From IMG/VR virus record IMGVR_UViG_3300010397_000076, positions 1 to 31,343 of that record: a stretch of DNA of 31,343 nt; one strand, written 5' to 3'. Position 1 is the first letter of the stretch; every line of letters begins with the position of its first letter. Made by a program: the position numbers and the translations under genes. The notes under the pieces are model-generated. The model made no database searches. It had not been told where the DNA came from and saw only the letters and a program-made list of their open reading frames with translations. Source of the stretch: a virus. Positions 1-31,343 of this stretch are shown piece after piece.

Positions 1-1
1 A

Positions 2-211
2 GCCGGGAAGGACTGGCTCAAGGCTTACGTGCGCGCGAACGGCCCGATCGTGATGGACGGCCAGCAATGGGGTCCCGTAGAGGTCAAGGGTCGCGAGTCG
101 ACCAGCGTGAAGGCGCTCAAGGAGGCCGGGCTCTATGACCGCGCGCTGGCGGTGGGAGCGGTCAGGCAGTCGCCGCCGAGCGTTCAACACCGCTGGAAAC
201 GGGCCGGCTGA
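2..211 (+). CDS. C-terminal fragment of a phage protein, possibly a Cas4/RecB-like nuclease
   Basis: An open frame runs from the window edge to TGA at 209-211, so the start lies upstream and only about 69 residues are visible. The readable tail contains LKAYVRANGPIVMDG, then QQWGPVEVKGRE and an Arg/Lys-rich end. A tail of the form W-x-ANGPI followed by a GPV strand resembles the end of phage PD-(D/E)XK (Cas4/RecB-like) exonucleases as I remember them. The catalytic part is outside the window, so this is only a suggestion. An internal ATG at 50-52 is unlikely to be the true start because the frame is open to the edge. It is followed by a 79-base gap holding a hairpin. Confidence 0.5.
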   Translation, partial: AGKDWLKAYVRANGPIVMDGQQWGPVEVKGRESTSVKALKEAGLYDRALAVGAVRQSPPSVQHRWKRAG

Positions 212-222
212 AGTCTCGCACG

Positions 223-264
223 CCCCCTCCCTGTCCAGGAATGGTCCTGGGCTGGGGGAGAGGG
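223..264 (+). terminator. GC-rich hairpin after the first gene
   Basis: CCAGGA at 235-240 pairs with TCCTGG at 245-250 around an ATGG loop. CTCCC at 227-231 pairs with GGGAG at 256-260, and CCC at 223-225 with GGG at 262-264. No T-run follows, so this may be an attenuator or an mRNA stability element rather than an intrinsic terminator. It occupies most of the gap between the first two genes. Confidence 0.35.
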
Positions 265-290
265 ATGGGCTCCGAACCGAAAGGACCGAC

Positions 291-437
291 ATGAACCCGA
301 AGAACTTCCCCGGCCGCGTGAAGCGGCGCCAGTACGAAGCGGCCGTCCGCAAGATGGCCTCTGATCGTCCGAGGAATCGGCACTGGCCGCGCGAGGAAGC
401 GGCCTGCGAGAAGGCACTCAACGCCGGACCGACGTGA
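291..437 (+). CDS. small basic hypothetical protein
   Basis: A 48-residue ORF beginning MNPKNFPGRVKRRQ. The ATG at 291 has AAAGGA seven bases upstream, which favours it over an in-frame start at 135 that would run through the preceding hairpin and gene end. The protein is rich in Arg and Lys and has no membrane segment or known motif. It is followed after 11 bases by another small basic ORF with its own Shine-Dalgarno site. I do not recognise the family. Confidence 0.55.
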   Translation: MNPKNFPGRVKRRQYEAAVRKMASDRPRNRHWPREEAACEKALNAGPT

Positions 438-448
438 AAGGAGACCCC

Positions 449-619
449 ATGGAAGAGCAACAGAACCTGACCTGGAACATGAGGCGAGCCCGCGCGACCC
501 GGCGGCAACTCGCGAAGCAGTCGACTGTGCCGCCGTTCCGCCAGTGGATCCGAGCGTTCTTCGGGACGCTGCCGAGCAAGGCCAAGGCGGTCGGCAAGCT
601 CGCCCGAGTCATCGGGTAG
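449..619 (+). CDS. small basic hypothetical protein
   Basis: A 56-residue ORF beginning MEEQQNLTWNMRRARATRRQ. ATG 449 is preceded by AAAGGAG with a five-base spacer; the in-frame GTG at 434 lies on the far side of that ribosome site and is less likely. The protein is strongly positively charged and could bind nucleic acid, but no domain is visible. The next gene starts two bases after its stop. Confidence 0.55.
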   Translation: MEEQQNLTWNMRRARATRRQLAKQSTVPPFRQWIRAFFGTLPSKAKAVGKLARVIG

Positions 620-621
620 CC

Positions 622-921
622 ATGACCTTCCGCAACCTCATCAACACCGAAGCCCGCCGCGGGGCTGCCGCCAGGGATAAGGCCGCCGTTGACCCAGAGT
701 TCACCAAGGCCCTCGCCGGAAGCTCCATCGGAGTCGCTCTCGCGAGGATGACGAAGTGGGGAAAGATCCCGCGGGCGCTGATTGGGCCAGACGGGCTTTC
801 GACGCAGCCGACCGCCCACGCACCTCGCGGCCCCGACGGACCGACAGCAATCGCCTGGGCCAAGAGGCGCCGCCAAGAGGAACGCGAGGCCGAGCAGAGG
901 CGGGAACGGGAGGGGCGGTGA
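622..921 (+). CDS. hypothetical protein with charged C-terminal helix
   Basis: A 99-residue ORF starting MTFRNLINTEARRGAAARDK. ATG 622 follows the previous stop by two bases. Residues about 35-50 (GSSIGVALARMTKWGKIP) form a hydrophobic-basic stretch. The last 20 residues are almost all Arg, Glu, Gln and Lys, typical of a solvent-exposed helix. The stop overlaps the next ATG as TGATG, implying translational coupling. No family is recognised. Confidence 0.55.
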   Translation: MTFRNLINTEARRGAAARDKAAVDPEFTKALAGSSIGVALARMTKWGKIPRALIGPDGLSTQPTAHAPRGPDGPTAIAWAKRRRQEEREAEQRREREGR

Positions 922-1220
922 TGGCGGGAACTGCCGAGCGACCTCGGGACCGCGTGCGTCCCGGAGAGCCCGACGAGACCGGTGATGTGTGGGCCTATCC
1001 TGGCCCGCACTGCGACGGAAGCGCGGAGTGTCTGTCGTGCCCGACGTTCTTCTGCATCCGCTGCCGGAGGTGGACGCCGTGGTGTCAGGGCGGGGATGGC
1101 AACCACCCGCTCTGGTGCGCCGAATGCTGGTGCGAGCGCCACTCCCGGAGCCACGTGCATCCGATGCTCAAGCTCTGTCGCTGCGGAGAGGCCGATGAGC
1201 CCGAACGAAAGGCCGCCTGA
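921..1220 (+). CDS. cysteine-rich probable zinc-binding protein
   Basis: A 99-residue protein, coupled to its neighbours by TGATG at both ends. The centre is dense in Cys and His: CLSCPTFFCIRCRRW, then WCQGG, then WCAECWCERH and finally LCRCGE. That gives at least four Cys pairs that could bind two or three zinc ions. The pattern is like small treble-clef or zinc-ribbon proteins of phage operons, but I cannot name a family. The first 25 residues are Arg/Pro/Glu-rich and probably disordered. No catalytic motif is visible. Confidence 0.6.
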   Translation: MAGTAERPRDRVRPGEPDETGDVWAYPGPHCDGSAECLSCPTFFCIRCRRWTPWCQGGDGNHPLWCAECWCERHSRSHVHPMLKLCRCGEADEPERKAA

Positions 1221-1462
1221 TGCCACTCTCCAACCGCGCCCGCTTCACCGCCAACCTCCGCATGATCCAATCGACCCTGGATCTCGCGGCAAAGGAAATC
1301 GACAACCTCGGCGTGCTCGGTATGAAGATCACGCACTCCACCGATCCCGACGAGATCGCCTGCTACGCATCGAACGGCCTGCAAGGGCCGCAGGCGCTGT
1401 TGCGAGAGATGGAGCGGAGGGTGTTGGGGCGGAGGGGGAAACGGAAGGGGCGGCGGCGATGA
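1220..1462 (+). CDS. small hypothetical protein with basic tail
   Basis: An 80-residue ORF starting MPLSNRARFTANLRMIQSTL, with its ATG overlapping the previous stop (TGATG) and its stop overlapping the next ATG (ATGA). The N-terminal half looks helical. The last 14 residues are Arg/Lys/Gly only, which suggests nucleic-acid contact. No known domain is recognised. Confidence 0.55.
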   Translation: MPLSNRARFTANLRMIQSTLDLAAKEIDNLGVLGMKITHSTDPDEIACYASNGLQGPQALLREMERRVLGRRGKRKGRRR

Positions 1463-1668
1463 TCGTCAAGGTCCAATTGAGCACCTATACCGAACTCCCC
1501 GTGCGCCAGGTGCTCATCTACAACAAGGACCGCTCCGTGGAGTGGCAGGGCGACATCACGCCGGAGATCGAGAGAGCCATGGGCGACACGAACAAGGCGT
1601 TCTTCGAGGCCAAGATGCGCGGGACTGTGATCGAGCTGATGAAGCGCGTAGGGGGTCGGCCGTGGTGA
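1459..1668 (+). CDS. conserved-looking phage hypothetical protein
   Basis: A 69-residue protein starting MIVKVQLSTYTELPVRQVLI. ATG 1459 makes an ATGA overlap with the upstream stop. A beta-rich first half (VKVQLS, VLIYNKDRS) is followed by a helical second half ending KAFFEAKMRGTVIELMKRV. The layout of a valine-rich start, Y-N-x-D-R-S and a late K-x-F-F-E-A is one I recall from small phage hypothetical proteins of this size; no function is known to me. Its stop overlaps the start of the ASCH-like gene. Confidence 0.6.
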   Translation: MIVKVQLSTYTELPVRQVLIYNKDRSVEWQGDITPEIERAMGDTNKAFFEAKMRGTVIELMKRVGGRPW

Positions 1669-2357
1669 ATCCCCGCGAGCGGCCGATCCTGTTCAGAGCG
1701 CCGATGGTCCGGGCGAACCGGGCCGGGCGGAAGACGCAGACGCGGCGGATCATGAACCCGCAGCCCGTTCCGATCCCGCCGGAGGTGAAGCGCGCCAGCC
1801 CATATGACGACTCCGGGTTCTGGTGGGCGTGCTCCGCGGCGAAGAGCATGCTGTCGCTGTACGACGCTCCGGGTGGGTGTCCGTATGGACACCGCGGCGA
1901 TCGCCTCTGGGTGCGCGAGACGTGGGCGCCGTTCGCTGTCGGCAACCGCACTGGCATCTCGCCTCAGTGCGTCGCCTATAGAGCATCTTGCGACGCTGAC
2001 GGCGGGTTCGACTACGTCAACAACGGCGACGAGATCATGCGACTCAAGGTCACGAAGTGGAAGCCGTCGATCTTCATGCCCCGCTGGGCCTGCCGCAACG
2101 TCTATGAGATCACCGAGGTCCGCGTCCAGCGCGTGAATGAAATCAGCGAGGAGGATGCGCGGGCGGAGGGGTTCTCGGCGGACCCCATCCCGGGCAAGGT
2201 GAACGGAAAGCCGGCGAAGATCGCGTTCTATGACCCCATTCGCTGGTACGCGGCTCTGTGGGATGCAATCAACGGAGATCGCGCGCCGTGGGCGAGCAAT
2301 CCCTGGGTGTTCGCGATCTCGTATCGACCCGTGCCGGGCGAAGGAGAAGGACGATGA
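1662..2357 (+). CDS. ASCH-like phage protein with RGRKTQTRR motif
   Basis: About 231 residues. Two adjacent GTG codons (1662 and 1665) can start it; the mature sequence begins VNPRERPILFRAPMVRA, and AGGGGG lies just upstream. The markers of a widespread phage family are all here: RPILF near the start, NRAGRKTQTRRIM, GDRLWVRETW in the middle, KPSIFMPRWACR followed by an ITEVRVQRV strand and ISEEDARAEG, and an LWDAINGD-NPWVFAI ending. The family has an ASCH/PUA-like fold associated with RNA binding. Some annotations call relatives 'morphogenetic protein' without good basis. The molecular role is unproven. Its stop forms an ATGA overlap with the next gene. Confidence 0.8.
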   Translation: MVNPRERPILFRAPMVRANRAGRKTQTRRIMNPQPVPIPPEVKRASPYDDSGFWWACSAAKSMLSLYDAPGGCPYGHRGDRLWVRETWAPFAVGNRTGISPQCVAYRASCDADGGFDYVNNGDEIMRLKVTKWKPSIFMPRWACRNVYEITEVRVQRVNEISEEDARAEGFSADPIPGKVNGKPAKIAFYDPIRWYAALWDAINGDRAPWASNPWVFAISYRPVPGEGEGR

Positions 2358-2842
2358 ACCGGCGCCGTCCGGTCATGATCGAAGGGGTCGAGCATTGGCT
2401 CTGCCCGACCTGTGGCGAAAGCAAGCCTTCCTCCGGGTACTACAAACGACAGCGAAATTGGAACGGGATCGGAACGCAGTGCAAGGCGTGTCATTGCCGG
2501 GGGGCCATGAGAACGCGGGACGCCGAGAACACGCGTCGTCTGCGCAGACAGTCAGCTCGTCGTGTCAGGCTCGCTGAGCCTGTTCGTATCCGTGCGATCG
2601 AGCGAAGAAAAAATAGGCCACCAACGCAGAAGACTATAGCGCGCCGACTTCTCAACGCCGCCGTCCGTCGTGGCCAGGTCGAGCGACCTGATGTCTGCTC
2701 GCGCTGCGGACACTCAGGACGGGTGACCGGGCACCACCGCGATTACTCGAAACCACTGGCGGTGGATTGGCTTTGCTACGAATGCCACGGCATTGAACAT
2801 CGCAAACCGGGAGCCAGTTCCTACAAGCCGGTGACCCCGTGA
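2354..2842 (+). CDS. zinc-ribbon plus HNH-like phage protein
   Basis: A 162-residue protein. An N-terminal zinc ribbon has CPTCGESKP at about residues 17-25 and CKACHCRG at about 43-50. A basic linker follows. The C-terminal module (about residues 105-155) reads ARRLLNAAVRRGQVERPDVC, then RCGHSGRVTGHHRDYSKPL and WLCYECHGIEHRK. This second module is a common phage HNH-like or treble-clef domain: GHHRDY supplies the metal-site His residues and the two Cys pairs the structural zinc. Nuclease activity is possible, but the family has also been seen as plain zinc-binding. Coupled by ATGA upstream and GTGA downstream. Confidence 0.7.
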   Translation: MNRRRPVMIEGVEHWLCPTCGESKPSSGYYKRQRNWNGIGTQCKACHCRGAMRTRDAENTRRLRRQSARRVRLAEPVRIRAIERRKNRPPTQKTIARRLLNAAVRRGQVERPDVCSRCGHSGRVTGHHRDYSKPLAVDWLCYECHGIEHRKPGASSYKPVTP

Positions 2843-3378
2843 GCGCCTCTGCTTGGACCGAAGGCGGGGCCACCTTCTCGCCCGACCACGTCTACCGCCA
2901 CCACCTGTGGCGCGCCCGGCCCGCGGAGCTGATCCCCGGCCCGCGGCGCCGACTGTTCGCCTGCATGCTCAACCCGTCCGACGCCGGGGCGGATCCGATC
3001 CGCGAGAACGACCCGACGATCCGCAAGTGGATGGGCTTCTGCGAGCGATGGAAGTTCTCCCGCTTCGACGTCTGCAATCTCTCCGACTTCTGCGCGACCA
3101 AGCCCGCCGAACTCTACGCCGCCGACTTTCCGATTAGTCCGTATTGTGACAGCTACATCACTGCGTGCGCCGCCCGGGCTGACCTGGCAGTGGTCGCATG
3201 GGGCGGTCTCGCAAAGAAGATCGCCCGCGCGCGAGCTGCCCGCGTCCTCGAGATCATCCGCGCCGCTCGCCCCGGAAAGCCGATCCACTGCATCCGCCGG
3301 GGCAAGGGCGGAATTCCCGTTCACCCGGTGATGGAGGGCTACACGATGGCCCCTGACGTGTTCGAGGAGGCGCCGTGA
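2839..3378 (+). CDS. DUF1643 family protein
   Basis: A 179-residue protein with a GTG start in a GTGA overlap. DUF1643 features are visible: a start region matching a host-type RYHLWRARP segment, LFACMLNPSDAGAD at about residues 39-52, NDPTIRKWMGFCERWKF at about 57-73, the DVCNLSDFCATKPAEL strand, and a late VVAWGG segment. The family is widespread in phages and bacteria as a single-domain protein with no established biochemical role; I know of no experiment that settles it. The length fits the family. The neighbours are zinc-binding small proteins. Confidence 0.8.
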   Translation: MSASAWTEGGATFSPDHVYRHHLWRARPAELIPGPRRRLFACMLNPSDAGADPIRENDPTIRKWMGFCERWKFSRFDVCNLSDFCATKPAELYAADFPISPYCDSYITACAARADLAVVAWGGLAKKIARARAARVLEIIRAARPGKPIHCIRRGKGGIPVHPVMEGYTMAPDVFEEAP

Positions 3379-3566
3379 CGTTGCCGACCTTCATCCCCCG
3401 ACTCGACCCCGACGACCGCCCCAAGTCCACCAAGGCGGTCAAGCACTCGCTCTGCTCTGCGTGCGGGAAGCTGGACATCGTCGATGAGGCAAGCGGGTGC
3501 TGCCGTCGCTGCTGGCGGATCGTGACCCTGATGCCGGCGGTGCTGGAGGGGCAGCGTCGTGAGTGA
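3375..3566 (+). CDS. small zinc-finger-like protein
   Basis: A 63-residue protein with a GTG start overlapping the previous stop by four bases (GTGA). The motif CSACGKLDIVDEASGCCRRC at about residues 27-46 gives a classical C-x2-C...C-x2-C zinc ribbon. The rest is a short N-terminal Pro/Asp segment and a C-terminal hydrophobic helix. It may act as an adaptor or nucleic-acid binder. No family is assigned. Confidence 0.55.
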   Translation: MTLPTFIPRLDPDDRPKSTKAVKHSLCSACGKLDIVDEASGCCRRCWRIVTLMPAVLEGQRRE

Positions 3567-4575
3567 GCGCAAGGAGCTGCTGCGCAATAGGCGCGAGGCA
3601 AGGAAAGAACTGAACCGCATGCGCGGCCGTCTGTCGCTGCTCAATCAGGACTTGGACAAGAGCCGCAAGGAGCTTTACGCGCTGTATGGGGTTACCCGGG
3701 ATCGCGCGACCGTCGCGGACATCGAACTGTCTATGATGCTGGCTGCCGACTACTCGCGGATCACGAAGAGTCACGACTTCATGACCGATCTCGATCTGGA
3801 ATACCTGACGTCGTCTCTTCCGTGGGCACAGCGCTGGAAGGAATCGTCATTCGCGAAGGTGGCGTGCGGGCGAGGGTTCGCATCGGCGTTGATGCTCACA
3901 GACGCGCCCGAAGATGCTGACGTGGCGGCCCCGTGGGGAGCGTGGAGCCTGATAGTTCCGCCCGGGACCCTGGCCATGAAGCTCTCCGCGGAGTCCCTCA
4001 AGCGAGGGATCGCCTCGATGGTCGATAACGTCATAGACATCAACCTGCTACCCGGGGACATGATTCATGACTTGCCAGTGGCCAGGATCCTTTGCGATGG
4101 CGCTTCGATTTCGGGACTAATAACCGGATCGCCAAGCGGCCAATACTTCCCAATGACGGTGTCGACTCACGGAGAGCCGGACACCATGGGAGCGATGGCG
4201 CGCAACTATGTCCGCGGTGTCTGCCTGTCGCTTGACTCCGATATCGAGAAGCACCGGGGCGTGGACTGGGGCCGCTGCAAGACGCCCGGCAACAATCGAA
4301 GCGGTGCCCCACGAGAGGGCGTGAGCTACGTGATCGGCAAGTCGGTGGCCATCGACCTTTCGCACGAGGTCAACCGGCTATGCCTCTCTCGCGGCGGACC
4401 GAGGCCGCCGTCCGTGCAGTTTCTCGTGCGCGGCCACTGGCGGAATCAGTCCCACGGCAAGGGCCGTGCTCTGCGCCGCCGGCAGTGGATCGAGCCATTC
4501 TGGAAGGGACCAGAGGAGTCGCGGGTGCTTCTGCGGACGCACGTCATTAAGAACCAACCGGGGGACCGGCCATGA
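3559..4575 (+). CDS. unclassified phage protein with N-terminal coiled coil and conserved WRNQ C-terminus
   Basis: A 338-residue protein with a GTG start overlapping the upstream gene by eight bases. Residues 1-45 are charged and heptad-like (RKELLRNRREARKELNRM), so probably a coiled coil. The middle contains beta-rich segments (GAWSLIVPPGTLAM, VARILCDG) and a CLSLDSD strand. The C-terminal 60 residues read VQFLVRGHWRNQSHGKGR, then LRRRQWIEPFWKGPE and VIKNQPGD. I recall similar VRGHWR-x-Q plus IW-I-x-P-F endings in phage and actinobacterial plasmid proteins of unknown function. No catalytic motif is identified. It overlaps the DnaA-IV-like gene by ATGA. Confidence 0.7.
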   Translation: MSERKELLRNRREARKELNRMRGRLSLLNQDLDKSRKELYALYGVTRDRATVADIELSMMLAADYSRITKSHDFMTDLDLEYLTSSLPWAQRWKESSFAKVACGRGFASALMLTDAPEDADVAAPWGAWSLIVPPGTLAMKLSAESLKRGIASMVDNVIDINLLPGDMIHDLPVARILCDGASISGLITGSPSGQYFPMTVSTHGEPDTMGAMARNYVRGVCLSLDSDIEKHRGVDWGRCKTPGNNRSGAPREGVSYVIGKSVAIDLSHEVNRLCLSRGGPRPPSVQFLVRGHWRNQSHGKGRALRRRQWIEPFWKGPEESRVLLRTHVIKNQPGDRP

Positions 4576-5117
4576 GCAAGTTCCTCGGCAACGTTTTGGC
4601 ACTGGCTCTAGAGAAGACGCGGACGCCGACCGGCTACGACTTCCAGCGTGCGGCCGAGGTAGTAGCGAACGCCGCCCGCCTGGACCGCAAGCGCCGGGGC
4701 TACCTCAAGCGTCGCCGCCATCAGGCGAGGATGATGCTCGCGTCCGAGGACCGGCGCACCAGGGAGATCATCGACGCGGTTTCCGATCGCCACGGCCTGC
4801 TGCCCGGCGACATCCGCGACAGCAAGCGCTGGCCCAAGCTCGTTCGAGTGCGCGACGAGGCGATCTGGGAGATGCGCCAGCTCTCGCCGCCCGTGAGCTA
4901 CCCCAACTGCGCGCGGGCCGTCGGGCTCACCAACCACACGTCGGCGATGTCCGCGTTCCACCGGCACGCATGCCGCCTCGCAGCCTCCACCCCAACCCCC
5001 CACCCTGGTCCCGCTGGCGCGGGCGGCGCACCCCCAACCGCCCTCCCACCCCCAGCGCTACCCGCGCCAGCGGACCACCTAGAGACAGTCGAGGAAGGCC
5101 GTGGCGGGACGCGGTAA
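4572..5117 (+). CDS. DnaA domain IV-like DNA-binding protein
   Basis: A 181-residue protein starting MSKFLGNVLALALEKTRTPT. Residues about 65-135 look like the DNA-binding domain IV of the initiator DnaA. There is an IIDAVSDRHGLLPGDIRDSK helix pair, a VRDEAIWEMRQL helix, then a helix-turn-helix ending in NHTSAM (residues 121-126), which matches the DHTTV signature that reads the DnaA box. No AAA+ domain is present. A basic segment (KRRGYLKRRRHQ) precedes it, and a Pro/Ala-rich tail (residues 140-170) follows. Phages use such solo domains as replication or regulatory DNA-binding proteins. The target site is unknown; no perfect DnaA box was seen nearby. Confidence 0.75.
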   Translation: MSKFLGNVLALALEKTRTPTGYDFQRAAEVVANAARLDRKRRGYLKRRRHQARMMLASEDRRTREIIDAVSDRHGLLPGDIRDSKRWPKLVRVRDEAIWEMRQLSPPVSYPNCARAVGLTNHTSAMSAFHRHACRLAASTPTPHPGPAGAGGAPPTALPPPALPAPADHLETVEEGRGGTR

Positions 5118-5142
5118 AATCACCCGACGAGGAGGTTCACGC

Positions 5143-5406
5143 GTGGGACGGAACTGGATGAAGGAGAACACCCGCCTCAATGAGCGCGTGGACAGCCACG
5201 ACAAGGAAATCCGCGACCTCCAGCAGGCCTCCAACGAGCACGCGGAGGCGATCCGGCTCCACGGGATCGAGCTTTTCCTCCTGCGCCAGTTGAGTGAAGT
5301 CCAGGCACAGCGGATCACATACGTTGAGGGGTCGACGAGCATTTTGGGGCGGATCACGCGGCGGCGGGCAGCAAGAAGATCGCGTAACGCCCGTTCAGGT
5401 ATCTGA
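5143..5406 (+). CDS. small coiled-coil protein
   Basis: An 87-residue protein. GTG 5143 has an excellent GAGGAGG site eight bases upstream, so I prefer it to the in-frame GTG at 5101. The first half (ENTRLNERVDSHDKEIRDLQ and the following turn) has heptad spacing and should form a coiled coil. The second half is less regular, with a basic end rich in Arg. It is the last gene before the regulatory gap upstream of the integrase. No family is recognised. Confidence 0.6.
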   Translation: MGRNWMKENTRLNERVDSHDKEIRDLQQASNEHAEAIRLHGIELFLLRQLSEVQAQRITYVEGSTSILGRITRRRAARRSRNARSGI

Positions 5407-5418
5407 CCCAAGAGATAC
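5399..5418 (+). terminator. weak inverted repeat at end of left operon
   Basis: GTATCT (5399-5404) and AGATAC (5413-5418) are perfect complements around an eight-base loop, and the structure overlaps the stop codon of the preceding gene. An AT-richer stretch with short T and A runs follows. It could be a weak terminator or a binding site. Confidence 0.3.
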
Positions 5419-5466
5419 GGTTTCAAAATAGGGTTTCACCCTTACCGATTGTCCAATTGATCTCGC

Positions 5467-5492
5467 CCGTTCGGCGCGTTTACGTCGAACGG
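5467..5492. promoter_or_regulatory. operator-like dyad upstream of integrase
   Basis: Seven-base perfect arms CCGTTCG and CGAACGG are separated by 12 bases. They are nested in a second pair of complementary hexamers, TTACCG (5442-5447) and CGGTAA (5490-5495). The spacing fits a dimeric helix-turn-helix repressor or an excisionase site. No repressor gene is identified next to it. Confidence 0.35.
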
Positions 5493-5548
5493 TAATGGGA
5501 TAGCCGTGCCGTATCAATGACTTAGCGCATCAGGTGGTTTGTGTATGT

Positions 5549-5558
5549 GTCTTGACGG
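5549..5558 (+). repeat. decamer GTCTTGACGG, copy 1 (copy 2 at 6635-6644)
   Basis: The identical decamer GTCTTGACGG occurs here, about 80 bases before the integrase ATG, and again at 6635-6644, 27 bases after the integrase stop. Each contains a TTGACG -35-like hexamer. It may mark two related promoters or be a recombinase arm-type site flanking the gene. Confidence 0.4.
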
Positions 5559-5639
5559 CTGTGAAACATCGGCCGCATTCTCGCCTCGCGTGTTTCGTTG
5601 CTTGACACGCGCGGGGTCTCCAGGGGGGAGAGAAACGAC

Positions 5640-6608
5640 ATGCAGCTTGAACTGCCGAAGGTCGGCGAAGGCCGGCTCAGGGAATCGATCCGCTGGTTGC
5701 TGCAGTACGAGTGCGATGGCGTCCGCGGCGTCACGATGGAGAAGGACTACGAGGTCCGGGCGGAATGGTGCCTGAAGATCTTCGGCGACTGCTTGCTCGG
5801 CGAGCTGTGCGGCCGCACTGGATACGAGCGGATGCGCGAAGTGATGCGCAAGGAACTGTCGAGTAAGGACGGAATGAAGCGGGTCTCGCTGAAGAAACGG
5901 TTCCAGTTCCTGATCCGCGTGCTGAAAGTTGCCGCCAACCGCGAACTGGTCGACCGCTCGCGCATCCCCGATATGCCGCACATGGCGAACGACGGGGTCA
6001 GCAAGGACGCCCACCACACGTACGTCCAGTATCTGGCGTTCCGCTCCGTGCTCCCGTCGGTCCGCCACCGCGGGTACTACGATCTAGGGTGGTGGTCAGG
6101 GGCTAGGCGTGAGGATCTCGAATCCATGACCAAGGAGCAGGTCAACCCGTGGCGGCCATTCACCGACGACAAGGGGAAGATGATCTCCATGGGCTCGCGC
6201 CTCGTGCTCAACCACAAGCGCGACCCGAAGCGGTTCACGCCCTACTGGATCCCGATGGAGCCCGAGTTCCGGCAGTGCATGGTCGAGTACTACGACCAGG
6301 TGCCGATGGGCATCGAAGATCTGGTGGTCGGTAAGTTCTCGAAGCCGAACCGATGGATGGACCCGGCCGCGGTGCGCGCTGGCGTGCCGAGGATCTCCCC
6401 GCACTCGTTTCGCCACAGCCGCCTGACCTACCTCGAATCGATCGGCGTCCATCCCGACGACGCGCGCTACGCCGTCGGAGCGTCGAGCGTGAAGGTGATC
6501 CGAGACCACTACCTGCACCCGAGTCCCGAGACGCTGCGGCGCCTCATCCCGAAGAAGCGGCGACCAGAAGAGGACGACGAGATCCCGCCGCCCGTAGCGA
6601 CGACCTGA
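5640..6608 (+). CDS. int: tyrosine recombinase / phage integrase
   Basis: A 322-residue protein. ATG 5640 follows GGGGGGAG with a nine- to ten-base spacer. Residues 1-110 are a helical N-terminal/core-binding region. The catalytic domain shows box I Arg in WWSGARREDL (R156), a Lys in NHKRDPKRF (about K193), box II HSFRHS (H255 and R258), and the nucleophile Tyr in VIRDHYLH (Y291). Box III normally reads LGH-S; here it is VGASS, so the usual His is Ala (residue 281). It probably catalyses integration of the phage chromosome. It is transcribed toward a tRNA gene 280 bases downstream, with structured DNA between them that may be attP. The charged tail (EEDDE, then PPP) is probably disordered. 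Confidence 0.88.
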   Translation: MQLELPKVGEGRLRESIRWLLQYECDGVRGVTMEKDYEVRAEWCLKIFGDCLLGELCGRTGYERMREVMRKELSSKDGMKRVSLKKRFQFLIRVLKVAANRELVDRSRIPDMPHMANDGVSKDAHHTYVQYLAFRSVLPSVRHRGYYDLGWWSGARREDLESMTKEQVNPWRPFTDDKGKMISMGSRLVLNHKRDPKRFTPYWIPMEPEFRQCMVEYYDQVPMGIEDLVVGKFSKPNRWMDPAAVRAGVPRISPHSFRHSRLTYLESIGVHPDDARYAVGASSVKVIRDHYLHPSPETLRRLIPKKRRPEEDDEIPPPVATT

Positions 6609-6634
6609 GAAAAAGCAAGATCGCAAGCCGAAAA

Positions 6635-6644
6635 GTCTTGACGG
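6635..6644 (+). repeat. decamer GTCTTGACGG, copy 2
   Basis: Second copy of the decamer found upstream of the integrase. Its TTGACG is followed 17 bases later by CATGGT, the start of the 6661-6683 palindrome, so a promoter whose -10 position lies inside that palindrome is possible. Confidence 0.4.
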
Positions 6645-6660
6645 ATTTTCGGACCTCGTC

Positions 6661-6683
6661 CATGGTCGGGATACCCGATCATG
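6661..6683. promoter_or_regulatory. near-perfect palindrome, operator or recombinase site
   Basis: Arms CATGGTCGGG and CCCGATCATG flank a central ATA; the ten-base arms differ at one position. The left arm recurs exactly at 6726-6735, followed by a degenerate right arm. Its location between the integrase stop and the tRNA suggests an operator or an integrase/excisionase arm site. Confidence 0.55.
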
Positions 6684-6687
6684 AGAA

Positions 6688-6778
6688 CGAACGAGACAGA
6701 AGTCGGCCCCGAGGCCCCCCTCACTCATGGTCGGGTAACCTGGGTGCGCAGCTCCGGGGCCGTCTCCTGTCTCGTTCG
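6688..6778. repeat. 28-base imperfect inverted repeat with 35-base loop
   Basis: Positions 6688-6715 pair with 6751-6778. By my count 24 of 28 positions are Watson-Crick and one is G-T; the outer 12 (CGAACGAGACAG with CTGTCTCGTTCG) are perfect. The loop holds the second CATGGTCGGG copy. A run of seven T (6796-6802) lies 17 bases beyond. It could fold in RNA as a terminator or processing hairpin for the integrase transcript, or act as a DNA site in recombination. Confidence 0.65.
6726..6735 (+). repeat. second copy of CATGGTCGGG
   Basis: An exact copy of the left arm of the 6661-6683 palindrome, 65 bases downstream in the same orientation and within the loop of the long inverted repeat. Two phased copies suggest cooperative protein binding. 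Confidence 0.5.
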
Positions 6779-6822
6779 CGTCAGCGCCAGCGTCGTTTTT
6801 TTGGCGTAGTAGGAGAACTGCG

Positions 6823-7518
6823 ATGGTCAGCGGCCTTCTAAGCTGTTGTGCTCAAGCTTTTCCCGTTTCGGATCCAGCCGAGCCACAGGCCCCCGTAGCT
6901 CAACTGGATAGAGCTGGCGGTTTCTACCCGTCAGGTTGTCGGTTCGATTCCGGCCGGGGGTGCAACGAGACGGCTGCCGTCCCCGGGACGAAGCCGTCAT
7001 CACTGGCGGATCGTCTCTGGTCCCGCGTCGACAAGTCGGGAGGACCGGACGCCTGCTGGCCGTGGATGGGCCGGCGCGACCGCGGCGGCTACGGGCACAT
7101 CCAGTGCGGATCGCGCCGCGGCGGCGTCAAGCGCGGACCGCGCCAGACGCATCGGGTCGCCTACGAACTGACCTTCGGGCCGATACCGGAAGGCCAGGTC
7201 GTCAGGCACAAGAAGTGCGACAACCCGCCCTGCTGCAACCCCGCGCATCTGCGCCTTGGGACCCAGGCCGACAACATCGCCGACATGGTGGCCGCGGGGC
7301 GCCAGTCGTTCGGGGCGAGGAATCCGAACGCCAAGCTGACGGACGCTGATGTCATCGCCATCCGGTCCGGTCAGTCGTCTGAGACGACCGCCGAGTTGGC
7401 CCAGCGCTTCGGCGTCAGCCAGAGCCTGATCTCGCAGATTCGCGGCGGCAGTCTCTGGAAGCACGTCGCGCCCTCCCCCTCCGCTCTCCTGGCCGGCCGG
7501 GACGGGGGTGGGGCGTGA
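6823..7518 (+). CDS. HNH endonuclease with C-terminal helix-turn-helix; 5' end spans a tRNA gene
   Basis: 231 residues if ATG 6823 is used; that codon has TAGGAGA six bases upstream. Residues 23-47 are then encoded by the tRNA gene itself. The recognisable protein begins at about residue 61 with LADRLWSRVDKSGG, then DACWPWMGRRD. The HNH core has RQTHRVAYELTFGPIPEG, RHKKCDNPPCCNPAHL (H129, C132, C137, C138, H142) and GTQADNIADM (N151). Residues about 170-215 (NAKLTDADVIAIRSG to SQIRGGSLWKHV) form the DNA-binding helix-turn-helix usual in phage homing nucleases. No ATG, GTG or TTG lies between 6823 and 7066, so the alternatives are CTG 7003 or the upstream ATG. It probably acts as a free-standing homing endonuclease. 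Confidence 0.75.
   Translation: MVSGLLSCCAQAFPVSDPAEPQAPVAQLDRAGGFYPSGCRFDSGRGCNETAAVPGTKPSSLADRLWSRVDKSGGPDACWPWMGRRDRGGYGHIQCGSRRGGVKRGPRQTHRVAYELTFGPIPEGQVVRHKKCDNPPCCNPAHLRLGTQADNIADMVAAGRQSFGARNPNAKLTDADVIAIRSGQSSETTAELAQRFGVSQSLISQIRGGSLWKHVAPSPSALLAGRDGGGA
6889..6962 (+). tRNA. tRNA-Arg (anticodon UCU)
   Basis: The sequence folds as a complete cloverleaf. The acceptor stem is GCCCCCG with CGGGGGT (one G-U pair). The D arm is GCTC-loop-GAGC. The anticodon stem is GGCGG with CCGTC, and its seven-base loop TTTCTAC has anticodon TCT at 6923-6925. The variable region is short, and the T arm has loop TTCGATT. The CCA end is not fully encoded. It would read AGA and AGG, minor arginine codons in GC-rich hosts. 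The gene lies between structured non-coding DNA and the HNH nuclease domain. It may be cargo or a remnant of the integration target. Confidence 0.93.
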
Positions 7519-7718
7519 ACCGCCACGGCAAGCCCTCCGGTGGCTTCCTCCGCGCCCTCCAGCACGTCACCATGAGGGACTGGGCCGCCCTGCGAGCCAA
7601 GGCGAAGGCTGAGGCGGTGGATCGAGGGTACGAGGGGCGAGAAGACCTGGCGCTGTCGGAGATCCTCAAGGAGGAGCGGAACAAGCGCAAGGCCGCGCGT
7701 CAGGGGGTGCGACCGTGA
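7515..7718 (+). CDS. small basic hypothetical protein
   Basis: A 67-residue protein with a GTG start in a GTGA overlap with the HNH gene. It begins MNRHGKPSGGFLRALQHVTM. The middle (WAALRAKAKAEAVDRGYEG) and the end (LKEERNKRKAARQ) are helical and basic. Its stop overlaps the next GTG in the same way, so it belongs to one coupled operon. No family is recognised. Confidence 0.55.
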   Translation: MNRHGKPSGGFLRALQHVTMRDWAALRAKAKAEAVDRGYEGREDLALSEILKEERNKRKAARQGVRP

Positions 7719-7882
7719 CGCTCCGGGCGCGAGTCCCCGCGATCATCGCGGTCAAGTTCGTTTTCTACCTTGCGGCCGGCATCGTCTGTGCAGCGCTCGG
7801 CTTCCCGCCTCTTGCTGCTACCTGCTTCCTGATGTGCGCCTGGCTGGGCCTGTGGTGCTGGATGGGGAGGGGGCAGCCATGA
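7715..7882 (+). CDS. small membrane protein with two predicted transmembrane segments
   Basis: A 55-residue ORF from GTG 7715 (GTGA overlap) to TGA 7880-7882, beginning MTLRARVPAIIAVKF. Two hydrophobic stretches, about residues 9-27 (AIIAVKFVFYLAAGIVCAA) and 31-49 (PPLAATCFLMCAWLGLWCW), predict a helical hairpin in the inner membrane. The four-base overlaps at both ends with coding neighbours support it as a real gene. The role is unknown; small hairpin proteins in phages can be holin-like, but the early context argues against lysis. Confidence 0.55.
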   Translation: MTLRARVPAIIAVKFVFYLAAGIVCAALGFPPLAATCFLMCAWLGLWCWMGRGQP

Positions 7883-7974
7883 TCCCCGGCCTCATAGCTA
7901 CGGCTGCCCTGGTGTGGTTTGCGGGGGTGGCGGTGGGTCTGTGGCGGGCACTGCTTCCTGGGGTGACGACGTGA
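7879..7974 (+). CDS. very small single-span membrane protein
   Basis: A 31-residue ORF from ATG 7879 (ATGA overlap upstream) to TGA 7972-7974 (GTGA overlap downstream). Residues 3-23 (GLIATAALVWFAGVAVGLW) are one transmembrane helix. The precise start/stop chaining with both neighbours is the main support, because the length alone proves nothing. The function is unknown. Confidence 0.45.
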   Translation: MIPGLIATAALVWFAGVAVGLWRALLPGVTT

Positions 7975-8906
7975 GCCGCTCGGTGGATCGGAGCGGCTGC
8001 CGCTGGTTCTGCGGCATGACCGGCAAGGACATCGTTGAGGACCCGCGACCCCTTGGCTCCGGCGTGCGGGCCGGCGTCAACTTTCTCGCTGGAGATCGCG
8101 AACTACGCGAAGACACCCCGCGCTGGTGCTCGGCCCGCTGCCGCGACCTCGCGTTGCCCCCGCTCGGCTCCTGCGTCGAGGCTCTCCAGGACTTCGTCAA
8201 CGACGCCGTAAGGCAGGCGTACAGCGCCTGCGGCATAGTCCCGGCCTCCCCGGCGAAAGTCCCGCCTGTGCCGGGGCAGCGGTGGGAGTTGCATTGCGGG
8301 TGCGCCGTGGACCTCGGCGGAGCGAGGCAGGAGGCACCGTTTAGCGAGTATTTCCTGCTCGTGACGCCGGTTAACTGCCGAGCCAGTGACGGCCTGCTCC
8401 ATACCGGCTGGCGGCCGAACTCGGAAAAACTTTACCGCTATCTAGGCCCCACCCCCACCGAGGCTGCTCCCCCCGCCGTCCCCCTCCCTCCTCCCCCAGG
8501 GGTGGCGGCGGGGGCTGGGGGGGCGGGGGTTTTACCGCCGAAGGCTTCTATGTCGTCGCCGTCGGAAAACTCCACGCTCAATCGACAGGGATCGTCGATT
8601 CAGACGCAACGCGATGGCGGGTGGTGCTCGAGGTGCGGTTGCGGCAACGACGCGCTCGGATACGCGCATCTCGATACCTGTCGAGTCGCTCCAACGCCCG
8701 CCCCCAAGCGCAAGCACCCCGCTGGCATCACCTGCAAGCGCTGCCTAGTGACGAGCGCGAAGGGGGACGCGCACCTGGAGGCGTGCCCGGTCATGCGAGA
8801 GAGAGGGCCGAGTGCGGTGGAGGGGGCGCCGGGGAGGGTGCGGGTCGACTTCTCAGACCTCGTTGATGAGTTCGATCTTCTGCCAGACGTGGGGGTGCGG
8901 CGGTGA
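7971..8906 (+). CDS. multi-zinc-finger hypothetical protein with proline-rich linker
   Basis: A 311-residue protein with a GTG start in a GTGA overlap. The N-terminal half has paired cysteines (CRWFC, CSARC, CGC) and ends in LYRYLGPTP. A Pro/Ala/Gly linker follows (about residues 165-190), encoded by a C-run then a G-run. The C-terminal part carries two similar C-x2-C...H-x3-C fingers, CSRCGCGNDALGYAHLDTC and CKRCLVTSAKGDAHLEAC, that look like an internal duplication. The end is acidic (FSDLVDEFDLLPD). It may bind nucleic acid or protein. I do not recognise the family. Confidence 0.6.
   Translation: MSRSVDRSGCRWFCGMTGKDIVEDPRPLGSGVRAGVNFLAGDRELREDTPRWCSARCRDLALPPLGSCVEALQDFVNDAVRQAYSACGIVPASPAKVPPVPGQRWELHCGCAVDLGGARQEAPFSEYFLLVTPVNCRASDGLLHTGWRPNSEKLYRYLGPTPTEAAPPAVPLPPPPGVAAGAGGAGVLPPKASMSSPSENSTLNRQGSSIQTQRDGGWCSRCGCGNDALGYAHLDTCRVAPTPAPKRKHPAGITCKRCLVTSAKGDAHLEACPVMRERGPSAVEGAPGRVRVDFSDLVDEFDLLPDVGVRR
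8499..8529 (+). other. G-quadruplex-capable tract after a C-rich tract
   Basis: G-runs at 8499-8502, 8510-8514, 8517-8523 and 8525-8529 are followed by TTTT, and a C-rich stretch (8469-8498) comes just before. The coding-strand RNA could form a quadruplex or a very strong hairpin with a short U-run. It lies in the linker of a coding gene, so codon bias for Pro and Gly could explain it. Confidence 0.4.
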
Positions 8907-9487
8907 GCGTCCACGGCGTCGAGAACGCGACCTTCGAGGGATTCGCGTCCATCCCGCGGCTCAAGCGGCAGTGCGTGATCACCGAGAAGATCGACGGCAC
9001 CAACGCGCAGGTCTACGTCGCTGACACGGGCGTTGTCCTGGCGGGCTCGCGCAATCGCTGGCTCGGCACCGAGAAGGCCGACGATGCCTTCGGGTTCGGT
9101 CGATGGGTAAGGGAGCACGAGGAGGAGTTGCGCGCCCTCGGGCCGGGCCGGCACTTCGGCGAGTGGTGGGGCGCTGGCATTCAGCGCAAGTACGGGCTGA
9201 GCGAGAAGCGCTTTTCGCTGTTCAACGTCGCGCGCTGGGCCGACGACCGAGACCGCGAGAAGTTCCCGCTCGACCGTCCAGCGTGCTGCCACGTCGTACC
9301 GGTCCTGCGGGTCTGCGATTTCACCGTCGGAAACGTTGACGCCGAACTGGGCCTGCTCGCGCTCGAAGGCAGCCGCGCAGCGCCCGGCTTCATGAACCCT
9401 GAGGGCGTTGTCGTCTTCCACGTCGCCAGCGGCCACCTCTACAAGGCCACGCTCGGCGGCGACGGACACAAGTCGGTGAAGCCGTGA
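8903..9487 (+). CDS. RNA ligase family protein (Rnl2/PF09414-like)
   Basis: A 194-residue protein with a GTG start in a GTGA overlap. Nucleotidyltransferase motifs are in order: motif I EKIDGTN with the AMP-accepting Lys at K29, motif Ia AGSRNRWL at about 47-54, motif III FGEWWGAGI at 85-93, motif IIIa FSLFNVARW at 104-112, motif IV NPEGVVVF at 165-172, and motif V LYKATL at 179-184. It should seal 3'-OH/5'-phosphate RNA ends by ATP-dependent ligation. At 194 residues it is essentially the catalytic domain, lacking the C-terminal domain of T4 Rnl2. No polynucleotide kinase is visible here. Together with the phage tRNA it suggests RNA repair. Confidence 0.85.
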   Translation: MSVHGVENATFEGFASIPRLKRQCVITEKIDGTNAQVYVADTGVVLAGSRNRWLGTEKADDAFGFGRWVREHEEELRALGPGRHFGEWWGAGIQRKYGLSEKRFSLFNVARWADDRDREKFPLDRPACCHVVPVLRVCDFTVGNVDAELGLLALEGSRAAPGFMNPEGVVVFHVASGHLYKATLGGDGHKSVKP

Positions 9488-9960
9488 GGCCCGACATCCG
9501 CGCCCTCGCCCGCCTCTTCATCGAGACCACCGGCGCCCCCTGTCTCGACGAGGAGACCACCGCCCGGGGCCTGGCCGCCGTCTTCGCCGAGCAGGCCCGC
9601 ATTGCTGCCATCCCGTTCCCGAGCGTCCTGCGTTCGAGACGGATGGAGAACGGCACGGCGCACATCTTCCGGCGTGCGCTGGTGGACTTCGGCGTCACCC
9701 GAGAGCAGCTCGCGTCGGCCGACTCAAGCGACCCCTGGCTCGTCCGAGCACGGGACGCTGTCTGCGCGTGGCTACGCGCCGAGCGCGTGTCGGTGAGCGC
9801 CATCTCGGCGCTGGTGAACCGGGAGCGGTCCCGGGTGCGGGCGGCCATCGCCCGTCACGAGGCGCGGGCGCGAGGGGTGGGCTCGGTGCGGCCGGCGGTG
9901 GTTGCGACAGAGCGGCCAGCGCTGGCGGTGGTTCGGACGCGGAGGGCGGTCCATGGGTGA
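9484..9960 (+). CDS. helix-turn-helix protein, possibly a divergent DnaA-IV-like domain
   Basis: A 158-residue protein with a GTG start overlapping the ligase gene (GTGA). Residues about 60-127 (FRRALVDFGVTREQLASADS, then WLVRARDAVCAWLR and SVSAISALVNRERSRVRAAI) have the same helix order as the DnaA-IV-like protein at 4572-5117: a lead helix, an R-x-R-D-A helix, then a helix-turn-helix. The DHTTV-type signature is replaced by RERSRV, so if related it binds a different site. The last 30 residues are basic and Val/Ala-rich. Its assignment is an inference from this resemblance. Confidence 0.55.
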   Translation: MRPDIRALARLFIETTGAPCLDEETTARGLAAVFAEQARIAAIPFPSVLRSRRMENGTAHIFRRALVDFGVTREQLASADSSDPWLVRARDAVCAWLRAERVSVSAISALVNRERSRVRAAIARHEARARGVGSVRPAVVATERPALAVVRTRRAVHG

Positions 9961-10522
9961 ACTGCAGCCGGCCTTTCCGAAACCGACGAAACGCGAGAAG
10001 ACCCCGAAGCCGCTCCGCTCCCGCAAGCCGATGCGCAAGGCACCCCCGAAGCGCATCGCCGAGCGGGTAGCCGACCGCCCGTACCTCGCCTGGCTCGCAC
10101 AGCAGGCGTGCGTGGTCACCGGGGCGTTCCGAGGGGGTGGCGTGGTCATCGAGCTCAACCACTGCGGAATCAAACCAGGTATCGCGCTCAAGTGCTCCGA
10201 CCTGGAGACGCTTCCGATGGAGCGCGCGGTGCACGCGCAATGGACCGAGTACAGCGGCCGGTTCAAGGCGTGGACGCGGGACCAGCGGCGGGAGTGGGCC
10301 GACGCGCGGATCGTCGAGCACCTGGATCGGTTCGTTTCGTGGGTGCCGGAACGCCTCGCGGAGCTGCACGACGAGCTGCTCACCTACGCCGACGCGCTGA
10401 CCGATGAGGAGCGCGAGATCGGGGCGGACATCAGCAAGCAGATCCTCGCCCTGAAGGTGTGCCGGGATCGGGCCGCGGCGAAGCGAGACGACGTGGTCGC
10501 ACGGATTGGAGCGGAGGCATGA
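9953..10522 (+). CDS. degenerate HNH / DUF968-Ref-like phage protein
   Basis: A 189-residue protein; ATG 9953 overlaps the previous stop by eight bases. The N-terminus is basic (KPLRSRKPMRKAPPKR), as in phage P1 Ref-type nucleases. Then come PYLAWLAQQACVVTGAF, IELNHCGIKPGIALKCSDLE and TLPMERAVHAQW, where the layout of the Ref/DUF968 HNH fold (L-x-W...C...H...SDLET-P-L-C-HH) is visible. The expected C-x2-C and HH positions are replaced (VVTG, ERAVH), so metal binding may be lost. The C-terminal 90 residues are helical and charged. Homology is likely, activity doubtful. Confidence 0.6.
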   Translation: MGELQPAFPKPTKREKTPKPLRSRKPMRKAPPKRIAERVADRPYLAWLAQQACVVTGAFRGGGVVIELNHCGIKPGIALKCSDLETLPMERAVHAQWTEYSGRFKAWTRDQRREWADARIVEHLDRFVSWVPERLAELHDELLTYADALTDEEREIGADISKQILALKVCRDRAAAKRDDVVARIGAEA

Positions 10523-10704
10523 GCACCGACGAGACGCGAGTCCTTCATTGCTGGGCAGACCGAGGCGAGCACGACAAGGCCTGGCACGACCTCTACGAGG
10601 ATGGCGGGTTCACGTGCATGGAGCCGGCCGGTCACGCGGGCCCGCACATTTGGACGCCGGACGGTGATATTGGCGTGACCTTACTGCCGGCGGTTGAGCA
10701 ATGA
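10519..10704 (+). CDS. small Cys/His-containing hypothetical protein
   Basis: A 61-residue protein with ATG in an ATGA overlap. LHCWADRGEHD, then GFTCMEPAGHAGPHIWTPDG gives C, H, C, H and H in a pattern (C-x5-GH-x-GPH-x-WTPD) that I recall from small phage and actinobacterial proteins of unknown role; it could bind one zinc. It is acidic at both ends. Its stop overlaps the next ATG. Confidence 0.5.
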   Translation: MSTDETRVLHCWADRGEHDKAWHDLYEDGGFTCMEPAGHAGPHIWTPDGDIGVTLLPAVEQ

Positions 10705-10991
10705 ACACCGACGGCCTGGCGATGTTCACGAACGGAACCGACACCGTCATCGCGCGAGACACCGACGACGCGTGGGTCGTGTGGTCGGAGCAGATCGGAG
10801 AAGACCGAGACGACTACGACGGTGAGTGGTCCTGGGAGGCGGTCCCCGGCGACAAGGCTATCAAGGCGTGGCTCGACCCTGACGGCACGGTCGGATGCCC
10901 GGACGACGATGGCGCTGAACTGGTCTCCAAGACCGTGGACGAGTGGATCACTCACCTCGGAAGGGGGTTCGCGTGGTCGACCGAGTATTAG
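10701..10991 (+). CDS. acidic hypothetical protein
   Basis: A 96-residue protein with an ATGA overlap upstream, beginning MNTDGLAMFTNGTDTVIARD. About a quarter of the residues are Asp or Glu, and there are eight Trp residues or more (WVVWSEQ, WSWEAV, WLDPDG, EWITHLG). It looks like a compact beta-containing acidic protein, possibly a DNA mimic or an inhibitor, but nothing proves that. The next gene starts 19 bases before its end. Confidence 0.5.
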   Translation: MNTDGLAMFTNGTDTVIARDTDDAWVVWSEQIGEDRDDYDGEWSWEAVPGDKAIKAWLDPDGTVGCPDDDGAELVSKTVDEWITHLGRGFAWSTEY

Positions 10992-12175
10992 ACGCCGACC
11001 ACCCGAACCCAGAGGCCGCCCAGCCGCCCGCCCCCGGAGGGATGGGACGGGAGGGGCTGCTGGCTAGGTATCAAGCCTTGTTCGAGGCGGCCGCGGCTTC
11101 GTTCGCGACGACCGATGTAGCCAAGATTCGATCGGCGCTCATTCAAGCGCGCGAAAAATCCTGGTGTGAGTACCTCGATGCAGCCGCCCCCCAGCAGCCC
11201 CCGGTGCCGCCGTCAGACGACCAGGCTCGACTAGCAGCCTTCCAGGAGATTCTGAACGCGCGCAAGACGTACGAAGAGAATCGGTCTGACGCGTGGTTCA
11301 TCATGACCATGGGGGCCCTAACGAATCTGTGGAGCGCAGCCCCAGCCGTGCTGCCGGTGGAGACGCCGCCAGCCGAGAAGTGCGGCGAGAAGGCGACGTT
11401 ACTTGGCGCGACGGTCTTCTGCGCACGGGAGGCGGGACACCCCGACGCGCACGTCCTGTCTCGCCACACCCCGCCCCCGGTCCAGCCCGACGACAAGCGG
11501 TATGGCCCGCTGCCGCAGCCGCCGCAGAAAACGCTCACCCTCGAAGACCTCATGGCAGCGGTCCAGCCCGGAGCGCCGACCGAGACGCCCGCGCGACAAA
11601 AAGACAACGACTGCCCGGGCACGTGCGCTCGAAACCAGTCGTGCACGCTTCCATGCGCGTTTCCCTGCGACGTGAATCATTCGACCACCGGGTGCTCGTG
11701 CGCAGAGCACATGCCTCAGCGGGAACACAAGGCCCCGAATCCAGCTCCCGCAGCGGTCCAGCCCGTCATGGGGGAGCGGTGCGAGTGCGGGCACGGGAAG
11801 GATGAGCACGTCGACCTGCGGTTCGGGTGCAAACACATGGATGATGTCGAAGGCATCGTTTCGTTCTGCAAGTGCCAGAAGTTCAAAAGACCAGCCCAGC
11901 CCACCCCCGGAGACGCCGAGGCGAGACCGGTCTGTCATCGGCCGTGGTGCCACCCATTCGACCATCGCGTTTCGGCGTCCTGCATCTCCCCGCCAGCCTC
12001 AGCCGAGCGCGCAGCCGCCTCCCCTCCACGGAGGCGGCCCGAGGAGCTGGCCGACCAGATGATCAAGGCGTGCGCAGCGCTGAGCGACGACCTCGTGGGC
12101 ATCAATGAACTGCGCGAGAAGCAGCGGATCGTTCTCGCCGCCCTCATCACCGCCGACCGCCGAGGTGACCGATGA
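10973..12175 (+). CDS. large low-complexity protein with cysteine-rich zinc modules
   Basis: A 400-residue protein. GTG 10973 has AAGGGGG six bases upstream, better than the upstream in-frame ATG at 10943. Residues 1-150 are helical with Ala/Pro linkers. Cys clusters follow: CGEKATLLGATVFCAREAGH, NDCPGTCARNQSCTLPCAFP and CDVNHSTTGCSCAEH. Then CECGHGKDEHV, FGCKHMDD and FCKCQKFKRP match the CxCGH...C...CxC-x3-F pattern seen in small zinc proteins of phages. It ends in an acidic helix. It may be a mosaic of several small zinc domains joined by linkers. Function unknown. Confidence 0.55.
   Translation: MVDRVLDADHPNPEAAQPPAPGGMGREGLLARYQALFEAAAASFATTDVAKIRSALIQAREKSWCEYLDAAAPQQPPVPPSDDQARLAAFQEILNARKTYEENRSDAWFIMTMGALTNLWSAAPAVLPVETPPAEKCGEKATLLGATVFCAREAGHPDAHVLSRHTPPPVQPDDKRYGPLPQPPQKTLTLEDLMAAVQPGAPTETPARQKDNDCPGTCARNQSCTLPCAFPCDVNHSTTGCSCAEHMPQREHKAPNPAPAAVQPVMGERCECGHGKDEHVDLRFGCKHMDDVEGIVSFCKCQKFKRPAQPTPGDAEARPVCHRPWCHPFDHRVSASCISPPASAERAAASPPRRRPEELADQMIKACAALSDDLVGINELREKQRIVLAALITADRRGDR
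12014..12038. other. nine-base perfect hairpin inside coding sequence
   Basis: GCCGCCTCC (12014-12022) and GGAGGCGGC (12030-12038) flank a seven-base loop. Related hairpins with GGAGGC arms occur at 18700-18715 and 20799-20819, all inside genes. A shared structural motif or simple GC bias are both possible. Confidence 0.35.
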
Positions 12176-12357
12176 AGTGCTCAAAATGCCCGCGCAAGAC
12201 CGACGACGTCGGTGGCAAGTGGACCAAGGAACGAGAGGCTCGCGCGGTCGCTGATGGCTGGTGGTTCTGGGACCCGAAAGGCCCAGTCGAGCAACTGGGT
12301 GTCGCCCTCTGCCCCGACCACAACGACGTTCGCGCCGACTGCCGAGGTGCTGAGTGA
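12172..12357 (+). CDS. small zinc-binding-type protein
   Basis: A 61-residue protein, ATG in an ATGA overlap, starting MKCSKCPRKTDDVGGKW. C-x2-C at residues 3-6, and a later ALCPDHNDVRADC, supply two further Cys and one His for a single zinc site. The middle is Trp-rich (GWWFWDPKG). Phage operons often carry proteins with a CPDH ending of this sort. No family is assigned. Confidence 0.55.
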   Translation: MKCSKCPRKTDDVGGKWTKEREARAVADGWWFWDPKGPVEQLGVALCPDHNDVRADCRGAE

Positions 12358-12548
12358 GCCGTCTCGTGTTCACGGCGATGGAGCGGGCCCGGATGCGCGG
12401 CTACTGCACCGGCGGCGCCGGGTACCTTGCTCCAATCGGTTCTGTCGGCGCTGACAAGAAGGCGGATTGCTCGGTCTGCTCGAAGCGGGTCGCTGTCACG
12501 GTGCGGGGCCACTTTGCGCACCACAAGGCCAAGCGAGGCGAGCCATGA
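12354..12548 (+). CDS. small zinc-binding-type protein
   Basis: A 64-residue protein, GTG start in a GTGA overlap and ATGA overlap downstream. DCSVCSKRVAVTVRGHFAHH gives C-x2-C...H-x2-HH, a plausible zinc site at residues 38-57. The N-terminal part (MERARMRGYCTGGAGYL) is basic. It forms a run of three consecutive Cys-pair proteins with its neighbours. Confidence 0.55.
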   Translation: MSRLVFTAMERARMRGYCTGGAGYLAPIGSVGADKKADCSVCSKRVAVTVRGHFAHHKAKRGEP

Positions 12549-13753
12549 AGACCGCGAGGCCGTTGTGCCTGAAGTGCGGAGGCCAGGAAAATCCACCACG
12601 GTCACTGCCCTGCTCCAAGTGCGCGACCCCAACGTTCATGGTCGCCCGCGACACCGAGCACAGGACATCCCCGGGGAGGGGAGAGCGAGAGGCGGGGCGA
12701 CGGGAGGCATTAAGGCGCGCGGCGCAGATGGTGAAGCAAAGGATTCTGCGACGACAGGCCGCGTGGGTTCCGCACGACTCCGAGGACGGCGGCGCTCGAA
12801 CCATGGACAGGGGCCGCGACGAAGAAGCCCACGAGATTGCCAAGCAGCTAGAAGAGCTAACCAGGACCGCGGAGCCCGAATCGCGCGGTCCTTTAGCCGA
12901 GGCCGGGCAACCGGCCCTGAGGGAAGCAGGAGAGACGTCGGGTGGAAGCGGAGGCGGTCCCGGGGCCGCGTTGTCACCACCGAGGCCCGAACCTGCAACG
13001 TCGGGGGTGGACACGCTTGCGCGTCCTTCGGCCTCCCCGGCGGCTGTCTCGCGAGAGGAGTGGCTTCGCTCGCGTGGCTGGGTCCCCGACCGCGGCGCCT
13101 GGCGGCTTACGACCGGCCCCCGTGTTCGTGTGTACACGCACGATGAGGCCTGCAAGTTCCAGCTGCGAAGCGACAGGGCAAAGGGTCGCGCAGCCTCCCC
13201 CATCCCCGTCCCAGATGAGGTGGTGAGGCTGCGCGAGGAACTGGCAGCGATGACAGCCGAGCGCGACGAGGCCAGGGCGAACTTCCTTCGGGTCGGTCTC
13301 GAACAAGCGGCGGCAACGCAGCCCGGCGTGGAGCTGTTGCGCCTCATGAAGGCCGCTGAACTGGTAGAAGCGGATACGGTCGTGCGGGTCGCGAGGTGGC
13401 TGGACGCCAGCGTGACTCGGCGTTACGCCGATGCCCGCCTGTGTCGCGGAGACATGGAGAAGAGACTTCGCGAATGGGCCGCGCGGGAATTGGCGGTAAC
13501 GGCGATCAAGCTCCGCGACGGCTCCTGGCTCAGCGACCTCGCGTCTCTCGACGCCGCCCGGTCTCCGTACCGCGAACCAGCCGATACAAGATGGTCGTCG
13601 GGTATGGGCGTGTCCGGTGGCGACACGTCCAAGAGCTGCGAGCACTGCCTCGCCTTGGCTGGCGCTACCTGCCTGCCCGTGTGCGCCGGTAGACAGGCAT
13701 GGGAAGCCGGTGAACTGTGCGCCTCCCTCGATGCTGGCAAGGAGGGGACGTGA
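12545..13753 (+). CDS. large hypothetical protein with N-terminal zinc ribbon and coiled coil
   Basis: A 402-residue protein; ATG 12545 is in an ATGA overlap. The N-terminus has CLKCGGQENPPRSLPCSKC, a C-x2-C...C-x2-C ribbon. Residues about 90-165 are low complexity (Gly/Ser/Pro). Residues about 215-260 (VVRLREELAAMTAERDEARA) are a coiled coil. The rest is helical and Arg-rich, ending with a Cys cluster, CEHCLALAGATCLPVC. The composition suggests a scaffold-like or regulatory protein, but no family is recognised. An internal start (for instance ATG 12803) is possible if the protein is made as two forms. Confidence 0.5.
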   Translation: MKTARPLCLKCGGQENPPRSLPCSKCATPTFMVARDTEHRTSPGRGEREAGRREALRRAAQMVKQRILRRQAAWVPHDSEDGGARTMDRGRDEEAHEIAKQLEELTRTAEPESRGPLAEAGQPALREAGETSGGSGGGPGAALSPPRPEPATSGVDTLARPSASPAAVSREEWLRSRGWVPDRGAWRLTTGPRVRVYTHDEACKFQLRSDRAKGRAASPIPVPDEVVRLREELAAMTAERDEARANFLRVGLEQAAATQPGVELLRLMKAAELVEADTVVRVARWLDASVTRRYADARLCRGDMEKRLREWAARELAVTAIKLRDGSWLSDLASLDAARSPYREPADTRWSSGMGVSGGDTSKSCEHCLALAGATCLPVCAGRQAWEAGELCASLDAGKEGT

Positions 13754-13914
13754 AGCGCTGTTCGTTGTGCATGGGACGAGGCGGGCTTGGTGGATCCGGC
13801 CTATGCCCGGTCTGCGGCGCCGGTCACGACATCCTCGGCATGCGAAAAGGTCGCCGAAAGAAGCGACCGCCCGCGCGCCCCTCCCTCGATGGGGCGGGGA
13901 CGAAGGAGGGATAG
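13750..13914 (+). CDS. small DnaJ-type zinc-finger protein
   Basis: A 54-residue protein; GTG 13750 is in a GTGA overlap. CSLCMGRGGLGGSGLCPVCG has two CxxCxGxG-like repeats, the DnaJ central zinc-finger pattern, followed by a basic tail (RKGRRKKRPPARP). It could bind unfolded chains or nucleic acid. The 3' end of the gene overlaps a hairpin that covers the next gene's ribosome site. Confidence 0.6.
   Translation: MKRCSLCMGRGGLGGSGLCPVCGAGHDILGMRKGRRKKRPPARPSLDGAGTKEG
13879..13910 (+). promoter_or_regulatory. hairpin covering a Shine-Dalgarno site
   Basis: CCCTCCCTCG (13879-13888) pairs with CGAAGGAGGG (13901-13910) with one mismatch and a 12-base loop. The right arm contains GGAGGG, the ribosome site for the ATG at 13917. 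Folding would block that gene and, through coupling, the methyltransferase after it, unless upstream translation opens the hairpin. Confidence 0.45.
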
Positions 13915-13916
13915 GG

Positions 13917-14039
13917 ATGTCCTGGTTGGACTTCATGGCCGTCGTCGCAGTCGGGTTCGTGCCCGGATTGCTGTACGGCTTCGTTCTTGGTTTCCGTGCC
14001 GCCAGCACGGCCCCTACGACAGGAGGGCGGGAGCCTTGA
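13917..14039 (+). CDS. very small membrane protein upstream of the methyltransferase
   Basis: A 40-residue ORF, MSWLDFMAVVAVGFVPGLLY and on, with one hydrophobic segment at about residues 6-27. ATG 13917 has GGAGGG six bases upstream. Its stop overlaps the TTG start of the methyltransferase gene (TTGA), which supports coding. No signal or catalytic residues are visible, and the role is unknown. Confidence 0.5.
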   Translation: MSWLDFMAVVAVGFVPGLLYGFVLGFRAASTAPTTGGREP

Positions 14040-14866
14040 CCATCGGTTCTCTATTCAGCGGGATCGGCGGCCTCGAAATCGCCCTCGAGTCTTGCGGCCT
14101 CGGTCCGGTCGTGTGGCAGTGCGACTCCGACCCGCACGCCCGCGCTGTGCTTGCGACCCACTGGCCGAACGTTCGCCGCTACAACGACGTGAGGGAGATT
14201 GATGAAACCGCCGAGTGCCCCGACATCATCTGCGGCGGCTTCCCGTGCCAAAATATCTCAAACGCAGGAAAGAGAGAGGGAATCAGCGGGCCTCAGTCCG
14301 GGCTCTGGTCCGAGTTCGCTCGGATCATTCGCGTTCTACGACCGCGCGTCGTCTTCGTGGAGAACGTCGCAGCCCTCGCTGCTCGGGGACTTGACCGAGT
14401 TCTCGGGGACCTGGCCACTCTCGGGTTCGATGCGGAATGGGATGTGCTCAGAGCGGCTGACGTCGGCGCGCCCCATCTCCGTGCACGCCTATTCATCCTT
14501 GCCCACGCCGACGGCTTCAACAAGTGGCTACAACCGTGGCGGGGGAATGGGTCGCGTTGGTCCCATCAGACCGTCGCTCCGCATGATGGCGCGGACCGGG
14601 ATGTGGCCCACTCCGACGGCATCGGAGAACGCGAACAGAACGACAAAGCCGCGGCCGAGCGAGACGGACGGACGTGGTCACGGAGCGACGCTTGCGGGCG
14701 CGGTTGGTGGGCAGCTGAACCCGACGTGGGTCGAGTGGCTCATGGGGTTCCCGATCGAGCACACCGCCTGCGACTTCTCGGCAATTCCGTCGTCCCGCAA
14801 CAAGCGGCGCACGCCTGGCTGACGCTCAGCGCACGGGCTTCTCGGTCCCAAACGGAGGCCGCATGA
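14036..14866 (+). CDS. DNA (cytosine-5) methyltransferase
   Basis: A 276-residue protein; TTG 14036 overlaps the previous stop, with AGGAGGG upstream. C5-MTase motifs run in order: motif I LFSGIGGLE (6-14, AdoMet binding), motif IV GGFPCQNIS with catalytic C71, motif VI FVENVAAL with E109, motif VIII LRARLFILAHAD, and motif X LGNSVVPQ (248-255). The region between VIII and X, about 90 residues, is the target-recognition part. It methylates cytosine in a DNA site I cannot predict. No cognate restriction gene is seen, so it is an orphan, likely protecting phage DNA. A second plausible protein is encoded in the +1 frame of the same bases. Confidence 0.92.
   Translation: MTIGSLFSGIGGLEIALESCGLGPVVWQCDSDPHARAVLATHWPNVRRYNDVREIDETAECPDIICGGFPCQNISNAGKREGISGPQSGLWSEFARIIRVLRPRVVFVENVAALAARGLDRVLGDLATLGFDAEWDVLRAADVGAPHLRARLFILAHADGFNKWLQPWRGNGSRWSHQTVAPHDGADRDVAHSDGIGEREQNDKAAAERDGRTWSRSDACGRGWWAAEPDVGRVAHGVPDRAHRLRLLGNSVVPQQAAHAWLTLSARASRSQTEAA
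14202..14822 (+). CDS. candidate overlapping gene in the +1 frame of the methyltransferase ('WPTPTA'-type phage protein)
   Basis: A 206-codon frame, ATG 14202 with GAGGGAG five bases upstream, wholly inside the methyltransferase gene. It reads ASRAKISQTQ, SSSWRTSQPSLLGDL, FSGTWPLSGSMRNG, SSLPTPTAS, MWPTPTASENANR, then LNPTWVEWLMGFPIEHT and AIPSSR. This order of motifs is one I know from phage proteins annotated as DNA methylase or hypothetical. Each piece is the frame-shifted reading of a methyltransferase motif (WPTPTAS mirrors VAHSDGI; FSGTWP mirrors LGDLAT). It may be a real overprinted gene, or that 'family' may be partly a shadow of methyltransferase genes. Only conservation or expression data can tell. 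Confidence 0.4.
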   Translation: MKPPSAPTSSAAASRAKISQTQERERESAGLSPGSGPSSLGSFAFYDRASSSWRTSQPSLLGDLTEFSGTWPLSGSMRNGMCSERLTSARPISVHAYSSLPTPTASTSGYNRGGGMGRVGPIRPSLRMMARTGMWPTPTASENANRTTKPRPSETDGRGHGATLAGAVGGQLNPTWVEWLMGFPIEHTACDFSAIPSSRNKRRTPG

Positions 14867-15090
14867 TCATTCGCAGAACCCCCAGAGAGACCGTGATGCT
14901 CGAGGCCCTGGAGTTCCTCAATGGCTCGGTCGAGCACGTCGCCTCCTGCCTGAACAACGAGTCCAGTGAGTGCGACCAGGAGTGCCCGGTCATCGTCTCG
15001 CAGCGCGCCCTTGCCACCGTGAAGGCCCTCGACGATGCCGAGATGGCTGCTCGGGGGCCGGGGAGCGCGGGCGGGGAGGTGGTGGGCTGA
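14863..15090 (+). CDS. small hypothetical protein
   Basis: A 75-residue protein; ATG 14863 is in an ATGA overlap with the methyltransferase stop. The sequence MIIRRTPRETVMLEALEFLN is followed by a helical segment with two Cys (CLNNESSECDQEC) and an acidic/Gly tail. No family is recognised. It stops exactly where the next gene's ATG begins. Confidence 0.55.
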   Translation: MIIRRTPRETVMLEALEFLNGSVEHVASCLNNESSECDQECPVIVSQRALATVKALDDAEMAARGPGSAGGEVVG

Positions 15091-15798
15091 ATGAACTGCC
15101 CCGACTGCAGCTCTCGGATGGCGATCGAGAAGACGGCGAACTTCTCGAGAGTGACGCTTCGTACCGAGGTTTGCGCCTGCGGGAGTCGATTCGAGACCGA
15201 GACAAAAGTCATTAGGCGCCTGCCGGCAGCCGTATACAGGAAGCGGGCAATCACAGGCGAACAGCCGGCAACCGCAGAAACCAAGCCGGCAATCGGGCAC
15301 TCTGATCCGGGATCCGATCTGAGATCCGATCCGGCTTCTTCTCCGTCTTCTTCGTCTCCGGATCCGGATCTTCCTAAGCAACCGGATCAATTGGTTGATC
15401 CTCCAGGTAGGCGGTGGACGCCAGGGGACTGGAAAGATCGCTTCGGGAGAGCCTGGGCGATGGCGCTCCATAAAGGGGCCCGGCATTACGGAGAGCGCGC
15501 GGACGGCAAGGCGTGCGGCGACCTCGGCGATCTCCTGGACGCCCTGCCATTACGTGACGTGCTCGAGGCCCAAGCGAGGGCCGACGAGATGTTCGCCGAG
15601 TTCCTGGCGATCCGAGCGCCGGCAGTGGTCGACGCCGGCCATTGCTTCACGTTCTTCGTGACCCGGTGGGGGGCGCTTCGAGTCCCGCCGAACGAACGCC
15701 CGAAGGCCGACGCTCGCGCCAACGGCCACTCGCCCGTAAGCGCGACCAAGGACTACACCGCCGGCATGGACCTCTTCAAGAAAAAGGCCGCCACATGA
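15091..15798 (+). CDS. zinc-ribbon replication accessory protein (inferred)
   Basis: A 235-residue protein directly after the previous stop. The N-terminus (MNCPDCSSRMAIEKT, then CACGSRFETETKV) is a four-Cys ribbon like that of NrdR or phage Ogr-type proteins. Residues 66-110 are a low-complexity linker (SDPGSDLRSDPASSPSSSS) encoded by a GATC-rich repeat cluster. Residues 112-210 (GDWKDRFGRAWAMALHKGAR to FTFFVTRWGALRVPP) form a helical domain. It sits immediately before, and overlapping by ATGA, the DnaC-like loader, the position of lambda-O-type initiators. The role is inferred from context. Confidence 0.6.
   Translation: MNCPDCSSRMAIEKTANFSRVTLRTEVCACGSRFETETKVIRRLPAAVYRKRAITGEQPATAETKPAIGHSDPGSDLRSDPASSPSSSSPDPDLPKQPDQLVDPPGRRWTPGDWKDRFGRAWAMALHKGARHYGERADGKACGDLGDLLDALPLRDVLEAQARADEMFAEFLAIRAPAVVDAGHCFTFFVTRWGALRVPPNERPKADARANGHSPVSATKDYTAGMDLFKKKAAT
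15304..15401. repeat. GATC / GATCCG repeat cluster, candidate replication origin
   Basis: GATCCG occurs five times (15304, 15311, 15323, 15328, 15361), and its complement CGGATC three times (15359, 15365, 15383). GATC appears nine times in about 97 bases. The right end has a perfect inverted repeat, GGATCAA (15384-15390) and TTGATCC (15395-15401). Between lies a pyrimidine tract (15334-15359). The cluster is inside the linker of the gene before the helicase loader, as lambda's origin lies inside gene O. Confidence 0.5.
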
Positions 15799-16679
15799 AC
15801 ACGCCCGTCGAAACGTTCAGAATCGCGCAGGACAAGCTTTTGACCGACGCCGGGCTCACGGCCCGGGAGATTCGAGAAAGCCGCGCCAGGCTCGCGCCGT
15901 GCGATTCCACGCGCGCTGTAGACGGACACGTCGCCGGCTGCCTTCTGCTCCTCGGCAAGCCCGGGACCGGGAAGTCGGTCGCCGCAGCCCGCTGGCTGCT
16001 GGGAGAAGCCCTCGCGATGCGCAACTGGTTCGGGTTCGACGGGCCCGAGGGATTCATCTGGAAGTACAAGGGCGGCAAGGTGCTCTGGCGAACGGCAAAG
16101 AGCCTCTCCAGGGTCAAGCAGTACGACGAGGCCGAGATGGAGCGGCTGTTCGGCCCAGCGCGTCTCGTGGTCGACGACATCGGCATGGAGTACCTCGACG
16201 CCAAGGGGTTCCTGGTCAGCCTGATCGACGAGATCGTCCACGAGAGGCACCGTCGCGAGCTGCCCACGGTCATGACGGCGAACATGTCGCCGGCCGACTT
16301 CGTAGAGCGCTATGGGCAGCGGGTGCTCGACCGCATCTCAGAGTACCAGCCCCCGGCGCTGTGCGTGCGGGACAGCTTCCGAACGTCCCCGGCGCGCCCC
16401 GCCGAGTGCCAATTGCCTGAGGCGGCCGGCGATGCTGACGTCGCCACCCGTCACGCGTTTCTCCTGGAGCTCGAAGAAGCCCGCGCGAAGGCTGACCGCG
16501 AACGATGGGCCGCCGAACGCGCGGCGCGAGATAGGCGGGCCACGGTCACCTCGATCAGGCCGCAGCCCCCAACAAGATCTCTGGCCGAGCAAAACGCCCG
16601 CGAGGCCGCGGACGCAGAACGGGCCGCCGAAGCCCTGCGCCAGTTGACTGCCCGCGTGGCCGCCGGAGGGCCGGAATGA
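15795..16679 (+). CDS. DnaC-like AAA+ helicase loader
   Basis: A 294-residue protein, ATG in an ATGA overlap. Walker A GKPGTGKS is at residues 54-61, Walker B LVVDDIG at 124-130, sensor 1 in MTANMSP (N163), and the DnaC/DnaI signature ERYGQRVLDRI at 171-181 supplies the arginine finger. The N-terminal 45 residues would contact the helicase. The C-terminal 100 residues are Arg/Ala/Glu-rich and helical, longer than in E. coli DnaC (245 residues in total). It likely loads the host DnaB helicase at a phage origin using ATP. A phage-encoded helicase is not in the window. Confidence 0.88.
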   Translation: MNTPVETFRIAQDKLLTDAGLTAREIRESRARLAPCDSTRAVDGHVAGCLLLLGKPGTGKSVAAARWLLGEALAMRNWFGFDGPEGFIWKYKGGKVLWRTAKSLSRVKQYDEAEMERLFGPARLVVDDIGMEYLDAKGFLVSLIDEIVHERHRRELPTVMTANMSPADFVERYGQRVLDRISEYQPPALCVRDSFRTSPARPAECQLPEAAGDADVATRHAFLLELEEARAKADRERWAAERAARDRRATVTSIRPQPPTRSLAEQNAREAADAERAAEALRQLTARVAAGGPE

Positions 16680-16882
16680 AGAACCCCGTCGTCACCTCCG
16701 GTTCAACCACCTGCGCCGAGCCTGGCTGCCGCATCGCCATCGTCCCCATGGTCGGCAAGCGCGGCCCTCGGTTCTGCGGCGCCCACACACCAGACCTATA
16801 CGACGAACCCCGTGCCATCGACGTGGCTCCCCTTCGTGGCCGAGTCACTGCCCCCGAGAGAGGAGACGACGATGCCGCTTGA
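16676..16882 (+). CDS. small zinc-finger-like protein
   Basis: A 68-residue protein, ATG in an ATGA overlap with the loader. CAEPGCRIAIVPMVGKRGPR and then FCGAHTP gives C-x4-C...C-x2-H, a short zinc-knuckle pattern common in phage small proteins. The tail is acidic (ERGDDDAA). It overlaps the next gene by 11 bases. Confidence 0.55.
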   Translation: MKNPVVTSGSTTCAEPGCRIAIVPMVGKRGPRFCGAHTPDLYDEPRAIDVAPLRGRVTAPERGDDDAA

Positions 16883-17186
16883 CCCCTCCGACCTGACCGA
16901 TCGCCAGGCCCTCGTGTACCCGCACTTTCAGAAGGGCGTCCGAATCGCCGACGCCGCGAGGGCGACGGGCCTGGACAGCAAGACCGTGTTCTCGGCGTAC
17001 CGTGAGCTGAGCCTGCTCGAGCATGTCGGCGGGCGAGCAACCGGAGCCGAGGCCATCGCCCGAGAGAAGGCCCAGGCTGAGCAGATGGCGAAGCTGCCGG
17101 TGTGTGGTCGGTGTTCGCTGCGTGAGCCTCATGTCTGCGTTGGGTCGGCGACGGACTACCTCGGGCGACGGGAGGTGATGTGGTGA
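16872..17186 (+). CDS. helix-turn-helix protein with zinc knuckle
   Basis: A 104-residue protein; ATG 16872 follows AGGAGA. Residues about 8-45 (LTDRQALVYPHFQKGVRIAD, then AARATGLDSKTVFSAYREL) form a winged or sigma-like helix-turn-helix. Near the C-terminus, CGRCSLREPHVC could bind zinc. It may be a transcription regulator of this operon. No DNA target is identified. The next GTG overlaps its stop. Confidence 0.6.
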   Translation: MPLDPSDLTDRQALVYPHFQKGVRIADAARATGLDSKTVFSAYRELSLLEHVGGRATGAEAIAREKAQAEQMAKLPVCGRCSLREPHVCVGSATDYLGRREVMW

Positions 17187-17332
17187 ACGACATCCAGCGC
17201 CGTCGCTCCATCACCGGCCCCGCCCGCAACCCTTCACCCTCCCCCGCCTCCCTCCTCCTCGCTGCCCTGGGGATTGGGGCTGTGGTGGGGGTGGCGTGGG
17301 CGGTGGCGATGGGGATGGGGTTTTTCGGGTGA
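17183..17332 (+). CDS. very small single-span membrane protein
   Basis: A 49-residue ORF, GTG 17183 to TGA 17330-17332, chained by GTGA overlaps at both ends. Residues 22-47 are a glycine- and alanine-rich hydrophobic helix (LLLAALGIGAVVGVAWAVAM), preceded by a basic, Pro/Ser-rich N-terminus, so N-in topology is likely. Its 3' half is made of G-runs ending in TTTTT. Function unknown. Confidence 0.45.
   Translation: MNDIQRRRSITGPARNPSPSPASLLLAALGIGAVVGVAWAVAMGMGFFG
17269..17325 (+). other. G-quadruplex-capable tract followed by T5
   Basis: GGGG at 17269-17272 and 17276-17279, GGGGG at 17287-17291, GGG at 17298-17300, GGGG at 17311-17314 and 17317-17320, then TTTTT at 17321-17325. A C-rich stretch lies at 17237-17260. 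The layout repeats that at 8499-8529: C-rich tract, G-runs, T-run, in a coding sequence. Confidence 0.4.
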
Positions 17333-17820
17333 CGCGCAAGATGCCAAAGCAGAAGCCCGGCAAGTCCGAGCAGGTTGTCGGAACTCCGCGCGAGTTCCTG
17401 GATGCGGTCGTGCGCCGGTTCGGCCCGATCGGTCACGACCTCGCCGCGACCCGTGAGAACTCGGTCATCCCGAGCGATGGCGATGATCATTTCGGACCGG
17501 GAAGTCGCCTCGCTACCGATTCTCTGCTCGCCGATTGGACCGCGCTGTCGAGTGACTTGCTCTGGTTGAACCCGCCGTTCCGCAAGATCGGACCGTGGGC
17601 CAAAAAGTGCGCCCTGCACCGCGACGAGAAGATCGCGCTGCTCGTGCCTCTGTCGACATCCTCCTGGGCCGTTAACTACGTGTTCCCGTTCGCGCGTGTT
17701 CTGGGTCTGTTCCCGCGGCTGGTCTTCGAAGGGCACGAGACGAGCTACCCGAAAGACGCCATGCTCGCGATCTACGGCAGTGGGTGGGCGCCAGGGTTCG
17801 AGGTGTGGAAGTGGAAGTGA
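17329..17820 (+). CDS. phage DNA N6-adenine methyltransferase (Dam family, PF05869-like)
   Basis: A 163-residue protein, GTG start in a GTGA overlap. The family outline is visible: VVGTPREFLDAVVRRFGPIG at about 16-35, DLAAT at 37-41, WLNPPFRKIGPWAKKC with the catalytic NPPF at 81-84, LLVPLSTSSWAV at about 105-116, and a late RLVFEGHETSYPKDAM strand. The NPPF box is the adenine-N6 class active site. The length matches phage-type Dam proteins (150-180 residues). Its target may be GATC, but this is not readable from sequence. No cognate nuclease is visible. Confidence 0.85.
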   Translation: MTRKMPKQKPGKSEQVVGTPREFLDAVVRRFGPIGHDLAATRENSVIPSDGDDHFGPGSRLATDSLLADWTALSSDLLWLNPPFRKIGPWAKKCALHRDEKIALLVPLSTSSWAVNYVFPFARVLGLFPRLVFEGHETSYPKDAMLAIYGSGWAPGFEVWKWK

Positions 17821-18647
17821 CCGCGATGCTCGGCGCTCTGGCGGGCCGCCTTCCGTGGACCCCGGCAGAAGAGGCGATCGTTCTGGCGAGGTATGCCGCC
17901 GATGGGCCAGCCGTGCTCGCCGCCGAGCTTGGGCGTTCCTGGGTCGCTGTCACCAAACGTGCCAAGCGCCTCGGCGCCCGACGCCGCCAGCCATGGACAG
18001 AAGCCGACGACGCACGCCTTCGGTTGCTCTGGGGAGAGCACAGTACGACCGGGGTGGCGAAGCGGATCGGACGCACGCCGCTGGCCACCTATCAGCGCGC
18101 CATGGAGATCGGGCTTCCGCTCGGGTGCCCGCAGGGCCGCGAGTACTTGAGCTCGGCAGCGAAGCGAGCGGGCTACACGATCAGGTCCCTCCGGATGATC
18201 CTCCGCTGGGCCGGGGTCGAGATCCGCCGGGCGATGTCCCGCCCCGCAGAGCGCCTGCGCTACATGCACACGGTCGACCCGCAGGACGTCGACGATGCGA
18301 TCGCAGGCTTCCTTGCCACCGAGACGCTGCAGGCCGGCGCGATCCGACACGGCATCTGCGCCGAGACGCTCGAACGAATCCTCGGTGAGTCAGGCATCGA
18401 CCTGCCGCCCAAGCCGAAGAACAAACAGCACTGGCGAATCCCGAGCGAGACGATCGACGCAGCCGTAGCCGCTCGCGCCCGACGAGAGACCCTCCGTCAG
18501 GCCGCGGCACGACTCGGTGTCCCGCGAGGCACCCTGCGCTTCTGGGCGATGAAGGCTGGCGTTCCGCGACCGCCAGGCAAGCTGTGGCTGATCGAGCGCG
18601 GCGAGTCCGATCGGTTGGTTCAGGCGCACGCAGGTGCCCGAACATGA
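17817..18647 (+). CDS. multi-helix-turn-helix DNA-binding protein (SANT/GcrA-like repeats)
   Basis: 276 residues from GTG 17817 (GTGA overlap); ATG 17826 is an alternative. Two tandem SANT/GcrA-like repeats occupy the N-terminus: LPWTPAEEAIVLARYAADGP with LAAELGRSWVAVTKRAKRLG, then QPWTEADDARLRLLWGEHST with VAKRIGRTPLATYQRAMEIG. Further helix-turn-helix-like segments follow (AAKRAGYTIRSLRMILRWAG; AIRHGICAETLERILGESG; ARRETLRQAAARLGVPRGTL). It may bind an extended site as a regulator. It sits between the Dam gene and the late genes, a sensible place for a late regulator. Confidence 0.65.
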   Translation: MTAMLGALAGRLPWTPAEEAIVLARYAADGPAVLAAELGRSWVAVTKRAKRLGARRRQPWTEADDARLRLLWGEHSTTGVAKRIGRTPLATYQRAMEIGLPLGCPQGREYLSSAAKRAGYTIRSLRMILRWAGVEIRRAMSRPAERLRYMHTVDPQDVDDAIAGFLATETLQAGAIRHGICAETLERILGESGIDLPPKPKNKQHWRIPSETIDAAVAARARRETLRQAAARLGVPRGTLRFWAMKAGVPRPPGKLWLIERGESDRLVQAHAGART

Positions 18648-19006
18648 AAAAGTCTCACCCGCACCTCCCCGGCAATTGCGCCGGTTCGGTGGGGAAGCGC
18701 GGAGGCCCGCCTCCGTTGAGAAAAGCGGGCTTGTCAAAGGGGGCGGCGGTGCCGAGCGACAACGCCGCGCGAATCTGCGTACCGGTGCCAGCGACCGCCG
18801 CCCCCGATGAGACCCGGCCGAACTACCTCCACCACGAAGAGGTCCGCGCGACCCCCGACAACCAGCGCCCGTGGCAGCGCATCTGGGATGAGACAGCGCC
18901 GCAGGCGCGGAGGAGAGACTTCGAACAGCTCGTCAAAGCCGTCGGGCCGCTCCCGATGACCGCGCTCGCGACGAGCACCACCAAGCCCAACGGAGCCCAC
19001 CGATGA
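18644..19006 (+). CDS. hypothetical protein
   Basis: A 120-residue protein, ATG in an ATGA overlap. The start, MKKSHPHLPGNCAGSVGKRG, is basic, and there is a proline-rich middle. The C-terminal half (WQRIWDETAPQARRRDFEQL) is helical. A seven-base GC hairpin lies within its early codons at 18700-18715 (CGGAGGC with GCCTCCG). No family is recognised. Confidence 0.5.
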   Translation: MKKSHPHLPGNCAGSVGKRGGPPPLRKAGLSKGAAVPSDNAARICVPVPATAAPDETRPNYLHHEEVRATPDNQRPWQRIWDETAPQARRRDFEQLVKAVGPLPMTALATSTTKPNGAHR

Positions 19007-19173
19007 CCATCCGCCTCCGCTTCTGGCTCCTCGCCATGGACCTAGCGAACCTCCTCCATCTCCCCCGCCCCATCTACCTGTGGTGCGTCCGTAGGGCGAG
19101 CGATGCGACCGACTGGGGGCCGACGCTGGAGGAGATCGAGGACCACGAGATTCGACGCGGAGACCCGTTTTGA
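19003..19173 (+). CDS. small hypothetical protein
   Basis: A 56-residue ORF, ATG 19003 in an ATGA overlap, to TGA 19171-19173. The sequence MTIRLRFWLLAMDLANLLHL is amphipathic and could associate with the membrane. The C-terminal half is acidic (TLEEIEDHEIRRGD). Precise chaining with the upstream gene supports it. Function unknown. Confidence 0.5.
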   Translation: MTIRLRFWLLAMDLANLLHLPRPIYLWCVRRASDATDWGPTLEEIEDHEIRRGDPF

Positions 19174-19202
19174 CCGACCCCCGAGACCCGAAAAGGAGAC
19201 CC

Positions 19203-19577
19203 ATGGGAGACGCACGAAGAAACCCGAGAAGCCGCCAGTTCCGCCTGTCCTCGACCGACAGCGCCGATCCGATCTGCGAAGCCGCAGTCGGTTGCGATGT
19301 TGTCCCGTCCGAGTCCTGGAAGGCGGCCAACCCCAGCGAGGAAGGCGAGCCCGACGTTGCCCTGGTTCCGCCTGAGGAGGTCGAGGTGGTGGTCTACGTC
19401 GTGGGCCGCTACACGGAGCCGAGCCACCTGGTGCCGCAAGAGAAGTGGGCTCGAGGGGTCGCTCCCGTCGCCACGCTCGTGCGGATGCCTTACCTGACGT
19501 TCCGATCGCTGATCCAGAAGGCGAACCCGGAGCAGCCGTGGCGGACGGCGCCGGTGCCGGCGGAGTTGGACTCGTGA
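19203..19577 (+). CDS. hypothetical protein
   Basis: 124 residues from ATG 19203, which has AAAAGGAG four bases upstream. A TTG at 19170 overlaps the previous stop as TTGA and has GGAG seven bases upstream, so an 11-residue longer form is possible. The middle has a beta-rich VEVVVYVVGRYTE strand and ends with a PWRTAPVPAELDS tail. No known domain. Confidence 0.55.
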   Translation: MGDARRNPRSRQFRLSSTDSADPICEAAVGCDVVPSESWKAANPSEEGEPDVALVPPEEVEVVVYVVGRYTEPSHLVPQEKWARGVAPVATLVRMPYLTFRSLIQKANPEQPWRTAPVPAELDS

Positions 19578-19816
19578 CCTCTGGCTTGCGCATCACGCCG
19601 GTTTACGCTCCGGATCCGAAGCGAACGGCCGACGATGTCCGGAGCGATATGGAGCAAATGGGGCAGGAGGCTTTTGAGGCTGGGAAGATCATCGAGGCAT
19701 TCGATGTCGTGGACGAAGACTATGAACTGCTCCGCGACAAGTTCGGATCCGATGGACCGTACACGATCCGCCTGGTTGCTCACGACCGGGACACAATCAT
19801 TCGGAGGGCGAAGTGA
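19574..19816 (+). CDS. small acidic hypothetical protein
   Basis: An 80-residue protein, GTG start in a GTGA overlap. It begins MTSGLRITPVYAPDPKRTAD, then an acidic helical segment (DMEQMGQEAFEAGKIIEAFD) and a final beta strand (YTIRLVAHDRDTIIRR). No family is recognised. Confidence 0.5.
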   Translation: MTSGLRITPVYAPDPKRTADDVRSDMEQMGQEAFEAGKIIEAFDVVDEDYELLRDKFGSDGPYTIRLVAHDRDTIIRRAK

Positions 19817-20307
19817 CCGCCCCCGACCCCACGTCCATTCCCATCATATCCCGCCCCATGGAGCCCCGCACCGAGCGCCCCTACGTCTGGTCCACCGTGG
19901 CCAACGCCATCTGCTCCCTCCATGGCGGCCCCTTCGCCCACCGGGAGCTGATCAAGCACGCCGTCTCCACCGCTCTCGAGGCCTGCAACATCTCCGTGAG
20001 CACCTTCGAGGGCGAGGACATCCTCCTCGGCTTCGTCGCATGGTCCCAGGACCGGGCCGTGGAGTTTCTCTATCTGCGTCAGTCCGTGGTCCCCCGCCGC
20101 GGCTGGGATGAGAACGAGTGGGGCCTGGGACTCCGAACCAGCGCCTACCCGTTCACGGATGCCGAGCTTCGGATCTCGGACCAGGTCATGAAGGCCCTGC
20201 TGGGGGAACAACGGCAGTTCACGGCACGGAGACCCATCCACCCCCGGGTCCTGGAGGCCGTGGTGCACGCGGGGTACACGCCGCGGGTTGTGCCGAGGGC
20301 GATATGA
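19813..20307 (+). CDS. possible GNAT-like phage protein
   Basis: A 164-residue protein, GTG start in a GTGA overlap. The middle ISVSTFEGEDILLGFVAWSQ and AVEFLYLRQSVVPRRG looks like the central strands of phage GNAT-type acetyltransferases, in which a LGW-x-V strand is followed by a VLHYVYVK-like strand. The acetyl-CoA-binding Q/R-x-x-G-x-G/A signature is not clear: only WGLGLRTS follows. Upstream genes are small unknowns, and the terminase genes begin about 1.6 kb later, the position where such proteins often occur. Homology is tentative. Confidence 0.55.
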   Translation: MTAPDPTSIPIISRPMEPRTERPYVWSTVANAICSLHGGPFAHRELIKHAVSTALEACNISVSTFEGEDILLGFVAWSQDRAVEFLYLRQSVVPRRGWDENEWGLGLRTSAYPFTDAELRISDQVMKALLGEQRQFTARRPIHPRVLEAVVHAGYTPRVVPRAI

Positions 20308-20501
20308 ACTGCGGCGAGATCGCCCTGGAGGCCGTCCCGGAACTTCGGCTGCGCGTTGCCGACGGGGACCGCGGAGTGTGCGCCCAATGGGATGGTGAAT
20401 GCTGGCGCGTGTGGTGCAGCGCGTTCTGCGCGGCCCATGGCAGGCACCTGCAGAAGGTCACCGTTCTCCCGGGCGGCGGCTACGAGGTGGAGACGACATG
20501 A
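20304..20501 (+). CDS. small cysteine-containing hypothetical protein
   Basis: A 65-residue protein, ATG in an ATGA overlap. It has five Cys (MNCGEI, VCAQWDGECW, VWCSAFC) and a short beta end (VTVLPGGGYEVE). A zinc site is possible, but the spacing is irregular. No family is recognised. It is coupled to the next gene by ATGA. Confidence 0.5.
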   Translation: MNCGEIALEAVPELRLRVADGDRGVCAQWDGECWRVWCSAFCAAHGRHLQKVTVLPGGGYEVETT

Positions 20502-20776
20502 GCCACTGGATCGACGAAGCGTACATCGAGGCCTGCCGAGAGGTCGACGCCCTGTTCCCTGGGACGCCCCCGATCGCGCCAGCCGCCGAAGCGATCATGA
20601 AGACCGGGATGGACGCGATCGAAAAACAGGCCGAACGAGCGGAGACGCTCAGGCAACGTTCGGATACGCTCGTGCGCCTGGGGGTGACCGCGTCTCGGAG
20701 GCCCGGGACGAGTGGCTGTACCATGGCCAGGTCATTTCGGGAGCCTTGCTTCGACGTGTTGGTGTGCTGTGAGTAA
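20498..20776 (+). CDS. hypothetical protein, probable single-base frameshift near 20680-20684
   Basis: As written, the ORF has 92 residues starting MSHWIDEAYIEACREVDALF and ending in an odd Cys/Ser-rich tail. If one G is added to the G5 tract at 20680-20684, the reading becomes LVRLGGDRVSEARDEWLYHG and ends at TGA 20770-20772. That stop overlaps the next gene's GTG as GTGA, exactly as at most junctions here. A lost base (true mutation or assembly error) or a programmed -1 shift would explain it. The N-terminal 60 residues are helical. Function unknown. Confidence 0.5.
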   Translation: MSHWIDEAYIEACREVDALFPGTPPIAPAAEAIMKTGMDAIEKQAERAETLRQRSDTLVRLGVTASRRPGTSGCTMARSFREPCFDVLVCCE

Positions 20777-21158
20777 GCAGCACCTCCCCAACTGCTCCGC
20801 CGCCCACTTCGGAGGCGGCTGCTCGCGGCCCTGTCCGGACGAGCCCTGCAAACCATGGTGCGGCAAGCCAATCAGCCCGGAACAGGACGGACTCGGTCAC
20901 GTCCGCTTCGACAAGACCATGACCCTGGTTCGTTTCTGCTCGCGGAAGTGCGAAGAGAAGGCAGAGGGTCAACTCCTGCCCAATGACGAGCAGCACGGGC
21001 CCCGCTGCTGGTTCTGGGAGGACGGCGAGCACCTCTACCTCATCGGCTCGCCTGCCCTGCTCAACGGTCGCCTTCGCGCTGCCAAGTCGTGTCACTGCGG
21101 GAAGGTGGTCACGAGACGGGATGACCCGAACGAGCGGGAAGAATGGAGGGCGCCGTGA
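20769..21158 (+). CDS. cysteine-rich zinc-binding-type protein (sister of the next gene)
   Basis: 129 residues from GTG 20769. It starts VSKQHLPNCSAAHFGGGCSR, then CPDEPCKPWCGKPISPE, VRFCSRKCEEKAEG and WEDGEHLYLIGSPALLNGRL, and ends KSCHCGKVVTRRDD. Four or more Cys pairs suggest two zinc sites. The C-terminal segment (DGEHLYL, then K-x-C-x-C-G-K-V-V) recurs in the next gene. Coupled to it by GTGA. Function unknown. Confidence 0.55.
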   Translation: MSKQHLPNCSAAHFGGGCSRPCPDEPCKPWCGKPISPEQDGLGHVRFDKTMTLVRFCSRKCEEKAEGQLLPNDEQHGPRCWFWEDGEHLYLIGSPALLNGRLRAAKSCHCGKVVTRRDDPNEREEWRAP

Positions 21159-21493
21159 GGGTCTCCAAGGGACAGCATGCCACCACGGAGCACTGCCCCG
21201 CATGGGCCGATGGACAGCATCTATTCTCGCCTGGCTTCATGGTCTCGATCTACAAGACGCCGTTCCAGCTCATGATCATCGGCGAGAGCTTCCGAAGGCT
21301 CGACGAAGACGATCACCGAACAGAAGCCAAGGCCTGTCGATGTGGCAAGGTCGTCATGGTCAAGCCAGCGTTCAAAGGGCTCAAGGGGAAGGGCGGTTAC
21401 ATTGAATTCCCGGAGCCTCGGCAGAACCGTGGCCGACCGGGGACAGTTGGTGGGCCGGTTGACCTCGGCTTCTTGAGGAAGGCCAGGCCATGA
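21155..21493 (+). CDS. zinc-binding-type protein (sister of the previous gene)
   Basis: 112 residues from GTG 21155 in a GTGA overlap. WADGQHLFSPGFMVSIYKTP, then EAKACRCGKVVMVKPAF aligns with the end of the previous protein. It ends in a basic Gly/Pro-rich tail. The two genes may share an ancestor or a swapped 3' end. No catalytic residues are visible. Confidence 0.5.
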   Translation: MRVSKGQHATTEHCPAWADGQHLFSPGFMVSIYKTPFQLMIIGESFRRLDEDDHRTEAKACRCGKVVMVKPAFKGLKGKGGYIEFPEPRQNRGRPGTVGGPVDLGFLRKARP

Positions 21494-21726
21494 ACGCCAG
21501 GCAGCTGAAGGCCTCCAAGCGCCAGCGCGCGGCCCTCCGCGGGTGGGCAACCCGGAGGCGCCATCAGGCTGAACGGAGGCTTGCCAGGGCGCGGGCGGCG
21601 GCTCTGCGGTTATCGGTCGGCGATGTCATCGGCGAGGCCTATTACCCAGGAGCTTTCGTCGTCGTCAGGATCGACTATCAGACGGGCTCCGTAACTCTGA
21701 ACTGCACAGACGGGAGCGAATCATGA
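21490..21726 (+). CDS. small basic hypothetical protein
   Basis: A 78-residue protein, ATG in an ATGA overlap. Residues 1-40 are Arg/Lys/Ala helix (NARQLKASKRQRAALRGW and on). The second half is beta-rich (FVVVRIDYQTGSVTLNC). The basic helix suggests nucleic-acid binding. It sits just upstream of the terminase genes. No family is assigned. Confidence 0.5.
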   Translation: MNARQLKASKRQRAALRGWATRRRHQAERRLARARAAALRLSVGDVIGEAYYPGAFVVVRIDYQTGSVTLNCTDGSES

Positions 21727-21944
21727 ACCCACCGCGACTCGTCGGCTTATTCCGATGGACGCCGGAAGGCGAAGACAAGGCGGGCCTTGAGCGGACAGAA
21801 ACGCATGCCGTCGATTCGAACGGCCGAATCTGGAGCCTACAGCGGCAATGGGGCGATGTCGCAGGACCGGGAACGTGGACGGCCGGGCCGTGGCGATGGG
21901 CGTTGATTGCCGCGGCGGCGTTCTTCGAACCGGAGTTGGCATAG
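21723..21944 (+). CDS. small hypothetical protein
   Basis: A 73-residue protein, ATG in an ATGA overlap, MNPPRLVGLFRWTPEGEDKA. A Trp-rich C-terminal half (WSLQRQWGDVAGPGTWTAGP) ends in an alanine helix. It is followed three bases later by the small terminase candidate. Function unknown. Confidence 0.5.
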   Translation: MNPPRLVGLFRWTPEGEDKAGLERTETHAVDSNGRIWSLQRQWGDVAGPGTWTAGPWRWALIAAAAFFEPELA

Positions 21945-21947
21945 CTT

Positions 21948-22340
21948 ATGCCAGGCAAAGCGCGAGGCCCGGGCAAGCCGTTCAAGCCAGGCGACGGGCG
22001 CGCCGGCCGCCGTCCCGGCTCCCTCAACAAGGCGACCATCGAGGTCAAGGAAGCCTGCCGGGAGATAGTGGAGTCGCCGGCCTACCGGCGCAACCTGAAA
22101 CTGCGAGCGGCGAAGGGAGAACTCTCGCCGCCGGTCGAGGTGATGCTCTGGGCGTACGCCTACGGCAAGCCGAAGGAGCAGATCGAGTTGTCGGGCCCGA
22201 ACGGTGGTCCAATCCGCATTGGACCCATGACCGCCGAGGAGGCCGCCCGCGAGATCGCCGCCATCGAAGCCGAGGCCAGGGGCGAGAAGCCGGCGATCGA
22301 CGTGGAGCCGATCGAACCAACGAAGGAGCCGGTGCCGTGA
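21948..22340 (+). CDS. small terminase subunit candidate
   Basis: A 130-residue protein starting MPGKARGPGKPFKPGDGRAG, then RRPGSLNKATIEVKEACREI. The basic G-R-P-x-G-S-x-N-K-A-T start followed by helices (YRRNLKLRAAKGELSPPVEV, WAYAYGKPKEQIEL) resembles small phage proteins next to large terminases that bind packaging sites. The C-terminal 40 residues are acidic. The large terminase begins about 520 bases downstream with two small genes between. The role is inferred from composition and position. Confidence 0.6.
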   Translation: MPGKARGPGKPFKPGDGRAGRRPGSLNKATIEVKEACREIVESPAYRRNLKLRAAKGELSPPVEVMLWAYAYGKPKEQIELSGPNGGPIRIGPMTAEEAAREIAAIEAEARGEKPAIDVEPIEPTKEPVP

Positions 22341-22594
22341 CCAAGGCGGGCCGGCCCTACGGGCCTCATGTCGGGCGCGCGATGGACAAACCAGACCAAG
22401 CGCGAGAACCCGCGTCAAGTCCGATCGTGTCACGCCACGCCAGTAGCGTAGATGAGCAAACGGAGTCAAGCAAAGTGCATGGGCTGAAACCGCCGATCCA
22501 ACGCGAGCGTCTGGTAAAAACCAACGCAAGCGTCAAGAAACTGAAGTGGAGCGCGAAAAGCCGCTGGCGCGTGATGATGGGAGGGCGTCGATGA
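22337..22594 (+). CDS. basic hypothetical protein of atypical composition
   Basis: 85 residues from GTG 22337 in a GTGA overlap. It is rich in Ser, Lys and Arg (SSPIVSRHASSVDEQTESSK; TNASVKKLKWSAKSRWR) and less GC-biased in codon choice than its neighbours, which may mark recent acquisition. It sits between the terminase genes. No domain is recognised. Confidence 0.45.
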   Translation: MTKAGRPYGPHVGRAMDKPDQAREPASSPIVSRHASSVDEQTESSKVHGLKPPIQRERLVKTNASVKKLKWSAKSRWRVMMGGRR

Positions 22595-22872
22595 AGTACC
22601 AAGGCCGCGTCGAGTTCCTGCCGAAGAAGTGCACGGGAGAGTGCTTGTTTCAGCGACAGACGGTGTTGCTCATCGGAGACGACACCGAGCGCGAGGTAGA
22701 GGCGATCTTGCCGTGTGCCAGCCCGGACTGCTCGGGAAGCGTAGAAGGCGAAGGTCTGAACCTCCTATTCGAGAGCGAAGACGGTAAGCGCTGGGCGGCC
22801 GGCTTCGAGCGTTACGCCACGAAGGACGGCTGGAAGTGGCGGAGGTCGTCTCGGGTGGTCGAGTGCCCCTGA
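22591..22872 (+). CDS. small cysteine-containing hypothetical protein
   Basis: A 93-residue protein, ATG in an ATGA overlap. KKCTGECLFQRQ, then LPCASPDCSGSV supply four Cys in two pairs. The rest is beta-rich (GLNLLFESEDGKRW). The ending VVECP is followed by the GTGCCCCTGA junction that also begins the large terminase. Function unknown. Confidence 0.5.
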   Translation: MKYQGRVEFLPKKCTGECLFQRQTVLLIGDDTEREVEAILPCASPDCSGSVEGEGLNLLFESEDGKRWAAGFERYATKDGWKWRRSSRVVECP

Positions 22873-24305
22873 CCCTCTCCGAGCTCCAGCGCCTCTCCCC
22901 CGAGACGCGTGGCCGCTACGTCGCGGCCATGCGGAGCAAGCGCCACCCGCCCTTCGACGCGCAGAAGCTCTCCCACGCTGCCGGCTACAACTACGTCAAG
23001 GCCAAGACGAAGCGGAACGCTCTCCGCACCCCTCGCCGCGTCGGCAAGACCGTTCACGAGGCGATCCGGAAGTTGGACATCAACTTCACGCCCCCATTCG
23101 CCAACCAGCTCTATGTCACCGACACCCTCAAGAACGCCAAGCGCCGCATCTGGCCCACCCTCAAGAAGATCAACCGGGAGCGCAAGCTCGGCGGTGAGCC
23201 CAACGAGGTGGAGGCGTTCATGCGCTTCCCGAACCTCCCGAACGAGCCGATCATCTACCTCGGAGGAGCGAAGGACCAGGGGGAGCTAGACAAGCTCCGC
23301 GGCTACGAGGGTGGGTTCAAGCACGTCACCATCGACGAGGCGCAGTCGATCCGCCAGTCGATCATGACCGAGTTGGTCGACGACGTGATCGAGCCGAGCC
23401 TGATGGACTACAACGGCTCGCTGGACATCGTCGGGACGCCTGGGCCCATCTGTGCCGGCTACTTCTACGACGTCGACGTGGGCTCCATGCGGGAGGGCTG
23501 GGAGCACTACTTCTGGCGGGTCCAGGACAACCCCTTCTTGGCTCTCAAGAGCGGGATCAGCACCGACGAGTACCTCCGCCAGCTCCGGGAGCGGCGCGGC
23601 TGGACCGAGACCACTCCCGCCTACGTCCGCCAGTATCTCGGGCAATGGGTGACCGACTCGGACAGCCTGGCGCTGCACTACGACGCCGCCAGGAACGCCT
23701 GTGGCTGGCAGGAAGGCCCGGAGCCAGGCTGGAAGTACATCCTGTGCTTCGACATCGGGTACGACGACGCCGACGCGATCGGCGTGCTCGGCTGGGCGCC
23801 CCACGAGCGACGGCTTCGGCTCGTGAAGGAACTAATCACTCGAAAGCAGGGGATCACGGAACTCGGGAACCAACTTCGAATGCTTTACAACATCTTCAAG
23901 CCGTTCCACCTCGTGGGCGATCTGGGGGCGCTCGGCAAGAAGATCGGCGAGGAACTCCGCACGCGCTGGCAGCTCCCTGTCGAGGCGGCCGACAAGAACC
24001 GCAAGGCCGAGCACGTCGGGCTGCTGGACGACGCGCTGCTGACCGGCGCCTTCGCGGCCCCGCCAAACAGCGTATTCGCCGAGGACTGCGCGATCATCCA
24101 GTGGGACGCCGAGGCCAAGAAGATGGGTGTCCTGCGCTTCGACGAGCCTCCACATTCAGACGCGATCGACATGGTCCTCTACGGCTATCGGGCGGCCTGG
24201 CACTTCCTCGAGAACCCGACGACACCCGAGAAGACCATCTTCGACAGCCCAACACTCAAGGCGCTCCTGAGACCGAGGAATGTGGATGCGCCCGATTACC
24301 GATGA
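22863..24305 (+). CDS. terL: terminase large subunit
   Basis: 480 residues from GTG 22863 (ten-base overlap GTGCCCCTGA); GTG 22836 or CTG 22869 are alternatives. ATPase: Walker A RTPRRVGKT at 55-63, Walker B HVTIDEAQ at 154-161, coupling motif DIVGTPGP at about 188-195. RNase-H-like nuclease: ILCFDIGYDD (D297), HLVGDLGALGKK (D353) and SDAIDMVLYGYRAAW (D433/D436). It cuts concatemeric DNA and pumps it into proheads through the portal. The gene is full length, and all essential residues I looked for are present. Confidence 0.93.
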   Translation: MPLTLSELQRLSPETRGRYVAAMRSKRHPPFDAQKLSHAAGYNYVKAKTKRNALRTPRRVGKTVHEAIRKLDINFTPPFANQLYVTDTLKNAKRRIWPTLKKINRERKLGGEPNEVEAFMRFPNLPNEPIIYLGGAKDQGELDKLRGYEGGFKHVTIDEAQSIRQSIMTELVDDVIEPSLMDYNGSLDIVGTPGPICAGYFYDVDVGSMREGWEHYFWRVQDNPFLALKSGISTDEYLRQLRERRGWTETTPAYVRQYLGQWVTDSDSLALHYDAARNACGWQEGPEPGWKYILCFDIGYDDADAIGVLGWAPHERRLRLVKELITRKQGITELGNQLRMLYNIFKPFHLVGDLGALGKKIGEELRTRWQLPVEAADKNRKAEHVGLLDDALLTGAFAAPPNSVFAEDCAIIQWDAEAKKMGVLRFDEPPHSDAIDMVLYGYRAAWHFLENPTTPEKTIFDSPTLKALLRPRNVDAPDYR

Positions 24306-24313
24306 GGAGACCC

Positions 24314-24868
24314 ATGAGAAAGAGACAAGCACTGAGAGAGCTTCTGGAGACCTTGCTCGAAGGCGACGAGGACGAATCGGCCGTCGACGCACTGCGAGAG
24401 ACCGCAGACACGGTCCTCGCCGAGGTCCGAGAGACGCGGGTGATGGTCGAGACGATGGAGTCCGCGCCATCGAGTCTGCTGAAGGCCATGGACAAGCTGT
24501 CCAAGCACCTGGACGGCGTCGACCTGGTCAACCCGGTGCTCAAGAAGTCCCTGGAGCGCTTGTCGGCCATCGAGAAGGCCCAAGAGCGGATAGCCAGCTG
24601 GGGCGACGGCGCCAAGCACACGGCCGACAGAATGGTCAACGCGGCGAACGCCTTGGCCCACCTCGACAAGGTGCGCGAGTACTGCGACCGGCCGATCTAC
24701 ATCGTCAAGGACGCGGCGGCGGCAAGCGGAGTGTTCTCGGCGGTCTTCCCGGCGACATCCAAGGGACTGGAAGAGGCGCGCCAGCTTCATCAGAGGACGC
24801 CCGGATCGCGGCTCTGTTCGGGCATCTGGCAGGGCGCAATCAAGATCGGCGATACGGTAGAATCGTAG
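24314..24868 (+). CDS. coiled-coil hypothetical protein after terminase
   Basis: A 184-residue protein; ATG 24314 has GAGGAG four bases upstream. It starts MRKRQALRELLETLLEGDED and contains long helices with heptads (VDALRETADTVLAEVRETRV; LKAMDKLSKHLDGVDLVNPV). The C-terminal third (REYCDRPIYIVKDAAAASGV) is less helical. It may be a structural accessory or a regulator of packaging. No family is recognised. Confidence 0.6.
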   Translation: MRKRQALRELLETLLEGDEDESAVDALRETADTVLAEVRETRVMVETMESAPSSLLKAMDKLSKHLDGVDLVNPVLKKSLERLSAIEKAQERIASWGDGAKHTADRMVNAANALAHLDKVREYCDRPIYIVKDAAAASGVFSAVFPATSKGLEEARQLHQRTPGSRLCSGIWQGAIKIGDTVES

Positions 24869-24870
24869 CC

Positions 24871-25098
24871 ATGCCGCAGCCGATCACGAGGACGGCACCG
24901 TGCCCGCACTGCGGGTCGCCAGCAGTATTCGAGTACGCTCACCCGTACGTCATCGACGCGTACAACCGGAACGACAAGCGGTGTCACATCTCGGCGAGAA
25001 TGGCCTATTGCGGAGCCCCGGCGCGCGGAGAGCGGTGTCAACAGTGGTACCTCGACAAGGACAAAGTCACATTGGAACTGGAGGCGCCATGCCCCTGA
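24871..25098 (+). CDS. small zinc-ribbon protein
   Basis: A 75-residue protein starting MPQPITRTAPCPHCGSPAVF. CPHCG, then KRCHISARMAYCG and ERCQQWYL give a zinc ribbon of the Ogr/Com type, with the Cys spacing of phage ribbon proteins. It ends APCP at the first of two ATGCCCCTGA junctions. It may be a transcription or translation regulator. Confidence 0.6.
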   Translation: MPQPITRTAPCPHCGSPAVFEYAHPYVIDAYNRNDKRCHISARMAYCGAPARGERCQQWYLDKDKVTLELEAPCP

Positions 25099-25412
25099 TC
25101 AAGAAGCCCGGCCGCAAGGCCTTCGGAAACGGAATTCTCATCAGCTACGGCGACATCTTGCCAGGGCAGAAGATCATGGTTGTCGCGAACCCGGTTAACG
25201 TCGAGTACTTCCGCAATATGTTCTTGGAAAATGACGACGTCACGGTAATCGCTGACAGGTACGCGCCGCCGATGAGCATCGTTCCATGGTGGAGGCGCCT
25301 GTTTCTTCGGGAGGAGCCAGAGCCGATCGCGCACGTGTTCCCCGAGATCAAGATCGGCGGCCTGCGGGACTGGATCCCGGAAGCCGCAAGAAGGAGCGCC
25401 CCATGCCCCTGA
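25089..25412 (+). CDS. hypothetical protein
   Basis: 107 residues from ATG 25089, overlapping the previous gene by ten bases (ATGCCCCTGA). It has a compact beta-rich fold (GNGILISYGDILPGQKIMVV, VTVIADRYAPP), then WWRRLFLREEPEP, and ends RSAPCP. Both its start context and its ending copy those of its neighbours. No family is recognised. Confidence 0.5.
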   Translation: MPLIKKPGRKAFGNGILISYGDILPGQKIMVVANPVNVEYFRNMFLENDDVTVIADRYAPPMSIVPWWRRLFLREEPEPIAHVFPEIKIGGLRDWIPEAARRSAPCP

Positions 25413-25564
25413 ACAAGTCTAAGACGAAGGCCGCGTTCTCACAGAACGTGGCGACAGAAGTGAAGTCGGGCCGTCCGCTGAAGCAAGCGCTGGCCATCGC
25501 CTACCGCGTGGGCGGCGAGACGAACTCGAAGATGGCGGCGGCGATCCGAAAGGGGAAGCGATGA
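25403..25564 (+). CDS. small DUF6496-like phage protein
   Basis: 53 residues from ATG 25403 in a ten-base overlap. MPLNKSKTKAAFSQNVATEV, then KSGRPLKQALAIAYRVGGE and a basic end match a small conserved phage family that I remember as DUF6496 (MPLKKG...S.NI..L...G.P.KQAVAIAL). Function unknown in the family. It usually lies among packaging and head genes, as here. Confidence 0.65.
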   Translation: MPLNKSKTKAAFSQNVATEVKSGRPLKQALAIAYRVGGETNSKMAAAIRKGKR

Positions 25565-25767
25565 GTTGGGCGCAGAAGAAGACGCGAGAGCTGATGTCCT
25601 CGATTGTGGTTTATCCGCCGGACAGCATAGCCTTCGAGCGGCTCTCGCTGCTCGTCGAGCAGGCTATCCGCGGGACAATTGAGAGATGCGCCGAGGTGGC
25701 CGACGACGGCGAAGACGGCTGCGGATGTGCGGACGCAATTCGAAAGCTGGCGAGCCATGAGTCCTGA
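25561..25767 (+). CDS. small hypothetical protein
   Basis: A 68-residue protein, ATG in an ATGA overlap. MSWAQKKTRELMSSIVVYPP is followed by a helix (LSLLVEQAIRGTIERCAEVA) and GEDGCGCADAIRKL. The last part resembles the E-R-C-A-x-V-A...C-x-C-A-x-x-I-R pattern of small phage proteins. Function unknown. Confidence 0.5.
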   Translation: MSWAQKKTRELMSSIVVYPPDSIAFERLSLLVEQAIRGTIERCAEVADDGEDGCGCADAIRKLASHES

Positions 25768-25786
25768 TGGTTTGAAAGGGGAAGCG

Positions 25787-25984
25787 ATGAGCGACCCGTG
25801 GAAAGAGGTCCGACAGGCCGACAAGTTCATAGGGCTGACAATGTCAGAGATAAACGCGCACTCGTTCGACTTGTTTCTGCTGCTCAGGCTCTGCTGGATG
25901 GATCTGCTCGTGCAACCGATTCGAGCCGCGTTCGAAGCCGGCACGCTGCGATGGGTATCCCCGGACGCGAAGGGCGTGAAGTGA
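25787..25984 (+). CDS. small hypothetical protein
   Basis: 65 residues from ATG 25787, which has AAAGGGG seven bases upstream; ATG 25757 is an alternative overlapping the previous stop. The sequence MSDPWKEVRQADKFIGLTMS is followed by a hydrophobic amphipathic helix (FDLFLLLRLCWMDLLVQPI). It ends in a TGATG overlap. No family is recognised. Confidence 0.5.
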   Translation: MSDPWKEVRQADKFIGLTMSEINAHSFDLFLLLRLCWMDLLVQPIRAAFEAGTLRWVSPDAKGVK

Positions 25985-26322
25985 TGAGCGACGAGGCGTT
26001 TCGGGAAACGCAAACGGTCGGAACCATCGAGATCGCGTACGGCGACGGCATCGTTCGGTTCGGCTACCAAGGTTCGCCTCCCGTGTTCCTCGTGGCGTTC
26101 GGAACGAAGGCCGAGGCGCTGGCGGCGCGCGACGCGCGGGGCATGCTGGAGTTGCTGCGCCGGATCGAATACATCGACGACGGGCGTTGTCCGGCATGCG
26201 GAGGAGCGCCGCCAGGAGGCGACGGTCCCATGTATGCTCGGCATGCGGACGAGGTCGTGGACGGCAAGCTGATTCCGTGCCGTCTCGGCGCGTTTCTCGA
26301 CAAGCACGGACGTGCGCCGTGA
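25984..26322 (+). CDS. small zinc-site hypothetical protein
   Basis: 112 residues starting MSDEAFRETQTVGTIEIAYG. RCPACGGAPPGGDGPMYARH gives C-x2-C and a His, and IPCRLG another Cys: a likely zinc knuckle. It ends with FLDKHGRAP, nearly the same as the end of the next gene. TGATG upstream, GTGA downstream. Confidence 0.5.
   Translation: MSDEAFRETQTVGTIEIAYGDGIVRFGYQGSPPVFLVAFGTKAEALAARDARGMLELLRRIEYIDDGRCPACGGAPPGGDGPMYARHADEVVDGKLIPCRLGAFLDKHGRAP
26296..26309 (+). repeat. 14-base direct repeat, copy 1 (copy 2 at 26445-26458)
   Basis: CTCGACAAGCACGG ends the gene at 25984-26322 and is repeated at 26445-26458 at the end of the next gene; both encode LDKHGR near the stop. It marks a 3'-end duplication or a recombination scar. 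Confidence 0.55.
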
Positions 26323-26468
26323 CGTCCTGGCTCGCGCATCGCCTGGCGGATCATCCGATCGGGTGGACCCTTCTCGTGTTCTCCATCGGCGTGAACTTCG
26401 GGACCAAGTTCGGGGCTGACATTCAGCGCGCGATCGGACGATTGCTCGACAAGCACGGGAGGGGCTGA
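26319..26468 (+). CDS. very small membrane protein
   Basis: 49 residues, GTG 26319 in a GTGA overlap to TGA 26466-26468, which overlaps the next ATG. VTSWLAHRLADHPIGWTLLV with the following SIGVNFG makes one transmembrane helix. It ends ADIQRAIGRLLDKHGRG. A holin-like role is possible from its position before the head genes, but no evidence shows it. Confidence 0.5.
   Translation: MTSWLAHRLADHPIGWTLLVFSIGVNFGTKFGADIQRAIGRLLDKHGRG
26445..26458 (+). repeat. 14-base direct repeat, copy 2
   Basis: Second copy of CTCGACAAGCACGG, 149 bases after the first, in the same reading register relative to its gene's end. Confidence 0.55.
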
Positions 26469-26716
26469 TGGGCGCTTCAGTCTGGGCCGAACTCCTCCGC
26501 TGCTCTCCGTTCACCGTCAACGGCATCGAAGGCCCGTGCACAGTGACCGAGGTCGACGGCTCACTGGAAATGCGCGACCGCCACGGCGCCCTCGTCAAGC
26601 GCACGACGCGCGATGAGTTTGCGGACCTCGAGGCGGAGTTCGAGAAGACGGTCGAACGGATGCGCGAGAACATGAACCGCCTCGCGTCAAATACCTGGCC
26701 TAGACTCCCTCCGTAA
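26468..26716 (+). CDS. small hypothetical protein
   Basis: 82 residues, ATG in a TGATG overlap. The first half is beta-rich (SPFTVNGIEGPCTVTEVDGS), followed by an acidic coiled-coil helix (FADLEAEFEKTVERMRENMN). It ends just before the gap upstream of the portal gene. No family is recognised. Confidence 0.5.
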   Translation: MGASVWAELLRCSPFTVNGIEGPCTVTEVDGSLEMRDRHGALVKRTTRDEFADLEAEFEKTVERMRENMNRLASNTWPRLPP

Positions 26717-26924
26717 GCGGTGGTATTGATTACAGCAAGACGATGCGACAAGTTCAGGAGCACAGCGTTTAAAAGCACGCCACGCGCCTGTTGCCCGCCG
26801 GGCTGGCCGCAGCACCCGGACTCGCACCCGCCGAGGGCACCGTCCAGCGGGTAAGACAGAGCCCCGAGAGCAGACCGACCGAGACCCGAGAAGGTGCCCG
26901 TAACCCCAGCCTGGGGTTGTCTCG
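26717..26924 (+). promoter_or_regulatory. non-coding leader of the head genes
   Basis: The 208 bases between small genes and the portal gene break the otherwise tight packing. The left part (26717-26775) is AT-richer (TTGATTACAG; GTTTAAAAGC) and is the likeliest place for a late promoter, though no hexamer pair at a standard spacing is convincing. The right end carries the 26902-26918 hairpin. An ORF at 26791-27063 in another frame looks like a shadow of the portal gene. Confidence 0.45.
26902..26918 (+). promoter_or_regulatory. hairpin over the portal gene's ribosome site
   Basis: AACCCCAG and CTGGGGTT, perfect complements with a single central base (in practice AACCCC/GGGGTT with a five-base loop). 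The GGGG of the right arm is the only Shine-Dalgarno-like run before TTG 26925, eight bases away. Folding would lower portal translation; no T-run follows, so it is a poor terminator. Confidence 0.5.
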
Positions 26925-28901
26925 TTGGGAGATCTCGGCTCCGGCCCTCCGAAACAGTGGTGGACGCTCGAAACCGGCGAAGAGGTACGCCTCGCCGCCT
27001 GGCAGTTCGCGTCCGCGCTGGATTCGTCCGAGGGTGAGATTGCCCGCCGCGCGAACTTCCTGACCTACGGCAGCCAGTACCTCGGACGGCCGATCACGAG
27101 CCTCCAGGACTTCGAGAACACCGCCAGTCTGGGCGACCAGACCAACGCCGAGCAGCGGGTCACCGGACGCACGCGCAACAACCTCACGCGCACGCTCACG
27201 GACACGGCGATGTCCCGCTTCGCCAAGTCGGAGACGCGGGTCCAGTATACGACCGAAGGCGGCACGCCGGCCCAGCAGGAGCGCGGCGAGGTGGCCACGG
27301 ACGCCGCCAACGCGTTGATCGAGCAGACCGGTGGGGAGCGGGAGTTGCGCAAGGCAGCCCTCCACGCGTGCGTGTTTGATCTCGGGTACGTCAAGAAGAT
27401 CGACGGCGAGGACGGGCCCGAAGTGGAGCACGTCCCGGCCTGGGAGATCATGTACGACCCCGCGGACGCCCACCGCGGAAGGCCCACGATCCAGGTCCAG
27501 CGCTGCGCGGCCGACAAGGAGGCGCTGGTCGCCCGGTTCGCGACGGTCGACGTCAAGGACCCCGAGAACCCGACGCCCGAAGAGCAGAAGCTCCTGGCCG
27601 AGGCGGCGGAACTGGCCGACGACATCCGTTCGTCAGGGACCGAGGGCATGGTCACCGCCGACCGGACGCCCTCCGATCAGCACTGCCTGGTCTACGAGGT
27701 GATCCGCCAGCCCGTGGGGCGCAAGAAGGGGCGGCGGGTCGTGGTGACCTCGCGGGCCCTGTGCCTGGACGAGGAGTGGACCGAGAAGGATTTCGGCGGG
27801 GTCTCGTTCGGCTGGTCGGAGCCGCTCAAGGGCGCCTATCCGGAGAGCATCGCTGCGATCGTGTCCCAGCTGCAGTTCGAGATCGACGGCATCGACCGGC
27901 GCATCTCGCAGGTGCTGCGATTGATGGCGGTCCCGCGCTACCTGGCGACGGGGGCCGCGCCGACCGACGAGGCGGGCGGGACCGGGATCGTGGCCTCCCA
28001 GCTCCAAGGCGGAGAGGGGGCGATCGGAGACATCATCCAGTGCCCGCCTGGGACGAGCCTGACGCTCATGACGGCGGCCAACATCCTCGGTCCCGAGCTT
28101 CAGAATCGCGCCGACAAGCTCTGGTCGCGGGGCTTCGAAATGACCGGGATCAACCCCCAGGCCGCGATCGGCTCCCGCCCCGCCGGCCTCAACAGCGCTC
28201 CCGCCCAGCGCGAGTGGAACGAGATCAATCAGGACCGTCTGTCGCTCGTGGCTCTCGACTACCAGCAGGCCCACGTGGACCTCGCCCGGCTGCTGCTCGA
28301 CGCGATCGCGAAGATCCCCGAGTACGAGATCAACCTCAAGACCACCAACGGCCGGTGGCTGAAGAAGGTCAAGGCGGCGCAACTCGACCTCGACAACGCC
28401 GATTACGTCATCGAGAAGTTCCCGATCGGGGCGTTGCCGACGACGCCGACGGGGAAGATCGCCGCTGCCGCGGACCTGCTCCAGATGAAGGGGATCGACG
28501 TCGACGAGTTCCGCGACATCCTCAACTTCCCCGACCTCAAGGCCAAGCTGAACATCCGCCGGGCCTCCGAGAAGGCCATCGAGAAGATCATCAACAAGAT
28601 GCTGTCGACGGGGCAGTACATCGCCCCGCCCGACAAGCTCGACATGACGTACGCCGCGAAGTACGCGACGGCGCGGTGGCTGGACATGCTGGGCGAGGAC
28701 AGCGGGAACCAGGAGCAGATGGACATGCTCAACGACTGGATCGGCGACGTCCAGGCGCGCGCCGCGAAGTCTGCTCCTGCCGCTCCCATCCTTCCCGCCG
28801 CAGGCGTTGACCCCACCGCCGGAACTTCGATCGCCCCTCTCACCCCGGCGCCGCTGGCACCCCCGCCGCCGATGCCGCCCCAAGGAGCAATTGCCGCATG
28901 A
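26925..28901 (+). CDS. portal protein
   Basis: 658 residues from TTG 26925 (GGGG eight bases upstream). The N-terminus GDLGSGPPKQWWTLETGEEV is followed by an all-helical clip/wing region. Portal hallmarks include MTGINPQAAIGSRPAGLNSA and PAQREWNEINQDRLSLVALD at about 405-443, and a core with YDPADAHRGRP. A Pro/Ala-rich tail (AAGVDPTAGTSIAPLTPAPL) ends it. It forms the dodecameric ring through which the terminase packs DNA. Its length suits large portals of the P22/epsilon15 type. The scaffold gene overlaps by ATGA. Confidence 0.88.
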   Translation: MGDLGSGPPKQWWTLETGEEVRLAAWQFASALDSSEGEIARRANFLTYGSQYLGRPITSLQDFENTASLGDQTNAEQRVTGRTRNNLTRTLTDTAMSRFAKSETRVQYTTEGGTPAQQERGEVATDAANALIEQTGGERELRKAALHACVFDLGYVKKIDGEDGPEVEHVPAWEIMYDPADAHRGRPTIQVQRCAADKEALVARFATVDVKDPENPTPEEQKLLAEAAELADDIRSSGTEGMVTADRTPSDQHCLVYEVIRQPVGRKKGRRVVVTSRALCLDEEWTEKDFGGVSFGWSEPLKGAYPESIAAIVSQLQFEIDGIDRRISQVLRLMAVPRYLATGAAPTDEAGGTGIVASQLQGGEGAIGDIIQCPPGTSLTLMTAANILGPELQNRADKLWSRGFEMTGINPQAAIGSRPAGLNSAPAQREWNEINQDRLSLVALDYQQAHVDLARLLLDAIAKIPEYEINLKTTNGRWLKKVKAAQLDLDNADYVIEKFPIGALPTTPTGKIAAAADLLQMKGIDVDEFRDILNFPDLKAKLNIRRASEKAIEKIINKMLSTGQYIAPPDKLDMTYAAKYATARWLDMLGEDSGNQEQMDMLNDWIGDVQARAAKSAPAAPILPAAGVDPTAGTSIAPLTPAPLAPPPPMPPQGAIAA

Positions 28902-29914
28902 GCGCCACCCCCGCCGCCTCCGAGTCCGCGATCCCGTCCGGTGACCTCTCCGGCGTCTCCCCCGGAGAGATCGGCCCCGGCATGGGCGAGAGCACCGTCC
29001 TCGGGACGATGGACGAGCTCCTGGAGGCGATCGGGCTGCCCGAGGACGAATCAGGCGACACGGGCGAGACGGCCGCCGCGAAGCCGAAGGCCGAAGCGAA
29101 GCCAGAGAAGGCCAAGGCCGAGGAGCCCGCCGCCGATCCCGACTACGAAGCGATCAAGGCGATCAACAAGCGCAGCGCCGAGCGTCGCCGGGCCCGGATC
29201 GCCGCCGAGGCCGCGCGCGCCCAGCCTGCCCCGGTCGCCGCCGCCCAGGCGCCAGCGAAGGTGGACCCGCCGAAGGCCGCCGAGCCCGCGAAGGTCGAGC
29301 CGAAGCTCACGGGCCCCGAGGCCGAAGCCGCAGCCGCGGCAAAGCAGGTTCTCGGCCTCATCGCGCAGCTCGCCGGCGACGATGCCGCGGCAGCCGCGAC
29401 GACCGCCGAGACCACCGGCAAGGAAGCCGCGAAGGCAGCCGAGGATCGGACGGCACTCGTCGCCGAGATCAAGGCGAAGCTCGAGGAGATCGGCGCAGCG
29501 ACCAAAGAGAACGCCGAGATCAAGGCCGAGCTGCAGGGCCTGAAGACCCAACTCGGCGCCATCGAGAGTGCCCGCATCGTGCGGGAGCACATCGAGACGA
29601 AGGTCGAGCCCATCGTCGCGGACCTGCCCCTGCTGATGGGGAAGCGCAACGCGACGGACATCATTCACACCGCGGTGGGAAAGTTTTTCGACAAGTACGG
29701 GAAGCTCCCGGACGTGCCGGAGCTGGCCCGCCGCATCGAGAAGAAGTTGGCCGAGGCGAACCCGCCCGAGAAAACCGAGAAGCCCCGATCGAGCCCGAGA
29801 AAAACCGTCTCCAGTTCTCTCGGATCTCCGCCGGCAGCGCGGACCGGGCCCGACACGAGGACGAAAGGCGAGGTCGAAGCCGACCTCTTCAAGTCCTTGG
29901 GGATCGAAGACTAG
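28898..29914 (+). CDS. scaffolding-like protein
   Basis: 338 residues, ATG in an ATGA overlap, between portal and major capsid as scaffolds are. The first 150 residues are acidic/Ala/Pro-rich and probably disordered (SATPAASESAIPSGDLSGVS; AAAKPKAEAKPEKAKAEEPA). Residues about 190-225 (LVAEIKAKLEEIGAATKENA and on) are a coiled coil. The last 90 residues hold a folded helical end with KVEPIVADLPLLMGKRNATD and an ARRIEKKLAEANPPEKTEK segment. It would guide capsid assembly and leave. No protease motif was found. Confidence 0.75.
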   Translation: MSATPAASESAIPSGDLSGVSPGEIGPGMGESTVLGTMDELLEAIGLPEDESGDTGETAAAKPKAEAKPEKAKAEEPAADPDYEAIKAINKRSAERRRARIAAEAARAQPAPVAAAQAPAKVDPPKAAEPAKVEPKLTGPEAEAAAAAKQVLGLIAQLAGDDAAAAATTAETTGKEAAKAAEDRTALVAEIKAKLEEIGAATKENAEIKAELQGLKTQLGAIESARIVREHIETKVEPIVADLPLLMGKRNATDIIHTAVGKFFDKYGKLPDVPELARRIEKKLAEANPPEKTEKPRSSPRKTVSSSLGSPPAARTGPDTRTKGEVEADLFKSLGIED

Positions 29915-29963
29915 CCCGAGGTCGCGGCACACATAGCCGGCGGCGCGCTCATAGGGGGCCGCC
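29915..29963 (+). promoter_or_regulatory. 49-base leader of the major capsid gene
   Basis: A short gap between scaffold and capsid. AGGGGG at 29953-29958 is the ribosome site for ATG 29964. No convincing promoter is seen in so short a stretch. Confidence 0.4.
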
Positions 29964-31208
29964 ATGGCCGACGCAGCATTTCCCGACGTCCAGTACCAAC
30001 TCACTAGGGTCTACCGCAACCGCAATTACATCGCCGATCTGAGCTTCGGCCAGGACGCGTTCCTGGGCATGCTCAAAAAGCGGAAGTACGTCACCGTCGG
30101 CGGGCAGGCCGACGTCGTGCCCGTGTCGTTCGACGGGTCCGGCGTTCCGTCCAACGTCGACGGTGTCTCGGGGACCGCGGCGCCCAGCCAGGGCGTTCAG
30201 TTCCTCGTGACCCCGGCGGTCATGACCAACCTGATGGGCATCTCGGCCCTCGCGGCGTCCTCGGGCGCGGCGAGCGTCGGAACCATCGTCAAGCCGCTCA
30301 AGCGCGAGATCGACCAGGCCATCCGCAAGGTGTCCAAGGTCGCCGCGATCGAGATATGGTCGGACGGCTTCCCGTCGATCGGAACCATCCCCACCGCCGG
30401 CGCCTCGACCACGCTGACCCTGGGCGACCCGGACGACGTCGTGAAGTTCTCGATCGGCGACATCCTGGTCTTCGCCGGGGCCCGGACCACCGGCGCCCTC
30501 CGCGCTGGCTCGCTCACGGTGACCAAGGTCAACCAGAACGCCGGCACGCTGGTCGTCAACGCCAACACGAACACCGTCGCCACCTCGGGCGATTTCATCT
30601 TCATTGCCAACACCCGCAACACGGGCGCGACGAAGATCGGGATCACCGGCGTTCAGGGCTGGCTTCCCTCGGCGGGCTCGGCGTCGTTCTTCGGCGTCGA
30701 CACCACGGTCGATGACCGGCTGATCGGCATGCAGCTGACCGCGTCGGCCTCGGACATCGAGGCGGCGTTCGTCGACGGCATCGCCAAGACGCTGATCTAC
30801 TCGGCCAATGGCGCGAAGGATCTGACCGCGTTCATGCACCCCTCGGTCTGGGCGACCCTCTCCAAGGCGCTCCAGTCGAAGACCATGTTCGCGATCAGCC
30901 CGACGGAGAAGAAGGGGCGGCAGGGGTCGTTCCTCTACTCCGGCTGGACGGTCACCACGCCCAACGGGACGATCGATGTCTTCACCCCGCAGTTCTGCCC
31001 GAAGGCCAAGATCTTCATGCTCAACATGGACACTTGGGAGCTGGTCGGCTGGGGCATCGAATTCCCGTCGGTCATCGGCGGGGCGATCGGCGGCGGTCCT
31101 CCGATCTTCATGGACCCGGCGACGGGCCTCATCCGCGCGATGGTCGGCGGCTTCCCGCAGCTCGAGTGCAACGCCCCCGGCTACAACCTGACCATCACCC
31201 TGAGCTGA
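29964..31208 (+). CDS. major capsid protein (HK97-fold family with inserted beta domain)
   Basis: 414 residues; ATG 29964 follows AGGGGG. An N-terminal arm (MADAAFPDVQYQLTRVYRNR) precedes the capsid core. After EIWSDGFPS at about residue 131, an insertion holds TLTLGDPDDVVKFSIGDILV and GALRAGSLTVTKVNQNAGTL, then FIFIANTRN. It is followed by GVQGWLPSAGSASFFGVDTT and the core helix-strand parts FMHPSVWATLSKALQSK and FCPKAKIFMLNMDTWELVGW. I know this pattern (TLTL-DPDDVV, WLP, FFGVD, MLxMDTW) from phage major capsid proteins with a beta insertion. Hundreds of copies would form the shell. Confidence 0.9.
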   Translation: MADAAFPDVQYQLTRVYRNRNYIADLSFGQDAFLGMLKKRKYVTVGGQADVVPVSFDGSGVPSNVDGVSGTAAPSQGVQFLVTPAVMTNLMGISALAASSGAASVGTIVKPLKREIDQAIRKVSKVAAIEIWSDGFPSIGTIPTAGASTTLTLGDPDDVVKFSIGDILVFAGARTTGALRAGSLTVTKVNQNAGTLVVNANTNTVATSGDFIFIANTRNTGATKIGITGVQGWLPSAGSASFFGVDTTVDDRLIGMQLTASASDIEAAFVDGIAKTLIYSANGAKDLTAFMHPSVWATLSKALQSKTMFAISPTEKKGRQGSFLYSGWTVTTPNGTIDVFTPQFCPKAKIFMLNMDTWELVGWGIEFPSVIGGAIGGGPPIFMDPATGLIRAMVGGFPQLECNAPGYNLTITLS

Positions 31209-31221
31209 TCGGGGAACTTCG

Positions 31222-31343
31222 ATGCCGACGTTCACAACCGAAGCTCAGTGGCTCAACGGCGAGTCCAAGATCTGGAGTGGCGAGTTCGCGGTCGCCGGCG
31301 GTGCCATCACCGCCGGTACCACGAAGTTCCACAACGCCGTCAC
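31222..31343 (+). CDS. start of the next head gene (partial)
   Basis: The frame is open from ATG 31222 to the window edge, with about 40 residues visible: MPTFTTEAQWLNGESKIWSG and on. GGGGAA lies six bases before it. Directly downstream of the capsid gene, the usual candidates are a head decoration protein or a head-tail connector, but the fragment is too short to decide. Confidence 0.5.
   Translation, partial: MPTFTTEAQWLNGESKIWSGEFAVAGGAITAGTTKFHNAV

Follow-up and report, generated by a model that had tools for sequence, protein, structure and literature searches.

The question raised by this locus is whether the +1 frame of a phage C5 cytosine methyltransferase gene encodes a protein of its own and, if so, what that protein is. 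The window, a stretch of 31,343 nucleotides that covers positions 1 to 31,343 of IMG/VR record IMGVR_UViG_3300010397_000076, carries the methyltransferase in frame 0 (hereafter α) and, nested entirely inside it, a second open frame (hereafter β), an arrangement that is conserved in relatives (Table 1). A sequence-only reading had drawn attention to this second frame, and its description is borne out: β is open for 206 codons behind its own ATG and GAGGGAG, contains the series SSSWRTSQ, FSGTWPLSGSMRNG, LPTPTAS, WPTPTAS and LNPTWVEWLMGFP, and mirrors parts of α, with WPTPTAS over VAHSDGI, NPTWVEWLMGFP over EPDVGRVAHGVP and AIPSSR over GNSVVP. Two outcomes had been proposed, i.e., a conserved gene overprinted on most of the methyltransferase, or a family of database proteins that are shadows of such genes, with the caveat that conservation in one frame forces resemblance in the other.

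Table 1. Features of the methyltransferase locus in the window; the subunit and domain roles given for β are proposed ones.
Feature	Position	Strand	Remarks
α subunit: frame-0 C5 cytosine methyltransferase, TTG start, 276 aa	14036-14866	+	
α ribosome-binding site AGGAGGG	14021-14027	+	8 nt 5' of TTG 14036; from the sequence
β subunit (proposed): +1 frame ORF, ATG start, 206 aa	14202-14822	+	
β ribosome-binding site GAGGGAG	14191-14197	+	within the α gene, 4 nt 5' of ATG 14202
α motif IV PCQ	14243-14251	+	catalytic cysteine codon 14246-14248; invariant in alignment A3
β N-terminal conserved zone YDRASSSWRTSQ...SGTWPLSGSMRNG	14337-14441	+	double-coded with α from motif VI to before motif VIII; constraint peaks at α residues 98-133
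α motif VIII GAPHLRAR	14465-14488	+	translation, alignment A3
β putative recognition domain, two units	14493-14699	+	reverse scan; homology to single-chain enzymes
β recognition unit LPTPTAS	14499-14519	+	
β recognition unit WPTPTAS	14604-14624	+	
β motif IX LNPTWVEWLMGFP	14715-14753	+	identical bases read EPDVGRVAHGVP in α
α motif X LGNSVVP	14777-14797	+	translation; G, V and P invariant in alignment A3

The α frame does not contain the complete single-chain PF00145 layout, in which motifs I-X and the recognition domain reside on one chain. Its match to PF00145 (E 2.1e-40) is confined to residues 1-164, corresponding to profile positions 1-168 of 324; a match to phrog_363 spans its full length. 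In a profile comparison with M.HhaI the match covers 13-178 (E 3e-35) and is followed by a weak match at about 296-318, the region of motif X (-1.4 bits), while residues 179-295 of M.HhaI, comprising the recognition domain and motif IX, have no frame-0 counterpart in α. Motifs I-VIII are thus detected by profile and motif X (LGNSVVP) by eye and alignment; motif IX is absent. A motif IX is located on β instead, with P, E, M and G invariant across 103 β sequences.

In the window gene by itself the open +1 frame is unremarkable: 18% of its synonymous shuffles contain no +1 stop and the longest open run has a P of 0.22, so that the case depends on relatives. These were collected by two routes. A search with the +1 protein yielded at least 577 IMG/VR contigs encoding a +1 relative; against the bias of this route, genes were also selected from IMG/VR and GTDB genomes by alignment of the methyltransferase frame alone. 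As a null, synonymous codons were shuffled within each gene, which preserves the α protein and the codon usage, so that any shadow is reproduced by the null. The tested sequences being related, events are not independent, but observed and shuffled counts come from one and the same set of genes, with the third frame as a control. In 67 viral genes selected on frame 0, 32 +1 stops are observed against 219.8 (sd 10.7) expected, and 39 of the genes are free of +1 stops against 5.1 expected. The +2 control frame of these genes shows no stop avoidance (520 stops, 478 expected). The 40 cellular genes from GTDB genomes contain 16 +1 stops where 89.2 (sd 7.3) are expected. Of the 67 viral genes 61, and of the 40 cellular genes 26, have a motif-IX-like sequence in the +1 frame, against expectations of 0.03 and 0.01, respectively. 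Stop avoidance is present at all GC levels and is strongest in AT-rich genes, the observed and expected counts being 3 and 84.4 below 50% GC, 5 and 142.8 at 50-60%, 7 and 78.9 at 60-66%, and 10 and 21.4 above 66%. GC bias is ruled out as the source of the open frame, since avoidance is most pronounced in the class below 50% GC. The +1 frame of the methyltransferase gene is conserved coding sequence, independent of the α frame. The suggested check of related genes returned both +1 stop avoidance and +1 constraint, and the shuffle nulls in relatives support the first of the two proposed outcomes, that of the conserved overprinted gene.

The constraint is not evenly distributed over the two frames. 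A column scan of 107 genes, selected on frame 0 without any +1 filter (a version filtered by regular expressions is biased at motif IX), reveals excess +1 similarity from about α residue 98 to 250, corresponding to window positions of about 14327-14786. The excess peaks at α residues 98-109, 122-133, 185-196 and 228-247, and falls between one recognition unit and the next; similarity in the third frame is also raised, less strongly, because its nucleotides are shared with the other frames. Support is less clear for the N-terminal 43 residues of β, where the excess is weaker and is seen in the third frame as well. In the reverse scan, in which the β codons are shuffled, both frames are conserved over β residues 1-97 and again over residues 167-202. 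Over residues 106-162, which include the WPTP units, β alone is conserved, and the α frame across the putative recognition domain is open only, without conserved protein sequence. The N-terminal zone of β over motifs VI-VIII is truly double-coded. In the middle zone it is frame 0, and not the +1 frame, that lacks conservation and acts as filler. The ancestral methyltransferase sequence would seem to survive there, and in motif IX, in the +1 frame; frame 0 would have only to be kept free of stops as far as motif X. With the exception of the N-terminal zone of β, the origin of the overlap would be explained better by a frameshift, through which the gene was divided or put into another frame, than by de novo overprinting of a new protein. 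Represented by about 200 non-redundant genes of widely differing GC content, the locus offers a well-powered natural case of double coding, containing zones in which both frames are constrained and zones in which only one is.

The β frame has starts of its own. The nearest relatives (L005, L092-L095 and L337) keep the start site GTGAGGGA...ATG; in L314 the ATG is gone and a stop follows further on, and GGAGGTGAT precedes a downstream GTG. Across 194 overlapped genes, an ATG or GTG in the +1 frame follows a ribosome-site match of at least 5 bases in 66 cases, against 20.9 (sd 3.8) after shuffling, and a match of at least 4 bases in 122 cases against 66.8. This roughly threefold enrichment of starts with ribosome sites favours internal initiation. 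Programmed ribosomal frameshifting from α, which would produce a fused catalytic-recognition chain without internal initiation, is very unlikely as an explanation. The overlap of the two frames across most of the gene and the frame switches at unit boundaries in an actinophage class (see below) are in its favour, but it leaves unexplained the enriched starts and the conservation of β over motifs VI-VIII, which lies far upstream of any useful shift point and would not be needed for a shift after motif VIII. Moreover, no common slippery site was seen at the actinophage junction.

The identity of β follows from the segment that α lacks. In an hhalign comparison β aligns to the recognition and motif IX part of single-chain actinophage methyltransferases with a probability of 96.7 (E 3.5e-10), and α aligns to the N-terminal part alone of these enzymes, with its residues 1-168. 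A model of one such single-chain enzyme, L308 (pTM 0.73), superimposes on M.HhaI with a Z-score of 24.1 and an rmsd of 2.8 for 247 residues within 12-318, and includes a low-confidence stretch at 198-287. AlphaFold gives a poor model for β alone (pLDDT 64.7, pTM 0.34), which was left out of the fold search, and comparison of the β profile with PDB sequences gives only chance matches to glycolipid transfer protein. Because β is homologous to the segment missing from α, the +1 product is most likely the β subunit of a two-polypeptide C5 methyltransferase.

That β is instead an independent protein, e.g., a regulator or an anti-defence protein, overprinted by chance and not part of the enzyme, has very little probability. 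Such a protein could account for the N-terminal zone (SSWRTSQ...MRNG), which has no known counterpart in other methyltransferases, and for the lack of a credible match to β in Pfam and NCBIfam. It does not explain why β carries the very motif IX that is missing from α, why it matches the recognition and motif IX part of complete enzymes, or why it overlies a C5 methyltransferase at all loci that were fetched with β. The notion of an overprinted gene therefore stands as far as conserved +1 coding is concerned, and fails in that β is not an unrelated protein but, most likely, the recognition and motif IX half of the same enzyme.

A mechanical shadow, in which α conservation and GC-rich codons force an open, similar-looking and untranslated +1 frame, has a probability close to nil: the window gene's open frame is not rare by itself and some +1 similarity is forced at conserved α motifs (null of about 0.3-0.6 at motif regions), but the stop and motif IX counts lie far from this null, the avoidance is strongest in AT-rich genes, β is conserved where α is not, and sequence homologous to β occurs in frame 0 of other enzymes. 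The caveat about forced resemblance thus applies to some extent at the motif regions and falls far short of the similarity observed, and the proposal that the database proteins are shadows is refuted by the shuffle nulls and by the enzymes with homologous sequence in the frame of the catalytic domain. In profile comparisons, phrog_1008 ('DNA methyltransferase') is matched by all 107 β sequences (E 1.3e-27 for β of the window), phrog 26627 by 104 and phrog 27243 by 67, so that these three PHROG families may be taken to hold β-like phage proteins. The latter two are listed with unknown function, and none of the three has been described as an overlapping subunit.

We propose that a single stretch of DNA at this locus specifies two polypeptides that together form one C5 cytosine methyltransferase, a reading to which we assign a probability of about 0.86. 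The α chain would comprise the AdoMet-binding and catalytic domain with motifs I-VIII and the closing motif X, and β would comprise the N-terminal zone, the proline-rich WPTP recognition units and motif IX. Internal initiation at the ATG of β would yield two chains from one message, and β would bind α to give a single assembled enzyme, in which α supplies AdoMet binding, the catalytic cysteine and motif X, and β contributes motif IX and positions its recognition units on the DNA. By analogy with M.EcoHK31I, methylation would require both chains. The contig also encodes an integrase, an HNH endonuclease, an RNA-ligase-like protein, a DnaC-like loader, a second methyltransferase and the terminase large subunit, a gene content that points to a tailed phage of temperate type. 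Among the contig proteins scanned, which represent part of the ORFs, no restriction enzyme next to the methyltransferase was noticed; for this reason the enzyme is probably an orphan methyltransferase, with a protective or regulatory role in a phage of temperate type. The second methyltransferase-like protein (17296-17820) matches phrog_111 with an E of 1.2e-13.

Two-polypeptide C5 methyltransferases are already known from restriction-modification enzymology. The β chain of M.EcoHK31I is encoded within the α gene in a different frame, and the small chain of the window likewise lies in another frame inside the large-chain gene. According to PMC3404938, which cites Lee et al. 1995, M.EcoHK31I (YGGCCR) is a two-polypeptide enzyme with motifs I-VIII and X on the large chain, motif IX on the small chain and a predicted recognition domain on the large chain. 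In motif layout the window resembles it in that α has motifs I-VIII and X without IX and β carries IX, and differs in that the conserved candidate recognition zone lies on β. PMC3404938 also describes M.AquI (CYCGRG) as a split enzyme whose two chains are divided after motif VIII. Unlike the small chain of such an enzyme, with both IX and X, β of the window lacks motif X, which is found on α. The M.AquI layout is that of Mycobacterium phage Firecracker gp6/gp5, Gordonia phage Jumbo 35/36 and IMG/VR locus L134, all divided after motif VIII. In Firecracker the halves are separate, overlapping genes and in Jumbo separate genes, annotated in each phage as two methylases; L134 is also split, and in all three the second half also bears motif X. 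Text searches of open-access papers found nothing on these overlapping phage methyltransferase genes or on the β motif. The breadth of the arrangement among phages seems unrecognised, and its extent there and its absence from annotation appear to be unreported in the papers searched.

Classification by regular expressions assigns 196 non-redundant loci to the overlapped layout of the window (IX in +1, X in frame 0), 3 to a split layout with both IX and X in the +1 frame and 18 to a single-frame layout, the remainder being unassigned or at contig ends; these counts mirror the queries used, not natural frequencies. Both motifs IX and X are on the small chain in L001, L002 and L134. Single-chain actinophage C5 methyltransferases contain LLPTP units, a motif such as RFSEWMQGWPLGWVT and motif X, all in frame 0. 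Mycobacterium phage Tweety gp72 and L308 thus share with the window a homologous catalytic domain, LLPTP units and motif IX, but have the units and motif IX in frame 0.

This single-frame class also has a conserved upstream +1 ORF, which ends at the first frame-0 unit and contains no stops over motif VIII (codons -50 to +30) against about 18 expected. In L302-L312, L382-L398 and L087 this ORF keeps the β N-terminal zone and one to four LPTP units. In 22 of 24 genes the distance from the +1 stop to the first frame-0 LLPTP unit downstream is exactly 5 nt, a spacing seen at 1 of 59 later units, and the valine codon at the junction is GTA in 16 of 17 cases, as compared with 93 of 756 gene-wide. 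The identity of the stop varies among the actinophage genes. The codon before it also varies (GAG, CTG, CTC, CCG, GGG or ACC), which suggests that there is no classical slippery site. The +1 product seems to be translated in this class as well, and the junction might reflect frameshifting, coupled termination or two chains that share a recognition domain. More tentatively, and rather doubtfully as a whole, a large phage family may be two-chain by frame overlap, in which the units have changed frame, between +1 and 0, at their boundaries and the actinophage +1 part is still translated, being joined to or working with the frame-0 units across the conserved stop through frameshifting of an unusual kind, coupled termination or a two-chain recognition domain.

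Beta matches in Enterobacteriaceae (L284-L292; 295 genomes searched) often come as two pieces that overlap but differ in frame, with a stop, and cover query residues 11-150 and 95-200, suggesting that a frame switch inside the recognition units may also occur outside actinophages. In Paenibacillus polymyxa plasmid pAP1 (L090, 1166-2656) the β frame has four TP units and, following two stops, a second copy of motif IX (the copies read NPTWVECLMGFP and NPAWVECLMGFP), which resembles a partial duplication of the recognition segment.

Annotation normally retains one frame per stretch of DNA, and the recognition subunit is therefore missing from most of the annotated records inspected, including those of Spikelee, a Leptospira plasmid, E. 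coli PT62 and vB_MoxS-R1. Where β is annotated, it is called 'hypothetical' or a second 'methylase'. If only the annotated gene is expressed or codon-optimised, the product would be expected to lack activity, and any target deduced from the annotated chain would be based on the wrong reading frame. In Microcystis phage Mwe-JY08 (L003, 392-652) the C-terminal part of β is annotated as a hypothetical protein and α is omitted. Compared with Spikelee (L085), Mycobacterium phage Llama (L086, 1001-1760) has a frameshift that breaks α into two annotated methylase genes, gp74 and gp75, and breaks β too; the two-gene annotation is repeated in several sister phages. The E. coli PT62 prophage (L400) contains two C5 methyltransferase genes within 3 kb, at 44-1030 and 3002-3739, the second of which has no annotated β.
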